Below are positions 1 through 64,000 of a DNA stretch of 64,000 bases, piece after piece. The position numbers and the translations under genes are program-made. This DNA is from Candidatus Gastranaerophilales bacterium. Lineage in GTDB: Bacteria; Cyanobacteriota; Vampirovibrionia; Gastranaerophilales; Gastranaerophilaceae. Every line of letters starts with the position of its first letter. The stretch's first letter is position 1. Under the pieces are notes generated by a model. That model was not told the DNA's origin. It saw only the letters and a program-made list of their open reading frames with translations, and did no database searches. Where the stretch lies: NCBI GenBank assembly GCA_944326485.1, contig CALVED010000002.1, forward strand, positions 1-64,000. Direction: 5' to 3'.

Positions 1-547
<547 letters not shown>

Positions 548-653
548 CTAGCATCTTTGATGATTAACTTATAATTTTGTGCAGCTTTCTGTGTATGAGC
601 GGAAATGCTCGCTGATGGCTTCTTTTTAGATATTTGCCATCTTACGAAAATTT

Positions 654-768
654 TCCGGTGACCAAGCGGTAGGATACCACCCGTTCCCATTCCGAACACG
701 ATCGTAAAGACTACTTGCGGTGAAAATACTCGGCGGAAGACCGCCCGGAAAGATAACTAGTTGCCGGA
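654..768 (+). rRNA. rrf: 5S ribosomal RNA
   Basis: The universal core cccgttcccattccgaacac lies at 680-699. The ends were set by helix I: tccggtga at 654-661 pairs over eight positions, including G-T wobbles, with ttgccgga at 761-768. This gives about 115 nt, normal for 5S. It lies ~105 bp after the 23S end in the usual rRNA operon order and is followed by a terminator. Confidence 0.93.
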
Positions 769-779
769 TTCAAGTTTAC

Positions 780-807
780 TGACTGCCTTTTATAGGCAGT
801 CTTTTTT
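780..807 (+). terminator. rRNA operon terminator
   Basis: A perfect 7-bp GC-containing stem, gactgcc (781-787) with ggcagtc (795-801), is followed by six T residues. It is placed 12 bp after the 5S gene and ends the rRNA transcript. Confidence 0.9.
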
Positions 808-898
808 ATTGGAAAATATGTTAGTATATTTTACTTTTGGGCATTATATTATATCTTATGCTTTATTATTAGTTACTTTTATTTTATTTGGAGGTATA

Positions 899-1264
899 AT
901 GCCATTTTCTAGCTTTAATAATGATAAGATTTTATTCTCTGTTGTAGATGATGTAATTGACAGTAATGGTAAAGATTACTTAGTTGAGGTTAAATTTTCT
1001 AGATTATTTTTTGAAAAATTTTTTTCTAATTCTAATGATAAGTTAGTTGTTAATATTGATAATAATAGTTTAATTACAAAAAGAGAAATCCAAGTTCTTC
1101 GCTATTTATCTCAGGGCAAGAACAATTATCAAATTGCTAAAAAATTAAATGTAAGTGTTCATACAGCTAAGGCTCATGTGCAAAATATTTTTAAGAAACT
1201 TAGTGTATCTGATAGAACGCAGGCTGTTGTTAGGGCAATTAAACGTAATTTAATTGATGTCTAA
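899..1264 (+). CDS. LuxR/GerE-type helix-turn-helix regulator
   Basis: A 121-residue protein whose C-terminal half (about residues 58-121) is a GerE/LuxR DNA-binding domain. It shows the typical T-x-R-E-x-x-V-L start, the recognition helix with VSVHTAKAHVQNIFKKL, and the closing R-T-Q-A-V-V-R-A. The N-terminal ~55 residues match no receiver or autoinducer domain I recognise, so the input signal is unknown. The ATG at 899 was chosen because ggagg lies six bases upstream; the open frame extends back into the 5S gene and should not be used. It stands alone after the rRNA terminator and is probably a DNA-binding transcriptional regulator in the cytoplasm. Confidence 0.85.
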   Translation: MPFSSFNNDKILFSVVDDVIDSNGKDYLVEVKFSRLFFEKFFSNSNDKLVVNIDNNSLITKREIQVLRYLSQGKNNYQIAKKLNVSVHTAKAHVQNIFKKLSVSDRTQAVVRAIKRNLIDV

Positions 1265-1353
1265 TTGTTAACATTTATTAATTATGACGCAATTTTGATT
1301 CTAAAATTTACTTTATATTATTGTAAGGTTTATGGTCTAGTTTTGGGTAAGGT

Positions 1354-2325
1354 ATGATTAAAGAAGTAAATTTTGGCAGTGTAGATAATTCTGATAGATT
1401 ATATTATAGTGATTTCAATAGTAATTCTTCTATTGATGATACTAGTATTTTTCTTGATGCTGATGACACTTCTTATGAATCATCTAATAACAATATTGAT
1501 GAATTATACGAACAATTAGATCAAGTTAAAAGTGAACAAGGAATTTTTTCCAAAGGATGGAATAACTTTAAAGAAGCTTTAAATATCGGAACTAGTGTTG
1601 AAAAATGTGATGATGCCATTGAAAGATATAAGAATGGTGAAATTTCATTTGAAGAAGCTTCTATGGAAATTGAAGAATTTTCAAGTAAGCAAAAAAGCAG
1701 TTTAAATTTATTTTCTAATATTGCTACAAGTGTTTTAGCTATTGGTGCTGTTGCTGCAGTTACTGTTTGTACTGGTGGTATTGGAACTGCTGCTGCAATT
1801 GCAATAGGTGCTGGTACTGGTGCTGTAACAAAGGCTGGTTTTAAACTTACAGATCGTTCTACTAATGATATTGAAGGTGATGCTCTTGATGGAAAACAGA
1901 TTGCAAAAGATGCTTTATCTGGCGCTGTAACGGGTGGTGTTGCTGCTGCTACTATGGGTACTGCTGGTAGTGCAAGTGGTGTTAAGGCTGCTGCTAAAGG
2001 TTGTACTGAAACAGGTATTAAAACTGGTGCGATGGCTGGTTCTAGTAATTATGTTATTGATTGTGCTTTTGATGATGATAAAGATTTTAACATTAAAGAT
2101 TTTACTGTTGATACAATTACAAGTGCTGCGGTAGGTGGTACTGTCGGTGGAATAATGGGTACTACTAATGGTTTATTGAGAGCAAATGGTATACTAAAAT
2201 CAGGTTGTAATCTTGAAACTATGGTTTCTTCTTCTCAAAATGCTTCTTTAGAAAATGTTGCAGCTAATTCTGCTTGTACTACTTCTTATAAAGTACTTAA
2301 TGATAGAATAAGAGCTATTGCATAA
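1354..2325 (+). CDS. Gly/Ala-rich protein of unknown function
   Basis: A 323-residue protein I do not recognise. It has three visible parts. Residues 1-65 are acidic, Ser/Asn/Asp-rich and probably disordered. Residues ~65-120 look helical and charged. Residues ~120-290 are dominated by small residues, with several glycine-zipper-like stretches (for example AIAIGAGTGAVTKAG and AAVGGTVGGIMGTTNG) that could form one to three membrane hairpins. There is no clear signal peptide. Similar Gly/Ala-rich central regions occur in secreted toxins and in phage or type-VI cargo, but no toxin domain or immunity gene is visible. A terminator follows the stop. Confidence 0.7.
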   Translation: MIKEVNFGSVDNSDRLYYSDFNSNSSIDDTSIFLDADDTSYESSNNNIDELYEQLDQVKSEQGIFSKGWNNFKEALNIGTSVEKCDDAIERYKNGEISFEEASMEIEEFSSKQKSSLNLFSNIATSVLAIGAVAAVTVCTGGIGTAAAIAIGAGTGAVTKAGFKLTDRSTNDIEGDALDGKQIAKDALSGAVTGGVAAATMGTAGSASGVKAAAKGCTETGIKTGAMAGSSNYVIDCAFDDDKDFNIKDFTVDTITSAAVGGTVGGIMGTTNGLLRANGILKSGCNLETMVSSSQNASLENVAANSACTTSYKVLNDRIRAIA

Positions 2326-2352
2326 ATTATTTAATTATTATTAATAATATTT

Positions 2353-2380
2353 AAAAGCAATGTATTTTCATTGCTTTTTT
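2353..2380 (+). terminator. Rho-independent terminator
   Basis: aaaagcaatg and cattgctttttt pair around a tatttt loop and are followed by a T run. It ends the Gly/Ala-rich gene just before the next gene starts at 2397. Confidence 0.8.
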
Positions 2381-2396
2381 AGTTTAAAATTACTTT

Positions 2397-4028
2397 ATGA
2401 TTAATTTTGATGCTTTAATATTAAGATTATTTTTAGAAGAAAATAGTGAATTTTTTAATGGTGCTAAGATTCAAAAAATTCAACAACCTAATCGTTCTGA
2501 ATTAATTTTCACTATTCGTAATTTAGGTGAATCAAGAAAATTTTATATTAATTTTAATCCAAGTTTTTATCATATTTGTTTTATGTCTAAAGATAATGAG
2601 TATAAAAGAAACATAGTTATTCCAAAAACTGCACCTATGTTTTGCATGCTCTTAAGAAAATATATACAAAATGCAAAAATAATTAGAGTAGATGTTCCAA
2701 AATATGAGAGAATTCTCGAGATTTATTTTGAATATTTTGATGAACTTAATGAAAAATCCCAATTATGTTTAGCCATAGAGTTAATGGGAAAATATAGTAA
2801 TGTTATTTTATATAATTACGATACTAATGTAATTATTGGTTGTGCACATAATGTAAGTTCAGAAAAAAGTAGAGAACGTGAACTTTATGGTATGCTTCCT
2901 TACATTTATCCTCCAAAACAGAAGAAAAATAATCTTACTAAAGTAACTTTTGAGTCTTTCAAAAAGAATATTGATATTGAAAAATTAGCACAATCTATAG
3001 CCTCAAAATATTATTATCTTACAATTTCTTTTGTGCAAGATATTATAGATTCTATTAATCCTTTTTCTTTGGAAATACTATATGAACGGCTCCGGTCTTT
3101 TCTAAATCAAAATAAATATAAATATTTTATTACACAAGATTATGCAAAATATTTTTTAGATGAAGTTAAAAATGGTACTGAATATAATTGCGTTAATGAT
3201 ATGATTGATGAATACTTTTCGTATCATCAAAATATTTTTATAATTTCAAATTTGAAAACAAAAATTTTTAGATTTATAAATACACAATTAAAAAAGTTAT
3301 ATACATTAAAAACTAAACAGGAAATTCTAATAAAAAAAATTGATAAAGCTAATTCTTATAAAACAAAAGCTGATATTATTATGTCCAATTTATATTCATT
3401 AAAAAAAGGAATTAGAAAAACATCTTTATATGATTTTGAAGGTAATATTCAAGAAATTGAATTAGATGAAAATCTTTCTCCTGTTGATAATGCAAACAGG
3501 TATTATAATTTATATAAGAAAGCAAAAAATGCTTATGAACATGCATCAACAATGGTTCTTGAGACAAATTCTCAGATTTTATATTTCGAAGAAATATCTT
3601 ATTTTGTTCAATCTACTATTGATATAAATGAACTTAATGATATTTATAGTGAATTAATTGAAGAGAAAGAACCTAGCGTTGAAAGTATTCAAAAGATTGA
3701 TTTCATTGAATTTAAAGGAAGTAAAATTTACATTGGGAAAAACAAAAGACAAAATGATTATATTTTGTCAAAATTATCATCGTCTGAAGATTTATGGTTT
3801 CATCCGTTAAATGCACCTGGTGCACATGTTTTAGTCAAATCTAATAATAAAAAAGAGATTGTTTCAGATGATGTCTTGTTAAAAGCTGCTGAACTTACTA
3901 AAGAGTTTTCATCTCAAAAGAATAATTCCAAAACTCCTATAATTTATACTAAACGTAAATATGTAAAAAAAGCAAATAACAAGCAAGCTTTTGTTACGTA
4001 TAAACATGAAACAGAAATTGTTGTTTAA
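2397..4028 (+). CDS. rqcH: NFACT-family ribosome quality control protein (RqcH/FbpA-like)
   Basis: A 543-residue protein with the layout of the Rqc2/RqcH/FbpA family: an N-terminal NFACT-N region (about 1-240), a long helical/coiled-coil middle (about 270-430) and a C-terminal NFACT-R domain (about 440-543) with the diagnostic D-L-W-F-H followed by P-G-A-H-V. Family members bind obstructed 50S subunits and recruit alanyl-tRNA to add C-terminal Ala tails. Older annotations call them fibronectin-binding proteins. Length is slightly below the common 550-580. The start at 2397 gives the usual MINFD-type N-terminus. The stop codon directly abuts the stop of the convergent downstream gene with no intergenic base. 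Confidence 0.88.
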   Translation: MINFDALILRLFLEENSEFFNGAKIQKIQQPNRSELIFTIRNLGESRKFYINFNPSFYHICFMSKDNEYKRNIVIPKTAPMFCMLLRKYIQNAKIIRVDVPKYERILEIYFEYFDELNEKSQLCLAIELMGKYSNVILYNYDTNVIIGCAHNVSSEKSRERELYGMLPYIYPPKQKKNNLTKVTFESFKKNIDIEKLAQSIASKYYYLTISFVQDIIDSINPFSLEILYERLRSFLNQNKYKYFITQDYAKYFLDEVKNGTEYNCVNDMIDEYFSYHQNIFIISNLKTKIFRFINTQLKKLYTLKTKQEILIKKIDKANSYKTKADIIMSNLYSLKKGIRKTSLYDFEGNIQEIELDENLSPVDNANRYYNLYKKAKNAYEHASTMVLETNSQILYFEEISYFVQSTIDINELNDIYSELIEEKEPSVESIQKIDFIEFKGSKIYIGKNKRQNDYILSKLSSSEDLWFHPLNAPGAHVLVKSNNKKEIVSDDVLLKAAELTKEFSSQKNNSKTPIIYTKRKYVKKANNKQAFVTYKHETEIVV

Positions 4029-5978
4029 TTATTTTGTATATTTTGCCATATCTGCAAAAATATTTTTTGTTTTTTGATTTTGATTAAAAAATTCTGGACT
4101 TAGTGTATTTATATTATTTTTCATGTTTAGATTTTTTTGATTTTCTTCTTCTCTAATACGTTTTTTAGTTGCTCTTTCGTTTATAGCCGGTAATAAGAAG
4201 CCTAAGAATACTGGTACTAAGACAAGAACAGAAAGTGCTGTAAATCTTGCATTTAATGTTTTAGCCTTTTGTACCCAAGGATTATTTTTATCTCTGAATA
4301 AGTCGGTTAATTTTTTAACATCATCAGAATCAATAGCTTTTGTTAAAGTATCTTTTATTGTTGTATTATCTGCTGTTGCGATATCCTTACCTTCTTTAGC
4401 AAGTAATTTTTGAACTATATTTTTTGCTTCATCTGTAACACTAAATACTTTTGAAAGATTTCCGCCTTGACCTTCAATAAACTCGCAAAATCCTTTTATT
4501 CCATCTTTATATTTATCTATTCCGCTATATTTTGAAATTATTTGTTCCGAAGAAAGTACTTGTACTCCTTTTATTGGTCTAAGATAATCAAATATTTTCT
4601 TAAACAAATTTTGTTGTTCAAATCCTTTATCCTTTGCAGCTAGAACAAGACCTGATTTTGTTTCATTTAGTTTTGAAAATCCTTTACGTAGTTCTTTTTC
4701 TGCAAAACACATTGTTGCACAAGTAACCAAGTCTCTTCTTAAAATTTCTTCTCTGTCATATTTATCTTTTGCTTGGAGTGTACGTGGAATAAGAATACCA
4801 AATCCCATAATTCCAAGTAGCAACGGGAATGAAACATTACAGCCTTCAAATTCAATAGTTTGAGCTATTTTACCTATAATTCCTTTTGTATTTGTTAGAG
4901 TATTTGTAATTGTAGCAGCAGATCCAAATGATGGATTTGATTTATCTTTTGTTGCTTTTTCTTCTGTATTTTTTGCTGTTGTTTCATTAAGAGTTTTATA
5001 TTTTAATGTCTCTTCTTTCATTAAACCTTTAAGTCCGGCGTTGGATTTTCCTTCTGCCTTATTATATAACCTTGGTATAATTTGCAAAAACGCCATAATA
5101 GCACTATACATTGCTGCATTCATTGCAAATCTTCCTATTACTTTCTTATTAGCAATATTTTTTATAAATTCATTTATTTTACCAACATCTTGTTTTTGTG
5201 CTTTTGCAACAATATCATCGGCGTATGACATCATATAATTTATAGTATCTTTAATTGGGGCAGATGTATTTGGAGTTACAACGGCAGTAGTAAAATCTGT
5301 ATGTGCCGCATCTTTCGCATGATTTTTTACTATTCCTATAAATTCATTTGATAATTTAGATAAAGTTTCTTTTTGAGCCACTTTATCTTTTGCTGTTTTT
5401 GCTAATCTTTCTGCAAAGTTTGCTGCTGTTTCTATAGTTTCTTTTGATACTTCTGTTTCTGATTTAGCATTTTTTATAATTTGAGCAAATGTATTTTTAT
5501 AGAAATCTTGTTTACTTATAGCCTCACCTGCTTCATTTATTGCTTGAGCAGCATGAATTTCTCCAAATGATTTTATGAATTTCATTGGTACATCTATTGT
5601 TTTTCCAATGATTCTTTTACCTACACCAAGCATTCCCATTGGGATAAGGAACATACTTGGACCTGTAAGCATTTCTCTTACAAGTTCTTTTGCTGCAAAT
5701 TTGAGATTCTTCTCTCCTTTATTTTCTTTCGTATTTCTTCTTAATCCCATAATTGGTCTTGGAAGATTTGTTCCTAACATGTCTTGGAATGTAAATGATA
5801 TTGCAAGTCCGCCATTTTCTATTAAATCTGCAACACCTAAACAAAATGAATCTAAACCACCTTTAAAAGTCGGATTATTTTTTGTTCTTATATTATTATT
5901 TATGTTTATCTTATTATAATCTTGACTTTGTTTTGTCTTATTTTTAGGAATATCTGTTGTTATTCTGTTTATTCTCAT
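4029..5978 (-). CDS. Large tagged membrane-associated protein, paralogue of the 46498-48213 gene
   Basis: A 649-residue protein of unknown function. It begins MRI and has T-F-K-G-G at residues 37-41, the N-terminal signature discussed in the findings. A conserved core follows: LGTNLPRP at about 72-79, then hydrophobic segments near residues 105-125, 280-300 and 385-410, long charged helical stretches, and a C-terminal hydrophobic segment (about 587-610, ending PAINERATKKR) with a basic tail. The same order (tag, NIPR motif, hydrophobic segments, C-terminal LLP-x-x-N/Y-x-x-x-T-x-R) occurs in the gene at 46498, so the two form one family. No enzymatic motif is visible. It probably associates with the membrane. 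Its stop abuts the rqcH stop. Confidence 0.8.
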   Translation of the reverse strand: MRINRITTDIPKNKTKQSQDYNKININNNIRTKNNPTFKGGLDSFCLGVADLIENGGLAISFTFQDMLGTNLPRPIMGLRRNTKENKGEKNLKFAAKELVREMLTGPSMFLIPMGMLGVGKRIIGKTIDVPMKFIKSFGEIHAAQAINEAGEAISKQDFYKNTFAQIIKNAKSETEVSKETIETAANFAERLAKTAKDKVAQKETLSKLSNEFIGIVKNHAKDAAHTDFTTAVVTPNTSAPIKDTINYMMSYADDIVAKAQKQDVGKINEFIKNIANKKVIGRFAMNAAMYSAIMAFLQIIPRLYNKAEGKSNAGLKGLMKEETLKYKTLNETTAKNTEEKATKDKSNPSFGSAATITNTLTNTKGIIGKIAQTIEFEGCNVSFPLLLGIMGFGILIPRTLQAKDKYDREEILRRDLVTCATMCFAEKELRKGFSKLNETKSGLVLAAKDKGFEQQNLFKKIFDYLRPIKGVQVLSSEQIISKYSGIDKYKDGIKGFCEFIEGQGGNLSKVFSVTDEAKNIVQKLLAKEGKDIATADNTTIKDTLTKAIDSDDVKKLTDLFRDKNNPWVQKAKTLNARFTALSVLVLVPVFLGFLLPAINERATKKRIREEENQKNLNMKNNINTLSPEFFNQNQKTKNIFADMAKYTK

Positions 5979-6018
5979 ATAATCCCTAATTTTTCTACCT
6001 TTTCACTTTCATGCTAAA

Positions 6019-6270
6019 GTGTCTGAAATATTAAAATTGCGTTTTTTTTCTATATTTTTTAAAATTTTTTACAAAACTTTAATGAGTGTATTTAGTATAC
6101 TTAATACATTCGTAGACTTCAATCTTAATTTATATAAATTATTAATTTTACTTTACATTTTTGCTATATTTTCGACTTTTAAAATCACATGGGTAACAAT
6201 ATTATTGATGTCTCTTTTACTAATTTTTCTTCCTTATGTATTTAAGGAAGTTTTTTTATTTGTTGACTGA
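6019..6270 (+). CDS. Possible small membrane protein (doubtful)
   Basis: An 83-codon frame opening with GTG encodes an almost continuously hydrophobic, Phe/Leu/Ile-rich peptide with two possible membrane spans. No ribosome-binding site is evident before the GTG or before the internal ATG at 6082, and AT-rich DNA easily yields such frames. It fills the ~380-bp gap between the divergently transcribed tagged membrane protein and the Dxs-like gene, a gap that must also hold both promoters. Listed only as a possibility. Confidence 0.25.
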   Translation: MSEILKLRFFSIFFKIFYKTLMSVFSILNTFVDFNLNLYKLLILLYIFAIFSTFKITWVTILLMSLLLIFLPYVFKEVFLFVD

Positions 6271-6356
6271 TAGCTGTTCTAATGTTTTAAATTATATATA
6301 AGAGTTTTTTAGTAGGTAGTTTTAATTATTATTATTTTGTTTGAAAGGATATAAGT

Positions 6357-8120
6357 ATGATTTTAGATAAAGTAAATTTACCTTGTGATTTAAAACGTCT
6401 TTCATTTGATGAGATGAATATTTTGGCGGCTGAAATGCGCGAATTAATTATTAAAAAAGTTAATGCTATAGGTGGTCATATGGGACCTAATCTTGGAATT
6501 GTTGAAGCCACGATTGCTATGCATTATGTATTTAATTCTCCAGTTGATAAATTTATATTTGATGTTTCACATCAATGTTATTCGCATAAGATTCTTACAG
6601 GGCGTAAAGATGGATTTACTGTCCCTGAAAACTATTTAAAATATACCGGTTATACTGCACCTGAAGAAAGTGAGTATGACTTATTTAAAGTAGGACATAC
6701 CTCTACTTCTGTAAGTTTAGCTGTTGGAGTTGCAAAAGCAAGAGATTTGCAAAACAGAAAAGAAAATGTTATTGCTTTAATCGGTGATGGTTCTTTAACC
6801 GGCGGTGAGGCTATGGAAGGGCTTAATAATGCGGCTTGTCTTGGTTCTAATATTATAATTATTGTCAATGATAATGATATGTCTATTGCTGAAAATCATG
6901 GCGGTATTTATAAAAATTTAAAATTGCTTCGTGATACGAATGGCAATGCCGACTGTAATTTCTTTAAATCTATTGGTTTTGACTATTTATATGTTGATGA
7001 CGGCAATAATATTGAAAAAATGATTAAGGCTTTAGAATCTGTTAAAGATTCGACTCATCCTGTTGTTGTTCATATTAAGACATTAAAAGGTAAAGGATTA
7101 GAAGTCGCTGAAAATAATAAAGAAGCTTTTCACTGGATTTTACCCGGAACACTAGATAGAAAAGATGAAAAAGTTGTTCAAAATAATGAAGATTATGCCT
7201 CTTTAACAACTGATTATATGCTGAAAAAGGCTAAAGAAGATCCTTCTTTTATTGTTGTTAATGCGGCGACTCCCGGTGTGTTTGGTTTTTCAAAAGAATT
7301 TAGAACAAAAATGGATAAACAATATACCGATGTTGGTATTGCTGAAGAACACGCTGTTGCTTATACTTCGGCACTTGCTAAAATGGGGGCTAAACCTATT
7401 TTTGCGGTTATGAGTTCTTTTATACAAAGAGCATATGATCAATTGTCTCAAGATTTGTGTCTTAATAGTTCTCCTGTTACTATGCTTGTTTATTGGGGCG
7501 GGATATCTAATGCCGATGCTACACATCTTTGCGTTTTTGATATTCCTTTAATCAGTAATATACCAAATATGGTTTATCTTGCTCCTACTTGCAAAGAAGA
7601 ATATCTAAGTATGCTTGATTGGTCTGTTAATCAGACTCGTTATCCTGTTGCAATTAGGGTTCCTTCTTGTAAACTTATTGCTTCAGGAGTTAATGATAAT
7701 ACTGATTATTCGATTTTAAATAAATATGAAATAAAAGAAAAAGGTGAAGAAATCGCAATACTAGGTCTTGGTAATTTTTATAATCTGGCTCAAGTTGTTA
7801 GGGATGAAATTAAAAGGGTTTTAGGTATAAATGCAACATTGATTAATCCTAAGTTTATTACAGGCATTGATTCTGAATTGCTTGAAAATTTAAAATCTAA
7901 TCATAGTTTAGTTATAACTTTAGAAGACGGTGTTTTAGATGGCGGCTTTGGTGAAAAGATTTCGAGATTTTATTCCAATTCAGATATGAAAGTCATAAAC
8001 TATGGTGCAATGAAAGAATTTACGGATAGAGTTAGTCTTAAAGAATTATACCAACGATATCATCTGACTAAAGAATTAATAGTTTCGGATATTCAAAAAA
8101 TCTTGCAAAAAGTTAGATAG
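6357..8120 (+). CDS. Dxs-like thiamine-diphosphate enzyme (1-deoxy-D-xylulose-5-phosphate synthase family)
   Basis: A 587-residue transketolase-superfamily protein with Dxs organisation. The N-terminal substrate region H-x-G-P-N-L-G is followed by F-D-V-S-H-Q-C-Y-x-H-K-I-L-T-G, and G-H-T-S-T-S-V-S precedes the ThDP motif GDGSLTGGEAMEGLNNA...NDNDMSI. The pyrimidine domain has the catalytic-type E in I-A-E-E-H-A-V. Dxs makes DXP from pyruvate and glyceraldehyde-3-phosphate for isoprenoid and thiamine synthesis. Odd points: it is ~40 residues shorter than typical Dxs, and where Dxs has a G-L-V-G-x-D-G-x-T-H-x-G type loop this protein reads G-I-S-N-A-D-A-T-H-L-C-V-F-D. It could be a Dxs paralogue with another acceptor. 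No other isoprenoid gene is adjacent. Confidence 0.8.
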   Translation: MILDKVNLPCDLKRLSFDEMNILAAEMRELIIKKVNAIGGHMGPNLGIVEATIAMHYVFNSPVDKFIFDVSHQCYSHKILTGRKDGFTVPENYLKYTGYTAPEESEYDLFKVGHTSTSVSLAVGVAKARDLQNRKENVIALIGDGSLTGGEAMEGLNNAACLGSNIIIIVNDNDMSIAENHGGIYKNLKLLRDTNGNADCNFFKSIGFDYLYVDDGNNIEKMIKALESVKDSTHPVVVHIKTLKGKGLEVAENNKEAFHWILPGTLDRKDEKVVQNNEDYASLTTDYMLKKAKEDPSFIVVNAATPGVFGFSKEFRTKMDKQYTDVGIAEEHAVAYTSALAKMGAKPIFAVMSSFIQRAYDQLSQDLCLNSSPVTMLVYWGGISNADATHLCVFDIPLISNIPNMVYLAPTCKEEYLSMLDWSVNQTRYPVAIRVPSCKLIASGVNDNTDYSILNKYEIKEKGEEIAILGLGNFYNLAQVVRDEIKRVLGINATLINPKFITGIDSELLENLKSNHSLVITLEDGVLDGGFGEKISRFYSNSDMKVINYGAMKEFTDRVSLKELYQRYHLTKELIVSDIQKILQKVR

Positions 8121-8136
8121 TTTTAATATTCATTAA

Positions 8137-8174
8137 AAAAAGAATCCTTTTTATTTTTGTAAAAAGGATTCTTT
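8137..8174 (+). terminator. Rho-independent terminator after the Dxs-like gene
   Basis: A long perfect stem, aaagaatccttttt with aaaaaggattcttt, closes around an atttttgt loop. It is A-rich on the left and T-rich on the right, so it may act on both strands. It lies 17 bp after the Dxs-like stop codon. Confidence 0.8.
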
Positions 8175-8184
8175 ACTTCTATAA

Positions 8185-8365
8185 TGTCAGAGAAAAATTC
8201 ACGATAAGCTGAAAGTGTGAGTGAATTTGTTTACAAAATGAACCAAAAACTTTGTTTTTGAGTGAGCTTGTATCCGTAGTGAAACGAATATGAGTGGCTT
8301 TTTCAAAAAGTGAGTACTTTGTTAGCGATGATGACTCGGCAACAAAGTGTGATACTAGATTAAAT
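8185..8365 (+). repeat. Dispersed two-hairpin intergenic repeat, copy 1 (long form)
   Basis: Starts tgtcagagaaaaattcac and ends gatactagattaaat. Hairpin 1 (attcac ... gtgagtgaat) lies at the left and hairpin 2 (actttgttagcga ... aacaaagt) at the right. The long-form middle (caaaaactttgtttttgag ... gtatccgtagtgaaacga) is present. It is the best-preserved long copy in this orientation. Confidence 0.85.
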
Positions 8366-8534
8366 TATTAAATTTATCTATTAAATTCATTAAAAAAGAC
8401 CTCTTTTTTATTTTTATTGTGATTTATATCTTAAAATATCTGGAACTAAGTATATATTGTTGTCTAATTCATGAGTTTGATTACTTCATTTAATATCAAG
8501 AAAATTGATAAAAGAGTGAAAGTTTAAATAAATT

Positions 8535-8786
8535 ATGAAAATACAAAATATTACTTATAATAATACATTAAAACCTTCTTTTAAAAAACATATAAGTTAT
8601 GAGGATTATTATTATGATGATTATGGGACATATTATAATCAAATATCTATAAAAGATGCTATTATTTCCTCGAGTATTCTTTCCGGAATATTATTTTTGG
8701 TTGGTTCAATTTTTACTAATAAGGATTATGTTCTGGGTTTTATAAACAAAACAAAGGAAAATGCTATATCTATTTTGAAAAAATAA
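8535..8786 (+). CDS. Small tagged membrane protein of unknown function
   Basis: An 83-residue protein beginning MKIQNITY with P-S-F-K-K at residues 14-18, a match to the N-terminal signature found on other proteins in this window. The opening octet is nearly identical to that of the HNH protein at 45065-46198 (MKIQPITY). A Tyr/Asp-rich stretch (residues ~22-35) is followed by one hydrophobic segment (about 43-62) and a short Lys-rich tail, so it is probably a single-pass membrane protein. No catalytic motif is seen. It converges on the MerR gene. Confidence 0.6.
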   Translation: MKIQNITYNNTLKPSFKKHISYEDYYYDDYGTYYNQISIKDAIISSSILSGILFLVGSIFTNKDYVLGFINKTKENAISILKK

Positions 8787-8819
8787 AAAAAGTCTGATAA
8801 AGTATGAATACTTTATTAT

Positions 8820-9227
8820 TTAGTCTTTAGTTGAAATTTTATTCATCGGGTTCCAGCTGTCTTTTAAGTTATTTTTTATAAGATTTTCATAAAATTCTTC
8901 TTTGTATTTTAGTAAATTTATTTGGTTTGTAAGTTCATTTAATTGTTTTTGTGCTTTTGCTCTTGATGCTTTTATAATGTTATATCTTTCTTTAATTGTG
9001 GAGTCACCTATTATACATAAATCTATATAGCTTTTAATTGATTTATTATCTATTCCTACAGATCTTAAGCATTTGACTATCTTAACCCATTCAAGATCAT
9101 TTTCTGAGAATATTCTTATATTATTTTTGTCCCTTTTTATAAAAGGGAAAAAACCACTTTTTGCCCAGAACCTAAGTGTATGTTCTGAAATTTCCATTTT
9201 TTTGGCTACTTCTTTTATTGTATACAT
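8820..9227 (-). CDS. MerR-family transcriptional regulator
   Basis: A 135-residue protein with an N-terminal MerR winged helix-turn-helix (residues 1-70): MYTIKEVAKKMEISEHTLRF, W-A-K-S-G-F-F-P, and R-I-F-S-E-N-D-L-E-W-V. A helical coiled-coil region (about 80-120) for dimerisation follows. Family members bind elongated promoter spacers as dimers. The C-terminal effector portion is short and has no metal-binding Cys/His cluster, so the ligand cannot be guessed. The ATG at 9227 is the conserved MerR start. There is no divergently transcribed target gene next to it. Confidence 0.88.
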   Translation of the reverse strand: MYTIKEVAKKMEISEHTLRFWAKSGFFPFIKRDKNNIRIFSENDLEWVKIVKCLRSVGIDNKSIKSYIDLCIIGDSTIKERYNIIKASRAKAQKQLNELTNQINLLKYKEEFYENLIKNNLKDSWNPMNKISTKD

Positions 9228-9302
9228 TCTATAATAGCTCCTGTTTTATTTAGTAATTATAACATGATAAAAAGAGGTTTTTTGTGGGTTCTCGTTCTGT
9301 CA

Positions 9303-9330
9303 TAAAAAAAGACCCTAATGGGTCTTTTAT
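9303..9330 (-). terminator. Distal copy of the tRNA-Leu terminator
   Basis: aaagaccc and gggtcttt form a short stem with flanking A and T runs. It is the duplicate of the terminator at 9496-9526 and lies beyond the tRNA 3' fragment. Confidence 0.6.
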
Positions 9331-9495
9331 ATATTTGCCGAAGGCCTGGATATAAATAGAACATAACTCGCGCTGTCTTGCTCGTTCGCGATAAACGGCG
9401 TTCAAAACGAAAATTCTTCATTTCCGTTTTTCAGCCTCTGCTCACTCGCGCCGAACCTTAAGCAAAACTTCGTTTCGCGGGTTCTCGTCCTGCCA

Positions 9496-9526
9496 TAAAA
9501 AAAGACCCTTTTTGGGGTCTTTTTAA
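9496..9526 (-). terminator. tRNA-Leu terminator
   Basis: On the minus strand aaaaagacccc and gggtcttttttt form a strong stem followed by a T run, directly after the 3' end of tRNA-Leu. Confidence 0.8.
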
Positions 9527-9530
9527 TATT

Positions 9531-9616
9531 TGCCGAAGGCCGGACTCGAACCGGCACGCAGGGTGAGCTGCGTCAGATTTTGAGTCTGATGCGTCTACCA
9601 ATTTCGCCACTCCGGC
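9531..9616 (-). tRNA. tRNA-Leu (anticodon CAA)
   Basis: An 86-nt cloverleaf. The acceptor gccggag pairs with cttcggc, with discriminator A. The anticodon stem tcaga/tctga encloses the loop ctcaaaa, giving CAA. A long variable arm (class II tRNA) and the T loop ttcgagt are present. CCA is not encoded. Confidence 0.95.
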
Positions 9617-9640
9617 ATTTTGTATCCGCTGTACTTTATA

Positions 9641-10306
9641 CTATATTAAATATGATTTTTTTTCAATTATTTTTATTATATCTTCGGGGACTTTAGCAAA
9701 TATATATCCGCCATTTGCTTCTAGAAATTCTTTGTCTTTGAATCCCCATAAAACGCTTATACAAGGAACATTGGCATTCTTTGCTGTTTGTATATCAACT
9801 TCTGAATCACCTACATATATTGTTCTCTCTACCGTTGAATTTACCTCTTTTATTGCCTTTAAAACTCCATTGGGGTTCGGCTTCTTTTCTATTTCTTTGC
9901 TCTCGCCTATAGCTGTTTGTACTAAATCTCCAAAATAGTCTTTACATAATGCTTTTACTGCTTTGTCATATTTATTTGATACAACACCTATTTTATATCC
10001 TTTTTCTTTTAACTCTTCTAAAAGTTCAATTATTCCATTGTATGGTTTTGTATACTCTGTCATATGTTCTTGATAGTACTTTTTGAAAATGATTATTACT
10101 TTGTCTATCTCTTCTTCACTGGTTCCTTTAGGTAGAGCTCTTTCTATTGCTTTTTTTATTCCATTTCCTACAAAATTTCTTATTTCAGAAAGACTCCTTT
10201 TAGGATATCCGCATAACTCTATTGCATAATTAAAACAGGCATGTAAATCTTCAAGTGTGTTTAATAATGTTCCATCAAGGTCGAAGATAATTGTGTCTTT
10301 ATCCAT
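9641..10306 (-). CDS. gph: HAD-family phosphatase, phosphoglycolate-phosphatase-like
   Basis: A 221-residue haloacid-dehalogenase superfamily protein. Motif I is D-L-D-G-T-L-L-N-T with the nucleophile Asp near residue 9, followed by a helical cap. Motif II is V-V-S-N-K, motif III Lys lies in E-K-K-P-N-P, and motif IV is Y-V-G-D-S-E-V-D. This pattern fits phosphoglycolate phosphatase (Gph) or a related PpaX-type pyrophosphatase; substrate cannot be decided from sequence. The ATG at 10306 (MDKDTII) was chosen because the open frame upstream runs through the tRNA-Gly gene. Placement between two tRNA genes on the same strand suggests read-through from the tRNA-Gly promoter. Confidence 0.85.
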   Translation of the reverse strand: MDKDTIIFDLDGTLLNTLEDLHACFNYAIELCGYPKRSLSEIRNFVGNGIKKAIERALPKGTSEEEIDKVIIIFKKYYQEHMTEYTKPYNGIIELLEELKEKGYKIGVVSNKYDKAVKALCKDYFGDLVQTAIGESKEIEKKPNPNGVLKAIKEVNSTVERTIYVGDSEVDIQTAKNANVPCISVLWGFKDKEFLEANGGYIFAKVPEDIIKIIEKKSYLI

Positions 10307-10342
10307 TTTTATTTCCGATTGATATTCTAATCTATTTTTAAT

Positions 10343-10414
10343 AGCGGGCGAGGGGACTCGAACCCCCGACGTCAACCTTGGGAAGGTTGCATTCTACCAC
10401 TGAATTACACCCGC
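10343..10414 (-). tRNA. tRNA-Gly (anticodon CCC)
   Basis: A 72-nt cloverleaf. The acceptor gcgggtg pairs with cgcccgc, with discriminator U, the usual Gly identity base. The anticodon stem caacc/ggttg encloses the loop ttcccaa, giving CCC. The T loop is ttcgagt. CCA is not encoded. The gph-like gene follows 37 bp downstream on the same strand. Confidence 0.95.
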
Positions 10415-10550
10415 TTATTATCTTTTATTATTTTATTATACAACTTTATAATTTTTTTACAGTATTTTTTTTTGTGGCTTTTTGAAGATATATGTAACAT
10501 TATATTGTTATGTTTAATATTATCTTCTTTAATGTATTAAAATATAATTT

Positions 10551-12323
10551 ATGAATAGAATAAAGCAATTATCTGTTAATTTAATAAATCAAATCGCTGC
10601 CGGTGAAGTAATTGAAAGACCTGCCAGTGTCGTTAAAGAACTCATTGAAAATTCTATAGATGCCGGTGCTTCTAAAGTAGAAATATCTGTTTCTAATGAA
10701 TGTAGAAATATTCGTGTTGCTGATAACGGCTCTGGTATTCATCCTGACGATATCCAGCTGGCTTTTTCTAAACACGCTACTAGTAAACTTACAGATGAAG
10801 AAAGTCTTTTTAATATTCAAACACTTGGCTTCAGAGGTGAAGCTCTTGCCAGTATGATTTCTGTTGCAAAAGTTATTTGTACTACAAGAACTAAAGATTT
10901 TGATTATGGTACAAAAGTTGAATCTCAAAACTCTATTATTAATGCTTCTAAAATAGGTTGTGCTCAAGGTACAATTATGGAGGTTAATGATTTATTTTTT
11001 AATCAGCCTGCAAGACTTAAATTTTTAAAGAGTTCTAAAACAGAATTTGCATATATTCAAGAGTTAGTACAATCTCTTGCTATTTCTCACCCTAATATTG
11101 CCTTTATTCTAAAAAATAATAATTCTTTAATTATAACAACAACACCAAATTCAGATTTATTAACAAGAATTTCTCAAATCTATCCTTCTGATATAATAAA
11201 TGAACTTAAAAAAGTTCAAAAAACAGATGTTTTGTCAGGTATAAGAATAGAAGGTTATACTTCTATTCCAAGTTATACACGCTCAAGTAAAAAATCTGTT
11301 TATACTTTTGTTAATTCAAGAATGGTCAAGTGTCCTGTTATTTTAAAGGCTATTGATGTTGCATATAAAAATATGCTCCCTCAGGGAAGATATCCTTTTG
11401 TTGTTATTAATCTCGATATTAATCCTGAAGAAATTGATATTAATGTTCATCCTGCTAAACGTGAATTAAGATATAAAAATCCTAATCAGATATTTAATTT
11501 TGTTCAAAGTGCCATTAGCTATGCTCTTGATTCTGCTTATGATAACAATGTTAATATTGAACCTAAAGATTTTAATAAAAATATTGTTTCAATTGATTCT
11601 ACTATTAAAGAATTTGGAAAACATAATGATGAAGATGATGATTTATTTATTCCTTTGAATAGAATTGAAAAAAAACAAGATAACAAACCAGTAGAATTTG
11701 ATTCTGATATTAATCAAACAAAAATTGATATTAATTTTGATACTGTTCCTGTTGAAAATAAAATAAATGTTATAGGTCAGTTTAAAAATACATATATTTT
11801 AGTAGAAAATGATGATAATCTTGAAATTATAGATCAGCATATTGCAGAAGAACGCTATATCTATGAAAAATTAAAAAGTCAAAAAGAAATAGCATCTCAG
11901 CTTCTCATAATATCTGATGTTTTAGATGTAACGCCTGAAGAAGTTGAAATATTAGAAAATGCCAAAGAACAACTGAATAGATTTGGATATAAGATAGAAA
12001 AGATATCTGATAATCAGATAATATTTAAGAAAATTCCGCAGCTTTTATCTAAAATAAAACCCAAGGATATATTAAGTGAGCTTTTGGCAAATTTAAATCA
12101 TTCACCTGAAAATGATCTTGATACAATTGAAGAAAGAATATTAATAACAACATCTTGTAAAGCATCTGTTAAAGCCGGTGAAAAATTAACGTTATGGCAA
12201 ATGGAAGAAATTGTTAAGAAACTAAGAACAACAAAAAATCCTTATACGTGTCCGCATGGAAGACCCATTTCTCATTTTATTTCACATAAAGAAATAGCTT
12301 CTTTCTTTGCAAGAAATATTTAA
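10551..12323 (+). CDS. mutL: DNA mismatch repair protein MutL
   Basis: A 590-residue full-length MutL. The N-terminal GHKL ATPase has N-Q-I-A-A-G-E-V, the Mg-binding E-L-I-E-N-S-I-D-A-G, D-N-G-S-G-I and G-F-R-G-E-A-L-A-S-M. After an acidic linker (about 350-400) comes the dimerisation/endonuclease domain with D-Q-H-I-A-E-E-R-Y-I-Y-E, which fits DQHA(x2)E(x4)E, and C-P-H-G-R-P near the C-terminus. It is therefore a nicking-competent MutL of the type found in bacteria without MutH. Recruited by MutS, it incises the nascent strand. A mlaE-like gene follows after 44 bp in the same direction. Confidence 0.97.
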   Translation: MNRIKQLSVNLINQIAAGEVIERPASVVKELIENSIDAGASKVEISVSNECRNIRVADNGSGIHPDDIQLAFSKHATSKLTDEESLFNIQTLGFRGEALASMISVAKVICTTRTKDFDYGTKVESQNSIINASKIGCAQGTIMEVNDLFFNQPARLKFLKSSKTEFAYIQELVQSLAISHPNIAFILKNNNSLIITTTPNSDLLTRISQIYPSDIINELKKVQKTDVLSGIRIEGYTSIPSYTRSSKKSVYTFVNSRMVKCPVILKAIDVAYKNMLPQGRYPFVVINLDINPEEIDINVHPAKRELRYKNPNQIFNFVQSAISYALDSAYDNNVNIEPKDFNKNIVSIDSTIKEFGKHNDEDDDLFIPLNRIEKKQDNKPVEFDSDINQTKIDINFDTVPVENKINVIGQFKNTYILVENDDNLEIIDQHIAEERYIYEKLKSQKEIASQLLIISDVLDVTPEEVEILENAKEQLNRFGYKIEKISDNQIIFKKIPQLLSKIKPKDILSELLANLNHSPENDLDTIEERILITTSCKASVKAGEKLTLWQMEEIVKKLRTTKNPYTCPHGRPISHFISHKEIASFFARNI

Positions 12324-12367
12324 TCTATGATAGAATATGAGTAATAATTATATGGGGAAGCTATATA

Positions 12368-13108
12368 GTGATAAGTTTTTTAGGACTATGTACACAAAAT
12401 CTTTTTAGAACAATAAAATACATATTAGGTGGTAATCTAAAATATAGTGAAGTTTTAACAAAAGCTGCTATGATAAGCTATGATTCTCTCCCTATCTCTT
12501 TAAGTATAGTATTTATTGCTGCAGTTGTTATAGCTCTTCAAGTTTCAAAACAATTTTTAATGTCAGGAGCCGAAAGCTATGTTGGTGGTTTTCTTGCTGT
12601 CGCTTTAATAAGAGAATTAGCGCCTGGATTCGCTGCTTTAGCAATTAGTGCAAGAGCGGGTACTGCTATTAGTGCTGAAATAGCTAACATGCAGGTTACT
12701 TCTCAAGTTGATGCCATGAAAACACTTAAGGTTGACCCTATCGGATATTATTTTGCTCCGAGAATTATTGCCGGTGCTGTCACAGTTCCTATGGTTGTTA
12801 TTTTAGCTGAATTGTTTGGCATTTTGGGCGGTATGATAATTTCATATTTTACTATAGGACTTCATCCTAATCGTTACATGGCTTCTGTTTGGGCATGGCT
12901 TAATACAAGAGATATCTATATAAGTTTATTAAGAGGTGTTGTATTTGGTATAATTATTCCATTGGTTTGTGCAACTCAAGGTTATAACACTTCAGGCGGT
13001 GCTAAAGATGTTGGTATATCTACAACAAAAGCAGCAATTAAATCAACGGTTTTCTTGTTAATGGCTGATTTAATTATTACCTTTGTTTTCTACGTTAATT
13101 TTATTTAG
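12368..13108 (+). CDS. mlaE: MlaE/TGD1-family ABC transporter permease
   Basis: A 246-residue membrane protein of the MlaE (DUF140) family: five hydrophobic segments and the conserved core R-E-L-A-P-G-F-A-A-L-A-I-S-A-R-A-G-T-A-I-S-A-E. It continues with M-A/V-T-S-Q-V-D-A-M near residues 112-120 and a late G-A-K-D-V-G. MlaE-type permeases move phospholipids between membranes with an ATPase (MlaF) and an MCE protein (MlaD). Neither partner is encoded nearby, so they must lie elsewhere. The GTG start at 12368 is preceded by ggggaag at good spacing. Likely co-transcribed with mutL. The stop is 1 bp from the convergent pilT stop. Presence of Mla implies an outer membrane. Confidence 0.9.
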   Translation: MISFLGLCTQNLFRTIKYILGGNLKYSEVLTKAAMISYDSLPISLSIVFIAAVVIALQVSKQFLMSGAESYVGGFLAVALIRELAPGFAALAISARAGTAISAEIANMQVTSQVDAMKTLKVDPIGYYFAPRIIAGAVTVPMVVILAELFGILGGMIISYFTIGLHPNRYMASVWAWLNTRDIYISLLRGVVFGIIIPLVCATQGYNTSGGAKDVGISTTKAAIKSTVFLLMADLIITFVFYVNFI

Positions 13109-13109
13109 A

Positions 13110-14183
13110 TTATTCTTGAATACCAGATAATCTTTTAAACTCATCAGGTCTTTGGGATTTAGATAATGCATCTTCAGAGGTTATTAATCCTTTTTTAAAT
13201 AATTCACTTAATGCTGTTTCAAGAGTTTGCATTCCAATCCCCGCACCTGTTTGAATTGCTGAATATAATTGAGCAGATTTACCTTCTCTTATCATATTGG
13301 CTACAGCATTATTTTTTACAAGAATTTCTTGTGCCATTACACGGCCTTTTTTTGTTCCGTCAGGCTGCAATCTTGGAAGTAAGGTTTGTGAAAATACAGC
13401 TTCTAATGAACCGCCCAATTGTACTCTTATTTGTTGTTGTTGACCTTCCGGAAATACGTCAATAATACGGTCAATTGTTTGGCTCGCTGATGATGTGTGT
13501 AATGTTCCAAATACTAAGTGACCTGTTTCTGCGGCGGTGAGTGCAAGACCAATTGTCTCCACATCTCTCATTTCGCCAACAAGTATAATATCCGGGTCTT
13601 CTCTTAATGCTGATTTTAATGCATTTGCAAATGAACGTGTATCTTGACCCAGTTCTCTTTGATGTATTACACTTTTCTTTGATTTATGTACAAACTCAAT
13701 AGGATCTTCTATTGTTAATATATGTTCGCTTCTTGTTTCATTTATATAATCAATCATGGATGCTAATGTTGTTGATTTACCGCTTCCTGTAGGTCCGGTT
13801 ACAAGTATTAATCCTCTTGGTCTTTCTGTGATTGTTCTTACTATATCTGCAAGCCCTAGTGTTTCAAATGATGGAATTGCACTATTAATTGTTCTGAATG
13901 CTGCTGCGTATGTTCCTCGATTTTTATATATATTTACCCTGAAACGCCCAAGTCCGGTTATACCATAAGACATATCCAGTTCCCAATGTTGTTCAAGATT
14001 CCTTCTTTGTTCATTATTCAACATAGGAAATAGTAAATCTTCTATACTTGTTGGTGTAAATGGTTCATATTTTGTTCTTAGTAAGTTGCCATCTACTCTT
14101 ATTACCGGCGGTAACCCAACAGATAAATGTAAGTCACTTGCTTTATAATTAACTACTTCTTTTAATAAGTCATCTATTAACAT
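13110..14183 (-). CDS. pilT: Type IV pilus retraction ATPase PilT
   Basis: A 357-residue secretion-superfamily ATPase with PilT features. The N-terminus is A-S-D-L-H-L-S-V-G. Walker A is G-P-T-G-S-G-K-S-T-T-L-A. The Asp box contains E-D-P-I-E and Walker B L-V-G-E-M-R-D-V-E-T. The His box has L-V-F-G-T-L-H-T-S-S. The PilT hallmark A-I-Q-T-G is near the C-terminus. PilT hexamers depolymerise pili for twitching motility and DNA uptake. Length matches the family (about 345-370). It is monocistronic here, converging on mlaE; other pilus genes (pilD, pilMN, pilO) lie 40-47 kb away. Confidence 0.96.
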   Translation of the reverse strand: MLIDDLLKEVVNYKASDLHLSVGLPPVIRVDGNLLRTKYEPFTPTSIEDLLFPMLNNEQRRNLEQHWELDMSYGITGLGRFRVNIYKNRGTYAAAFRTINSAIPSFETLGLADIVRTITERPRGLILVTGPTGSGKSTTLASMIDYINETRSEHILTIEDPIEFVHKSKKSVIHQRELGQDTRSFANALKSALREDPDIILVGEMRDVETIGLALTAAETGHLVFGTLHTSSASQTIDRIIDVFPEGQQQQIRVQLGGSLEAVFSQTLLPRLQPDGTKKGRVMAQEILVKNNAVANMIREGKSAQLYSAIQTGAGIGMQTLETALSELFKKGLITSEDALSKSQRPDEFKRLSGIQE

Positions 14184-14231
14184 TCATAACCTCTTTTTCT
14201 CTACATAATAAGAATATGATACCTTTTTATT

Positions 14232-15614
14232 CTATTTTGTACAAGTTTTTCTGTTCTTTAATTTATCCCATATATAGTATATAGGGATTCCTGTTGCAAT
14301 TAGAAATATAGTATTTATTGAGTTTATGAATTTATTTATTGTAAGAGAATATAATATAAAACAACCTATTATGATGAAAAATATTCCATAAATACTATTG
14401 GTTTTGTGTAATATTTTTTCTTTTGATCGTATACGATATACAAATATTCCAATAACCGTGATGATATAGAATATTAATGCTGCATATATTACATAGTCTA
14501 ATAATTGACTGTAATTTCCGCAAAATAATATAAATGCACTTGCCCAAATGCATTGAAGCCATAGAGAATTAACGGGAACCTTTGTTTTTCTGTTTATAAT
14601 GGCAAGATTTCTAAATAATAACCTATCTTTTGCCATTTGATAGTATACTCTTGCTCCTGTCATTATAAGCCCATTTGCACTTCCGCAAGCTGATATCATA
14701 ATAATTAATGCAATTATAATTTTACCTGCACCGGCGGCTATTTTTTGCATTAATACTACTGCTACAATATCTTCCGGAGCAGTTTTTATTTCTTCTATTG
14801 GTATTGAAAATACGTATAAAATATTTATTAGTACATATAGAACCATAACAATTACAACACCCCAGAATAATGCTAAAGGTATATTTTTTTCGGGATTTTT
14901 TACTTCACCTGAAATAAATGTTATATTGTTCCAGGTTACCATTGCAAATATAGCACCTACGGTTGCTGTTGCTATTATTTCCATATTAGAAAAATTAATA
15001 TCCGATAATGTTATTATATTGGGAAAATTATTTGTAATTGTTTCAATATTACAGCCTAAAAATATACCAAATAATATTATCGCTAAAATTGAAAGTATTT
15101 TTGTTAAAGTAAATATGTTTTGTGTTATAACTCCATATTTTATACCTTTGGAATTAATATATGTGAGAATTATACATATTAATAATGCAAAAATTTGTTG
15201 GGTTGAAAGTTTGAAAAAAGATAAGTTTATAAGAAAAATTTCCGAACTAATTGTTGGGAATAAAATCCCCATAAATTTACCTACAGCTATACAAACTGCT
15301 GCAATGGTTGCGGTTTGTATTACAATAAGTAATGACCAGCCATATAAAAATGCAACTAAATTGTTGTACATCCTTTTTAAAAATATATACTGACCGCCAT
15401 CTTCTTTTATATTTAATACCGGTTCTGAATATGCAATTGCTCCTGATAGTGAAAAAAGTCCAGCTAAGATCCATACTATTAGTAAAAAATATGCTGATTG
15501 TACTTGCCTTGCTATATCTGCGGAAACAATAAATATTCCACATCCTACCATAGATCCTACAACTACGGATATTGAGTCTTTTAAGTTTAAAGTCCTTTTT
15601 AATTCACTGCTCAT
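14232..15614 (-). CDS. APC-superfamily amino acid permease
   Basis: A 460-residue integral membrane protein with about 12 hydrophobic segments. The APC signature is near the start: S-V-V-V-G-S-M-V-G-C-G-I-F followed by a long first helix. G-A-I-A-Y-S-E is in helix 2, and E-x-x-N-P-E-K-N-I-P-L-A after helix 6. These transport amino acids or polyamines across the inner membrane; the substrate cannot be told from sequence. The gene overlaps the upstream AGCS transporter by 11 bp, so the two are translated from one message and probably serve related nutrients. It ends close to the pilT start. Confidence 0.88.
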   Translation of the reverse strand: MSSELKRTLNLKDSISVVVGSMVGCGIFIVSADIARQVQSAYFLLIVWILAGLFSLSGAIAYSEPVLNIKEDGGQYIFLKRMYNNLVAFLYGWSLLIVIQTATIAAVCIAVGKFMGILFPTISSEIFLINLSFFKLSTQQIFALLICIILTYINSKGIKYGVITQNIFTLTKILSILAIILFGIFLGCNIETITNNFPNIITLSDINFSNMEIIATATVGAIFAMVTWNNITFISGEVKNPEKNIPLALFWGVVIVMVLYVLINILYVFSIPIEEIKTAPEDIVAVVLMQKIAAGAGKIIIALIIMISACGSANGLIMTGARVYYQMAKDRLLFRNLAIINRKTKVPVNSLWLQCIWASAFILFCGNYSQLLDYVIYAALIFYIITVIGIFVYRIRSKEKILHKTNSIYGIFFIIIGCFILYSLTINKFINSINTIFLIATGIPIYYIWDKLKNRKTCTK

Positions 15615-17136
15615 TTTTAAACCAAGCTTTATTTAATTTGAAAATCAAATTATGTTTTATACAATATTTCTTTAAATCTGATTTTATGTCTTTTAATAAT
15701 ACAAATATTGCTATTAAGTTTGGTGCAGCCATTACAAGATATGTTGCATCAGTAAAATCGATAACACTTCTTAAATTCATAGATGAACCTATTATTATAA
15801 AAGAACAAAAAATTATTTGATAAAATTTGATGCGTTTAAAACCTTCACCCACAAGAAATGTCCAGGCTTTCTGACCATAATAAGCCCAAGAAAGCATTGT
15901 TGATAATGCAAATAATATAATTACAATTGCTAAAATATATGGGAAAAATGAAAATGCACTTGCAAATGCAGATGATGTTAATTCAACACCTGATATACCG
16001 TCTGTATAATTTAGGTATTCTCCTGTTAAAATAATAACAAATGCTGTCATAGAACAAACAACTACAGTATCTATAAATGGTTCAATCATTGATACAAAAC
16101 CTTGAGAAACCGGTTCATTTGTTTTAACTGCGGCATATGCTATAGGAGATGATCCTATACCGGCTTCATTAGATTGTATTGAACGTCTTAAACCTATTAT
16201 TATACAACCAATCACGCCTCCTGTTACTGCTTTAGGGAAAAATGCTTCATGAAATATTGTATATATTGCGTGTGGTATATGCATAAAATTCATTAGAATT
16301 ATAACAATACTTGTTCCTATGTATATTAAACACATAATAGGAACAACTTTAGATGTTACTCTTGCTATACTTTTTATTCCGCCTAAAATAACAAGTCCTA
16401 CTATAATTGCAACAATAAGACCGAATACCCAGCTGTGAGAGGCAAAAAAGCTGTTCTCACCCCCTGTTATATTTATAAATTGTTGTGTGGCTTGATTCGT
16501 TTGTAACATACAGCCTCCACCAACAGTACCAGGTAAACATGCAAACGCAAATACATAAGCAAGAGTTTTCCCTAAGCTGTGATATCCTTTTTTTGCGAAA
16601 CCTTTCTCAATATAAAACATAGGACCGCCAGATACACTGCCATCTTTATTAAATCTTCTGTATTTTAAAGATAGTGTTACTTCACAGAATTTTAAAGCCA
16701 TACCAAATATTGCACCTGTGCACATCCAAAACATTGCACCTGGTCCGCCTATTGATATTGCTATTGCCACGCCTGCAATATTACCTAAACCAATAGTACC
16801 TGATAGTGCTGTTGCCAGAGCACCTAATGAGGAAACTTCTCCTTCGTGTCCTGATGTATCTTTTTTGTGAAAGATTTGATATAAGGCATGTTTAAATCCC
16901 CATATACCTATACATCTTAGATAAAATGTACAGAATATACTTGCTGCAATTGTTAAAAATATTAATATTGGAACTTCTGCTCCACATATTTCTATTGGTG
17001 AAAATATAAATTCTGAAAAGTTATCGGAAAATGGAGCAAAATATTTTTCTATTTCCTCATCAATGCCTGCTGCAAATGCTTTTTGTGAAAATAACATCAA
17101 GTTTAATAAACTTAAACCTATAATACGCATTAGCAT
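15604..17136 (-). CDS. Sodium:alanine symporter family (AGCS) transporter
   Basis: A 510-residue AGCS carrier. The signature S-L-G-A-L-A-T-A-L-S-G-T-I-G-L-G-N-I-A-G-V-A-I-A begins about residue 103, followed by G-G-P-G-A-M-F-W-M. G-S-V-S-G-G-P-M-F-Y-I-E and G-I-G-S-S-P-I-A-Y-A-A lie further on, with about 11 membrane segments. An N-terminal hydrophobic leader ending A-F-A-A could be a cleaved signal or the first helix. Family members import alanine or glycine with Na+. The ATG at 17136 has aggag eight bases upstream. It is first in a two-gene operon with the overlapping APC permease. Confidence 0.92.
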   Translation of the reverse strand: MLMRIIGLSLLNLMLFSQKAFAAGIDEEIEKYFAPFSDNFSEFIFSPIEICGAEVPILIFLTIAASIFCTFYLRCIGIWGFKHALYQIFHKKDTSGHEGEVSSLGALATALSGTIGLGNIAGVAIAISIGGPGAMFWMCTGAIFGMALKFCEVTLSLKYRRFNKDGSVSGGPMFYIEKGFAKKGYHSLGKTLAYVFAFACLPGTVGGGCMLQTNQATQQFINITGGENSFFASHSWVFGLIVAIIVGLVILGGIKSIARVTSKVVPIMCLIYIGTSIVIILMNFMHIPHAIYTIFHEAFFPKAVTGGVIGCIIIGLRRSIQSNEAGIGSSPIAYAAVKTNEPVSQGFVSMIEPFIDTVVVCSMTAFVIILTGEYLNYTDGISGVELTSSAFASAFSFFPYILAIVIILFALSTMLSWAYYGQKAWTFLVGEGFKRIKFYQIIFCSFIIIGSSMNLRSVIDFTDATYLVMAAPNLIAIFVLLKDIKSDLKKYCIKHNLIFKLNKAWFKNEQ

Positions 17137-17186
17137 ATTTTTTCTCCTTTTGTCTTCCTAATTCCTTTCAGGTATATGCTTAAAGA

Positions 17187-17309
17187 TGTTCAATAAAAAA
17201 TTCACCATAAGCGAAATAGTATGTATATCTTTAAGTGACAACTTTAAAGGGTGAAACAATCTATAAGCCTCAAAAAAATAACAACTATAAACTGCAACAC
17301 TAGACTAAT
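17187..17309 (+). repeat. Dispersed intergenic repeat, copy 2 (degenerate)
   Basis: Only the ends match well: aaaaaattcaccataagc at the left and gcaacactagactaat at the right (compare gcgatactagattaaa), at the spacing of the short form. The middle has diverged. It sits in the ~270-bp space between two divergently transcribed genes. A relic copy is the simplest reading, but it is the weakest member. Confidence 0.45.
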
Positions 17310-17406
17310 ATAATCAAAATAAATTTTATGCACAATAATATATTATATTTGACTTACAAAGTGTTACAAAAAATAAATAAAATGATTTTTATTGTATTAT
17401 TTCAGT

Positions 17407-18807
17407 ATGAATAAAATAAATACTTTTCTAAAAGAAAATATCTTTAATATAATACTTCTTCTTGTTTACTTAATTATTACTCTTATATTGATGTTTAATC
17501 ATGAATTATGGAGAGATGAAACTCAAGTTTGGTGTATAGTTAGAGATTGTAATATACTTGATATTATTAATAAAGCAAGGCTGGAAGGTCATCCTTTAAT
17601 ATGGTATTTCTTGTTATTACCTTTTGCCAAACTTGGCTGTAGTGTTTTTTCTATGCAGGTAATTAGTTTTATATTGGTTTTCTTGTCAATCGTTTTTCTT
17701 TTATTTAAATCATCTATAAATACATATATAAAAATTTTAGTTATATTTAGTTCAGGCATGCTTTATTTTTTGCCAATTGTTGCCAGAAATTATTCTTTGA
17801 TTCCTTTATTTCTGTTTATTCTTGCCGATTTATATCCAAAACGAAAACAAAGACCGTATTTATATATTCTTACTTTAATTCTTCTTTCTAATACTCATTT
17901 GTTAACGTTTGGGTTTTGTTTGGCCCTTTCCCTATTATTTGCTTTTGAATTATTTAAAGATTTTTTAATAAATAAAAATATAAAAAAGTTGATTCCTGTT
18001 TTTATTCTATCTTTAAATTTTATTTTTATCTTTTTAATGTTTTATAATATGCAACATCAAAATCATGCAGTTATTTTTTATGCACATCAAGCAAAACCGT
18101 TCCTTATTGCTGTTAAAAATTATGCTTTAATTTATTTCCAATACTCTATAAATATTCTTCAGAATTTTAATGCTATATTATTTTATCTGTTATTTTTAAT
18201 TTTATTTATATTTCTATTCCTGAAAAGTAAAAAAATTTTTTTTATATTATTCTCTTCTTTTGTTTATATTTTTTACATTTTTTATAAAGTATGGTTTCAA
18301 GGAATTGTTTATCAAAAAGCTTATTTACTTATTTTAATAGTTTTATTTTGTTATTGGATATATGAAGATAAAGAGAAAAATAAACTTTTTGCATATATTG
18401 TTGCAATTTTATTTTTTATAAGTTCTGTATTTTCTGTGTTTAATATATTTATGGAAATAAATTATAATTTTTCAGCAACAAAACAAGTTGCTGAATATAT
18501 AAAAAATAATATAAAAGAGGAATCATGCTTCAATGTTGTCGGTTATCCCTTCACATTCACAAGTATTTCTGCTTATTTGCCTGATAAGAAATTTTATTCA
18601 TATATAAATAATTATTACATTAGTTATTATGATTTTAACTCTGAAAGGACAACAAAAACAGAAAAAGAACCTGATACAAAATATTATATAGTTCAATCTG
18701 ATTTTGTACTAAATGATGGTTTTAAAGAAATATACAAGAGTGATGATTTTGTACTTAGTTCAAATGAATATAAAGAAACTTTTAGGATATATGTTAAAGA
18801 TGAATAA
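17407..18807 (+). CDS. Polytopic membrane protein, GT-C glycosyltransferase-like
   Basis: A 466-residue, very hydrophobic protein with roughly 10-12 membrane segments and a soluble C-terminal ~100 residues. After the first helix comes E-L-W-R-D-E-T-Q-V-W and then E-G-H-P-L-I-W-Y, the arrangement seen in GT-C (PMT/ArnT-like) glycosyltransferases. In these, the acidic pair of the first periplasmic loop binds the divalent metal and lipid-linked donor. It may therefore transfer sugar from a polyprenyl-phosphate carrier. Donor and acceptor are unknown and no sugar-pathway genes flank it. The ATG at 17407 was preferred over a TTG 15 bases upstream. Confidence 0.65.
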   Translation: MNKINTFLKENIFNIILLLVYLIITLILMFNHELWRDETQVWCIVRDCNILDIINKARLEGHPLIWYFLLLPFAKLGCSVFSMQVISFILVFLSIVFLLFKSSINTYIKILVIFSSGMLYFLPIVARNYSLIPLFLFILADLYPKRKQRPYLYILTLILLSNTHLLTFGFCLALSLLFAFELFKDFLINKNIKKLIPVFILSLNFIFIFLMFYNMQHQNHAVIFYAHQAKPFLIAVKNYALIYFQYSINILQNFNAILFYLLFLILFIFLFLKSKKIFFILFSSFVYIFYIFYKVWFQGIVYQKAYLLILIVLFCYWIYEDKEKNKLFAYIVAILFFISSVFSVFNIFMEINYNFSATKQVAEYIKNNIKEESCFNVVGYPFTFTSISAYLPDKKFYSYINNYYISYYDFNSERTTKTEKEPDTKYYIVQSDFVLNDGFKEIYKSDDFVLSSNEYKETFRIYVKDE

Positions 18808-18822
18808 TTAAAATAAGAAAAA

Positions 18823-18843
18823 AGCTATGATTTTGTCATAGCT
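18823..18843. terminator. Hairpin after the GT-C-like gene
   Basis: A perfect 8-bp palindrome, agctatga with tcatagct around ttttg, lies 15 bp after the stop codon. The A run is on its left and no T run follows on the right. It would therefore work as an intrinsic terminator only on the minus strand; on the plus strand it is at most an mRNA 3' end structure. The following ~220 bp up to the repeat at 19070 hold nothing recognisable. Confidence 0.4.
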
Positions 18844-19069
18844 GTAGATTAGGGATATGTGTATCATCGTTTTTTCCAAGGAATATAGGTTAATATTAGC
18901 AATACAAATCTCTTTTTAAATCATACATAATTATGAATAAATTATATTTGAATGATATATTTTCGTATAAAAGAAGTATGTACGAGTTTAAAATATAAAT
19001 AAAATAAGGAAAAACTAAATAAAAATATAAAATTATCCTTTAGAATATGTAAAAAAGAGTATTTTAAAT

Positions 19070-19191
19070 TGTCCGAGAAAAAATTTACGATAAGCTGAAA
19101 GTGTGAGTGAATTTTTCGAGTGGCGGTTTTAAAAGGTGAGTACTTTGTTATCGAGGATGACTCGGTAACAAAGTGCGATACTAGATTAAAT
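19070..19191 (+). repeat. Dispersed two-hairpin intergenic repeat, copy 3 (short form)
   Basis: A well-preserved 122-bp short copy from tgtccgagaaaaaat to gatactagattaaat. Hairpin 1, the linker gagtggcggttttaaaaggt and hairpin 2 are all present. It lies directly upstream of the TPR gene's promoter region. Confidence 0.85.
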
Positions 19192-19242
19192 CGGGTTTCT
19201 GTTATATAATTTTCACTGAATATAAATATAAAAGGATATGTG

Positions 19243-20655
19243 ATGAGTACAAATGGTATTTTAGCCCAGGCACAAATGCTTATTGATAATGAGCAATATG
19301 AAAATGCTTATGAAATATTAGAAAAATCTTATGAAAAATCAAAAGACGATGCAGAATATCTTGAGAAAATAGCACTTCTTGCCAAAACACTTGAGAAAAA
19401 AGAAGATGCTGAAAAATATTGGGAGGAACTTGTTAAGGTTGATCCCAATTCACTTGTCGCATATTCTGAACTTTTAGATATATATGCTGATTCTAACAAG
19501 TATAAATATTATATTACCAGAGCGAAATATAAAATTTTAAATCAAAAAGTTTCGCAGTCTATTGATGATTATAAAAAAGCGATAGATTCTACTACTGATG
19601 AAAGTGAAATTATAAATGCAAGATTTTTAAGGGCAAAATCTTATGAATATATTGGTAAAATGCAGAATGCAATAGATGATTATTATAGAATTCTTGAATA
19701 TAAAGAAGACATGTCAATATATTATAAATTAGCTGATATGTATGTTCAAATGAATGACAGATTTTCTGCTATAAATATTCTGGAAAGAGGAGTTAAGACC
19801 TTTCCTGATGTAATTGAATTAAATGAATTTCTGGCTAATTTGTTAATGAGAGAAGGTAAATTTGAAGAAGCTCTTAAATATGCTAAGAATGACTTTTCTA
19901 AAGCAAAAATTTATTTAATGAAAGGCGAGAATGAAACGGCGCTTGAGCTTTTAGAGAAAACAGAAGCTAAAACCAATGCAAATTATTTTGCATTAATGGC
20001 TGAATACTATTTTAATAAAAAGGAATGGGATAAATGTAAAGAGTATATAGCCAAATTTAAAGAGCTTGATGCACAAAATCCTTTAGTATATCAAATGCTT
20101 GCATTGGTTGCAGAAGAGAATGATGATATGTATGGATATCATTATTATATGGGTAGATGCTATTCTTATAAACAAGACTATGATCTTGCTTTAGCTGAAT
20201 ATTTAAATGCTCATAGAGTTGATTCAAATAGAAGTGAAGCAATAAAAGAAATTATAAAAATTAATGAAACAAAAGGTGATTCAACAAGTTTAATGGAATT
20301 TTATGAAAAACTTATAAGACAAGAACCTGATAATGCTATAGCTCTTAAAGGGTTAGGTGATGTTTATGCAAATATGTATGAATTTAAAAGTGCATTAGAA
20401 TATTATAATAAATTGGTAAAAGTAGATTCTAGTAATTATGAAGTATATAAACAAATGGGTTTTTGTTATGAGAAAATGAAAGATAGTGCAAAAGCAAAAG
20501 ATTGCTATGAAAAATATCTTGCAAAAGCTCCACTATCACCTGATACTGAAAAGTTAAAAGACAAAGTTTCCAAGATGAACGTTACTGTATCATATTCTGA
20601 AGCAGGTGAAGAAGAAGGTTTTATTGATAAAATCATGAAACTGTTTAGTAAATAA
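19243..20655 (+). CDS. Tetratricopeptide repeat (TPR) protein
   Basis: A 470-residue cytoplasmic-looking protein built almost wholly of TPR helices, about ten or eleven units. The canonical spacing W/L-G/A-Y-F-A-P is visible, for example A-L-K-G-L-G-D-V-Y-A-N-M-Y-E-F-K-S-A-L near residue 370 and Y-K-Q-M-G-F-C-Y-E-K-M-K-D-S-A-K-A after it. No catalytic domain, signal peptide or membrane segment is visible. The acidic C-terminal tail ends E-E-G-F-I-D-K-I-M-K-L-F. It is probably a scaffold for protein complexes. The ATG at 19243 was preferred over the GTG at 19240 because aaagga lies six bases before the ATG. Confidence 0.85.
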   Translation: MSTNGILAQAQMLIDNEQYENAYEILEKSYEKSKDDAEYLEKIALLAKTLEKKEDAEKYWEELVKVDPNSLVAYSELLDIYADSNKYKYYITRAKYKILNQKVSQSIDDYKKAIDSTTDESEIINARFLRAKSYEYIGKMQNAIDDYYRILEYKEDMSIYYKLADMYVQMNDRFSAINILERGVKTFPDVIELNEFLANLLMREGKFEEALKYAKNDFSKAKIYLMKGENETALELLEKTEAKTNANYFALMAEYYFNKKEWDKCKEYIAKFKELDAQNPLVYQMLALVAEENDDMYGYHYYMGRCYSYKQDYDLALAEYLNAHRVDSNRSEAIKEIIKINETKGDSTSLMEFYEKLIRQEPDNAIALKGLGDVYANMYEFKSALEYYNKLVKVDSSNYEVYKQMGFCYEKMKDSAKAKDCYEKYLAKAPLSPDTEKLKDKVSKMNVTVSYSEAGEEEGFIDKIMKLFSK

Positions 20656-20745
20656 AAAAATTAATGTAATAAAATTTAATGTTAAAACAATAAATCTATA
20701 GGGAACTGTTTTTATATAAGAGTAGGATATATAAAAGGAGTTTTT

Positions 20746-20874
20746 ATGCACACAGGCTTTGTAATGCTTCCGGAGATGATTAAATCACCTTGTACTGATC
20801 TTATAGTTGGTGAAGATAAAAAAATGCTTCCTATTATAATTGAGGAAGTTTGTACTGATTTAATTAATAATTAG
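20746..20874 (+). CDS. 42-residue small protein with internal C-T-D-L-I repeat
   Basis: A short open frame with a textbook ribosome-binding site (aaaggag, five bases before the ATG). It encodes 42 residues, MHTGFVMLPEMIKSPCTDLI then VGEDKKMLPIIIEEVCTDLINN. The pentapeptide C-T-D-L-I occurs twice (residues 16-20 and 36-40), with M-L-P also repeated (7-9 and 27-29) at the same 20-residue spacing, so it looks like a tandemly duplicated ~20-residue unit. I do not recognise it. It lies between the TPR gene and gpmI, with a long-form repeat element directly after it. Confidence 0.6.
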   Translation: MHTGFVMLPEMIKSPCTDLIVGEDKKMLPIIIEEVCTDLINN

Positions 20875-20890
20875 TTATTTAATTAAATAA

Positions 20891-21066
20891 TTTAGTATCG
20901 TACTTTGTTAGCGAGGATGACTTGGTAATAAAGTACTTACCTTTTGAAAACGCCATTCACCTTCGTTTCACTACGGATACAAGCTCACTCAAAAACAAAG
21001 TTTTTGGTTCGTTTTGTAAAAAAAATTCACGATAAGCTGAAAGTGTGAGTGATTTTTTCTCGGACA
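20891..21066 (-). repeat. Dispersed two-hairpin intergenic repeat, copy 4 (long form, inverted)
   Basis: Read on the minus strand it begins ttgtccgagaaaaa, includes the long-form middle caaaaactttgtttttgag and gtatccgtagtgaaacga, and ends gatact. The palindromic arms appear in the opposite internal sense to copy 1. It lies between the 42-residue gene and gpmI. Confidence 0.85.
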
Positions 21067-21116
21067 ATCTCTTGCTGATTTTATACTTTGTAATACTAAA
21101 AATTAATATAAAAATA

Positions 21117-21145
21117 CTTTAAATCTTTTTTTTATATCGGATAAT
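21117..21145 (+). promoter_or_regulatory. Predicted gpmI promoter
   Basis: ctttaa (21117-21122), a 17-bp spacer and gataat (21140-21145) form a sigma-70-like promoter. The same 29-bp arrangement, including the identical 14-base right end ttatatcggataat, occurs upstream of valS at 23824-23852. Both predict a leader of roughly 25-30 nt. Confidence 0.6.
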
Positions 21146-21176
21146 AAAAGTATACTGAAATAAAAAGGGGAATATT

Positions 21177-22715
21177 ATGAAAAGAGTATTACTTTGTATA
21201 ATGGATGGATGGGGTATAAATAAGGATTGTCCTAAAGATGCAACTAAGGTTGCAAATACTCCCAATATAGACAGATTTTATAAAGAAGAGCCTAATATGC
21301 AAATTTTTGCAGATGGGGAGCATGTAGGCCTTCCTGAAGGGCAAATGGGAAATTCAGAAGTCGGTCATTTAAATATAGGTGCCGGAAGAGTTGTTTATCA
21401 GGATTTAACAAGAATCAATAAAGCAATTAAAGATGGTGATTTTTATACAAATGAAAAATTCTTAAAAGCAGTTGAGCATGTTAAAAAATATAACTCCTCA
21501 CTTCATATGTATGGGCTTGTATCAACAGGCGGAGTTCATTCTTCATTAGATCATATTTTAGCTTTGATAGAATTTGTAAAACAACAAGGGCTTAAACGAG
21601 TATATTTTCATGCATTTTTAGATGGAAGAGATACTCCTCCTAAAAGTGCTGTTGAATTCTTATCTAAAGTAGAAGAAAAACTAAAAGAAGCAGGACTTCC
21701 ACCTATAGCATCTGTAAGCGGAAGATACTATGCAATGGATAGAGATAATCGTTGGGATAGAGTCGAAAAAGCATATAATATGCTGGTTTTGGGAGAGGGC
21801 AATAAAGCAGAATCTGCAATTGAAGCAGTAAAAGCTTCTTATGAAAATGGTGTAACAGATGAATTTGTTGAACCAACCGTTATTGATGTTCCAAATTCAA
21901 GAATACAAGATAATGATGCAATTATTTTCTTTAACTTTAGACCTGACAGAGCAAGAGAAATTTCAAAAGCAATGATGTTTGAAAACTTCGACGGGTTTAA
22001 CAGAAAAGCAGTAAGAAAAAATTTATATTATGTAACATTTAAACAATATGATGCATCATTCCCATTTCCGGTTGCATTTGAACCACAAGAATTAGTTAAT
22101 TTGCTTGGTGAAGTTTTGGATAAAAACGGAGTAAAACAATTCAGAACTGCAGAAACAGAAAAGTATGCACATGTTACATTCTTCTTTAATGGTGGTATTG
22201 ATGAACCCAATAAATTGGAAACAAGAGTTCTTATAAATTCACCCAAAGTTGCAACTTATGACTTGCAACCGGAAATGAGTGCTCCTGCTGTATGTGAAGA
22301 AGTTTTGAAAGCTATTGATAATAAAGATTATGGTTTTATATTAGTAAACTTCGCAAATCCCGATATGGTAGGTCATACGGGTGTTATGGAAGCTGCAGTG
22401 AAAGCTTGTGAAACTGTTGATACCTGCGTCGGTAAAATTGTTGAAAAAGCAAAAGCTAATGATGTAGTTGTTGTCTTAACGGCCGATCATGGTAATGCTG
22501 AATGTATGGAAGATAAAGTTACACATGCACCATATACCGCCCATACAACAAATCCGGTTCCTTTATTTGTAATTAATGATGGAAATATACAACTTAAAGA
22601 AACAGGTGCTTTATGTGATATAGCTCCAACAGTTCTTGATATTATGGGAATAGAAAAACCAAAAGAAATGACAGGTCAATCATTAATAAAAGAACTTGTT
22701 TCTAGTAATAAATAA
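21177..22715 (+). CDS. gpmI: 2,3-bisphosphoglycerate-independent phosphoglycerate mutase
   Basis: A 512-residue alkaline-phosphatase-superfamily enzyme of glycolysis that interconverts 3- and 2-phosphoglycerate using two Mn2+. Visible motifs are M-D-G-W-G near the start (first metal Asp) and G-N-S-E-V-G-H with the catalytic Ser near residue 61. Others are F-L-D-G-R-D-T-P-P, F-N-F-R-P-D-R-A-R, and the C-terminal metal cluster V-L-T-A-D-H-G-N-A-E. Length and architecture are standard. ggggaa precedes the ATG. It is flanked by a conserved promoter and a strong terminator, so it is probably monocistronic. Confidence 0.97.
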   Translation: MKRVLLCIMDGWGINKDCPKDATKVANTPNIDRFYKEEPNMQIFADGEHVGLPEGQMGNSEVGHLNIGAGRVVYQDLTRINKAIKDGDFYTNEKFLKAVEHVKKYNSSLHMYGLVSTGGVHSSLDHILALIEFVKQQGLKRVYFHAFLDGRDTPPKSAVEFLSKVEEKLKEAGLPPIASVSGRYYAMDRDNRWDRVEKAYNMLVLGEGNKAESAIEAVKASYENGVTDEFVEPTVIDVPNSRIQDNDAIIFFNFRPDRAREISKAMMFENFDGFNRKAVRKNLYYVTFKQYDASFPFPVAFEPQELVNLLGEVLDKNGVKQFRTAETEKYAHVTFFFNGGIDEPNKLETRVLINSPKVATYDLQPEMSAPAVCEEVLKAIDNKDYGFILVNFANPDMVGHTGVMEAAVKACETVDTCVGKIVEKAKANDVVVVLTADHGNAECMEDKVTHAPYTAHTTNPVPLFVINDGNIQLKETGALCDIAPTVLDIMGIEKPKEMTGQSLIKELVSSNK

Positions 22716-22730
22716 ATTTAATTTAATAAT

Positions 22731-22758
22731 AAAAAACCCCATTTTTTGGGGGTTTTTT
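22731..22758. terminator. Bidirectional terminator between gpmI and the SGNH-like gene
   Basis: aaaaaacccc and gggggtttttt form a stem around an attttt loop, with A and T runs on either side. It lies between two convergent genes and can serve both. Confidence 0.9.
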
Positions 22759-22759
22759 A

Positions 22760-23740
22760 TTATAGATTTAATTCTTTTACAAGAGCAGGAACTATAACTT
22801 GCCAAGCTTTTGCGTTCGGATGATTATCTAAAAGCTTATATTCTTTTTTATCTATATCAATATTTAAGTCTTCTTTTACTTTGATTATAATAATATTATC
22901 TTGTTTTAAAATATCCCAATTCTCAGTTCCATCTTCTTCGTATACAAGAATAACAAATTTTGGGCATTTATTATTAATGGTAAATTTAGATTGTATTTCT
23001 TTATTTATTTCTTTCATATATATTACAAAAGTATCAAAAATATCTTTTTGATTATATTTCTTCTTATATTTATATGCTAATTCCATAATTTCTTTATATA
23101 TATATGTTTTTGTTAAGAAACTAAGATGAACAAATTTTAAATATTTTTTATTATCTATTTTAATAATTTTATATTCTGGTACATCACTTGGCACTATATT
23201 AACATATAAGCGTCTTTTGTGATCAGGAATATATGTATAAATAATATATTCAAAATTAAAATTGTTATTAAGCAATTTTTCTTTTGTAAATTGAAAATTT
23301 TCTCTCATTAGATATAACATAGTTCGTGGTGAACGCCCACCTAAGCCTAGGTTGTAGATGTCTCTGTTTGAGTATTTTGATAAAACATGTGAAAAAGTTT
23401 CTGTTTCAGAAAGGTTATCGCCATATGTAAAAGAACAACCAAGTAAAATTATTGGAAGTTTTTCTTTTTTGTTATCTTGTGAAGAGGAGGGTATTGGTCT
23501 AAAAAAATCTTTAGTTATTTCAATATTGGATTTAGTAATAGAAAGATATGTTGCATATAAAACTTTTATATAATTGTATAAAGAAAAATCTTGTATTGTA
23601 TGATTTTGGGATATGTTTTGTTTTTTCGTTTCATCTTCTAATCTTAAATATTCTTTTGTAAATAGAAAAAATTCAACTAACAATATCATTAAAAATATTG
23701 TTAATGCATTTACTATAATAATTTTGAATTTATTATACAT
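22760..23740 (-). CDS. Membrane-anchored SGNH/GDSL-hydrolase-like protein
   Basis: A 326-residue protein with one N-terminal membrane segment (about residues 5-25) and a large extracytoplasmic domain. The SGNH pattern is visible: block I L-L-G-C-S-F-T-Y-G-D (Ser nucleophile near residue 103), N-L-G-L-G-G-R-S block II-like, and C-terminal D-N-H-P-N-A-K-A-W supplying the Asp-x-x-His-type dyad. Such anchored proteins often acetylate or deacetylate cell-surface polysaccharide; the substrate here is unknown. The ATG at 23740 is preferred over a TTG 42 bases upstream, although neither has a strong ribosome-binding site. Confidence 0.7.
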   Translation of the reverse strand: MYNKFKIIIVNALTIFLMILLVEFFLFTKEYLRLEDETKKQNISQNHTIQDFSLYNYIKVLYATYLSITKSNIEITKDFFRPIPSSSQDNKKEKLPIILLGCSFTYGDNLSETETFSHVLSKYSNRDIYNLGLGGRSPRTMLYLMRENFQFTKEKLLNNNFNFEYIIYTYIPDHKRRLYVNIVPSDVPEYKIIKIDNKKYLKFVHLSFLTKTYIYKEIMELAYKYKKKYNQKDIFDTFVIYMKEINKEIQSKFTINNKCPKFVILVYEEDGTENWDILKQDNIIIIKVKEDLNIDIDKKEYKLLDNHPNAKAWQVIVPALVKELNL

Positions 23741-23823
23741 AAGATAATTAAAATTATAACCTTTATTATTATAATTTATCAAAAAATAATTTTTAACAAA
23801 TTAATTTTTTCATTTTGTAACTT

Positions 23824-23852
23824 CTTTAAATTTTAAATTTATATCGGATAAT
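23824..23852 (+). promoter_or_regulatory. Predicted valS promoter
   Basis: ctttaa (23824-23829), 17 bp, then gataat (23847-23852), with the same extended tatcg before the -10 box as the gpmI promoter. It is positioned ~36 bp before the valS start. Confidence 0.6.
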
Positions 23853-23888
23853 GTTATTATAAATGAGTTTAAGTTGAAGGACGATAAA

Positions 23889-26537
23889 ATGAGTTTAACC
23901 AAAATTGAAGATTTACCTACAGTTTATAATGCAAAAGAAACAGAAGAAAAAATATATAAATTCTGGGAAGATAATGAATGTTTTAAAGCTGATGCAAAAT
24001 CAAATAAACCCCCGTATTCAATAGTAATACCCCCTCCAAATGTAACAGGTGTTCTTCATATGGGTCATGCATTAGATGAGACTCTTCAAGATATTTTAGT
24101 AAGATATCATAGAATGTCAGGTTATGAAACATTGTGGATGCCGGGAACTGACCATGCTGGTATTGCTACACAAAATGTAGTTGAAAAAATGTTGAGAAAA
24201 GAAGGAAAAACGAGATTTGACTTGGGTCGTGAAAAGTTTGTTGAAAAAACTTGGGAATGGGCAAATGAGCATAAAGATGCAATACTTCATCAATGTAAAA
24301 GATTAGGTGCTTCTTTTGATCTTTCAAGAACACGTTTTACCTTGGATAAAGGATGCAGCGAAGCTGTAAAAGAAGTTTTTGTTAAACTCTATGAAAAAGA
24401 TTTAATATATAAAGGTGCGTATATAGTAAATTGGTGTCCAAGATGCCAAAGTGCAATATCAGATATTGAAACAGATTATGAAACAGAAAAAAGTAATTTA
24501 TGGGAAATAAGTTATCCGCTTAAAGATGAACAAGGTGCAATTGTAGTTGCAACAACAAGACCTGAAACTATATATGGAGATGTTGCTGTTGCTGTAAATC
24601 CAACGGATTTTAAATATAAAGATTTAATAGGTAAAACAGTTCTTGTTCCTTTAACAGGAAGAGAAATTCCTATTATTGCTGATGATTATGTTGATAAACA
24701 TTTTGGAACAGGTGCCTTAAAAATAACTCCTGCTCATGATCCTAATGATTATGAAGTTGGTAAACGTCATAATTTAAAACCAATTTGGGTAATTGATGAA
24801 GAAGGAAAAATGAAAAAATGTCCTGAAGTTCATGTTGATGTCCAAGGTTTAACCAGAGAAGAAGCCAGAAAGAAAACCATTGAACTTCTTGAATATAATA
24901 ACAGATTGGTAAGAATAAAACCAATAGAGCATAATGTTGGTAAATGTCAGAGATGTAATACAACAATAGAACCATTATTATCTGAACAATGGTTTGTAAG
25001 AATGGCTCCATTAGCAAAGGCTGCAATTAAAGCGGTGGAAGATGGAGATATTAAATTTATTCCTGAAAGATGGACGAAAAATTATTTGGGCTGGATGACA
25101 AATATAAGAGATTGGTGTATCTCAAGACAATTATGGTGGGGACATCAAATTCCTGCATATTATAATAATGAAACAGGTGAAATGGTTGTTGCCAAAGAAA
25201 ATCCTGATCCAAGTAAATATACACAAGATGAAGATGTTTTAGATACTTGGTTCTCATCTGGTTTATGGCCATTTTCAACAATGGGTTGGCCAAATACTGA
25301 AGCAGAAGATTATAAGAAATTTTATCCTACATCAACATTGGTAACAGGCTTTGATATTATATTCTTCTGGGTTGCAAGAATGATAACAATGGGTGAAGAA
25401 TTTACCAAGAAAGCACCATTTTCTACAGTTTATATTCACGGCTTAATTCGTGATGAAAACGGACAAAAAATGTCAAAATCTAAGGGGAATACTATTGATC
25501 CTGTCGGTATTATTGATAAATATGGTTGCGATGCATTAAGATTTACTCTTACATCATTATGTACGTATGGCGGACAAGATATAAAAATTAGTGATGAAAA
25601 ATTTGAATACGGAAGAAATTTTGCAAATAAAATATGGAATGCTTCAAGATTTGTACTTATGAATCTTCAAGGTGTTGATAATAAAGATATTAATTTTGAA
25701 GAACTTACACTTGCTGATAAATGGATTTTAAATAAATTAAATGAAACGGCAAGAGAAGTTAATGAAAATATTAATGATTATAGAATAGGTGAAATGGCAC
25801 ATATTTTATATGACTTCTTCTGGAATTCTTATTGTGATTGGTATGTTGAGATAGCTAAAATTCAACTTCAAAATGAAGAATTAAAGCTGAATACTCAACG
25901 AGTATTAAAATATGTACTGGATATGACTTTAAGATTATTACATCCTGTAATGCCTCATATAACAGAAGCAATATGGCAATTATTACCTAAAAACACAGAT
26001 GTAAAGGCTATAATGCTGGCTAAATATCCCGTTTATGAAGACAAATTATGTTTCGCACAAGAAAATATTCAAATGGAACTTGTTTTTGAGACAATTAAAT
26101 CTTTAAGGAATGTAAGACAAAGTTTTAATATTCCAGTTTCCACTAAAGTAAATATTGAAATTCTTGCAGGAAAAGGTGAAGAAGAAGTATTTAAAAAAGT
26201 AGAAGCTTATATTCACAGATTAGCAAGAGTTGAAGAAATAAAATATGTTGATGAAAATCATAAAACAAATAAACAATCAGCTTCTGCAGTTGTAAGTAAT
26301 TCCAAAATAATAATTCCGTTGACTGGTTTAATTGATTTAAATGAAGAAATTAAGCGTCAAAATAAAAAACTTGAAAAGTTATTAACTGAGAAGAATAACT
26401 TATCTGCAAGAATGAATAATGAAAAATTTATTGCGAATGCAAAACCTGAATTAATAGAACAGACAAAAAATCGAATAGAAGAAATTTGTGTTCAAGAGAA
26501 GGCTATAAATTTATTAATAGATTCTCTACAGACATAA
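23889..26537 (+). CDS. valS: Valine--tRNA ligase
   Basis: An 882-residue class I aminoacyl-tRNA synthetase. The HIGH motif is P-P-P-N-V-T-G-V-L-H-M-G-H-A. The editing (CP1) domain has T-T-R-P-E-T-I-Y-G-D and later D-P-N-D-Y-E-V-G. The KMSKS loop is G-Q-K-M-S-K-S-K-G-N near residue 525. After the anticodon-binding helices comes the ValS-specific C-terminal coiled coil (about 810-880). It charges tRNA-Val and clears mischarged Thr. The ATG at 23889 follows gaagga at good spacing; the frame extends 15 bases further to a TTG that lacks support. Confidence 0.98.
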   Translation: MSLTKIEDLPTVYNAKETEEKIYKFWEDNECFKADAKSNKPPYSIVIPPPNVTGVLHMGHALDETLQDILVRYHRMSGYETLWMPGTDHAGIATQNVVEKMLRKEGKTRFDLGREKFVEKTWEWANEHKDAILHQCKRLGASFDLSRTRFTLDKGCSEAVKEVFVKLYEKDLIYKGAYIVNWCPRCQSAISDIETDYETEKSNLWEISYPLKDEQGAIVVATTRPETIYGDVAVAVNPTDFKYKDLIGKTVLVPLTGREIPIIADDYVDKHFGTGALKITPAHDPNDYEVGKRHNLKPIWVIDEEGKMKKCPEVHVDVQGLTREEARKKTIELLEYNNRLVRIKPIEHNVGKCQRCNTTIEPLLSEQWFVRMAPLAKAAIKAVEDGDIKFIPERWTKNYLGWMTNIRDWCISRQLWWGHQIPAYYNNETGEMVVAKENPDPSKYTQDEDVLDTWFSSGLWPFSTMGWPNTEAEDYKKFYPTSTLVTGFDIIFFWVARMITMGEEFTKKAPFSTVYIHGLIRDENGQKMSKSKGNTIDPVGIIDKYGCDALRFTLTSLCTYGGQDIKISDEKFEYGRNFANKIWNASRFVLMNLQGVDNKDINFEELTLADKWILNKLNETAREVNENINDYRIGEMAHILYDFFWNSYCDWYVEIAKIQLQNEELKLNTQRVLKYVLDMTLRLLHPVMPHITEAIWQLLPKNTDVKAIMLAKYPVYEDKLCFAQENIQMELVFETIKSLRNVRQSFNIPVSTKVNIEILAGKGEEEVFKKVEAYIHRLARVEEIKYVDENHKTNKQSASAVVSNSKIIIPLTGLIDLNEEIKRQNKKLEKLLTEKNNLSARMNNEKFIANAKPELIEQTKNRIEEICVQEKAINLLIDSLQT

Positions 26538-26601
26538 ATTCATATTAATGTATGGCTTCAAATAAATAGTATTGTCTTATAATTTAAAAATGGAGGATAT
26601 T

Positions 26602-27555
26602 ATGAGCGAAATTTATACACTATATACGAGAAGTAACTTTGATGGATTAGTTTGTGCTGCTTTATTAAAAGAAATTGGTATGATTGATGAAATTAAATTT
26701 GTGCATCCTAAAGATGTACAAGATGGAAAAATTCAGTTGCCTGAAAATACTATTACAGCAAGTTTGCCATATTGTAATGGTGTTTATATAGCATTTGACC
26801 ATCATTCAAGTGAATCAAAAAGAATAAAAGATGTAAAAGATAATTATATAATAGAGCCGGCGGCACCATCATCAGCAAGAGTTATATATGAATATTTTGG
26901 TGGAGCAGATAGATTTTCAGCATCATTACATGATTTGATGGATGCAGTTGATAAAGCAGATTGTACTAATTTTACAGAAGAAGACATTGTTAATCCTAAA
27001 GATTGGGTTCTTTTAAACTATTTAATGGATGCAAGAACCGGGCTTGGTCGTTTTAGAAATTTTAGAATTTCAAATCTTGAATTAATGTATAAATTAGTTG
27101 ATTTATTTTTAGAAAAATCTATAGATGAAATAATGCAAGATCCTGACGTAAAAGAAAGAGTGGATTTGTATTTTAGCGAACAGGATAAATTCATTGAGCA
27201 AATAAAAAGGTGCACAAGAGTAGATGATAAAATTGCTATTTTAGATGTTAGAAATGAAGAAATAATACATGTAGGAAACAGATTTATGGTATATGCACTG
27301 CATCCTGAATGCAATCTTTCAATTCACATATTATGGGGACTACATAAACAAAATACAGTATATGCCGTTGGAAAATCTATTATAAATAAATCTTGTCCTA
27401 TAGATTTAGGTGCCTTGATGTATGAATATGAAGGAGGAGGTCATATTAATGCAGGTACTTGTCAAATTGAAAATGATAAGGCTGATGAAGTACTAAATGA
27501 TATGATTGGTAAAATCAAAGCAATGGAACTTGAAAATCAAGTTGATGAGAATTAG
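26602..27555 (+). CDS. DHH-family phosphoesterase
   Basis: A 317-residue protein with DHH-superfamily features: T-R-S-N-F-D-G-L-V-C-A-A-L (metal-binding Asp motif), A-F-D-H-H-S-S-E (the DHH motif), and D-K-A-D near residue 115. The C-terminal part has Y-E-Y-E-G-G-G-H-I-N-A-G-T, equivalent to the substrate-binding G-G-G-H of DHHA1. Related enzymes are exopolyphosphatases, pAp phosphatases or nanoRNases; the pattern does not choose between them. The ATG at 26602 was selected because ggagg stands five bases upstream; the longer frame begins at a TTG near a tataat box. A strong terminator follows. Confidence 0.85.
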   Translation: MSEIYTLYTRSNFDGLVCAALLKEIGMIDEIKFVHPKDVQDGKIQLPENTITASLPYCNGVYIAFDHHSSESKRIKDVKDNYIIEPAAPSSARVIYEYFGGADRFSASLHDLMDAVDKADCTNFTEEDIVNPKDWVLLNYLMDARTGLGRFRNFRISNLELMYKLVDLFLEKSIDEIMQDPDVKERVDLYFSEQDKFIEQIKRCTRVDDKIAILDVRNEEIIHVGNRFMVYALHPECNLSIHILWGLHKQNTVYAVGKSIINKSCPIDLGALMYEYEGGGHINAGTCQIENDKADEVLNDMIGKIKAMELENQVDEN

Positions 27556-27570
27556 GTATAATTTAAATAT

Positions 27571-27600
27571 AAAAACAGACTCAGTTGAGTCTGTTTTTTT
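27571..27600. terminator. Bidirectional terminator
   Basis: aaaaacagactca and tgagtctgtttttt form a near-perfect stem with A and T runs, between the convergent DHH and zinc-ribbon genes. Confidence 0.88.
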
Positions 27601-27607
27601 GTGTGTA

Positions 27608-27985
27608 TTATTTCCTAAATCCTATAAGCTTTATTTCTTGTGTTAGAGAATCCTCCTTTTCTATCCATATTTGACTTGTGGAAATTTTATTTTGTGGAAT
27701 TATTGTTTTTCTTAATATTGCATAATTAATATCAGTAAAGTTAATGTTATCAAGTTCTTGTATATAAAAATCAGTGGACCCACAATTAGGACAATATTTA
27801 GTATTTGGTTTTATTTCATTATATTCAAAGTGAGATGTTCTTTTGATATTACAGCAACTGCAACGTGCAATGAACCATTTGTTTTTTATTAATTCACCGC
27901 AATCCGGACAATATGCTTCATCAACATCTACCGGAATTTTATCATGATGACATTCTTGTTTTTGTAAGAAGAAATTGAATAACAT
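27608..27985 (-). CDS. Zinc-ribbon protein of unknown function
   Basis: A 125-residue protein with three Cys-x-x-Cys knuckles: C-P-D-C (about residue 26), C-S-C-C (about 43) and C-P-N-C (about 68). An H-H near the N-terminus could complete two zinc sites. The C-terminal ~45 residues are mixed and not recognised. Such small ribbon proteins may bind nucleic acid or act in assembly; nothing here decides. It converges on the DHH gene and is divergent from the AlkD-like gene. Confidence 0.65.
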   Translation of the reverse strand: MLFNFFLQKQECHHDKIPVDVDEAYCPDCGELIKNKWFIARCSCCNIKRTSHFEYNEIKPNTKYCPNCGSTDFYIQELDNINFTDINYAILRKTIIPQNKISTSQIWIEKEDSLTQEIKLIGFRK

Positions 27986-28039
27986 ATTTTATATATAATT
28001 GTCTTTTTTATAAAGTCAAAATTTATGTATAATTTATTT

Positions 28040-28717
28040 ATGGATATATTAAATAGACTGGAAAAAGAATCAGATAAAGACTATCAAAAATATATTTCTT
28101 CTTTACTTCCAAATATTGATAATGTTTTGGGGGTTAGGCTTCCAATATTGCGTAAATTGGCAAAGGAAATTTTGAAGGAGAATAAATTTAAAAGTTTTCT
28201 TTATGCTAAAAAGCATAAATATATGGAAGAATATATGTTAAAAGGTATTTTGATTGGTCTTTTAAACGCACCTGTTTGCGAAATTATTAACTATATAAAA
28301 TTGTTTGTGCCTCAAATTGATAATTGGGCAGTATGTGACAGCTTTTGCAATAGTTTAAAATTTACTCAACATAATTTAAAGGAAATATGGGATTTTCTTC
28401 AACCATATTTTGAATCTTCATCTGAGTATGAAATTCGTTTTGCTTTTGTCATGTTGATAAATTATTATCTTAGTGATGAATATATAGATAAAGTTTTTTT
28501 ATTAGTTGATAAATTTAAGGATGATAGATATTATACAAAAATGAGTGTAGCTTGGCTTGTTTCAACTTGCTATATCAAATATCCCTTACGAACTGAAAAA
28601 TATTTAACAAAGGCAAAACTTGATAGGTGGACTTATAACAAAAGCATACAAAAGATTTGTGAGTCTTTAAAAATAGATAAAGAAACAAAAATAAAATTAA
28701 AAAGGATGAAACGCTAA
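28040..28717 (+). CDS. DNA alkylation repair protein, AlkD-like HEAT-repeat fold
   Basis: A 225-residue all-helical protein matching the DNA alkylation repair (AlkC/AlkD) family. It has V-R-L-P-I-L-R-K-L-A-K-E near the start, the hallmark D-N-W-A-V-C-D-S-F-C near residue 95, and Y-Y-T-K-M-S-V-A-W-L-V-S-T-C-Y near residue 173. AlkD removes positively charged alkylpurines without base flipping; many relatives with this fold are uncharacterised. The ATG at 28040 was chosen over one 15 bases upstream, since tataat at 28028-28033 lies inside the longer frame and would place transcription start at or next to 28040, a leaderless mRNA. Confidence 0.82.
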   Translation: MDILNRLEKESDKDYQKYISSLLPNIDNVLGVRLPILRKLAKEILKENKFKSFLYAKKHKYMEEYMLKGILIGLLNAPVCEIINYIKLFVPQIDNWAVCDSFCNSLKFTQHNLKEIWDFLQPYFESSSEYEIRFAFVMLINYYLSDEYIDKVFLLVDKFKDDRYYTKMSVAWLVSTCYIKYPLRTEKYLTKAKLDRWTYNKSIQKICESLKIDKETKIKLKRMKR

Positions 28718-28720
28718 TTT

Positions 28721-31700
28721 CTAGTCCAGAGTGAAAATATCCTGTAAATCAGCATAAGTTAATGTTTTACCAATATTTCTATCTACAGAGATTACAGAGT
28801 CAACAAGATTTCTCTTGTCCATTTTTAATTTTTGAATTTTTTCTTCAACTGTATTTTTGGTAATTAGTCTGTAAACAAATACTTTTTTAGTTTGACCTAT
28901 ACGGTAAGCTCTATCTGTTGCTTGATCTTCAACTGCAGGATTCCACCAAGGGTCATAATGTATAACATAGTCGGCACCTGTTAAGTTTAATCCGGTACCG
29001 CCAGCCTTTAAACTTACCAAAAATATTGGAATAGAATCGTCGTTATTAAATCTTTCAACAACTTCTTGTCTGTTTTTAGTAGAACCTGTTAAGTATTCAT
29101 GTTTGATACCTTCTTTAACAAGCCATTCTTTTATAATATCAAGCATGTCAACAAATTGAGAGAATAATAAAATTCTATGACCTTCCGATATAATTTCTTC
29201 AAGCATTGATTTTAATTGTTCAAATTTTCCTGAGGTTTCAATTCCTTTTTTATTTTCTTTATCATATAAACGAGGATGACAACAAATTTGACGTAATCTT
29301 AAAAGAGCAGAGAATATACTCATGCGACTTTTTTCAAGTCCATTTTCTGCAATAGATTTGAATAATTCTTCTTTTGTAGAATCAAGTACTTCAAGATAGA
29401 AGTCTTTTTGTTCGGGAGTTAATTCACAGTATGCTATATTTTCTACTTTATCAGGTAGGTCTTTTGCAACATCTCGTTTCATACGTCTTAAAATGAACGG
29501 ATAAATTTGAGATTTTAAGCGTTTTTCAACGATTTTTTCACCTCTATCAACAATAGGTGCTACATATCTATAATTAAATTCAGATTGACTTAGCAAAAAT
29601 CCAGGCATCAAAAAGTCAAATACAGACCATAATTCCTCTAGTTTATTTTCGATTGGAGTACCGGATAGAGCCAGTTTATGCTGACCGTTTAATTGTTTTA
29701 TTGATTTTGCGGTTATTGATTCGGGATTTTTTATATTTTGAGATTCATCCAGAATAATATATCTGAATTCATATTTTTTTAACTTTTCAATATCTCGTCT
29801 TATAAGTGCATAACTTGTTATAACAATATCATATTTAGGTATTTCTTTAAAATGTTCTTTTCTGTCAGTCCCGCTTAACTTTAAACATTTTAAAGAAGGA
29901 ATAAATTTCTGGATTTCATTTTCCCAGTTAAAAACAACAGAAGTTGGACATACAACTAAATTTGTAGCTTTTTTATCTTTTTCTTTTGCTTTTTGAAGTA
30001 GAGTTAAAGCTTGAAGAGTTTTCCCAAGCCCCATATCATCAGCTAAAATTCCATTTAACCCATATTTGTAAAGGAACCATAGCCAGCTAAATCCTTTATA
30101 TTGGTATTCCCTTAGTTCTGCATTAATACCTTTTGGAAGAGGTGCATTATCCATAGTTGAAAAAGTTGATATTTGTTTCCAAAAAGCTGAGAATTTTCTG
30201 CTCATTTTTAATTTAAAACCCAGATTCTGCATTTCTGACAAAAGACCTGCTCTATAGGTTTTTACAATATATTTGTTATCTTCATTCTTATATACATCAA
30301 AAGTGTTGAAAGATTTTAATAAAGAGAATATATCTTGTCCTGGAACTTCAACAAAACCATAATTTTTAACTCTTAGATATTTATCGCCTTCTATTATTAA
30401 ATTATAAATTTCATCAAAACTAATTTCTTCCTCGCCAACACTTCCATACAAATTCACTTCAAAACTGTCTGTTGAATCAATAGAAAAGTCAATGTCCGCA
30501 ACAAGTCTGAAAGGTTTTGGAGATAATTTAAAGAAAGACATATCATCTTTTTCTTCAAATTTCCAGCCATCACCTGCTCTTTTTAAATAATAGTTATAAA
30601 AATCAATTGCATTTTCTTTCTCAATTGCAAGGTTATTAGTTTGCATAGGGGCAAATTTGCATGCTAAAAGCATCTGGTATGCTCTTTCTTCATGGGCAAT
30701 ATTCCTTTTTACCCAGTATAACAAATCTTCTTTAGGTTTTTTTATTGTAACATAAGGATTTTTTGCTGCAGATTTTGAATAGGCAACTCTTGTTCCATCA
30801 TAATCAAATTCAAGTTCAGCCTTTAATGCTCCATCATAATCAAGTCCCATTGTAACTATATTTAATGGCGGTTTTTGCTCAAGTGTTAATTTATCTATAA
30901 TTTCTGATACTTCACAAGGAATAATCTGTCTTAATTTTGGAAGTTCTTCATATAAGAATTTTGCACCTTCTGCATCTTTAACATCTGTAAATGTAGATTT
31001 AATAAGATTTTGAGGAAGACTTGAAAGCGCAACATTAATAGGAAATATTTTATTTTTATATCTGCCCCATTTTAATTGTCGTGAGAAATAACGAACCTCT
31101 TCAAATGGAATGATATCGTCCTTGTCAGGTCTTTGCCAATACAATGATAGAAGAACATTCCCTACCATTGAGAAATTAACAGATAAAGAAATTTTCCATT
31201 CATCTTGGCAGAATACCAATTTATTTTTTGTTTTACCATCAATAACATCATCAGCTTTTGATAAAAGCTGGAAAAATCCGTCAAACTTGGCTATTGGTAT
31301 ATCATACCAGCCGGCTTTTTTATCTAGTCTTGAATTCTTTAATAATAATTGAAAAATAGCAAGTTCAACTTTTTGTGAATTATTTAATTCAAATTCAGTA
31401 TTTTCTTTTTGGGCAATTATCAATGCTTTTAAAATTGCTTCAATATCTCTTATTACTTTTCCGGTATTTCTATCCATAACAAGGATTGAAAAGAAATTTT
31501 GTCTTCTTTTTGCGTTGAAATGGAATATATAACCACCTTTTGGATTATCATTCATAAATGTTTGTTCATCAGAATAGTCTGGTTGAATTTTAAATCTTCG
31601 TTCAAGAAATTCATCATATACATGTTCATCAATTGCTTTTAAAGCAACGGCAATTGCATGTTTACACCATTTTTCTTTTAAAGGACAAGAACAAGATGGT

Positions 31701-31936
31701 TCTACACTATTTTTTTTAAATTTAAGTTCTACATCGTAAAATGACTTAAAATTACCTTTAACCTTTGCTTTAATTCCAGTCTTAGAAACATCAAAAGAAG
31801 CAACCTGCTCTTTTTGATGGTATTCATAACCCCTTCTCCAGCTTCCGGGGGTGGAATTTTCTTTTAAATACTTATAATTAAAGTTACAAACAGCCATGAA
31901 ATCTCTTGTAGTTATATCTGCAAAAATAGGGTACAT
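28721..31936 (-). CDS. SWIM zinc-finger SNF2-family helicase
   Basis: A 1071-residue protein. A SWIM zinc finger (C-S-C-P-L-K-E-K-W-C-K-H, about residues 80-91) leads into a long family-specific middle. A C-terminal SNF2 ATPase (about 600-1060) follows, with motif I A-D-D-M-G-L-G-K-T, motif II L-D-E-S-Q (DEAH variant), motif III L-S-G-T-P-I, and motifs V-VI L-K-A-G-G-T-G-L-N-L and D-R-A-Y-R-I-G-Q. These RapA/HepA-like translocases remodel protein-DNA or RNA polymerase complexes; the specific role here is unknown. It stands alone and converges on the AlkD-like gene with a 3-bp gap. Confidence 0.93.
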   Translation of the reverse strand: MYPIFADITTRDFMAVCNFNYKYLKENSTPGSWRRGYEYHQKEQVASFDVSKTGIKAKVKGNFKSFYDVELKFKKNSVEPSCSCPLKEKWCKHAIAVALKAIDEHVYDEFLERRFKIQPDYSDEQTFMNDNPKGGYIFHFNAKRRQNFFSILVMDRNTGKVIRDIEAILKALIIAQKENTEFELNNSQKVELAIFQLLLKNSRLDKKAGWYDIPIAKFDGFFQLLSKADDVIDGKTKNKLVFCQDEWKISLSVNFSMVGNVLLSLYWQRPDKDDIIPFEEVRYFSRQLKWGRYKNKIFPINVALSSLPQNLIKSTFTDVKDAEGAKFLYEELPKLRQIIPCEVSEIIDKLTLEQKPPLNIVTMGLDYDGALKAELEFDYDGTRVAYSKSAAKNPYVTIKKPKEDLLYWVKRNIAHEERAYQMLLACKFAPMQTNNLAIEKENAIDFYNYYLKRAGDGWKFEEKDDMSFFKLSPKPFRLVADIDFSIDSTDSFEVNLYGSVGEEEISFDEIYNLIIEGDKYLRVKNYGFVEVPGQDIFSLLKSFNTFDVYKNEDNKYIVKTYRAGLLSEMQNLGFKLKMSRKFSAFWKQISTFSTMDNAPLPKGINAELREYQYKGFSWLWFLYKYGLNGILADDMGLGKTLQALTLLQKAKEKDKKATNLVVCPTSVVFNWENEIQKFIPSLKCLKLSGTDRKEHFKEIPKYDIVITSYALIRRDIEKLKKYEFRYIILDESQNIKNPESITAKSIKQLNGQHKLALSGTPIENKLEELWSVFDFLMPGFLLSQSEFNYRYVAPIVDRGEKIVEKRLKSQIYPFILRRMKRDVAKDLPDKVENIAYCELTPEQKDFYLEVLDSTKEELFKSIAENGLEKSRMSIFSALLRLRQICCHPRLYDKENKKGIETSGKFEQLKSMLEEIISEGHRILLFSQFVDMLDIIKEWLVKEGIKHEYLTGSTKNRQEVVERFNNDDSIPIFLVSLKAGGTGLNLTGADYVIHYDPWWNPAVEDQATDRAYRIGQTKKVFVYRLITKNTVEEKIQKLKMDKRNLVDSVISVDRNIGKTLTYADLQDIFTLD

Positions 31937-32131
31937 ATTTAATTATCGTTGACAAAATCATTTTTATATAATGCTTGTATCCCTAGAGCAGCAACAACTT
32001 ATAATTAACTGATATCTACAATTGTTATTATACATAAAACTAAAAAAATGGCAAGCGATTAATTTAAATGGAATTTTTTACATAGGTATTGAATTTTTTT
32101 TTTTAGCGTATAATAATTATTTTAGCTTTTT

Positions 32132-32205
32132 GGCTGGGTAGCTCAGTTGGCGAGAGCGCACGGCTCATACCCGTGAGGTCGAGAGTTCGAATCTCTCCCC
32201 AGCTA
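32132..32205 (+). tRNA. tRNA-Met (anticodon CAT, elongator type)
   Basis: A 74-nt cloverleaf. The acceptor ggctggg pairs with cccagct through a G-T wobble at the end, with discriminator A. The D arm is gctc/gagc. The anticodon stem cacgg/ccgtg encloses the loop ctcatac, giving CAT. The T arm is gagag/ctctc with loop ttcgaat. The initiator GGG:CCC anticodon stem is absent, so this is elongator Met; a lysidine-modified Ile tRNA cannot be excluded. CCA is not encoded. Confidence 0.93.
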
Positions 32206-32880
32206 TTTTTAGTGTTTAAAAACGGGTAATCACCGAAGCGCTGTTTTTCCAAAACAATTCAAGTTATGTTCATTACTTCACATAACTTTCATTGGAGCGC
32301 ACGGTCCCTCTCGTAAAACGATATTAAATCGTTTTACTCGGCAGAGTCCGTGAGGTCGAAAGCATAGAATTGCTTTGAGGAGTTTACACAACATACAGGT
32401 AAGCTATTGAAAAACGAATCTTTCCCCAGCTATTTTTAGTGTTTAAAAACGGGTAATCACCGAAGCGCTGTTTTTTCAAAACAATTCAAGTTATGTTCAT
32501 ACTTCACATAACTTTCATTGGAGCGTACGGTCCCTATCGTAAAACGATATTGAATAATGAATGCAACTATATATGTAGTTTCGTAATTTTGTTTATAGAA
32601 ACAACGTCAAAGCTTTGTTTGTTTGAGGACGAAGTCCGAGTTACAAAGCTTCAGGTTGAAATTAACAAAATCGAAACGGAATATCAAGTTGCTAGCCTTT
32701 TGGTACTTTTCTGTAATGAGAAAAGTACATAATGAATAAATATTTAATTCAAGATTATACAAAAATAAAAAAATTGATTGTCTTTATATGTTAAGTAGTA
32801 AATTGAATTTATTCAAGTTATGTTCATTCTTCACATAACTTTCATTGGAGTGCACGATTCCTCTTGTAAAACAATTAAAT
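32205..32880 (+). repeat. Array of tRNA-Met-derived, hairpin-bearing partial copies
   Basis: No gene lies in these ~680 bp. Downstream of tRNA-Met, a block with gggtaatcaccgaagcgctg, a hairpin aagttatgt/acataactt and gagcg-c/t-acgg recurs at about 32205-32340 and 32424-32552, with a shorter piece at 32812-32880. Each ends in a fragment resembling the middle of the tRNA. A 79-codon frame over part of it is not supported. Confidence 0.75.
32292..32431 (+). pseudogene. tRNA-Met-like relic with two insertions
   Basis: Pieces of the tRNA-Met sequence appear in order. The agcgcacgg half of the anticodon stem is followed by ~43 nt instead of the 7-nt loop, including a gtaaaacgat/atcgttttac hairpin, then ccgtgaggtc. 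The T arm has ~55 nt inserted in its loop, then cgaatctttccccagct. The T stem reads gaaag/ctttc instead of gagag/ctctc, a compensated pair change. The 5' acceptor and D stem are missing, so it cannot be a normal tRNA. Confidence 0.65.
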
Positions 32881-32889
32881 ATTATTTTA

Positions 32890-33975
32890 TTAGTTTGCTT
32901 TTTCAGGTTTTCTGAAAAAGGTTTTTTCCATGTATGTTATAAATTCTTCAAGAGAGTAGTCTTTGAACTCTTTTTCTTTCTCTTTGTATTGAAGAGCCAA
33001 ATCTTTTTCGCCCATATTATAGTATATATAGGCATTTGCTATATTATAAAAATATGAATTTTTTCTTTCCTGTTTCAGTTCTTTGAGTGCTTTTTCATAC
33101 TGTTTTTGACCCGTATATATTTTAACGAGAAGTCTATAACGTGATTTATCTACTTGCATAGCATAATCGAGTGCTTTATCATAATCGCCTTTTGCCGAAT
33201 ATATATCTGCCAAAAATCTTATAGCATTCGGATAATCGCTCTTATTTATGCATTCAATTGCTTTATCATATTCAGCGATTTCATAATAGAAAAGGGCAAT
33301 TCTTAAATAATTGTTTTTTTTAGATATTTTTGCAGAAATTAATGTGTATTTAAGATAATCATCTATGAGTTTTTTTGCCTCAGGACTGCTATAATCAGGA
33401 ATTTTTTTATTGTTTTTATATTTATCATATAATTCCCATTCGCTGTCTAAGGCTATTGCATCTGCACTAACTCCTTTTACATAAGGTATAACTGCTATTT
33501 TATATGATATTTTGTGTAATTTTTTTAAAAAACCTATATCTTCCATTTTGTAGTGATAGTGAAAAATATAATTGAAAATTACACAAGGCAATCCTAAATA
33601 AAAAATTATTGCAAGAATAACTAAAATAACCGAAAACTTTTTAATATCCTTTTTTTCTTGCGATTTAATCGAAAGAATAATTTTTATAATTGTAATAATT
33701 GCAAAAATTAATATTTCAATACTTAATATGATAGAAAGTTCATTACAGTATGAAGATGCAATGCATTCTAAAATATTTTGAATTGTTATCGGAGGAAAGT
33801 AAAAATAGGTTCTAAAACAGATTATTATTAAATAATAAAGAATTAATAAAGCTAAAATCGGCAAAAATATTATATTTTTAATTTTTTTAGGGAAAAAAAT
33901 TTTAGCCATAATTAAAGGCAGAATAAGAAAAACAGGAATTGAACCTATAATTATTAGAAAATAGTTTAAAAACAT
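32890..33975 (-). CDS. Membrane protein with C-terminal TPR domain
   Basis: A 361-residue protein. About four hydrophobic segments fill the first ~145 residues (near 1-28, 35-58, 80-103 and 115-138). A TPR solenoid follows from about residue 200 to 340, with units such as Y-Y-E-I-A-E-Y-D-K-A-I-E-C-I and D-I-Y-S-A-K-G-D-Y-D-K-A-L-D-Y-A. The TPR part is probably soluble and binds partner proteins at the membrane. I do not recognise a named family. It is monocistronic, and its 3' end abuts the tRNA-derived array. Confidence 0.75.
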   Translation of the reverse strand: MFLNYFLIIIGSIPVFLILPLIMAKIFFPKKIKNIIFLPILALLILYYLIIICFRTYFYFPPITIQNILECIASSYCNELSIILSIEILIFAIITIIKIILSIKSQEKKDIKKFSVILVILAIIFYLGLPCVIFNYIFHYHYKMEDIGFLKKLHKISYKIAVIPYVKGVSADAIALDSEWELYDKYKNNKKIPDYSSPEAKKLIDDYLKYTLISAKISKKNNYLRIALFYYEIAEYDKAIECINKSDYPNAIRFLADIYSAKGDYDKALDYAMQVDKSRYRLLVKIYTGQKQYEKALKELKQERKNSYFYNIANAYIYYNMGEKDLALQYKEKEKEFKDYSLEEFITYMEKTFFRKPEKAN

Positions 33976-34090
33976 ATATAAAAACTCCTAAAATAGTTAA
34001 TAATTTTATTAATACCCTATTATCAGATGTTTTTAACAATGGTATTGATAAGGTTTTTATATGATTTTTCTTCTTTATTATAATTTAATT

Positions 34091-34504
34091 TTATTCTGAA
34101 TCTTTGTTATATAGTTTTCTTAAAGCACGTTCAAATGTTTTAAAGTGTGGTTCAAAGAATTTTAATTCTATATCTGATTTCGCGATTAAAAATTGCATTG
34201 TCTGAAATATTAGACTACCGGCTTTTACTTCCGGAATTTTTTTATTAGTATAAATACCGCTTTCAATCGGTTCTTTAAGTTTATCACTTGTATATCTCAT
34301 TCCAAGGGCAAAGCCTTTGTTATAGGGGGCTTTATATATTTCGATTGTATCCCCTTCCGTAACTTCTTTTATAACTCTGTGGTCAAGAAATTTTTTGTAC
34401 TCGTTTACTAAATTATCAGTATAGTTAGTTGGAGTACCTTCAGGCATTTTTGTATATAAATTTTTATTTACAATCAGATTTGCTTTGAAAGAGATATTAT
34501 TCAT
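34091..34504 (-). CDS. Small tagged protein of unknown function
   Basis: A 137-residue protein starting M-N-N-I-S-F-K-A. The S-F-K motif is at residues 5-7, the closest to the N-terminus of any tagged protein here. The rest is soluble-looking, with mixed strand and helix and no Cys clusters. A conserved-looking central stretch (about 55-75) contains I-E-I-Y-K-A-P and G-F-A-L-G-M-R-Y. No known domain is recognised. It is divergent from the tagged PRPP synthetase; the 189-bp gap between them must hold both promoters. Confidence 0.6.
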   Translation of the reverse strand: MNNISFKANLIVNKNLYTKMPEGTPTNYTDNLVNEYKKFLDHRVIKEVTEGDTIEIYKAPYNKGFALGMRYTSDKLKEPIESGIYTNKKIPEVKAGSLIFQTMQFLIAKSDIELKFFEPHFKTFERALRKLYNKDSE

Positions 34505-34693
34505 AATATTTATTCAAAATGTAAACATAAAATGTTTTGCCATTTATATACTTATTACTCTTAAATTCTTTTATTTATTAGGTTTTTAATACCTGATATC
34601 TTATTGATATATTGTGTAAAAGAGTAATATATTATAAAATAATACTATATTTATTTACTGGCATGTATTAATAACAAAAGAAAAGGGTGTTTT

Positions 34694-35743
34694 ATGAAGA
34701 TTACGGCTTTGGGACGACCATTTTACCATTATCCTAAGAGTAATGCATTCATAAGCAAAGTTTCAATGTCCGCACCAAAATCTCAAGGTGCGGATATTTT
34801 TTGCTTTAAAGGTGCATCAACTCTTTCTGATAAGGCAAGTATTATTCCATCATCAAATCCAACAGATTTGGAATATCAAGTTGAAAAGAATACAGGAATT
34901 GTGCCTGTAGATACTGTTGTAAAAAAGTTCAAAAATGGAGAAACATACGTTAATATAGCTGGCAATATAAGGGGAAAAGATGTTTATATTATGCCTGCAG
35001 GCGGAAATAACGTTAATGATAACCTGATGGAAACATATTTAAAAGCAGATGCGGCAAAAAGAGCAGGTGCCGATAGGGTAATTGCCATATTGCCTAGTTT
35101 TGATTATGCTCGTCAAGAAAAAAGGACAGAAAAAGGCGAACCTATTGCAGCTCGTTTAAATATGGATTTATTAAAGACATCAGGTGTAGATGAAATAATC
35201 ACAACAGATTTACACACCCCTGCAATTGAAGGATTTGCTCCAAATTCTATGAAAGTAACACATATAGAATCAATGCAATTGATGAAAAATTATATAACAT
35301 CTAAAGGACTTAAAGATTTGGTTGTTGTAAGTCCTGATTTGGGCGGAACAAAAAGAGCTGATAAATTAGCGAAATCACTTGGTTGTGATAAGGCAATAGT
35401 ATATAAACATCGTCAAGCACATAATGAAGCCACAGCAGAAGAATTAATAGGTGATGTTACCGGTAAAAATTGTATAATATTTGACGATATTATAGATACA
35501 GCAGGAACGATAGCTGAAGCATCAAAACTATTAAAGAAAAAAGGAGCTAAAGATATCTATGTATGTGCTGCTCATGGTTTATTTAACGGTGAGGCAATGA
35601 AAAGATTAAATGATGCTCCTGTTAAAGAAGTTATAGTAACAAATAGTGTGGAGAAAAAGCCAAATTCTATTGAGAAGATTAAGCAGGTTGATATTTCTTT
35701 TGAAATTGCAAAAGCAATGCAGGCTTTATCTCAAGCAGGTTAA
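34694..35743 (+). CDS. Ribose-phosphate pyrophosphokinase-like protein with tagged N-terminal extension
   Basis: A 349-residue protein. From about residue 60 it follows PRPP synthetase: F-K-N-G-E-T-Y-V-N-I, N-I-R-G-K-D-V-Y-I, the ATP-binding D-Y-A-R-Q-E-K-R, the metal-binding D-L-H, the ribose-5-P region V-S-P-D-L-G-G-T-K-R-A, and the PRPP loop D-D-I-I-D-T-A-G-T. It would make PRPP from ribose-5-phosphate and ATP. The first ~50 residues are an extra segment beginning M-K-I-T and containing C-F-K-G (37-40), the signature seen on unrelated proteins here. Core length is otherwise standard. It may be a second, specialised copy; a conventional prs would lie elsewhere. Confidence 0.85.
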   Translation: MKITALGRPFYHYPKSNAFISKVSMSAPKSQGADIFCFKGASTLSDKASIIPSSNPTDLEYQVEKNTGIVPVDTVVKKFKNGETYVNIAGNIRGKDVYIMPAGGNNVNDNLMETYLKADAAKRAGADRVIAILPSFDYARQEKRTEKGEPIAARLNMDLLKTSGVDEIITTDLHTPAIEGFAPNSMKVTHIESMQLMKNYITSKGLKDLVVVSPDLGGTKRADKLAKSLGCDKAIVYKHRQAHNEATAEELIGDVTGKNCIIFDDIIDTAGTIAEASKLLKKKGAKDIYVCAAHGLFNGEAMKRLNDAPVKEVIVTNSVEKKPNSIEKIKQVDISFEIAKAMQALSQAG

Positions 35744-35768
35744 TCTCTTTAAATGACTTTTTTGAAAG

Positions 35769-35822
35769 TTTTGTAATTTGTTAGCGAGTTATCCTCGCTA
35801 GTAAAGTGTGATGACAGATTAG
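35769..35822 (+). repeat. Dispersed intergenic repeat, copy 5 (hairpin 2 only)
   Basis: Contains ttgttagcgag, a short loop, ctcgctagtaaa and the trailing gtgtgatgacagatta that matches the right end of complete copies. Hairpin 1 is missing. It lies 26 bp after the PRPP synthetase stop. Confidence 0.6.
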
Positions 35823-35923
35823 TTTACACATATAAATTTAATTATTAATCTATATATCAGAGGATTGCAATAAAAAATTAGTGTATAATATTTTATTATA
35901 GGGATATTACTTGAGGATTTATT

Positions 35924-38536
35924 ATGAGAAAAATATTTATTGCAATTGCGATTATTTTTATAGGTTTAGTATCATATGCAGCAGATTGCTCAACATTTAA
36001 ATTAGATAATGGACAAACAGTTATAATAAAAGAAGTTCATGATAATCCAATTGTAATAGTAGATACTTGGATAAGAACAGGGTCTATAAATGAATCGGAT
36101 GAAAATAATGGGGTTGCTCATTTTCTTGAACATTTGTTTTTTAAAGGTACGTCAAAACATCCTGCTAAAGAATTTGATCAAATTTTAGAATCAAAAGGTG
36201 CTATTACAAATGCAGCAACAAGTAAAGATTTTACACATTATTATATTTTAATACCTTCACAATATTTTGAATTAGCTTTAGATTTACATTCAGATATGCT
36301 TCTTAATCCTTTAATACCAAGGAAAGAATTAGAGAAGGAAAGAAAGGTTGTAATTGAAGAAATAGCAAAGAATAATGATAAACCCACTACGGTTTTATAT
36401 AGAAATATGATTCAAAGTTTTTATAAAATACATCCTTATAAGAGAGATGTAATAGGCAATAAAGATGTTATAGAAACTATATCTAGAGAACAAATACTGG
36501 ATTTTTATAATAAATGGTATACACCAGAGAATATGACAACTGTAATTATTGGTGATATTGACACCCAAAAAGCATTTAATTTAGTTAAAAGTAAATTTAA
36601 TAAGCCTATATCAGAAAATTTAAAAAATAAAAAAATAGTATATAAGCTTGATAAAAAACCGGAACATCAAATAGAAAATAAAGCTGAAATGAAAGTCCAA
36701 ACCGGATATTTATTAATAGGTTTTAAAGGATGTAATTCTATTAACAATAAAGACTCTTATGCTTTGGATGTTCTTGCAACAATTCTTGGCGATGGTAAAT
36801 CTTCAAGATTATATAGGAGTATAAAAGAAGAAAAACAACTTGTACATTCTATATCTGCAGCTCATTCTTCTATGAGAGATGATTCAATTTTCTATATTTC
36901 TGCTAATTATGTCACTGAAGATATGGAAAAATTAAAGAATTCTATTTTCTATGAAATAGAAAGACTATATAAAAATGAAATAACAGATGAAGAAATACAA
37001 AAAGCAAAAAATATTATAGAAAGAGATACTTTTTATTCGAGAGAATCTGTATCAAATATAGCTGGAGAAATAGGTTATACAGTAACTTTGACAAATTCAC
37101 TGGATTATTATAAGAATTATCTTGATAACATAAATAAAGTTACTGCAGAAGATTTAAAACGAGTAGCTAAGACATATTTAAATAAAGATTCTGCTGTAAT
37201 TTCAATAGTAATGCCTGAAAAAAAAGGTAATCCTAAAGAAAATATAGATACAAATAAGAATTATCAGGCAAAAGTAATAAGTCAAGATAAAGATACAACA
37301 AAATACGAACTGGAAAATGGAGCTGTATTAGTGATAACTAAAAATACAGCAAATGACATTATTGCAATGGAAATGAGTGCTCGAGGCGGAAATAATCTTG
37401 AAAAGATTAAAGGTACAGCATATGTTACCGCCGAGGCTATGCTTAAAGGAACAAATAAATATAGAAATCAAGAGTTATCACAGATTTTGGAAGAAAATGG
37501 GATAAGATTAGTGCCTTCAGCAAGAGGCGATTCTTTTAGTGTTATCACTAAGTTTACGAAAAATGAAATAGATATTGCTTTAGATGTATTTTCGGAAGTT
37601 GTCAAGAATGCAACTTTGGATTCTTTTGATATAGAAAGAGTAAAAGCTGATAAATTATATGCGATAAAAAATCAGAAAAATACACCGGATAGTGTCGCTT
37701 TTGATGAATTTAAAACAGCGGTTTGGGATAATACTCCATTCGGGAATACAGGAAAAGTTTTGGAGAAAACGATTCCATTAATCCAAAGAGAAGATGTTAT
37801 AGACTATTACAAAAATTTATTTCCTGCCGAAAATGTTGTTATTACAATTAATGGGAATGTCGATGAGCAGTTGTTTATTAATTATTTTTCATCATTACTT
37901 GAAAATGATGGAAAACCTAAAATAAAACTTACTCAATATAAAGATAAATATAAATCTTTGACTAAGAATAAAATAGTAAAAGTAAATAAAGACTCACAAG
38001 CTGCGTGGTTAATATTGGGATGGTTAACTGACGGCGTTGTAAATGAAAAAGATTGGGCAACACTGCAGGTAATAGATTCTATTTTGGGTTCGGGTATGAG
38101 TTCGAGATTATTTACTCAATTAAGAGATGAACAAAGTCTTGCTTATCAGGTGGGTTCATCATATTCAGCTAATACTAATCAAGGAATTTTTGCTTTATAT
38201 ATTGCAACTAATCCTGATAATGTACAAGTAGCAAAAAATGGTATGTTTAATGAAATACAAAAATTGAAAACAGAATTTGTAACAGATAAAGAGTTATCAG
38301 AAGCAAAAGATAAATTGCTTGGTAATTTTGTGCTTTCTATGGAAACCAATATGGATAAAGCATCTGTTCTGAATGCATTGGAGTTAACAGATAGAGGATA
38401 TCTATTTTTAGACAGGTATCCGCAATTGATTAATTCAGTAACTTTACAAGATGTTATAAAAACAGCTAATAAATATTTCTCTAAACCATATATTTTTACT
38501 GTTGTAGGTCCTAATAAAAATATTGAAAAATTATAA
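35924..38536 (+). CDS. Exported M16-family zinc peptidase (tandem M16 domains)
   Basis: An 870-residue protein with a signal peptide (hydrophobic to residue ~19, S-Y-A-A). The first M16 unit has the inverted zinc motif H-F-L-E-H (His66, Glu69, His70) and the downstream Glu in V-V-I-E-E-I. The second pair of M16 domains starts near residue 450 and reads V-T-A-E-A-M at the equivalent site, so it lacks the zinc ligands; one active and one inactive half is the normal state of this family. It probably degrades peptides in the periplasm. aggat-type upstream sequence precedes the ATG. Loosely followed (28 bp) by the PilZ gene. Confidence 0.92.
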   Translation: MRKIFIAIAIIFIGLVSYAADCSTFKLDNGQTVIIKEVHDNPIVIVDTWIRTGSINESDENNGVAHFLEHLFFKGTSKHPAKEFDQILESKGAITNAATSKDFTHYYILIPSQYFELALDLHSDMLLNPLIPRKELEKERKVVIEEIAKNNDKPTTVLYRNMIQSFYKIHPYKRDVIGNKDVIETISREQILDFYNKWYTPENMTTVIIGDIDTQKAFNLVKSKFNKPISENLKNKKIVYKLDKKPEHQIENKAEMKVQTGYLLIGFKGCNSINNKDSYALDVLATILGDGKSSRLYRSIKEEKQLVHSISAAHSSMRDDSIFYISANYVTEDMEKLKNSIFYEIERLYKNEITDEEIQKAKNIIERDTFYSRESVSNIAGEIGYTVTLTNSLDYYKNYLDNINKVTAEDLKRVAKTYLNKDSAVISIVMPEKKGNPKENIDTNKNYQAKVISQDKDTTKYELENGAVLVITKNTANDIIAMEMSARGGNNLEKIKGTAYVTAEAMLKGTNKYRNQELSQILEENGIRLVPSARGDSFSVITKFTKNEIDIALDVFSEVVKNATLDSFDIERVKADKLYAIKNQKNTPDSVAFDEFKTAVWDNTPFGNTGKVLEKTIPLIQREDVIDYYKNLFPAENVVITINGNVDEQLFINYFSSLLENDGKPKIKLTQYKDKYKSLTKNKIVKVNKDSQAAWLILGWLTDGVVNEKDWATLQVIDSILGSGMSSRLFTQLRDEQSLAYQVGSSYSANTNQGIFALYIATNPDNVQVAKNGMFNEIQKLKTEFVTDKELSEAKDKLLGNFVLSMETNMDKASVLNALELTDRGYLFLDRYPQLINSVTLQDVIKTANKYFSKPYIFTVVGPNKNIEKL

Positions 38537-38564
38537 AATATAAGATAAATTTAAATAAGAAAAA

Positions 38565-39146
38565 ATGAGAAACGAAATATTTGAAAATAAAGAGTTTAAT
38601 ATTCTTTCAAGAAGTATAGATAATGCTTCAAAATGTTGTGTTATAGAAGTATGTGATGATTGTTTCAAAGTTAAATTGGAAGAATTTAATAAATATGAAA
38701 CAGATGAATCTGTTGAATTATTTTCAATGACTAAAAAAGGACAATTATACTTTGAAACAATAATTAAAGAAGTAAATAATGACATTCTTTCAATTTGGTT
38801 TCCTATAACATATAAGTATCTGCAAAGAAGAGAGTATTCAAGGATACAATCTGACAAAACTATATTGTTAAATAATGGCGAACAAGAAATTACTGCAAGA
38901 ATTATAGATATAAGTGCAGGTGGGATGAAATTATCAGTAAAAGAGCAATTAAAACTTCTTACAGAATATAATATAAAAATTGAAATAGAAAATAGATTGA
39001 TAGAAAGTATCTTTGAGCCAATAAGAATAGAAGTTATACAAGATGAATTTGTAGTTTCAGGTCGTTTTAAAAATCTTTCTAATTATGATCGGGTTGCAAT
39101 GGTTCAATATTGTTTTAGAAGGCAAATAGAGAATAATAATAAATAA
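38565..39146 (+). CDS. PilZ-domain c-di-GMP receptor (YcgR-like)
   Basis: A 193-residue protein with an N-terminal beta-rich module (about 1-85) followed by a PilZ domain. The c-di-GMP binding residues are present: Q-R-R-E-Y-S-R (R-x-x-x-R type) at about 87-93 and D-I-S-A-G-G-M-K (D/N-x-S-x-x-G) near 117-124. This two-domain layout matches YcgR-type flagellar or pilus brakes. It stands immediately before a histidine kinase and an HD-GYP phosphodiesterase, so it is probably an output of the same c-di-GMP circuit. No flagellar gene is in the window; type IV pili are the likelier target. Confidence 0.88.
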   Translation: MRNEIFENKEFNILSRSIDNASKCCVIEVCDDCFKVKLEEFNKYETDESVELFSMTKKGQLYFETIIKEVNNDILSIWFPITYKYLQRREYSRIQSDKTILLNNGEQEITARIIDISAGGMKLSVKEQLKLLTEYNIKIEIENRLIESIFEPIRIEVIQDEFVVSGRFKNLSNYDRVAMVQYCFRRQIENNNK

Positions 39147-39215
39147 ACTTGTAAAAGAGTTTAAAATATTGTTAAATAAGTATAGAACAAGCATATAAAA
39201 GCAGGATTTAAATAA

Positions 39216-40868
39216 GTGATAAAGAAAGTTGAGAAAAAGAAGAAAAGATTAAGATATAGGGGATTTTCTCTGCGATTTAATAATACAATTACATTAAGTA
39301 TAATGTTTGTAATCATTGTTACTGTTAGTATTGTTGAACTTATAATGTATGTTTATTCGCAAGATAGTGTAAAAAGTCTTCAAAATGAGTTATCTGCTGA
39401 TTTTATATCAAATTTACAAGTTTTCAATAAAGATTTATATACAAAGAACTTTTCTTCAATCCAAACTGATTTAAATAATGTTTTGTCTGGTAGCTATATA
39501 GTGAATTATGTTGTTATATTAAATTCTGATATGGAAGAAGTATATAATTCTCTTTCAAAAGATTCACAATATATATTTAGAACACCAAATAATCCGGCTA
39601 CTTTTAAGTTAAAATTTGCACCGGATATAGATAGAAAAAATGTACGTACTATATACATAAAAAAGGTCAATTATAACATTTACATAGGAATGACTCAGAG
39701 TAACTTCCTTGAAAGATATATTTTAAGTATGGAAAATTTTGTACGTATATTTTTCAGTATAATATTAATATCAAGTATAGTTGCATCTTTCTTATTGGCA
39801 CGTAGTATTGCAAAACCACTTGCTACAATGGAAGAAACTGTATCAAAAATAGCTAAGGGTGATTTATCCGGAAGGTTAGAATATACAAAGTATTATGAAA
39901 TAAATCAATTGGTTCAATCATATAATATGATGGCAAATGCTTTACAGAGATTGTATTCCACATTAGAAACTCAAGTTCAGGATAGAACTAAGGAATTAAA
40001 AAGTGCATATGCAGAACTTCAAAATACACAGGCAATGATGGTCCATTCTGAGAAAATGAAATCATTGGGTGAACTTGTTGCCGGTATTATGCATGAAATA
40101 AATAATCCTATAAATTTTATATATGGGAATATGACTCATTTAAGTAATTATTCAAAAGATTTAGTAGAAGTAATAGAAGCATACACAAAATATGATGATA
40201 ATTTAACTCCGGAACATTTGAAAGAAATAAATGATCTTAAAAATACAATAGATTATGAATTTTTGAAATCAGATATGCCGGATTTGATAAAAAGTTGTAA
40301 AGAAGGTGCTGATAGGGCAAAAAACATAATACAAGATTTAAAGAGTTTTTCGAGAATGGAAGAAGTATCTATTACAGATGTTGATATTCCTCATGAAATT
40401 GATACAACATTAAATATACTTCATAATAAGTTAAAGAATAAGGCAGAAATACATAAAGAATATATGGAAAATGTTCCAAAAATAGAAGCATTTGGCGGAC
40501 AGTTAAATCAAGTGTTTATGAATATACTAGATAATGCTGCCGGGGCAATTCAAGATAAAGGTGATATTTGGATAAGAATAAAGAAGGATAATACTGGTAA
40601 GAATTTGATAATGGAGATAGAAGATAATGGCTCCGGCATGGATGAAGAGACAACAAGAAAAGTATTTAATCCTTTTTTCACTACAAAACCTGTTGGACAA
40701 GGTACAGGATTGGGTATGTCAATAACATATAAAATTATAAAAAATCATCAAGGTGATATTAAGGTGGAATCAAAAAAGGGAGTAGGAACGAAATTTATTA
40801 TAAGACTTCCTATAAATATAGATAGAGAAAAATTAAATGCTGCAATGCTAAGTGAAGGAGAGGCATAA
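39216..40868 (+). CDS. Membrane-bound sensor histidine kinase
   Basis: A 550-residue kinase with a basic N-terminus and TM1 (about 24-46). A periplasmic sensor loop of ~130 residues without a recognised fold is followed by TM2 (about 175-196), HAMP (about 198-250) and a coiled coil. The dimerisation domain has S-L-G-E-L-V-A-G-I-M-H-E-I-N-N-P (phospho-His near 293). The catalytic domain has N (N-I-L-D-N-A-A-G-A), G1 D-N-G-S-G-M, F-x-P-F-F-T-T-K and G2 G-T-G-L-G-M-S. It starts with GTG. Its stop overlaps the start of the response regulator gene by one base, so it is the cognate partner. Confidence 0.95.
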   Translation: MIKKVEKKKKRLRYRGFSLRFNNTITLSIMFVIIVTVSIVELIMYVYSQDSVKSLQNELSADFISNLQVFNKDLYTKNFSSIQTDLNNVLSGSYIVNYVVILNSDMEEVYNSLSKDSQYIFRTPNNPATFKLKFAPDIDRKNVRTIYIKKVNYNIYIGMTQSNFLERYILSMENFVRIFFSIILISSIVASFLLARSIAKPLATMEETVSKIAKGDLSGRLEYTKYYEINQLVQSYNMMANALQRLYSTLETQVQDRTKELKSAYAELQNTQAMMVHSEKMKSLGELVAGIMHEINNPINFIYGNMTHLSNYSKDLVEVIEAYTKYDDNLTPEHLKEINDLKNTIDYEFLKSDMPDLIKSCKEGADRAKNIIQDLKSFSRMEEVSITDVDIPHEIDTTLNILHNKLKNKAEIHKEYMENVPKIEAFGGQLNQVFMNILDNAAGAIQDKGDIWIRIKKDNTGKNLIMEIEDNGSGMDEETTRKVFNPFFTTKPVGQGTGLGMSITYKIIKNHQGDIKVESKKGVGTKFIIRLPINIDREKLNAAMLSEGEA

Positions 40869-41872
40869 TGATAGATAAATATAAAATATTAATAGTTGAT
40901 GATGAACCGGATAACTTAGCATTATTATATAGGACATTAAGAGGGAAATATGATATAGCAAAATCAACATCACCTCTAATGGCGTTAGAGATGTTGAAAC
41001 AGGAAAAATTTCACTGCATATTATCAGATCACAAAATGCCGGAAATGGATGGAGTTGAATTTTTAAAAAGAGCAAGTGAAATATCACCTGATACAATGAG
41101 GCTTTTAGTAACAGCATATTCTGATGCAGGAATATTAATTGATGCTATTAACTATGCAAAAATATACAGATATATAAAAAAGCCTTATAATCCTGATGAA
41201 CTTTTGTTGGTTGTTCAAAATGCTTTAGAATATTTGCAATTAAAAATGGATAATAGTTCTTTAATCAATGATTTAAAAGAATTGTTTGCCGGTACGATTA
41301 CAGCAATAGTTGAAGCATTAGATGCTAAAGATTCATATACTTTAGGTAGAAGTAGAAGAGTTACATATTATGCTGTAAAAATTGCTAAATCATTACATTT
41401 AAGTGATATTACAACAGGAAAAATTGAGCTTGCTGGTTTATTACATGATATAGGTATGATTGGTGTCTCAGATGATATTCTTTCTAAGGTAGAAAAATTA
41501 TCAGTTGATGAATATAATGAGATAAAAAAACATGTACATCATAGTGTGAAGATTTTAGATGATATAAAACAGTTAAATGATGTAGTTGAAATAATAAAAT
41601 ATCACCATGAACATTATGATGGTAATGGATATCCATATGGAATAAAAGGTGATGACATACCAATAGGTTCAAGAATAATAGCAGTAGCTGATGCTTTTGA
41701 TAGTATGATAACGCCAAAAGTATATAGACAACATATATCACCAGATGATGCTTTAAGGTATATAAAAGAATTGGCAGGAAAACAATTTGATCCTGTAGTA
41801 GTTGAACATTTGGAAATTATAATGCCTTCTGCTGTAAGAGAAATAAGAGAAATGGAAAATCAAAAACAATAG
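40868..41872 (+). CDS. Response regulator with HD-GYP c-di-GMP phosphodiesterase domain
   Basis: A 334-residue two-domain protein. Receiver (about 1-125): I-L-I-V-D-D-E-P, the phospho-acceptor Asp in I-L-S-D-H-K-M-P, and the conserved T-A-Y and I-K-K-P. HD-GYP (about 140-330): L-L-H-D-I-G-M-I-G with the metal-binding HD, H-V-H-H, Y-H-H-E-H-Y-D-G-N-G-Y-P, and A-V-A-D-A-F-D. HD-GYP enzymes hydrolyse c-di-GMP to pGpG or GMP. Translationally coupled (1-base overlap) to the kinase and just downstream of a PilZ receptor, it would lower c-di-GMP on signal. A partial repeat follows 3 bp after the stop. Confidence 0.96.
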   Translation: MIDKYKILIVDDEPDNLALLYRTLRGKYDIAKSTSPLMALEMLKQEKFHCILSDHKMPEMDGVEFLKRASEISPDTMRLLVTAYSDAGILIDAINYAKIYRYIKKPYNPDELLLVVQNALEYLQLKMDNSSLINDLKELFAGTITAIVEALDAKDSYTLGRSRRVTYYAVKIAKSLHLSDITTGKIELAGLLHDIGMIGVSDDILSKVEKLSVDEYNEIKKHVHHSVKILDDIKQLNDVVEIIKYHHEHYDGNGYPYGIKGDDIPIGSRIIAVADAFDSMITPKVYRQHISPDDALRYIKELAGKQFDPVVVEHLEIIMPSAVREIREMENQKQ

Positions 41873-41875
41873 AAT

Positions 41876-41922
41876 TGTCCAAGAAATAATTCATGATAAG
41901 CTGAATTGTGAGTAAATTCTCT
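41876..41922 (+). repeat. Dispersed intergenic repeat, copy 6 (hairpin 1 only)
   Basis: tgtccaagaaataattcatgataagctg and a following gtgagtaaatt correspond to the left third of complete copies. Hairpin 2 is missing. It starts 3 bp after the HD-GYP stop. Confidence 0.6.
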
Positions 41923-41995
41923 TAGATAAATTATAAAATACATAATCTTTTGTGATAATATGAATTTATTAGAAAAGAATAGAGGTTTTATTTTT

Positions 41996-43723
41996 ATGAG
42001 AATGTCAAAGCTTTTTGTTCAGACTTTAAGAGAGTTTCCATCTGATGCCGAAGTAATAAGTCATAAATTACTTGTAAGAGCAGGATATATAAGAAAATTA
42101 GCAAATGGTATATATAATTACCTGCCCTTAATGTGGCGAGTATTGAAGAAGATAGAGTCTATTGTTAGAGAAGAAATGGATAATGCAGGTGCTCAAGAGT
42201 TATTAATGCCTTTTGTTCAGCCTGCGGAATTATGGCAAGAGTCAGGAAGATGGGATGTATATGGTAAAGAGTTAATGAGATTGAAAGACAGGCACTCAAG
42301 AGAAATGTGTCTTGGACCAACTCATGAAGAAGTTATAACATCAATTGCAAGAGAAGGAATTCGTTCTTATAAACAATTACCTATAAATTTGTATCAAATA
42401 CAATCCAAGTTCCGAGACGAAATAAGACCAAGATTTGGATTATTGCGTGGCCGTGAATTTATAATGAAGGATGCATATAGTTTTGATATTGATGAAGAAG
42501 GGCTTGATAAATCATATCAAATAATGGCAGATGCATATAAAAGAATATTTGAAAGATGCGGTTTAGAAACAAAGATGGTTCAATCAGATTCAGGAGCAAT
42601 CGGCGGAAGTGTTTCTCATGAATTTATGGTTTTGGTAAATGAAGAATCTGAGAATAATGCAGGCGAAAATGATGTATTTTATTGTACAAAATGTGGGTAT
42701 AGTGCAAACTCAAATCATGCGGTATCGGTTTTAAATCCTGTTATAACTGAAGGTAAATATACAAAATCAGAGATAATAGATACTCCGAATACACATTCAA
42801 TTGATGAATTAGCAAATTTTCTAAATATTCCTGAAAGTATAATATGTAAATGTTTAATATATGTAGTTGATGGTAAATATGTTGCAGCTTTAATTAGAGG
42901 TGATAGAACTGTTGAAGAAACAAAATTAATGAATGTATTCGCAGGCAACGATATTAGAATAGCAAGAAATGATGAGATAGAAGAAATAATGCAATTGAGC
43001 GGATACAGTGCAATTGCAGGGTTTATTGGACCAAAAGGATTAAAAAATGTTGAAATAGTTGCAGATGAAACAGTGAAAGATTTAAAGAATTTTGTTATTG
43101 GATGTAACGTAAATGATAAACATTTAGTTGGAGCAAATTGGGGGGTAGATGTTGAACTTCCTTCGAAAATTGCTGATATTAGATTGGTAGAAGAAAATGA
43201 TAAGTGTATCGACTGCGGAAGTCCTTTAAAAGTTACAAAAGGAATAGAAGTAGGTAATATTTTTAAACTTGGTACAAAATATTCTAAGAAGATGAATGCA
43301 ACATTTACAGATAAAAATGGACAAGAAAAACCATTTATAATGGGGTGCTATGGTATAGGTATATCAAGAACGGCAGCAGCTGCAGTAGAAAGACATCATG
43401 ATGAGTACGGAATAATATGGCCAATAGCTATTGCTCCATATAAAGTGATTGTGGTTCCTGTAAGTGATCAGGATGAAACTCAAATGAAAGTTGCAGAATA
43501 CATATATAATAAATTACTTGATTCGAAAGTAGAAGTTCTGTTGGATGATAGATCTGAAAGAGCAGGTGTTAAACTTAAAGATGCAGATTTAATTGGTATA
43601 CCTTATCGTATAACAGTTGGCAAAACAATTAAAGATAATCTTGTTGAATTTAAGACAAGAGCCGGAAATATAACAGAGACAATTTCGCCGGATGATGCAA
43701 TTGCAAAAATTTTATCTATATAA
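41996..43723 (+). CDS. proS: Proline--tRNA ligase
   Basis: A 575-residue class II synthetase of the bacterial type, with the editing (INS) domain between motifs 2 and 3. Visible features are A-D-A-E-V-I-S-H-K-L-L-V-R-A-G-Y-I-R-K-L-A at the N-terminus (motif 1 region), L-G-P-T-H-E-E-V, R-D-E-I-R-P-R-F-G-L-L-R-G-R-E-F (motif 2), C-x-x-C pairs in the insert and G-C-Y-G-I-G-I-S-R (motif 3). The ATG at 41996 gives MRMSK, the conserved N-terminus; the upstream frame adds 12 unmatched residues. It is followed by a strong terminator. Confidence 0.97.
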   Translation: MRMSKLFVQTLREFPSDAEVISHKLLVRAGYIRKLANGIYNYLPLMWRVLKKIESIVREEMDNAGAQELLMPFVQPAELWQESGRWDVYGKELMRLKDRHSREMCLGPTHEEVITSIAREGIRSYKQLPINLYQIQSKFRDEIRPRFGLLRGREFIMKDAYSFDIDEEGLDKSYQIMADAYKRIFERCGLETKMVQSDSGAIGGSVSHEFMVLVNEESENNAGENDVFYCTKCGYSANSNHAVSVLNPVITEGKYTKSEIIDTPNTHSIDELANFLNIPESIICKCLIYVVDGKYVAALIRGDRTVEETKLMNVFAGNDIRIARNDEIEEIMQLSGYSAIAGFIGPKGLKNVEIVADETVKDLKNFVIGCNVNDKHLVGANWGVDVELPSKIADIRLVEENDKCIDCGSPLKVTKGIEVGNIFKLGTKYSKKMNATFTDKNGQEKPFIMGCYGIGISRTAAAAVERHHDEYGIIWPIAIAPYKVIVVPVSDQDETQMKVAEYIYNKLLDSKVEVLLDDRSERAGVKLKDADLIGIPYRITVGKTIKDNLVEFKTRAGNITETISPDDAIAKILSI

Positions 43724-43757
43724 CGTTGGAATAATAAAAATAAGTTAATATAAGAAA

Positions 43758-43797
43758 TCTGATTGTTAAATATTTCTTAACAATCAGACTTTTTTTA
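43758..43797 (+). terminator. Rho-independent terminator after proS
   Basis: A perfect 12-bp stem, tctgattgttaa with ttaacaatcaga, is followed by a T run. It lies 34 bp after proS. Confidence 0.92.
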
Positions 43798-43850
43798 TCA
43801 ATTAATAATATTTATAATACTTGAGTTATTGAGTATAAGGAAAATTTATA

Positions 43851-44876
43851 TTGATTTCTATTTCATCATATTGTGATATAAAAAATAATAAATATTTAAA
43901 CAGTTTTGCGGCAAATAGGCCAAAAGTAAACAGTTTTAGTGGTGCAGATGTTGTTAATATACTTTCACAAGGTGATAAAGCACTAAATGAGAATAGAATA
44001 GAAGAAGCTCTAAAGTATTATCAAGAGGCATTAAAAATAGCTCCTGATAATACCGATATAAATAGGAAATTAGGAAAAACATACCATAAATTAAAAAATT
44101 ATGATTTAGCTGAAGAAAATTTTAAAATATATTTGAAAGCAAATGAAAAAGATGCTGAAGTATGGATAGAATTAGGAGAATCTCAAAGACAAAAGGCCTC
44201 ATACAGAGAAGCAAAAAACAGCTTTGAAACAGCCTTAAGTATAGAACCAAGTAATGACTTGGCAAGGAGAAGTATATTAGAAACAGAAAATAATATATTA
44301 AGTTGTTTTTCTCCTCAAAGAGCTTATGAAGAAAAACAAGAATATGCACAAAATAACTTAAAAGAAGCATTAAGAATGGCTGTAGAGTATATGACACCAA
44401 ATTATATGCAAGATTTAGCTAATGTAGAAATAAAATATGGACAAACTGCTTCTATGGGTGGGACATCAAATATTGCCCAATATGAAGATTCAATTAAAAC
44501 AATAACAATTTCTAATGCATATCAATATGCATCACCACAAGTTATTGCGGCATATTTAGTACATGAATCTGTGCACGCAAAAGATGCGGATCCTTATACT
44601 TCAGTGCGAGAAGAACAAGATGCATATGAAATAGCAACAAAGTTTTGGATAAAATATTCAAACGGAATAAATGATCCTGAAATGGATTATGCTGCAGATT
44701 TATATAAGAAGTCACCAACACAATTACGTGACAGAGTTGAAGAAATTTATGTTTTAAGAGATCCTTCTATTGCAAAAACATCACCAAATCATCCTCCTGA
44801 AAAAAAGAAATTTTTTAATTTTTCAAAGCAAAATGCTGCTACACAATCAATAAAAAGATATGATATTATTGCATAA
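43851..44876 (+). CDS. Tagged TPR protein with HExxH zinc-peptidase motif
   Basis: A 341-residue protein. Residues 27-31 read N-S-F-S-G, a variant of the N-terminal tag. Three TPR units follow (about 36-145, with A-L-K-Y-Y-Q-E-A-L-K-I-A-P-D-N). A C-terminal domain then carries V-H-E-S-V-H-A-K-D (about 237-245), a zinc-binding HExxH, with E-E-Q-D-A-Y-E ~13 residues later as candidate third ligand. It is therefore a putative metallopeptidase with a protein-binding scaffold. No signal peptide is seen. It uses a TTG start with aagga nine bases upstream; no ATG exists near the 5' end. It is the first of five neighbouring genes with the tag or a variant. Confidence 0.72.
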   Translation: MISISSYCDIKNNKYLNSFAANRPKVNSFSGADVVNILSQGDKALNENRIEEALKYYQEALKIAPDNTDINRKLGKTYHKLKNYDLAEENFKIYLKANEKDAEVWIELGESQRQKASYREAKNSFETALSIEPSNDLARRSILETENNILSCFSPQRAYEEKQEYAQNNLKEALRMAVEYMTPNYMQDLANVEIKYGQTASMGGTSNIAQYEDSIKTITISNAYQYASPQVIAAYLVHESVHAKDADPYTSVREEQDAYEIATKFWIKYSNGINDPEMDYAADLYKKSPTQLRDRVEEIYVLRDPSIAKTSPNHPPEKKKFFNFSKQNAATQSIKRYDIIA

Positions 44877-44882
44877 TTAATA

Positions 44883-45053
44883 TGTCTTAGAATAAGTTAC
44901 TATAAGTTAAAAGTTTAAGTGAATTTTATTACAAAACGAACAAAAACTTTGTCTCTGAGTGAGCTTATATCCTTGCTGAAATTGATGTAGTCAGAAATGT
45001 GAGTACTTTGTTAGCGAGGATAATTAGGTAACAAAAAACGATAATAGATTAAT
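44883..45053 (+). repeat. Dispersed intergenic repeat, copy 7 (long form, diverged)
   Basis: Has the long-form middle (acaaaacgaacaaaaactttg ... gagtgagcttatatcc) and hairpin 2 (gagtactttgttagcgagga). The left hairpin is diverged (aataagttactataag). It lies between two convergent tagged genes. Confidence 0.75.
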
Positions 45054-45064
45054 TAGAAAAAATT

Positions 45065-46198
45065 TTAGTTTGATAATTTAGGATTATCATCTTCAAATAA
45101 TTTTAGGTCGCCTTTAGATGCTTCAAATATAGTTTGTGTTGCATATGCAACGTAATCTTTGTATTTTTTCTTTTTTAGTTTTTCTGAACCAATTAATGAA
45201 TTTACTTCATCAAAATATTTTTTCATATATTTAATTCTGTTTTCCTTATCTTCATTTAACCATTGAAGAAAAGGTTTATTACCTTTTTGAGAGTTACAAG
45301 ACTGATGCATAGAAATATAATTAGAAATATCATTTCCATTGTTATTTAGATCGTAAGCAATAATATGATCCGTATTTGCAATGGATGATTCTAAAAACCT
45401 AAGTGCTATTTGATAAGAAGTCCAATCTTCATTTTGTTTATTTTTTCCCGAATATTTAACAATCCAAGCAGAATTCATATCAGAAGAAGTTGGAAATCCT
45501 TTTGCCAAAGTTTGAATCTTTTCATATTTTTTTGGATTTTGGATTTTAATTTTACTAATTCTATCAATCATAATTTTTCTTCTAACAGGTGCGGAAGGAT
45601 TTTTCTTTCTAATCATGCATTGAAGGGAATCGAGTTTTTTCATTAATGCATTTTTTTCGTTCTGAGGGAGTCCTTTTGCAATTGCTCTCATTTTTTTGAT
45701 TTGTCTCATTTGTGTTTTTTGAAGTATTGGCAATTTTGTATCTCTTAAATCAACAAGCAGTGTTCTTATATCTTTTGAGTTACCATTTTTTTCTGATAAT
45801 GCCAGAATTTCATCATAAACACTTTCTTCAACAGGTCTCATATATTCTCTATAATGTCCTAAATATTCAAGATATTGATCATTTGGTATGTTTGCCAGTT
45901 CTTGTGCTATTAGGTTAAAAGTTGCTCTATTGAGCATTTTCTTTCCACAAGAAGGACATGTGATATCTCCTATTTTAGATATAGCAAAATTGCCTGACTT
46001 TTCAGCTAACTTCCTTTTTGAAGAATCTGCGCCATGAGTTCTTGTTTTTGATGAGAAAGAAATTGGAAAGTAAAAAAAGTTAGTTATTTCATTTGTTTGA
46101 ACATATTTATTATTATCAACCACTTGTGTAGAAATTTTATTAGGTGATTGATTTATATTTATTTGATTTCTAAAATATGTAATCGGCTGTATTTTCAT
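45065..46198 (-). CDS. Tagged HNH-nuclease-like protein
   Basis: A 377-residue protein. It opens MKIQPITY and has I-S-F-S-S at 46-50, matching the bipartite tag. A Cys-x-x-Cys (C-P-S-C, about 80-83) is followed by a long basic helical middle. The C-terminal third shows an HNH pattern: N-T-D-H-I-I-A-Y-D near residue 278, then N-Y-I-S-M-H-Q-S-C-N-S-Q-K-G-N-K. This matches the D-H-I ... N ... C-N-x-x-K-G-N core of HNH endonucleases. Only one C-x-x-C pair is obvious, so the usual second zinc ligand pair is incomplete. The target is unknown, and no homing or restriction partner is adjacent. Confidence 0.72.
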   Translation of the reverse strand: MKIQPITYFRNQININQSPNKISTQVVDNNKYVQTNEITNFFYFPISFSSKTRTHGADSSKRKLAEKSGNFAISKIGDITCPSCGKKMLNRATFNLIAQELANIPNDQYLEYLGHYREYMRPVEESVYDEILALSEKNGNSKDIRTLLVDLRDTKLPILQKTQMRQIKKMRAIAKGLPQNEKNALMKKLDSLQCMIRKKNPSAPVRRKIMIDRISKIKIQNPKKYEKIQTLAKGFPTSSDMNSAWIVKYSGKNKQNEDWTSYQIALRFLESSIANTDHIIAYDLNNNGNDISNYISMHQSCNSQKGNKPFLQWLNEDKENRIKYMKKYFDEVNSLIGSEKLKKKKYKDYVAYATQTIFEASKGDLKLFEDDNPKLSN

Positions 46199-46497
46199 TA
46201 TTAGCTCATAACAATGTCATGTATATAAAACAATAAATACATATTTTTTGTCAATTTCAGTTAAAAAATGTAAACTTGAATTTTTGAGTAGGTTAAATTT
46301 AAAATTTGAAGAAAAAAATATAATTTTTTAAAAAAAATAATATAAAAAAGTTAGGAAAATGGATAAAAATTTTCAAATATGAGAAAAATTCATAATTTTT
46401 TAAAATAAGGTGATAGCAGAAAAAAGCAAAAAAAATTGTTTTTAATTATTAAATTGATATTATTGCAAAGGGTCTATAATGATTGAAGGTAAAAAAA

Positions 46498-48213
46498 GTG
46501 CGAATATCAGAAGTAGATGTTTATAAAACAAGACAAAACAATAAATTAAAAAATGTTCAAGAAAATAAAAAATCATTAAAAAATCAAAGTTTTAATGGTG
46601 GAATTTCTGATGCTGCTTTTAATATACTGGATAAAGGATTTAGTGTATTAGATAAAAATGCAATGATACAGGTATCATTTGTAGATACAGTATCAACAAA
46701 TATACCAAGGACACTTGTAGATTTAAAGACAGGCCTGGCAGCAGCATTTGAAACATGTCGAAGAGAATTTTCAGGTTTATTTGTAAATTGTTTAATGCCT
46801 GGTCTAATAGTAAAGGGCTTGGCAGGATTTTTACCAAAGTCAAAAGAATTAAAAGGAACAAATGTTGTAGGTTCTTGGGCCAATGGTGATTCTATTAATA
46901 AATTACAAGAAGTATATAAACAAGCTCAAGAATCTGGAGCAGTTGATAAAACAAAAAAATATGTAGAAATGGCACTTTCTTCAATAGAAGGATTAGACGG
47001 TAAAACTTGGGTGAAATATGCGGATAAAGCAAATATGCCTGAGTATAAAGAAGCTGTTTCAATTATAACAGAGGCAATATCTAAGAATGGCGGTGAAAGA
47101 AAGAAATTACTGAAAACCGCGCAAGGTAAGCTGGCTGGTATTACAAAAGCAGAAAGCGTACTAAGATTCAATGGTATGGCACAAGCTAATTTAGAAGATA
47201 CATTAAGAGATGTTGCAGATTTGGGTTCGAAATTTAATTTTGTGAAGAAACAAACAGTTAATAATCTTGCTCAGGCAAATGGAATAGCTACAGAAGCCCA
47301 AACCGCATCAAAAGTAAATGAAGCAATTAATAATTATGGTTCAAAGTTAAAAGACTTTGTTAATAAGAAAAGTTTAATTGGTATGGGGATAGTTATTGCA
47401 ATAGCAGTAAGTATTCAAACTATAAACAGAGCGATAACAAGAAAACAATTTAAAGCAGAAGGTGCTCCAATATATAAAGATTTTGGTAAAAAAGATACAA
47501 CACAAAAAATGGATGAGAAACAGAAGAAAAAGTTTTTCATGAAAAAACTGGCAGCTGCAACAGGCATGTATGGTTTAGCTGCAATATCAATGATGAAAAA
47601 ACCTTCACTAGGAATGTTTCAATTTTCAAGTATTTTCCCAACGATGGATCAATGCAGATGGATAGCTTCTTCAACTTTTGCAAGTAGGATGATTGGAGCT
47701 GAAGACGAGAATGAACTTAGGGAAACAACTGTAAGGGATATAGCCTCATTTGCAGGATTGTATTTCCTTGGAGATTATGTGAAAAAAGGTGTAGCATCTG
47801 CAATAGAAGCTTTATCTAAAACAAAGGCAGGAAAAAATTTATTTAAAGAAGAAATAGTTTTATTAAATAGAAAAAAAGAAGTTGCAAAACCTTTATTAAA
47901 TGAAGGTGCTTCTGTTGTACAAAAATTAGGTACTCAAGGTGTATATAGGCTTAAACAGCTTGGTAATTGGATTAAGAATACTGATTTAAAAACAGCTAAT
48001 GAAGTTTCAAATATAAAAGTTAGAAACCTTAGAAATATATGTAGAGTTGCTGATATTGCATTCTCTGTTGTAATGCTTGGAATATTACTTCCAAAATACA
48101 ATAGAAAAGTAACAGAAAGAAAAGTTGCTGAGGCAAAAAAACAAGAGCAGCTTCAACAATCTAAGAATATGCCATTTCAAGAAGTTCCTAAAATATTTAA
48201 AGAGTTAACATAA
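46498..48213 (+). CDS. Large tagged membrane-associated protein, paralogue of the 4029-5978 gene
   Basis: A 571-residue protein of unknown function. It begins MRIS, has Q-S-F-N-G-G at 30-35 and S-T-N-I-P-R-T about 30 residues later, then hydrophobic stretches (about 85-105, 297-315 and 360-375). The C-terminal segment is V-V-M-L-G-I-L-L-P-K-Y with a basic tail. Order and several motifs match the 649-residue protein at 4029-5978, which also starts MRI. The start was set at the GTG at 46498 (gaagg eight bases before) rather than the TTG at 46483. No enzyme motif. The ~300-bp gap upstream is A-rich, with no gene or repeat visible. Confidence 0.78.
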   Translation: MRISEVDVYKTRQNNKLKNVQENKKSLKNQSFNGGISDAAFNILDKGFSVLDKNAMIQVSFVDTVSTNIPRTLVDLKTGLAAAFETCRREFSGLFVNCLMPGLIVKGLAGFLPKSKELKGTNVVGSWANGDSINKLQEVYKQAQESGAVDKTKKYVEMALSSIEGLDGKTWVKYADKANMPEYKEAVSIITEAISKNGGERKKLLKTAQGKLAGITKAESVLRFNGMAQANLEDTLRDVADLGSKFNFVKKQTVNNLAQANGIATEAQTASKVNEAINNYGSKLKDFVNKKSLIGMGIVIAIAVSIQTINRAITRKQFKAEGAPIYKDFGKKDTTQKMDEKQKKKFFMKKLAAATGMYGLAAISMMKKPSLGMFQFSSIFPTMDQCRWIASSTFASRMIGAEDENELRETTVRDIASFAGLYFLGDYVKKGVASAIEALSKTKAGKNLFKEEIVLLNRKKEVAKPLLNEGASVVQKLGTQGVYRLKQLGNWIKNTDLKTANEVSNIKVRNLRNICRVADIAFSVVMLGILLPKYNRKVTERKVAEAKKQEQLQQSKNMPFQEVPKIFKELT

Positions 48214-48338
48214 TTTACAATTAAAAAAAGAAAACCGCAAATTTTTTTTAGTTTAAGTTTTGTACTAATGTTGAGTTGTTAAAAACTAAAAAATAGTATA
48301 TAATAATTCACGCTGGTATAAAGTAAGGAGAGAAGTAA

Positions 48339-48692
48339 GTGGTTGACAACAGGTCAGCTGGAATCCTTGGAATTGGCGGAGGTATAAACTTCAAAAGCGG
48401 AGATATATCAGGTACAGCGGCTAAGACCTCGGATGATAGAGCGAGTCAAGGAACTGAATATTTTCTTCAAGAAGGTGAAGAAGAACAAAATCAAAAGAAT
48501 GAACCTTTTGAAGATAGAAGTATGCAGCTTAGAGCTTCTTTAAATTCTCTTGCACTTCTCAATGTTGTTTCAGTGCTTAGAAATAAACGTAAAACAATGA
48601 TACTAGATGAAGAAGAAGTCGCTGAAAAAATTAATTCAAAAAAGGTAAAGAAGGTAGATAAAAAAGATAAAGAAGATAATGAAAATAAATAA
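48339..48692 (+). CDS. Small charged protein with a tag-like N-terminus
   Basis: A 117-residue protein with a Gly-rich start (G-I-L-G-I-G-G-G-I-N-F-K-S-G, F-K at 18-19), an acidic middle, a short helix (about 65-82, L-R-A-S-L-N-S-L-A-L-L-N) and a Lys/Asp/Glu-rich tail. It is probably largely disordered, with one amphipathic helix. It starts GTG with aaggag eight bases upstream. The N-F-K-S-G motif resembles the tag but lacks the M-K/R-I opening, so it is a doubtful member. A terminator overlaps its stop region. Confidence 0.65.
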   Translation: MVDNRSAGILGIGGGINFKSGDISGTAAKTSDDRASQGTEYFLQEGEEEQNQKNEPFEDRSMQLRASLNSLALLNVVSVLRNKRKTMILDEEEVAEKINSKKVKKVDKKDKEDNENK

Positions 48693-48718
48693 AAACCGAG
48701 AAATTTTCTCGGTTTTTA
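48691..48718 (+). terminator. Rho-independent terminator
   Basis: aaaaaccgagaa and ttctcggttttt pair with a minimal loop and are followed by T-rich sequence, directly after the small charged gene. It may also serve the convergent gene on the other strand. Confidence 0.88.
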
Positions 48719-48735
48719 TTTATTTAATTTAAAAT

Positions 48736-49041
48736 TTATGTTGTCCATTCGGTACTATATAATTTTCTTGCAAGATATTCTTCAGGTGTTTCTTGTTTTG
48801 AAAAACTAAAGTCTATGTCACTCCTTGTTTTCTGAAGTTGTTCTTGTCTCATTGAATTTCTTAATTGGCCTGCAGTTATAGGGTAAACATAGTTTGATCC
48901 CCAAGTTCCGTAAGAAACTACTTTGTCATCAGGAATACTTTCATCAAGTTTAATGAGCGGTTTAATCTCATTATTGTTTCCTTTGAATTTTGCAATGTTT
49001 TTACCATAGTTTGAATGCATTGAAATAGGTGTAATTTTCAT
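48736..49041 (-). CDS. Small tagged protein of unknown function
   Basis: A 101-residue protein starting MKITPIS with K-F-K-G at residues 18-21. The remainder is polar, with S-Y-G-T-W-G-S-N-Y-V-Y-P-I-T-A-G-Q in the middle and a C-terminal stretch ending E-Y-L-A-R-K-L-Y-S-T-E-W. It has no membrane segment and is not recognised. The ATG at 49041 has ggag eight bases upstream (aaggagacaaa); the frame continues 25 codons upstream without support, through the likely promoter. Confidence 0.68.
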   Translation of the reverse strand: MKITPISMHSNYGKNIAKFKGNNNEIKPLIKLDESIPDDKVVSYGTWGSNYVYPITAGQLRNSMRQEQLQKTRSDIDFSFSKQETPEEYLARKLYSTEWTT

Positions 49042-49174
49042 TTTGTCTCCTTCTCTCTTATAAAAATAATAAACACACATTATAGTAAAACTCATAAATA
49101 AATAATTTGCTAACAAAAAATTAAATTTTCTAAAATAAGATATTCTGGTAAAATATAAACAGGAACTGGAATAT

Positions 49175-50326
49175 ATGAAAAAAAAATTAATACAGATATT
49201 TTTAATGTTATATTTTTTAATGAATGCTTCAAGTGTATATGCTCTTGAATTTAGTGATATTGATCATGGATTTTGGGCTTATAAAGAGATAGATGAATTA
49301 ACAGATAAAGGAATTATAACAGGATATCCGGATAATAAATATTTGCCTCAGAAATATATAACAAGGGCTGAATATGCAGCGATGCTTATAAAAGCATTAG
49401 ATTTAGAGAATGTAGAAATAGAAGAAATGTATACGTTCGAAGATATTGGTCCTGAAAATTGGGCTTGGAAATATGTTTTAATAGCATTAAATTATGATAT
49501 TTTAAAACCAGCTTCTGACAGTCATTTCTATCCTAATGATTATGTTACAAGAAGTGAAATTATAACATTTTTAGTAAACTTATTAAAAACAGAAGATATT
49601 ACAAAGAAAGATGCAATAATTGCACTTCAGAATGCTTATGTAGACTTCGATGACATTCCTGATTGGTTTAAAGTTACTGCCGGAAAAGCAGAGGTATTAA
49701 ATATAATAGCAAAAGAACCTCCAAGACAAAATTATCTTGACTATAATAAATATATAACGAGAGCACAAATTGCAGTATTTTTGTCTAAGATGAAAAGAGA
49801 AACTGATTCTTATGTGGAAGAAAAAAAGAAAGCAGAAAAATCTCCTAAAATTGCAGAAGGAATAATGATTGAGAATGTTTTAAGAGATGGAGATGTTGTA
49901 ACTATACCGGCAAAATCTGTTCTTCCAATAACAATAATAGGGCAAATAAGTACAAAAGATGTAAAACCGGGACAAATGTTTCAAGCAAGATTTCCAGCTA
50001 ACATAATTGATTATGAACATCATCTATTGTTATCAAAAGATATGATATTAATAGGTAAAATTCTTGACTCTGTGGACGGGAAATATTTGATACGTAATGG
50101 GGAATTTATGTTTGAATTATCCGCAGTAAATAATAAAGACAACTTAACAAAGATTCTTGGAGTTGCTGAATGTGAAGTTCCTTCTATTGAAGCCAATAAA
50201 GTTAAAAAAGTTTTTAAAACAGTAATAAAAGGAAGAAATGTAACTGTTAAAGACGGACAAATTTTATATATTAAACTTTTTAGGCAAATGAGGGTAAACA
50301 TTGTTACAGGAGAAGTTTTAGATTAA
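49175..50326 (+). CDS. Exported SLH-domain protein
   Basis: A 383-residue protein with a signal peptide (cleavage after about residue 24, V-Y-A-L). Two clear S-layer-homology modules and a weaker third occupy about 26-205: F-S-D-I-D-H-G-F-W-A-Y-K-E-I, G-I-I-T-G-Y-P-D-N-K-Y and Y-I-T-R-A-E-Y-A-A-M-L. The unassigned C-terminal part (about 230-383) is beta-rich and repeats short charged strands. SLH domains bind pyruvylated or amidated secondary wall polymer; in Cyanobacteria and relatives they anchor outer-membrane proteins to peptidoglycan. No C-terminal porin barrel is visible, so this is likely a periplasmic linker. Confidence 0.87.
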   Translation: MKKKLIQIFLMLYFLMNASSVYALEFSDIDHGFWAYKEIDELTDKGIITGYPDNKYLPQKYITRAEYAAMLIKALDLENVEIEEMYTFEDIGPENWAWKYVLIALNYDILKPASDSHFYPNDYVTRSEIITFLVNLLKTEDITKKDAIIALQNAYVDFDDIPDWFKVTAGKAEVLNIIAKEPPRQNYLDYNKYITRAQIAVFLSKMKRETDSYVEEKKKAEKSPKIAEGIMIENVLRDGDVVTIPAKSVLPITIIGQISTKDVKPGQMFQARFPANIIDYEHHLLLSKDMILIGKILDSVDGKYLIRNGEFMFELSAVNNKDNLTKILGVAECEVPSIEANKVKKVFKTVIKGRNVTVKDGQILYIKLFRQMRVNIVTGEVLD

Positions 50327-50328
50327 TT

Positions 50329-50373
50329 TGTCCGAAAAAATTTTACGATAAGTTGAAAGTGTAATACTAAATG
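50329..50373 (+). repeat. Dispersed intergenic repeat, copy 8 (internally deleted)
   Basis: tgtccgaaaaaattttacgataag and gaaagtg of the left end run directly into taatactaaatgaat, resembling the right end, so the middle seems deleted. It starts 2 bp after the SLH-protein stop. Confidence 0.55.
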
Positions 50374-50375
50374 AA

Positions 50376-50696
50376 TTATACTTTTTTATATATACCCATT
50401 TCTTCAAGAGCTTTTAAAAAACTTTGTGCTGTAGCTTTTTGTACATCAGGAGGAACAACTCTTAAAAGTTCTACTGTTCTGGATATTACAGGGTCCTTAT
50501 CATACCAGCGATTACATACTTTTGGTCTTACCATTTCATAAAACTTATCAATAGCTTCTTTTGAAACTTTTTTTTCTATTTCTTTTAGAAAAATTTCTGC
50601 CTGTGATTTTAATTCATTTTGATAGTTTTGAAGAAGATTTATAACTTCAAGCAAAACAGGATCATGATCATACCATCTTTTATAATTGTGATTCAC
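50376..50696 (-). CDS. Small protein with duplicated R-W-Y-D-x-D-P-V motif
   Basis: A 106-residue protein made of two similar halves: K-R-W-Y-D-H-D-P-V-L-L-E-V-I-N-L-L at 6-22 and N-R-W-Y-D-K-D-P-V-I-S-R-T-V-E-L-L at 62-78, each followed by a helical stretch. It has no known domain, membrane segment or Cys. It follows murA with a 17-bp overlap, so it is co-translated and perhaps linked to peptidoglycan synthesis, although that is inference from position only. Confidence 0.7.
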   Translation of the reverse strand: MNHNYKRWYDHDPVLLEVINLLQNYQNELKSQAEIFLKEIEKKVSKEAIDKFYEMVRPKVCNRWYDKDPVISRTVELLRVVPPDVQKATAQSFLKALEEMGIYKKV

Positions 50697-52005
50697 TTAA
50701 ATTTCCTTTACCTTGTGAAATAATAGAGTTATCATCTTCAGAATATCTAATTATATCTGCACCTATCATTTTAAACTTATTTTCAAGAAGTTCGTAACCT
50801 CTATCTATATGATATATATTGTCGATAGTACTTTCCCCTTCAGCCATTAATGCAGCAACAACTAAAGAAGCACCTGCTCTTAAATCACTTGCTCTAAGAT
50901 TAGCCCCTGTTAAGTTTTTAACACCTTTTACAAGCGCATGATTTCTTTCTTGATGAATATCAGCCCCCATTTTTCTTAATTCTGGAACTTGCATAAAACG
51001 ATTTTCATAAAGACTTTCAGTAATTATACTAACACCATCAGCAACAGTAGCTAAAGACATAGCCATTGACTGTAAATCTGTTGGGAAACCAGGATATGGT
51101 TGTGTAATAATGTTTATAGCTTCAAGTCTTTTCTTACAAGAAACTTCTATTGATGTAGGGTCAATAAGTTTTATATCAGCACCCATTTTAGATAATTTTG
51201 AAGTATAGAAAGTTAAATGATTTGGGAATATATTTTTAATAATCCCTTTACCTTTTGTAGCTATGAATGCAGCCATATAAGTTCCGGCTTCAATTCTGTC
51301 AGGAATAGTTGTATATTCAATAGGTCTTAAATTTTCTTGTTTTACACCATTTATAACAATTTCAGAAGTTCCGGCACCAATAATGTCAGCGCCCATTGCA
51401 TTTAGGAAGTTAGCTAAATCTATAATTTCAGGTTCTTGTGCAGCATTTTGTATTCTTGTTGCACCTTCGGCCAAAACAGAAGCCAACATAATATTTTCTG
51501 TTGCACCAACAGAAGGAATATCAAGATATATATCTGTACCAATTAATTTTTTAGCTTTTGCATGTACATATCCATTTTCAATTTTAATGTTAGTGCCAAG
51601 TGCTTCAAGACCTCTTATATGAAAATCAACTTTTCTTTCACCAATAGCACATCCTCCGGGAAGAGCAACAACAGCTTCTTTGCATCTTCCAACAAGTGCT
51701 CCTAAAACAATGAAAGAAGCTCTCATTCTGCTTACAAGTTCATAACTTGCAGTAACGCTTGTTAGATTAGTTGCATCTATTGTAATTGATTTTTCTTTTT
51801 TATCGTATGAAGTTTTAGCACCAAGTTGTTCTATAACGTTAAGCATTATAATAACATCAGTAAGTTCCGGAACATTATAAATTTTACTTTCACCTTTAAC
51901 TAAAAGAGCAGCTGCCATTAACTTTAATACTGCATTTTTTGCACCGCTTATGGAAACTTCACCTTTAAGCTGTCTTCCACCTATTATCCTAATCTTTTGT
52001 ACCAA
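50680..52005 (-). CDS. murA: UDP-N-acetylglucosamine 1-carboxyvinyltransferase
   Basis: A 441-residue enolpyruvyl transferase that commits UDP-GlcNAc to peptidoglycan using PEP. Features are G-x-L-K-G-E-V-x-I-S-G-A-K-N-A-V-L at the start and the reactive Cys loop in L-P-G-G-C-A-I-G-E-R-K-V-D-F-H. F-P-T-D-L-Q-S-M-A and E-N-R-F-M-Q-V-P-E-L-R-K-M-G-A-D lie near residues 310-355. Cys rather than Asp at the loop means fosfomycin-sensitive type. The TTG at 52005, after ggagg, is preferred over an upstream ATG. The last codons overlap the next gene by 17 bp. Confidence 0.95.
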   Translation of the reverse strand: MVQKIRIIGGRQLKGEVSISGAKNAVLKLMAAALLVKGESKIYNVPELTDVIIMLNVIEQLGAKTSYDKKEKSITIDATNLTSVTASYELVSRMRASFIVLGALVGRCKEAVVALPGGCAIGERKVDFHIRGLEALGTNIKIENGYVHAKAKKLIGTDIYLDIPSVGATENIMLASVLAEGATRIQNAAQEPEIIDLANFLNAMGADIIGAGTSEIVINGVKQENLRPIEYTTIPDRIEAGTYMAAFIATKGKGIIKNIFPNHLTFYTSKLSKMGADIKLIDPTSIEVSCKKRLEAINIITQPYPGFPTDLQSMAMSLATVADGVSIITESLYENRFMQVPELRKMGADIHQERNHALVKGVKNLTGANLRASDLRAGASLVVAALMAEGESTIDNIYHIDRGYELLENKFKMIGADIIRYSEDDNSIISQGKGNLSESQL

Positions 52006-52195
52006 GTTTCCTCCGAAATTTACCAGGTTAATAAAAGTATGTAAATTATAATACACTCTATATTATAATAATATAACTTATATATTTAATGGTAAATAGA
52101 TTAACTATTGTAAACACATAATATTATATCATTCAAATATTGTATATTCTAAGCAATGCTTTAATTGTAAAATAAGAAAAGAAAAAAGGTATAAT

Positions 52196-52594
52196 ATGAA
52201 ATCAAATGAAGATCTTTTAGAATTAGCAAAAGAAGTATCAAAAAGAGCATATTGTAATTATTCAAAGTTTCCGGTTGGTGCTTGTGTATTATATTCAAAT
52301 GGAAATTATTATCTGGGTTGCAATGTTGAAAATTCAAGTTATGGATTGTCTTTATGTGCAGAAAGAAATGCAATTTCAACTGCAATTGCTGCAGGTGAAA
52401 AAAGTAATATAGTAAAAATTGCAATATATTCTCCGAGTTCAAAAAAATGTTTCCCTTGTGGTGCTTGTCGTCAATGGCTTCAGGAATTTGAACTTGGTCA
52501 GAATATAGAAATTATACTGGAAGATGATGACTTAAACTGCTGTATTTATAGATTGAATGATATTTTCCCATATTCATTTGGGTTGAATGTGTGA
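52196..52594 (+). CDS. cdd: Cytidine deaminase
   Basis: A 132-residue zinc deaminase of the homotetrameric type that converts cytidine or deoxycytidine to uridine in pyrimidine salvage. The active site is intact: Y-S-x-F-P-V-G-A substrate loop, N-V-E-N-S-S-Y, C-A-E-R-N-A-I (zinc Cys and proton-shuttle Glu) and P-C-G-A-C-R-Q (two zinc Cys). It is the first gene of a possible cdd-sigF-pilD run in the same direction, although an extended -10 box before sigF suggests an internal promoter. Confidence 0.95.
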   Translation: MKSNEDLLELAKEVSKRAYCNYSKFPVGACVLYSNGNYYLGCNVENSSYGLSLCAERNAISTAIAAGEKSNIVKIAIYSPSSKKCFPCGACRQWLQEFELGQNIEIILEDDDLNCCIYRLNDIFPYSFGLNV

Positions 52595-52600
52595 TATAAT
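52591..52600 (+). promoter_or_regulatory. Extended -10 box before the sigma factor gene
   Basis: gtgatataat contains TGa-TATAAT, a consensus extended -10, 31 bp before the sigma-factor ATG at 52631. The -35 region lies inside the end of cdd and is weak, which suits an extended -10 promoter. The same tgatataat occurs before rsfS at 63038. Confidence 0.6.
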
Positions 52601-52630
52601 AATTGAGATAAGAGAGAAGAGGATTATATA

Positions 52631-53413
52631 ATGGCTGATTACACCATTAATTATGAAGAAATAGGGGAATGGTTAAAATTATATAAATCGGCAAAAGATG
52701 AGAAACAGAAAAAACATCTTCAAAATATCATTGCACTTGCTGCGATGCCTCTTGTAAAGAAAATTGCAAGAGGTCTTGCAAGGAGAAATACAGACCCAGT
52801 TGAAGATATTATTCAAGTTGGAAGCGTTGGTCTTGTTAAAGCAATACAACTTTATAATCCTAAAGTCAGTGAAAACTTTAAAACTTATGCTACATATTTG
52901 ATTACCGGAGAAATAAGACATTATTTGCGTGATAAAGTTTCTATGATTAAGGCTCCAAGGGAAATTTATGAACTTGCTTATCGTGTGAATAAATTGATGC
53001 AAAAGTTAAAAGATGAACAGGGTAATGAACCATCTGAAGCAGTTTTAGCAGAAGAACTTGGAACTTCTGTTGGTAAAATAAAAGAAGTTATTGATGTTGA
53101 AAGAAGAAAGCAGACAATTTCTTTAGATCAATATATAACAACGGGAAGTGATGAGTCTTTATCTTTGTTTGATAAAATTGCAGATGATAATCATTATAAT
53201 TTAGAGTCTTTTCAAGAAGATAAAATATTAATTTCGGATGCTATAAAAAAACTTGATGTTAAACTTCAAGAAGTTGTAGTTATGAATTATTTTGAAGATA
53301 TGAGTCAAACTCAAATTGCTAATAAACTTGGTATTTCTCAAATGCAAGTTTCAAGAAGATTAAAAAAAGCATTAAATATGCTTTTAAACATATTATCTGA
53401 AAAGGAAAATTAA
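52631..53413 (+). CDS. sigF: SigF/SigB/SigG-type alternative RNA polymerase sigma factor
   Basis: A 260-residue group-3 sigma-70 protein. Region 2: N-T-D-P-V-E-D-I-I-Q-V-G-S-V-G-L-V-K-A-I, F-K-T-Y-A-T-Y-L-I-T-G-E-I-R-H-Y-L-R-D. Region 3: V-S-M-I-K-A-P-R-E-I-Y-E-L. Region 4: F-E-D-M-S-Q-T-Q-I-A-N-K-L-G-I-S-Q-M-Q-V-S-R-R-L. This is the cyanobacterial SigF / Bacillus SigB-SigF type. In Cyanobacteria SigF controls type IV pilus and surface functions. The next gene here, ~20 bp downstream, is a prepilin peptidase, which supports the same role. No anti-sigma factor gene is adjacent. Confidence 0.92.
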   Translation: MADYTINYEEIGEWLKLYKSAKDEKQKKHLQNIIALAAMPLVKKIARGLARRNTDPVEDIIQVGSVGLVKAIQLYNPKVSENFKTYATYLITGEIRHYLRDKVSMIKAPREIYELAYRVNKLMQKLKDEQGNEPSEAVLAEELGTSVGKIKEVIDVERRKQTISLDQYITTGSDESLSLFDKIADDNHYNLESFQEDKILISDAIKKLDVKLQEVVVMNYFEDMSQTQIANKLGISQMQVSRRLKKALNMLLNILSEKEN

Positions 53414-53432
53414 AAAGAAATTGGTGGATTTT

Positions 53433-54506
53433 ATGATGGATTATTTAATAATTGGTATTTTTATACTTGCTGTTGGAGCTTGTATTGGAAGCTTCTTAAA
53501 TGTAGTTGCTTTGAGGGCTTTATCTAAGGAGTCTATTATTTTCCCTTCATCAAAGTGTCCAAATTGTTCTAATCCTATAAAATGGTATGATAATATTCCT
53601 GTTTTATCTTATTTTTTAACTTTTAAAGGAAAATGCAGAAGCTGTGGAGCAAAAGTAAGTATTCAGTATCCTATAGTAGAGGCTTTAACATCAATAATAT
53701 TTCTAGCGGTATATTTTGCTTTTGGCATAACTCTAAAAACATTGTTATTATTAATATTGCTTTGTATTGCTATAGTAATAACAATTACAGATATAAAAAA
53801 AGAGTATGTTTTTGATGTACATAGTTGGATTTTTATAATAACCGCTTTGGTATATTCCGTATATTATCATGATGTATCTTTCGCTTTTATAGGTTTTGTT
53901 GGTGCTGCTGTTATTATGGAAGTGATAGCTAGGGTTTCTTATTACTTAGTAAGAAAGAATAATGAGGAAAAAATTGAAGAAACTGATAAAAATGATGTTA
54001 ATCCTACAAATGAAGAAGAAAAAGAGGAAGACATAGATATAAATGATTATATAAAGAAATATAAAAGGGCCTTTGGAGAAGGTGATACGTATTTGGCTGC
54101 AGGTGTTGGTGCACTTTTAGGTATAAAATATTTTCTTGTTGCAGTTGCTTGTGCAATTATATTTCAAGCTCTTTGTATTTTGCCTCAATTCTTTATAAAC
54201 CTATATAGAAAAAAAGAAATAAGATTATTATGTTCTCTTGGAACATTCGTAATTTTAGCTATTTTATATTTCTTATTATCAAATATTCTTAAATTAAATA
54301 TATTTATTGTATTTGCTTTTATTATTGCCTTAATTTATTTTGCAATAGATACAATTACAAGACTAAAGAAAATTGTAAACAATGATGGATATAAAGCAAT
54401 TCCATTTGGACCTGCATTGTTATTTTCCGGATTTATAATTTTATTTTATGGTAATTATATTGTTTACTTTATAAAAAAATATATTTTTATGGTTGGTAAT
54501 ATGTAG
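53433..54506 (+). CDS. pilD: Prepilin peptidase / N-methyltransferase with internal insertion
   Basis: A 357-residue aspartic membrane protease that cleaves and N-methylates type IV prepilins. The N-terminal methylase region has G-A-C-I-G-S-F-L-N-V and two zinc pairs (C-P-N-C and C-R-S-C). Asp residues lie in I-T-D-I-K-K-E and in the catalytic G-E-G-D-T-Y-L-A-A-G (GxGD). Between them is an unusual ~40-residue acidic stretch rich in Asn/Glu/Asp (about 172-213). Two to four extra hydrophobic segments follow after the usual end, so it is ~100 residues longer than typical. Co-transcribed with sigF. The ATG at 53433 has ggtgg upstream. Confidence 0.92.
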   Translation: MMDYLIIGIFILAVGACIGSFLNVVALRALSKESIIFPSSKCPNCSNPIKWYDNIPVLSYFLTFKGKCRSCGAKVSIQYPIVEALTSIIFLAVYFAFGITLKTLLLLILLCIAIVITITDIKKEYVFDVHSWIFIITALVYSVYYHDVSFAFIGFVGAAVIMEVIARVSYYLVRKNNEEKIEETDKNDVNPTNEEEKEEDIDINDYIKKYKRAFGEGDTYLAAGVGALLGIKYFLVAVACAIIFQALCILPQFFINLYRKKEIRLLCSLGTFVILAILYFLLSNILKLNIFIVFAFIIALIYFAIDTITRLKKIVNNDGYKAIPFGPALLFSGFIILFYGNYIVYFIKKYIFMVGNM

Positions 54507-54507
54507 T

Positions 54508-54540
54508 AAAAAAAGAGAACTTTTAAAGTTCTCTTTTTTA
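54508..54540. terminator. Bidirectional terminator between pilD and recA
   Basis: aaaaaaagagaactt and aagttctctttttt form a long near-perfect stem, between two convergent genes. Confidence 0.88.
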
Positions 54541-54557
54541 TTTTATTAATTTTAAAT

Positions 54558-55595
54558 CTATTCTTTATTAGCCAGAGCTTCTCTTACTTTTTGTTCAATT
54601 TCAGCTTCTAAAGCAGGATTTTCAGCAAATAGTTCCTTTACTTTATCTCTGCCTTGTCCGAGTTTTTCATCATTATAACTGAACCAAGCACCTGCTTTTT
54701 TAATAATATCAAGGTTAACTGCCATATCTAAAATACAGCCTGATTTACTTATTCCCTTGCCGTAAATAATATCAAATTCAGCTACTCTAAAAGGTGGTGC
54801 AACTTTATTTTTAACAACCTTAACTTTTACTCTGTTTCCAATTTCTTTATCATCTTTTTTTAAAGTTTCTGTTTTTCTTATATCAAGTCTTATACTTGCA
54901 TAATATTTTAAAGCATTACCACCTGTTGTTGTTTCGGGACTGCCATACATAACTCCTATTTTTTGTCTTAATTGGTTTATGAAAATGACAGTGGTGTTTG
55001 TCTTACTGACAATACCCGTTAATTTTCTTAAAGCTTTTGACATTAATCTTGCTTGGAGTCCCATTTGTTTGTCTTCCATTGCTCCTTCAATCTCATCTTT
55101 TGGAACAAGAGCTGCAACTGAGTCAACAACTACAACATCAACTGCTGCTGAGCGAACAAGTTCTTCTGTTATTTCTAATGCTTGTTCTCCTGTATCTGGT
55201 TGTGAAATTAATAATTCATCAACATTAACACCTAAGTTCCTTGCATATTCAGGATCAAGAGCATGCTCTGCATCAACAAAAGCTGCAATTCCACCTTTTT
55301 TTTGACATTCTGCAACTATATGTTGAGCTAATGTGGTTTTACCACTGGCTTCAGGTCCATATACTTCAATAATCCTTCCTCTTGGAACACCGCCTATTCC
55401 TAATGCTACATCTAATGATAAAGCTCCTGTTGGAATTGTTTCAACCGCAACGGCTGGTTTATCTCCCAATCTCATTATTGAGCCTTTTCCAAAGTCTTTT
55501 TCTATTTTATCTATAGCAACTTTTAGTGCTTTTTGTCTTTCTTCCGAAATATTTGTTGTTTTTTCTGTTTCTTTTTCTTTTTCTTTTGTAACCAT
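54558..55595 (-). CDS. recA: Recombinase RecA
   Basis: A 345-residue RecA with every hallmark: Walker [28 protein letters not shown], the L1 and L2 loop sequences ([14 protein letters not shown]), and [11 protein letters not shown]. It binds single-stranded DNA, drives strand exchange and activates LexA cleavage. A Lys/Glu-rich leader of about 20 residues precedes the core. I looked for a GAAC-N4-GTTC or cyanobacterial SOS box upstream and saw none. Divergent from secD. Confidence 0.98.
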
Positions 55596-55746
55596 TTTTT
55601 ATTCCCTTTGTCTACTAGAACATTATATCATTACATATTAGATAAAAGTATTATTTTACTTTTTGCAACATTATGTATTATTTTATGTTAGAAGTTAATT
55701 TTTTTGTTAAAATTTAATCAGTATTTGTATTATACAGGGGATATAT

Positions 55747-57048
55747 ATGAAAAATAAAATAATAATGTTCTGGGCAATAGTAATTTTAACTATTATTTCC
55801 ATAGTTATAATAAAAGTTAAACCTATTCCTTTGGGTTTGGACTTAGTTGGCGGTTCTAGAATTGTACTTGAAGCGCAAACAACTGAAAATATTTCAAAAA
55901 TAACCCAGGATATGATGGATGGTTTAAAAACAGCGCTTGAAAATAGAGTAAATGCTTTAGGAGTATCAGAAACCATGGTTCAACAAATGGGTGATAGAAG
56001 ACTTCTAATTGAAATTCCTAACGTATCTGATCCAAAGCTTGCAAGAGAATTTTTAGGTGAAACGGCAGAATTAGAATTTAAAAAACCAATAATAGATGAA
56101 GATGGAAATACAGTTGGATGGGAATCATCAGGATTATCAGGTGAAGATTTGAATAAAGCTGCAGTTGGTACTGATAATGCCGGAAGATGGTTGATAACTC
56201 TTGAATTTAATAATAAAGGTGCAGCTAAATTTGCAAAATTAACAAGAGAGTTTAAGGGTTATCCAATTGCAATATATTTTAATGGAGAAAGCATTTCAGA
56301 ACCGGTTGTTCAGCAAGAAATTACAGCAGGTCATGCTCAAATAACAGGTGATTTTACTCACGATGGAGCAAAGAAAATAGTAGACTTTTTAAATGCTGGT
56401 GCTCTCCCTGTTCCTGCTAAAATTATTGAAGAAAATACTGTTGGACCTACTCTTGGTGCAGATAGTCTTGATAAAAGTAAATTTGCAGGAATTGTTGGAC
56501 TTGGTGCCGTTATGTTATTTATGATTTTCTGGTATAGAGTCCCTGGATTAATTGCTGATATTGCTTTAGTAATATATTCCTTAATTGTATTTGCTATATT
56601 TAAAATGGTACCTGTCACACTTACATTAGCAGGTATAGCAGGATTTATTCTTAGTATTGGTATGGCGGTTGATGCAAATATACTTATTTTTGAAAGAACT
56701 AAAGAAGAATTGAAATCGGGCAGAACATTGTTTACAGCTATTAATGCCGGTTTTGACAGGGCCTTTACTAGTATTTTTGATTCAAATATGTCAACTATAA
56801 TTACTTGTGCTATCCTTTATTTCTTGGGTTCAAATATTGTTAAAGGTTTTGCTTTAACTTTAGCAATAGGTGTTATGGTTAGTATGTTTTCTGCCATTAC
56901 TGTTACAAAAAACTTCATGCACTTAATGTTTGGTACAGGACAACTTAAGCATCCTGCTTTATTTGGTTTAAAAGAATCAGATATAAATGAAGCATATGAA
57001 GCAACAGAAACAAAACGTGAAAAAGCAAAATTTGGAGTTTTAGATTAA
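55747..57048 (+). CDS. secD: Protein translocase subunit SecD
   Basis: A 433-residue SecD, the first half of the SecDF proton-driven motor that pulls proteins across the inner membrane after SecYEG. TM1 and L-G-L-D-L-V-G-G form the N-terminus. The periplasmic P1 region (about 40-245) includes R-V-N-A-L-G-V-S-E. The SecD signature follows in the membrane part: L-T-L-A-G-I-A-G-F-I-L-S-I-G-M-A-V-D-A-N-I-L-I-F-E-R. Six membrane segments are predicted. It lies 20 bp before secF in the conserved secDF order. A compact SecD like this is common outside Proteobacteria. Confidence 0.97.
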   Translation: MKNKIIMFWAIVILTIISIVIIKVKPIPLGLDLVGGSRIVLEAQTTENISKITQDMMDGLKTALENRVNALGVSETMVQQMGDRRLLIEIPNVSDPKLAREFLGETAELEFKKPIIDEDGNTVGWESSGLSGEDLNKAAVGTDNAGRWLITLEFNNKGAAKFAKLTREFKGYPIAIYFNGESISEPVVQQEITAGHAQITGDFTHDGAKKIVDFLNAGALPVPAKIIEENTVGPTLGADSLDKSKFAGIVGLGAVMLFMIFWYRVPGLIADIALVIYSLIVFAIFKMVPVTLTLAGIAGFILSIGMAVDANILIFERTKEELKSGRTLFTAINAGFDRAFTSIFDSNMSTIITCAILYFLGSNIVKGFALTLAIGVMVSMFSAITVTKNFMHLMFGTGQLKHPALFGLKESDINEAYEATETKREKAKFGVLD

Positions 57049-57068
57049 TAATTTTAAGGAGTATAAAG

Positions 57069-58058
57069 ATGTCATACAGTGTTTTAAACACAAAGAAAAT
57101 AATAGATGTAATTAAATATAGATGGGTTTGGTTAACTTTATCTTTAATACTTTTACTACCGGGAATTATTGCTATGGGCTGGTCAATGAAAGTTTATCCT
57201 ACTCATATACCACTTCTTGTTGGTATTGATTTTACAGGTGGTACTATAATTCAGTACTCAGTAAATGAAAGTGTTTCTACCGAGAAAATTGGTGAAATAA
57301 GAACAAAACTTTTAGAAAAAGATATTGAAAATCCTGTTATTCAAGTATTGAAGCCAGTTTCTTCTGATTCTGATTCTGCTATAAAAAATATTCTTTCAAT
57401 TAGAACACAATTTTCTGAGACAGGTCAGAATGAAAGTATAGATAAAGTTTCAGAAATAATTACTTCAGATTATCCAGATGCTCAAATAGTTCAAGTAAGT
57501 TCAGTAGGTCCTGTTCTTGGTAAGCAGTTATTTGTTAATTCAATGATTGCTGTTGCCCTTGCTCTTCTTGGTATTGTTATATATCTTACTTTGAGATTCC
57601 ATCTTGAATTCGCTTTAGTTGCATTCTTTGCATTATTTCATGATGTTCTTTTTGTAGTTGGTGTATTTTCTATTTTAGGTTTGTTATACGGTGTTCATAT
57701 TGATAGTTTGTTTGTAACAGCAATCCTAACAGTACTGGGCTTCAGTGTTCATGATACAATAGTTGTTTTTGACAGAATAAGAGAAAACTTAAAATTCTAT
57801 TCTAAAAAAGCTTCTTATGATGATATTGTTAATGCTTCTGTAAATCAAACATTGGCAAGAAGTATAAATACATCTTTAACAACATTAATAACACTTTGTG
57901 CTTTATATTTCTTTGGCGGTGTTACAACAAAAGATTTTGTTTTAGTTATGATTCTTGGTATTGCAATTGGTACATATTCAAGCATATTTTTTGCAAGTAC
58001 TATAGTTGCGCTTTGGAATGATATATCCTTGGCAAAAAAATCGAAAGCAGTTAATTAA
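57069..58058 (+). CDS. secF: Protein translocase subunit SecF
   Basis: A 329-residue SecF with L-V-G-I-D-F-T-G-G-T near residue 58 and six membrane helices. The conserved block V-L-G-F-S-V-H-D-T-I-V-V-F-D-R-I-R-E-N includes the Asp needed for proton coupling in SecDF. It forms the heterodimer with SecD upstream. aagga precedes the ATG. Its stop overlaps the start of the following regulator-like gene by one base, so three genes form one unit. Confidence 0.97.
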   Translation: MSYSVLNTKKIIDVIKYRWVWLTLSLILLLPGIIAMGWSMKVYPTHIPLLVGIDFTGGTIIQYSVNESVSTEKIGEIRTKLLEKDIENPVIQVLKPVSSDSDSAIKNILSIRTQFSETGQNESIDKVSEIITSDYPDAQIVQVSSVGPVLGKQLFVNSMIAVALALLGIVIYLTLRFHLEFALVAFFALFHDVLFVVGVFSILGLLYGVHIDSLFVTAILTVLGFSVHDTIVVFDRIRENLKFYSKKASYDDIVNASVNQTLARSINTSLTTLITLCALYFFGGVTTKDFVLVMILGIAIGTYSSIFFASTIVALWNDISLAKKSKAVN

Positions 58059-58477
58059 TGACTTATGATAAATCTTTATCTGAATTTATAAGAGAATCAA
58101 GAGAAAAAGCCGGTCTTTCAATAATTGGTCTTTCTAAAAAATCAGGACTTACAATTGATCAGCTTGAAGATATTGAAGCAGGTAAAGATTTATTTTTACC
58201 TGCAACAATTAGACAAAAATTGGCTAAAGGCTTAAAGCTAAATCCTTCTGATATTAAACAATATGAAAGAGTTCTACTTGTTTCCTATGATAATATAGAT
58301 GAGAATTATATAAATAGTGTTAAACAAGCCATTCTTAATGGTGAAACAGAAAATCTAAGATGTCCTATTTGTTCATCTAAGTTAAATACTAAAATTGTCA
58401 GATTAATTGACTTAGAAGATAAAATAGCATTACATCCTAAAGCACAATGCTCTAAGTGTTCTTTTCAAATAAAGTAA
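58058..58477 (+). CDS. XRE-type helix-turn-helix protein with C-terminal zinc ribbon
   Basis: A 139-residue protein. An N-terminal Cro/XRE-like HTH (about residues 5-65: L-S-E-F-I-R-E-S-R-E-K-A-G-L-S, G-L-T-I-D-Q-L-E-D-I-E-A-G) is followed by a C-terminal zinc ribbon with C-P-I-C (about 104-107) and C-S-K-C (about 132-135). Presumably a DNA-binding regulator whose zinc site is structural or a sensor. It overlaps secF by one base (taatga), so its dose follows the secretion genes. No family name is certain. It converges on pilO with a 1-bp gap. Confidence 0.75.
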   Translation: MTYDKSLSEFIRESREKAGLSIIGLSKKSGLTIDQLEDIEAGKDLFLPATIRQKLAKGLKLNPSDIKQYERVLLVSYDNIDENYINSVKQAILNGETENLRCPICSSKLNTKIVRLIDLEDKIALHPKAQCSKCSFQIK

Positions 58478-58478
58478 T

Positions 58479-59069
58479 TTATTTTGTTTTGGTTGGCTTC
58501 TTTGAGTATAGTGTTATAGACATATTTATAAGTATATAATCTGTATTTCCAGTGAAAGATGTTATATTTAACCTTGAAATGGAAATTAGGTATTTGAAAT
58601 TACTAAGAAGCTCATTCATAAATGTCTTTAACTGAGCATATGTTCCAACAAAAAAGAATTTTAATTCACATACGTTGTAACTATCCGAATAATTTAAGAA
58701 AATTGAATCATCAGCCGGTCTCATATCATATTCGATAGAACGAATTAATAAGCCATTATATTGTGCTTTTTTGATAATATCTTCAAACATTGTTCCAAAA
58801 ACACCAAGATTTTCATTGTCTGAATTTTCAGTTGTTTCATAGACCGGTTTTATTGATTGTAATTGAATTTCATCTTTTTCTTTTTTTTCTTTTGATTGAT
58901 CATATTTAATTTTATAGTTTTCAAACTCTGCTTTTACAGCACTTTGAGAATCATTTGCATTTTTATACTCCTCAAAGATTGCACTACTCATAGTATATAA
59001 AATTGCAAAAAATACAACTATAGCAATCAAAAAACATAATGGAACAATTTGTTTATTTTTCTTATTCAT
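58479..59069 (-). CDS. pilO: Type IV pilus inner-membrane platform protein PilO-like
   Basis: A 196-residue protein with a single N-terminal membrane helix (about 8-30), a coiled coil (about 35-70, rich in Lys/Glu) and a C-terminal ferredoxin-like alpha/beta domain. This is the PilO layout. PilO pairs with PilN in the periplasm to connect the inner-membrane platform to the outer-membrane secretin. Sequence motifs in PilO are weak, so the call rests mainly on topology and on its position 16 bp after the PilMN fusion. Confidence 0.82.
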   Translation of the reverse strand: MNKKNKQIVPLCFLIAIVVFFAILYTMSSAIFEEYKNANDSQSAVKAEFENYKIKYDQSKEKKEKDEIQLQSIKPVYETTENSDNENLGVFGTMFEDIIKKAQYNGLLIRSIEYDMRPADDSIFLNYSDSYNVCELKFFFVGTYAQLKTFMNELLSNFKYLISISRLNITSFTGNTDYILINMSITLYSKKPTKTK

Positions 59070-59085
59070 ATTTTCCTCTATTTAT

Positions 59086-60795
59086 TTATATCACTGGTGG
59101 TGGAGGTGTCAATGCATTAGAAGAAGAGGATGGGGTATTACGCGTATTCTTCATCATTTGTTGCGATTGGCTCCTTCTATCCTTTAGTGGCAAATTATTT
59201 ATATTTGACATAGTATTTTCTATATTTGCTTTAATTAAATCTTCTTGTTCATTTAATGAAACATCTACGCTTGATGTCTTTATTTCAAAAGTAAATCCAT
59301 TTTCTATTTTACTTGGTATCATAGAATCTTTTGAATTTATAGCTAATTTAGAAACCATTAAATCAGGATTCTTTTCTCTTAATCCTTTAACAAAAGTATC
59401 TACAAGTTCACTGGATTTTGCTTCACCAAGAATACCAATACCGCCTTCTGGATTTGTAACGAATTTTTTAATATATACATTATCTGGAATTTCTGTAGAA
59501 AGAAGCATATATACTGTAAAGATAGAAGTATTGTTATCGACAATCTTCTTTAATGTTGGAAATACATTTTTCTTTCCATTCTCAGAATTATCATCTATAC
59601 GTTTTTTAAATACTTGAATTTGATCTTGTGTTCCTCTATTTGCGTTTTGAATATTGTTAATACGACTTTGTAAAAGTAATTTTATTCCTGACCCTAAGAA
59701 TAACGCAAGAATAACTGAACATAAAAGTATAACAATTATAAATCTATACAAATCTACTTCATATCCGCCAACTTCAATTATATTCGGATTAATTCTTTCT
59801 GCGGGCATAAAGTTTATATTTAAAGGATAATCATCATAATCAGCAACAGCAGCACCTACAGCTTCTATTGTTAAATATGAAATCATATTTGCATCTATTT
59901 CGCCGCCTACGCCTGTTACTTCTATAAATTGTTCATTTGCATTAATACTTTTGTTTATGCAATCCACTTCACCCTTAAAATCAAGTCTAGATGCAAGAAG
60001 TTCTGAATTAACTTCGTCTGTTTCACTTATTATAAGTAGTGTTTGAGGATTATTTTTTGAAATTGTGTTTGCTGCTATTTTTGAAATAGTTGAATATACT
60101 TCTTCTGTAGAAAAGGATTTAACGGCTATTGGTTCTTCAAAACAATCAACAATATTATTTCCATTCATATAGAATGTACAACAACTATTTGGAGTTATTA
60201 GTAAAATTGCTGTTTTCTCTTCTTTTTGAACATGTTTATTAAACCTATCACAGAATTGAATTGCTTTTAATAGAGAAGAATATGAATTATCTATTCTTAC
60301 AAGATCGGCTTGCATTGAATCAAATATTTCAATTAATCTTCCAATAACTTTTGTTTGAATTGCACTGTATACAATGTTTTGTTGACTTCTTCCCAAAACC
60401 GGTGCAAGAATTGAATATGATATTGCCGGCTCATTTCTTTTAAATATATATAAATCTTCTATTTCTCCTTGAAGATTTTCAATTATGTATGGAGTTTCAG
60501 ATGTATTTTCAAGTGAAGTTATTCCAAAATGGACGTTAGGAAGATTTAATGTAACACTACATTCTTCAGGATTCAATCCTGCTTCTTCAAATAACCCTTC
60601 AACGACTTCTGTGAATTCATCATAGTCAATGATTTCTCTAATTGCATTATTATATTTTATATTTCCGGAAGCATATCTTACAACGCTTTTTGTGTTTTTA
60701 TCAACACATACAAGTTCTATAAAATTGTTTGCTGATAAAGAAATACCAACATGTATTCTTTTTTTAAATCCCAGTTTTTCTAATAACTCACTCAT
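59086..60795 (-). CDS. pilM: PilM-PilN fusion, type IV pilus assembly
   Basis: A 569-residue fusion. Residues ~1-330 follow PilM, the cytoplasmic actin-like ATPase (V-G-I-S-L-S replaces the usual V-G-L-D-I-G near residue 17; later T-G-V-G-G-E-I and A-V-G-A-A-V). At ~330-340 comes I-N-F-M-P-A-E-R, the N-terminal signature by which PilN binds PilM (I-N-L-L-P-x-x). A membrane helix follows (about 352-373), then a coiled coil and the PilN periplasmic domain (about 400-540). The tail is Ser/Pro-rich, ending in a Pro run. PilM and PilN are normally separate. PilO follows after 16 bp. Confidence 0.85.
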   Translation of the reverse strand: MSELLEKLGFKKRIHVGISLSANNFIELVCVDKNTKSVVRYASGNIKYNNAIREIIDYDEFTEVVEGLFEEAGLNPEECSVTLNLPNVHFGITSLENTSETPYIIENLQGEIEDLYIFKRNEPAISYSILAPVLGRSQQNIVYSAIQTKVIGRLIEIFDSMQADLVRIDNSYSSLLKAIQFCDRFNKHVQKEEKTAILLITPNSCCTFYMNGNNIVDCFEEPIAVKSFSTEEVYSTISKIAANTISKNNPQTLLIISETDEVNSELLASRLDFKGEVDCINKSINANEQFIEVTGVGGEIDANMISYLTIEAVGAAVADYDDYPLNINFMPAERINPNIIEVGGYEVDLYRFIIVILLCSVILALFLGSGIKLLLQSRINNIQNANRGTQDQIQVFKKRIDDNSENGKKNVFPTLKKIVDNNTSIFTVYMLLSTEIPDNVYIKKFVTNPEGGIGILGEAKSSELVDTFVKGLREKNPDLMVSKLAINSKDSMIPSKIENGFTFEIKTSSVDVSLNEQEDLIKANIENTMSNINNLPLKDRRSQSQQMMKNTRNTPSSSSNALTPPPPVI

Positions 60796-60918
60796 AATTA
60801 ACCTATTTTTATACCTTAATGTATATTATAACTATAATATTTTATAATTGCATTTTTGACAAGAAACTTAATGTATTAATTTTTATTTTATAACTACATC
60901 GTTTAATGTATAATGAAT

Positions 60919-61031
60919 GTAGTCCGAGAAAAATTTACGGTAAGTAAAAGAATAAGTACATTTTTCTGTTTTATTTTTTAAAAATTAAGCATTTTACTAA
61001 TCAGAATTACTCGGCAATTAAGTAAGATACA
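60919..61031 (+). repeat. Dispersed intergenic repeat, copy 9 (diverged)
   Basis: agtccgagaaaaatttacggtaag at the left and tactcggcaattaagtaagata at the right match the short form, while the middle is altered. It lies between the divergent pilMN and rlmB genes. Confidence 0.6.
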
Positions 61032-61066
61032 AAATAAGTATATTAAAATATATCCAAGGTGATGCT

Positions 61067-61816
61067 ATGGAAAATTATGTTTTTGGAAGAAACAATGTAT
61101 TTGAACTTTTAACTGAAGGTAATAGAGAAGTAAATAAAATAATATTAATGAAAAATATGAGAGAAAATGCAAAGATCTCTCAAATTATTGAAATGGCGAA
61201 AAAGAAAGGAATAGTTTTTCAATTTTTGCCTAAAGAAAAGTTTATACAATTTAAAGAATATTCACATCAAGGAGTTGTTGCCTATGTTTCTCCTATTAAA
61301 TATGTTGATATAAACGATTTTTTAGAAAGAAAAAAACAAAATAAGAAAGTTATTATTACAGATGGAGTAGAAGATCCACATAATTTTGGTTCTATAATAA
61401 GGACTGCTGTTTGTGCCGGTTTTGATGCTGTAATATTCCCTTCAAGAAGGAATGCTTCAGTTAATTCTACTGTAGAAAAATCTTCTGCTGGTGCAATTAA
61501 CCATATTGATATGATAATGGTTAATAGCCTTTCGTCTATTATAGATAAGCTGAAAGATAACGACTTTTGGATAATTGCAACAGATATAAATGCTAAAGAT
61601 AATTACTATGATATTGATTATTGTAATATGAATTTTGCAATAATTATGGGCTCCGAACAAGAAGGAATTTCAAGCACTATATTAAAAAAATCAGACTACA
61701 TAGTAAAAATCCCAATTTTAAATAATTTTGACTCATTAAATGTTGCAAATGCTGCAAGTATTATTATGTACGAAACTGTTAAACAATCGGTGCAAAAATC
61801 GGGGATTAGTGTATAA
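61067..61816 (+). CDS. rlmB: SpoU-family 23S rRNA (guanosine-2'-O)-methyltransferase RlmB-like
   Basis: A 249-residue SPOUT methyltransferase. A short N-terminal substrate-binding domain begins V-F-G-R-N-N-V. The C-terminal knot has D-P-H-N-F-G-S-I-I-R-T-A (motif 1), I-M-G-S-E-Q-E-G-I (motif 2) and I-P-I-x-N-x-x-D-S-L-N-V-A-N-A-A-S-I (motif 3). This is the RlmB/TrmH pattern; RlmB methylates G2251 of 23S rRNA, and the presence of the N-terminal domain favours RlmB. It is probably co-transcribed with the sigma factor gene, which starts 21 bp after its stop. Confidence 0.92.
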   Translation: MENYVFGRNNVFELLTEGNREVNKIILMKNMRENAKISQIIEMAKKKGIVFQFLPKEKFIQFKEYSHQGVVAYVSPIKYVDINDFLERKKQNKKVIITDGVEDPHNFGSIIRTAVCAGFDAVIFPSRRNASVNSTVEKSSAGAINHIDMIMVNSLSSIIDKLKDNDFWIIATDINAKDNYYDIDYCNMNFAIIMGSEQEGISSTILKKSDYIVKIPILNNFDSLNVANAASIIMYETVKQSVQKSGISV

Positions 61817-61837
61817 TATTTTTTATTGGAGGACTAA

Positions 61838-62821
61838 ATGACCGAAAGGCAAGATAACTTTTCCATAAATGAAGATGAAAATTCACAACAAGATGAACTT
61901 GTTGTTGATTTAAATGATGAAGATATTTTTAATGCAGTTGAAGAACCAAAAGTTCCTGAAACTCAAACAAGTGCTATTGCAGATGATTCTGTAAAAATTT
62001 ATTTACAACAAATAGGTAAGATTAAATTATTAAGTAATGATGAAGAATTAGAAATTGCAAAAAAAATTAAAGAAGAAAACTCAGAACAAGCTAAAAAAAT
62101 ACTTGTAAATGCTAATTTAAGGTTGGTAGTTAGTATTGCTAAAAAATATATAGGCAGAGGTCTTTCTTTTCTTGATTTAATTCAAGAAGGTAATATGGGA
62201 TTAATGCGTGCAGCTGAAAAGTTTGATTATTCTAAAGGATATAAATTTTCAACCTATGCTACTTGGTGGATTCAGCAGGCTATAACAAGGGCAATTGCTG
62301 ATAAATCAAGATTAATAAGACTTCCAGTTCATATGATTGAAACATTGAGCAAGATAAAGAAAATATCTATGGATTTAACAATAGAAAATGGTACTGCGCC
62401 AACGAAGGAAGAAATTGCTTATAAGTTAGGAATGCCGGTTCAAAAACTTACTTCTTTGATTGAATCAGCACAGGGTACTATAAGTATGGAATCTCCGGCT
62501 AATCAAAAAGATGAGAATACTAAGCTATCTGATTTTATTGTTGATGAAACAACATTATCTCCTGATACTAAAGTTACACAGGATAATTTATTTTGTGATA
62601 TTAAAAAAATGCTTAATCATTTAAGTGAAAAAGAACGCAATGTCCTTATTATGCGTTATGGACTTGATGATAATGGAGAAAAGAAGACACTTGAAGAAAT
62701 TGGTACTTATTATGGAGTATCAAGAGAAAGAATTAGGCAAATTGAAAATAGAGCTATGAGTAAATTGAAAAAGTTATGTAGAAATAATAATATTACTACC
62801 AGTTTAAAAAACTATATTTAA
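61838..62821 (+). CDS. RNA polymerase sigma factor, primary type (RpoD/SigA-like)
   Basis: A 327-residue sigma-70 protein. After an acidic N-terminal stretch (about 1-50) comes region 1.2 ([11 protein letters not shown]), then regions 2.1-2.4 ([38 protein letters not shown]). Region 3 follows, then region 4.2 ([23 protein letters not shown]). The size and 2.4/4.2 sequence fit a group 1 or group 2 sigma of the cyanobacterial kind. Whether it is the housekeeping factor cannot be settled here. ggagg precedes the ATG. Confidence 0.93.
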
Positions 62822-62838
62822 TATTTAAGCAACTACTA

Positions 62839-62961
62839 TGTCCGATAAAAAATTCACGATAAGCTGAAAGTGTGAGTGAATTTTTTGAGTGGCGTTTTCA
62901 AAATGTGAGTACTTTGTTTGCGAGGATGAGAAGGTAACAAAGTGCGATACTAGATTAAATT
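62839..62961 (+). repeat. Dispersed two-hairpin intergenic repeat, copy 10 (short form)
   Basis: A complete 123-bp short copy from tgtccgataaaaaattc to gatactagattaaat with both hairpins. The linker is ttgagtggcgttttcaaaatg. It starts 17 bp after the sigma-factor stop. Confidence 0.85.
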
Positions 62962-63037
62962 TTGGCAAATAAAACACACCATTGTTTCAATACAGAGAAA
63001 ATTTTACTCAAAAATCTTTTTTTATATTTTGAATATA

Positions 63038-63046
63038 TGATATAAT
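63038..63046 (+). promoter_or_regulatory. Extended -10 box before rsfS
   Basis: tgatataat, the same extended -10 as before sigF, lies 28 bp before the rsfS start codon, with aggag at 63061-63065 in the predicted leader. It shows that rsfS has its own promoter downstream of repeat copy 10. Confidence 0.55.
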
Positions 63047-63073
63047 TCTTTCATAGACAAAGGAGAATTTAAT

Positions 63074-63466
63074 TTGAAAGAGGTATCATCTGATAAATTT
63101 GCAAGTGTAATTGCTCGTATACTTGATGATAGGCAAGGTAAAGATATAAAAATTCTTAATATATCCAATATTTCAGTTCTTGCTGATTATTTTGTTATTT
63201 GTTCGTCAGATACAAGTACACATGTAAAAGCTCTTACCGGTTATGTAAGAGAAAAAATAAAAGATTTTTTTGACAGGATTCCTATTGGAGAAGAAAATGA
63301 TGTTAAGAATAGATGGAATCTTCTTGATTATGGTGATGTTATAGTTCATATTTTACATAAAGAAGAACGTGAAACTTATGCTATAGAACGTTTTTGGAAC
63401 CATGCTTTTTGTGTTGATGAAAAGGAATGGATGCAAAAATCTCAAGAATATTCGCAATATAATTAG
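63074..63466 (+). CDS. rsfS: Ribosomal silencing factor RsfS
   Basis: A 130-residue RsfS/Iojap protein: D-I-x-I-L-N-I-S-x-I-S-V-L-A-D-Y-F-V-I-C-S-x-x-S, then W-x-L-L-D-Y-G-D-V-I-V-H-I-L-H-K-E-E-R-x-x-Y. RsfS binds L14 of the 50S subunit and blocks joining with 30S when nutrients are scarce. It starts with TTG (aggag eight bases upstream); no ATG is available. First of a run of small genes in the same direction, the next starting 8 bp after its stop. Confidence 0.95.
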   Translation: MKEVSSDKFASVIARILDDRQGKDIKILNISNISVLADYFVICSSDTSTHVKALTGYVREKIKDFFDRIPIGEENDVKNRWNLLDYGDVIVHILHKEERETYAIERFWNHAFCVDEKEWMQKSQEYSQYN

Positions 63467-63474
63467 GAGGAAAT

Positions 63475-63882
63475 ATGAAAAAAATTTTATTAGTTATAAT
63501 GGTTGCTTTATTTTTTAATTTAAATTCTGTTTTTGCTCAAGATTTTGATAATTTGGAAGGTATTACGCCTGCACAGAAACAAAAGTTATCTCAGATTCAT
63601 TTCAGATATAAAAATGAATATAATTCTATAGAACAAAATATAATAGAGTATAATTCTAAATTGGCAAAATTAAGTCAAGAAACAGATAAGTCTCCTTCAG
63701 ATATTGCAATGCTTAAATCTGCTTATGAAAGAAATTTGAAAACATTAAAAGCTCAACAGGAAAAGTTAGATATTGATATTGATGAATTATATAAATCTGT
63801 ATTAACTGAAGAACAATATAAACAATATAAAGCTCAAAAGGTTCAAACACAAGAAGCTTTTAATAACTTTTTGCAGAAATAA
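63475..63882 (+). CDS. Exported Spy/CpxP-like helical protein
   Basis: A 135-residue protein with a signal peptide (cleavage near residue 21, V-F-A-Q). The mature domain is entirely helical, Lys/Glu/Gln-rich, and contains L-T-E-E-Q-Y-K-Q-Y, the L-T-x-x-Q motif typical of Spy/CpxP-like periplasmic chaperones, near residue 112, plus an I-T-P-A-Q-K-Q-K-L variant near 30. It may be an envelope-stress chaperone; no two-component Cpx genes are nearby. It follows rsfS by 8 bp. Confidence 0.75.
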   Translation: MKKILLVIMVALFFNLNSVFAQDFDNLEGITPAQKQKLSQIHFRYKNEYNSIEQNIIEYNSKLAKLSQETDKSPSDIAMLKSAYERNLKTLKAQQEKLDIDIDELYKSVLTEEQYKQYKAQKVQTQEAFNNFLQK

Positions 63883-63897
63883 TAAAGGAGAAGTGTT

Positions 63898-64000
63898 TTG
63901 AAAAGTATAAGTAAATTTTTTATAATTCCTATTTGTATATTAGCCTTGTTTGTTGGGTTTGCTTTAAATGCAAAAGCAGTTATAAATTCACAATATGAGA
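63898..64000 (+). CDS. Exported protein, 5' end only (runs off the window)
   Basis: The window ends inside this gene. A TTG at 63898 with aaaggag eight bases upstream begins 34 visible codons: M-K-S-I-S-K-F-F, a hydrophobic core I-I-P-I-C-I-L-A-L-F-V-G-F-A-L, and N-A-K-A as a signal-peptidase site. The protein is therefore likely exported. Nothing of the mature domain can be classified. It is the third gene of the rsfS run, 15 bp after the previous stop. Confidence 0.7.
   Translation, partial: MKSISKFFIIPICILALFVGFALNAKAVINSQYE

What the first reader, a model, noticed from the sequence alone, without database searches (positions are those of the whole stretch)
4029..5978. Two large tagged membrane proteins form one undescribed family
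The products of 4029-5978 (649 aa) and 46498-48213 (571 aa) share a MRI start, the F-K/N-G-G motif at about residue 35, a T-N-I/L-P-R motif ~35 residues later, internal hydrophobic segments at corresponding places, and a C-terminal hydrophobic segment ending L-L-P with a basic tail. The 42-kb separation and weak overall identity indicate an old duplication. No known domain is visible. The start of the second gene (GTG 46498) was deduced partly because it recreates the MRI opening.
Basis: seen in the sequence. Interest (0 to 1): 0.6.

Follow-up and report, generated by a model that had tools for sequence, protein, structure and literature searches.

The report
Order-wide tagged two-repeat membrane protein family
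Two large proteins in this gut-bacterium genome really are distant relatives, and they belong to an uncharacterised family found in nearly every genome of one bacterial order; each is built from two copies of one unit carrying a short sequence tag, and they may be exported by a secretion machine derived from a flagellum.

Summary
The 649-aa product (minus strand, 4029-5978) and the 571-aa product (46498-48213) are homologous over their whole length: profile comparison of genus-only alignments scores 78.9 (E 3e-9), against at most 30.6 for shuffled controls. They are two of at least four ancient paralogue lineages of a superfamily found in nearly all Gastranaerophilales genomes sampled, weakly in a few sister lineages, and not elsewhere in the phylum. 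Pfam, NCBIfam, PHROGs, PADLOC and PDB give no relative. Each protein is two diverged repeats. In other families of the order the repeats can be separate, overlapping genes, each with its own F-x-G tag; the tag at the fusion junction of the 649-aa protein is nearly invariant inside a hypervariable linker.

Function is inferred. Similar tags occur on about 4-5% of sampled genes, including an ADP-ribosyltransferase-domain protein, a metallophosphatase and an HNH protein. The genome has a flagellum-type type III export apparatus without flagellin, plus a soluble FlhA-C paralogue conserved across the order. The family's hydrophobic segments are of intermediate strength, as in type III-secreted membrane proteins. 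Best guess (0.38): tagged, type III-exported membrane proteins. Main rival: resident inner-membrane proteins whose tag docks a partner. The tag-to-export link is circumstantial.

The parts
4029..5978 (-). P0002, 649 aa, tagged two-repeat membrane protein (family 1)
5856..5873 (-). N-terminal tag PTFKGG, residues 36-41 of P0002 (F and first G invariant in 29 genus orthologues)
5757..5771 (-). TNLPR, residues 70-74 of P0002, part of the repeat-1 motif D..PR..E..RE
4920..4937 (-). internal tag NPSFGS, residues 348-353 of P0002, at the junction of the two repeats; S and F 29/29, P 28/29
   Evidence: in split relatives the second gene often starts with a tag
4731..4784 (-). repeat-2 motif R399..D405..E411..R415-D416 of P0002
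4167..4244 (-). C-terminal hydrophobic segment with LG-x2-LP-x2-N-x3-T, residues 579-604 of P0002
46498..48213 (+). P0001, 571 aa, tagged two-repeat membrane protein (family 2), GTG start
46588..46602 (+). N-terminal tag SFNGG, residues 31-35 of P0001
46696..46710 (+). TNIPR, residues 67-71 of P0001, repeat-1 motif
47686..47739 (+). repeat-2 motif R397..D403..ELRET..R413-D414 of P0001
48046..48114 (+). C-terminal hydrophobic segment with LG-x2-LP-x2-N-x3-T, residues 517-539 of P0001
45065..46198 (-). tagged HNH-domain protein, divergent neighbour of P0001 in all 30 loci compared in the genus

Best explanation
SHOWN BY COMPUTATION: both genes encode members of one ancient superfamily, near-universal in the order Gastranaerophilales. 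A full-length member is two diverged copies of one unit of about 250-300 aa. Each unit has helices with conserved R and E/D residues (D..PR..E..RE in copy 1, R..D..ELRET..RD in copy 2) and a closing hydrophobic segment ending N-x3-T; an F-x-G tag in a disordered N/K/Q/S-rich stretch precedes copy 1 and, in split genes and in the fused 649-aa protein, usually also copy 2. INFERRED: the tag is a recognition motif for a non-motile, flagellum-derived type III export apparatus, possibly read by the soluble FlhA-C paralogue found across the order. The family members would be membrane-active substrates of that apparatus, kept out of the bacterium's own inner membrane by their only moderately hydrophobic segments, and inserting into a membrane outside the cytoplasm or in a partner cell.
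For: Homology. Internal repeat: N-half and C-half profiles align at score 53.0, E 4.8e-7, against at most 24.2 in controls. Split and tagged halves. Junction tag nearly invariant amid a variable linker. Distribution. Tag on unrelated proteins: ADP-ribosyltransferase exoenzyme domain and ADP-ribosylglycohydrolase, metallophosphatase with a weak 5'-nucleotidase C-terminal match, a tag and no hydrophobic signal peptide, HNH protein, TPR protein with an HExxH-like motif; 23 of 436 sampled genes match a tag rule against 2 of 1541 internal methionines. Export apparatus: FlhA, FliI, FliH, FliF, FliE-like and rod genes in one cluster, no flagellin, no VirB4. Soluble FlhA-C paralogue in 54 of 57 genomes of the order searched, next to two tagged proteins resembling single units in this genome. 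Family-positive genomes are all FlhA-positive (161/161), and 54 FlhA-negative genomes have none. The most hydrophobic segment of each of 33 members is weaker than that of each of 7 resident membrane proteins of the window and stronger than that of 7 soluble ones, the pattern reported for type III and type IVB membrane substrates (PMC6110835). N-termini are rich in N, Q, T, S and poor in L, E.
Against: No secretion evidence exists. The tag is conserved internally too, which a purely N-terminal type III signal would not need. Six or so hydrophobic helices are more than type III membrane substrates usually have (PMC6110835). The FlhA co-occurrence follows phylogeny and may reflect one ancestral gain; 25 FlhA-positive genomes lack the family. 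In 100-kb samples of two other family-positive genomes the tag rule matched only about 1% of genes. The FlhA-C paralogue neighbours the tagged pair in only about 9 of 30 genus loci. The hydrophobicity scale was a simplified one. A tagged PRPP synthetase is an ordinary cytoplasmic enzyme type.
Confidence: 0.38

Rival explanations
1. Resident inner-membrane proteins (transporter, channel or envelope scaffold) with two-fold pseudo-symmetry, built like paired or fused duplicated membrane proteins. The F-x-G tag is a cytosolic docking motif that recruits tagged enzymes and membrane proteins to a common partner.
For: Two-repeat architecture with split and fused versions and conserved charged residues in both repeats; AlphaFold model of an orthologue shows long paired helices; the tag is conserved internally as well; a PRPP synthetase also carries a tag.
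Against: Hydrophobic segments are weaker than in seven inner-membrane proteins of the same window; no similarity to any transporter family or fold; tags sit on several enzyme types that are often exported.
Confidence: 0.35
2. Mainly helical, peripheral or structural proteins that only touch membranes. The hydrophobic helices pack against each other and the tag is part of the function of each repeat.
For: Segments are marginal for insertion; repeats in split genes can each have a tag; the alpha-beta region (113-229) is the best-predicted part of the model.
Against: The tag region is predicted disordered (pLDDT about 30) and similar tags occur on unrelated proteins; the strongest segments approach those of real membrane helices.
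Confidence: 0.17
3. Toxin, immunity or anti-phage defence proteins.
For: Multiple paralogues; one neighbour is an HNH protein; a tagged ADP-ribosyltransferase-domain protein exists elsewhere in the genome.
Against: Near-universal across the order, several matches per genome, not patchy; no PADLOC or PHROGs match.
Confidence: 0.05

Closest known systems
Type III-secreted transmembrane proteins (translocators and membrane effectors, as analysed in PMC6110835)
   Same: Disordered polar N-terminus, moderately hydrophobic membrane segments, a type III export apparatus in the same genome
   Different: No sequence or fold match; about six hydrophobic helices; two-repeat architecture; F-x-G tag also conserved internally; no recognised chaperone alongside; export not shown
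Incomplete flagellar gene sets of gut Melainabacteria (Di Rienzi 2013, PMC3787301; discussed in PMC5877343)
   Same: Same lineage; [quoted passage not shown]
   Different: Published as genome reduction or non-motility; a dedicated export role, the soluble FlhA-C paralogue and tagged substrates are not mentioned in the passages read
Duplicated membrane proteins found as paired genes or one fused gene (small multidrug resistance, Fluc; from general knowledge)
   Same: Homologous halves, split or fused
   Different: No sequence relation; much longer units; tag at the start of units

Membership tests
the superfamily defined here (profile A1) | full-length profile match, both repeat motifs, F-x-G tag | tested here: met
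   Both window genes match at 1e-158 and 1e-117 (both are rows of the profile, so the independent test is); motifs
type III-secreted membrane proteins | type III export apparatus in the same genome | tested here: met
   FlhA, FliI, FliH, FliF, rod genes
type III-secreted membrane proteins | membrane segments of intermediate hydrophobicity | tested here: met
   simplified scale, 7 membrane and 7 soluble controls; published pattern in PMC6110835
type III-secreted membrane proteins | N-terminal non-cleaved secretion signal | tested here: inconclusive
   Composition fits but the tag is not a known type III signal and is also internal
type III-secreted membrane proteins | cognate chaperone | not tested
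   No chaperone search was made; one search shows no recognised chaperone next to the genes
type III-secreted membrane proteins | secretion dependent on the apparatus | not testable with these tools
   needs experiment
known translocator families (SseC/IpaB type, SctB) | Pfam profile match | tested here: not met
   One of 33 members hits SctB2 at E 0.049, nothing else of that kind
known transporter or channel folds | fold match in PDB | tested here: inconclusive
   Foldseek best E 0.15, VIA best Z 5.2 for an orthologue model with pLDDT 75

The most novel reading that the evidence does not exclude
Gastranaerophilales kept a flagellum-derived, filament-less type III system as an order-wide secretion machine. 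It recognises a new short tag (F-x-G after a polar N-terminus, also usable internally) through a soluble FlhA-C paralogue, and this superfamily is its main set of membrane-inserting substrates, acting on other gut cells or the host.
Probability: 0.27. Interest if true: 0.85.

Novelty: new variant of a known kind. Interest (0 to 1): 0.57.

Why it matters
These are uncultured animal-gut bacteria with almost no known surface or secretion biology. A near-universal multi-copy protein family with no known relative, a shared tag on enzymes of types often exported, and an export apparatus without a flagellin give a concrete, testable route to how these bacteria may interact with neighbours or hosts.

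Tried and rejected
Pfam, NCBIfam, PHROGs, PADLOC and PDB sequence searches gave nothing above cut-off. Foldseek against PDB and BFVD and VIA-align gave only chance-level matches. The '3 TAG' reading of one family-1 gene is simply a split gene, not recoding. Tag sampling in four other genomes (100 kb each) was too small to decide. A type IV secretion apparatus was considered and not found (VirB4 absent). Two superfamily-wide alignments were too diverse to seed a scan of named genomes.

Full report
1. What is there. The window lies in a 1.9-Mb genome with about 29% G+C. Organism names of loci fetched with another member of the family include Candidatus Gastranaerophilales and Candidatus Melainabacteria from rumen, rabbit and other samples, so the window is very probably from that order. 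P0002 (4029-5978) is on the minus strand, a point the finding omits. P0001 starts at GTG 46498: most orthologues shown begin at the same alignment column with MKIS, MRVS and similar, and GAAGG precedes it. The longer TTG 46483 reading is not supported.

2. Are they related? Pairwise BLASTP shows only weak but collinear pieces. Alignments of 29 family-1 and 30 family-2 orthologues from one genus were compared by HHalign: 514 columns, collinear, score 78.9, E 3.3e-9. The best of 40 block-shuffled controls scored 30.6 and a reversed one 26.9. In a 33-member alignment invariant columns include the tag F, D63, P70, E90, R397, D414 and G528 (P0001 numbering), with R71, R89, R413, N310, N535 and T539 in at least 90% of rows.

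3. How large is the family? The own genome holds a third strong member at C6:66777-68342 and weaker ones at C2:198 kb (526 aa, with a second internal tag), C4:195 kb and C1:162 kb. In a class-wide draw of 240 genomes 161 are positive: all but one genome of the same family, and weaker matches in some other families. No match was listed outside the class in a 292-genome phylum draw. A maximum-likelihood tree separates the P0002 lineage from all others (100/100) and places members of other families of the order inside or next to the P0001, C6 and L101 lineages, so the duplications predate the split of those families.

4. Internal repeat and split genes. Profiles of the N-half and C-half align with each other, first at the PR...E..RE / R...ELRET..RD motif and again at the hydrophobic segment before N-x3-T (score 53.0, E 4.8e-7; controls at most 24.2). 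In other families of the order family 1 is usually two adjacent ORFs. In L077 four overlapping ORFs run in a row: family-1 N and C halves, then N and C halves of a second member, and each carries its own tag. Not every split C half has a clear tag. P0002 is fused, and in its linker P-S-F-G-S is nearly invariant in 29 orthologues (S and F 29/29) while the surrounding linker is highly variable. Whether fusion or fission came first was not tested.

5. Structure. An L101-lineage member (L118) gave a usable AlphaFold model (pLDDT 75.3, pTM 0.72): disordered N-terminus with the tag, paired long helices, an alpha-beta region (113-229), a long helix, then a second set. No PDB or viral fold matched. 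P0001 itself folded poorly and P0002 was not folded.

6. The tag elsewhere. In about 27% of the own genome, 23 of 436 called genes match a rule for a polar N-terminus plus F-x-[GASN], against 2 of 1541 internal methionines. A few of the 23 are clearly false (a ribosomal protein, a helicase-like protein), so about 4% is fair. Tagged proteins include an ADP-ribosyltransferase exoenzyme-domain protein and, beside it, an ADP-ribosylglycohydrolase, a metallophosphatase with a weak 5'-nucleotidase C-terminal match and no hydrophobic signal peptide, an HNH protein divergent to P0001 in 30/30 genus loci, a TPR protein with an HExxH-like motif, and a PRPP synthetase.

7. Export apparatus. C1:136-147 kb carries FliI, FlhA, FliH, a weakly FliG-like protein, FliF, FliE-like, a transglycosylase and several rod-type genes (FliI, FliE-like and rod genes named by eye). 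Flagellin and VirB4 were not found. A second FHIPEP protein is only the cytoplasmic part (487 aa). It is present in 54 of the 57 genomes of the order searched. In this genome and about a third of the genus loci it sits beside two tagged proteins that look like separate single units; that resemblance is by eye. On the same 240 genomes all 161 family-positive ones have FlhA, and none of the 54 FlhA-negative ones has the family; this is confounded by phylogeny. Published work notes incomplete flagellar sets in some members of the lineage, read as reduction or non-motility (PMC3787301, PMC5877343).

8. Hydrophobicity. With a simplified, centre-weighted insertion scale the best segment of the 33 members has a median of 0.39 (range -0.37 to 2.22), against -1.1 to -3.7 for seven inner-membrane proteins of the window and 2.6 or more for seven soluble ones. 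This matches the intermediate hydrophobicity reported for type III and type IVB membrane substrates (PMC6110835), but it is a proxy, and such substrates usually have fewer helices.

9. Verdict. Homology and the two-repeat, order-wide family are well supported (about 0.95). Export by a flagellum-derived type III system is a reasoned guess (0.38), with resident membrane proteins and a docking tag close behind (0.35).

Noticed in passing
L191:11328-12791 (own genome C2:251-253 kb): Soluble FlhA-C-only paralogue of the export gate, in 54 of 57 genomes of the order searched, usually beside a conserved 178-aa protein of unknown function and ClpP in the genus.
   Followed up: partly
L192 (own genome C1:136-147 kb): Flagellum-type export and rod gene cluster in a genome without a flagellin match; many relatives carry an additional, more canonical FlhA.
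   Followed up: partly
L175:5481-8537 (own genome C2:85-89 kb): Convergent pair of tagged genes: an ADP-ribosyltransferase exoenzyme-domain protein and an ADP-ribosylglycohydrolase.
   Followed up: no
window 34694-35743: PRPP synthetase with a tagged N-terminal extension of about 45 residues.
   Followed up: no
window 45065-46198: Tagged HNH protein, divergent to P0001 in all 30 genus loci.
   Followed up: partly
window 43851-44876: Tagged TPR protein with a C-terminal HExxH-like motif.
   Followed up: no
L077:2914-6765: Four overlapping tagged ORFs in a row: split halves of two family members.
   Followed up: yes
window 46480-46500: An A7 run upstream of P0001 puts a neighbouring ATG out of frame, unlike the nearest relative (L033); real indel or assembly slip unknown.
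   Followed up: no
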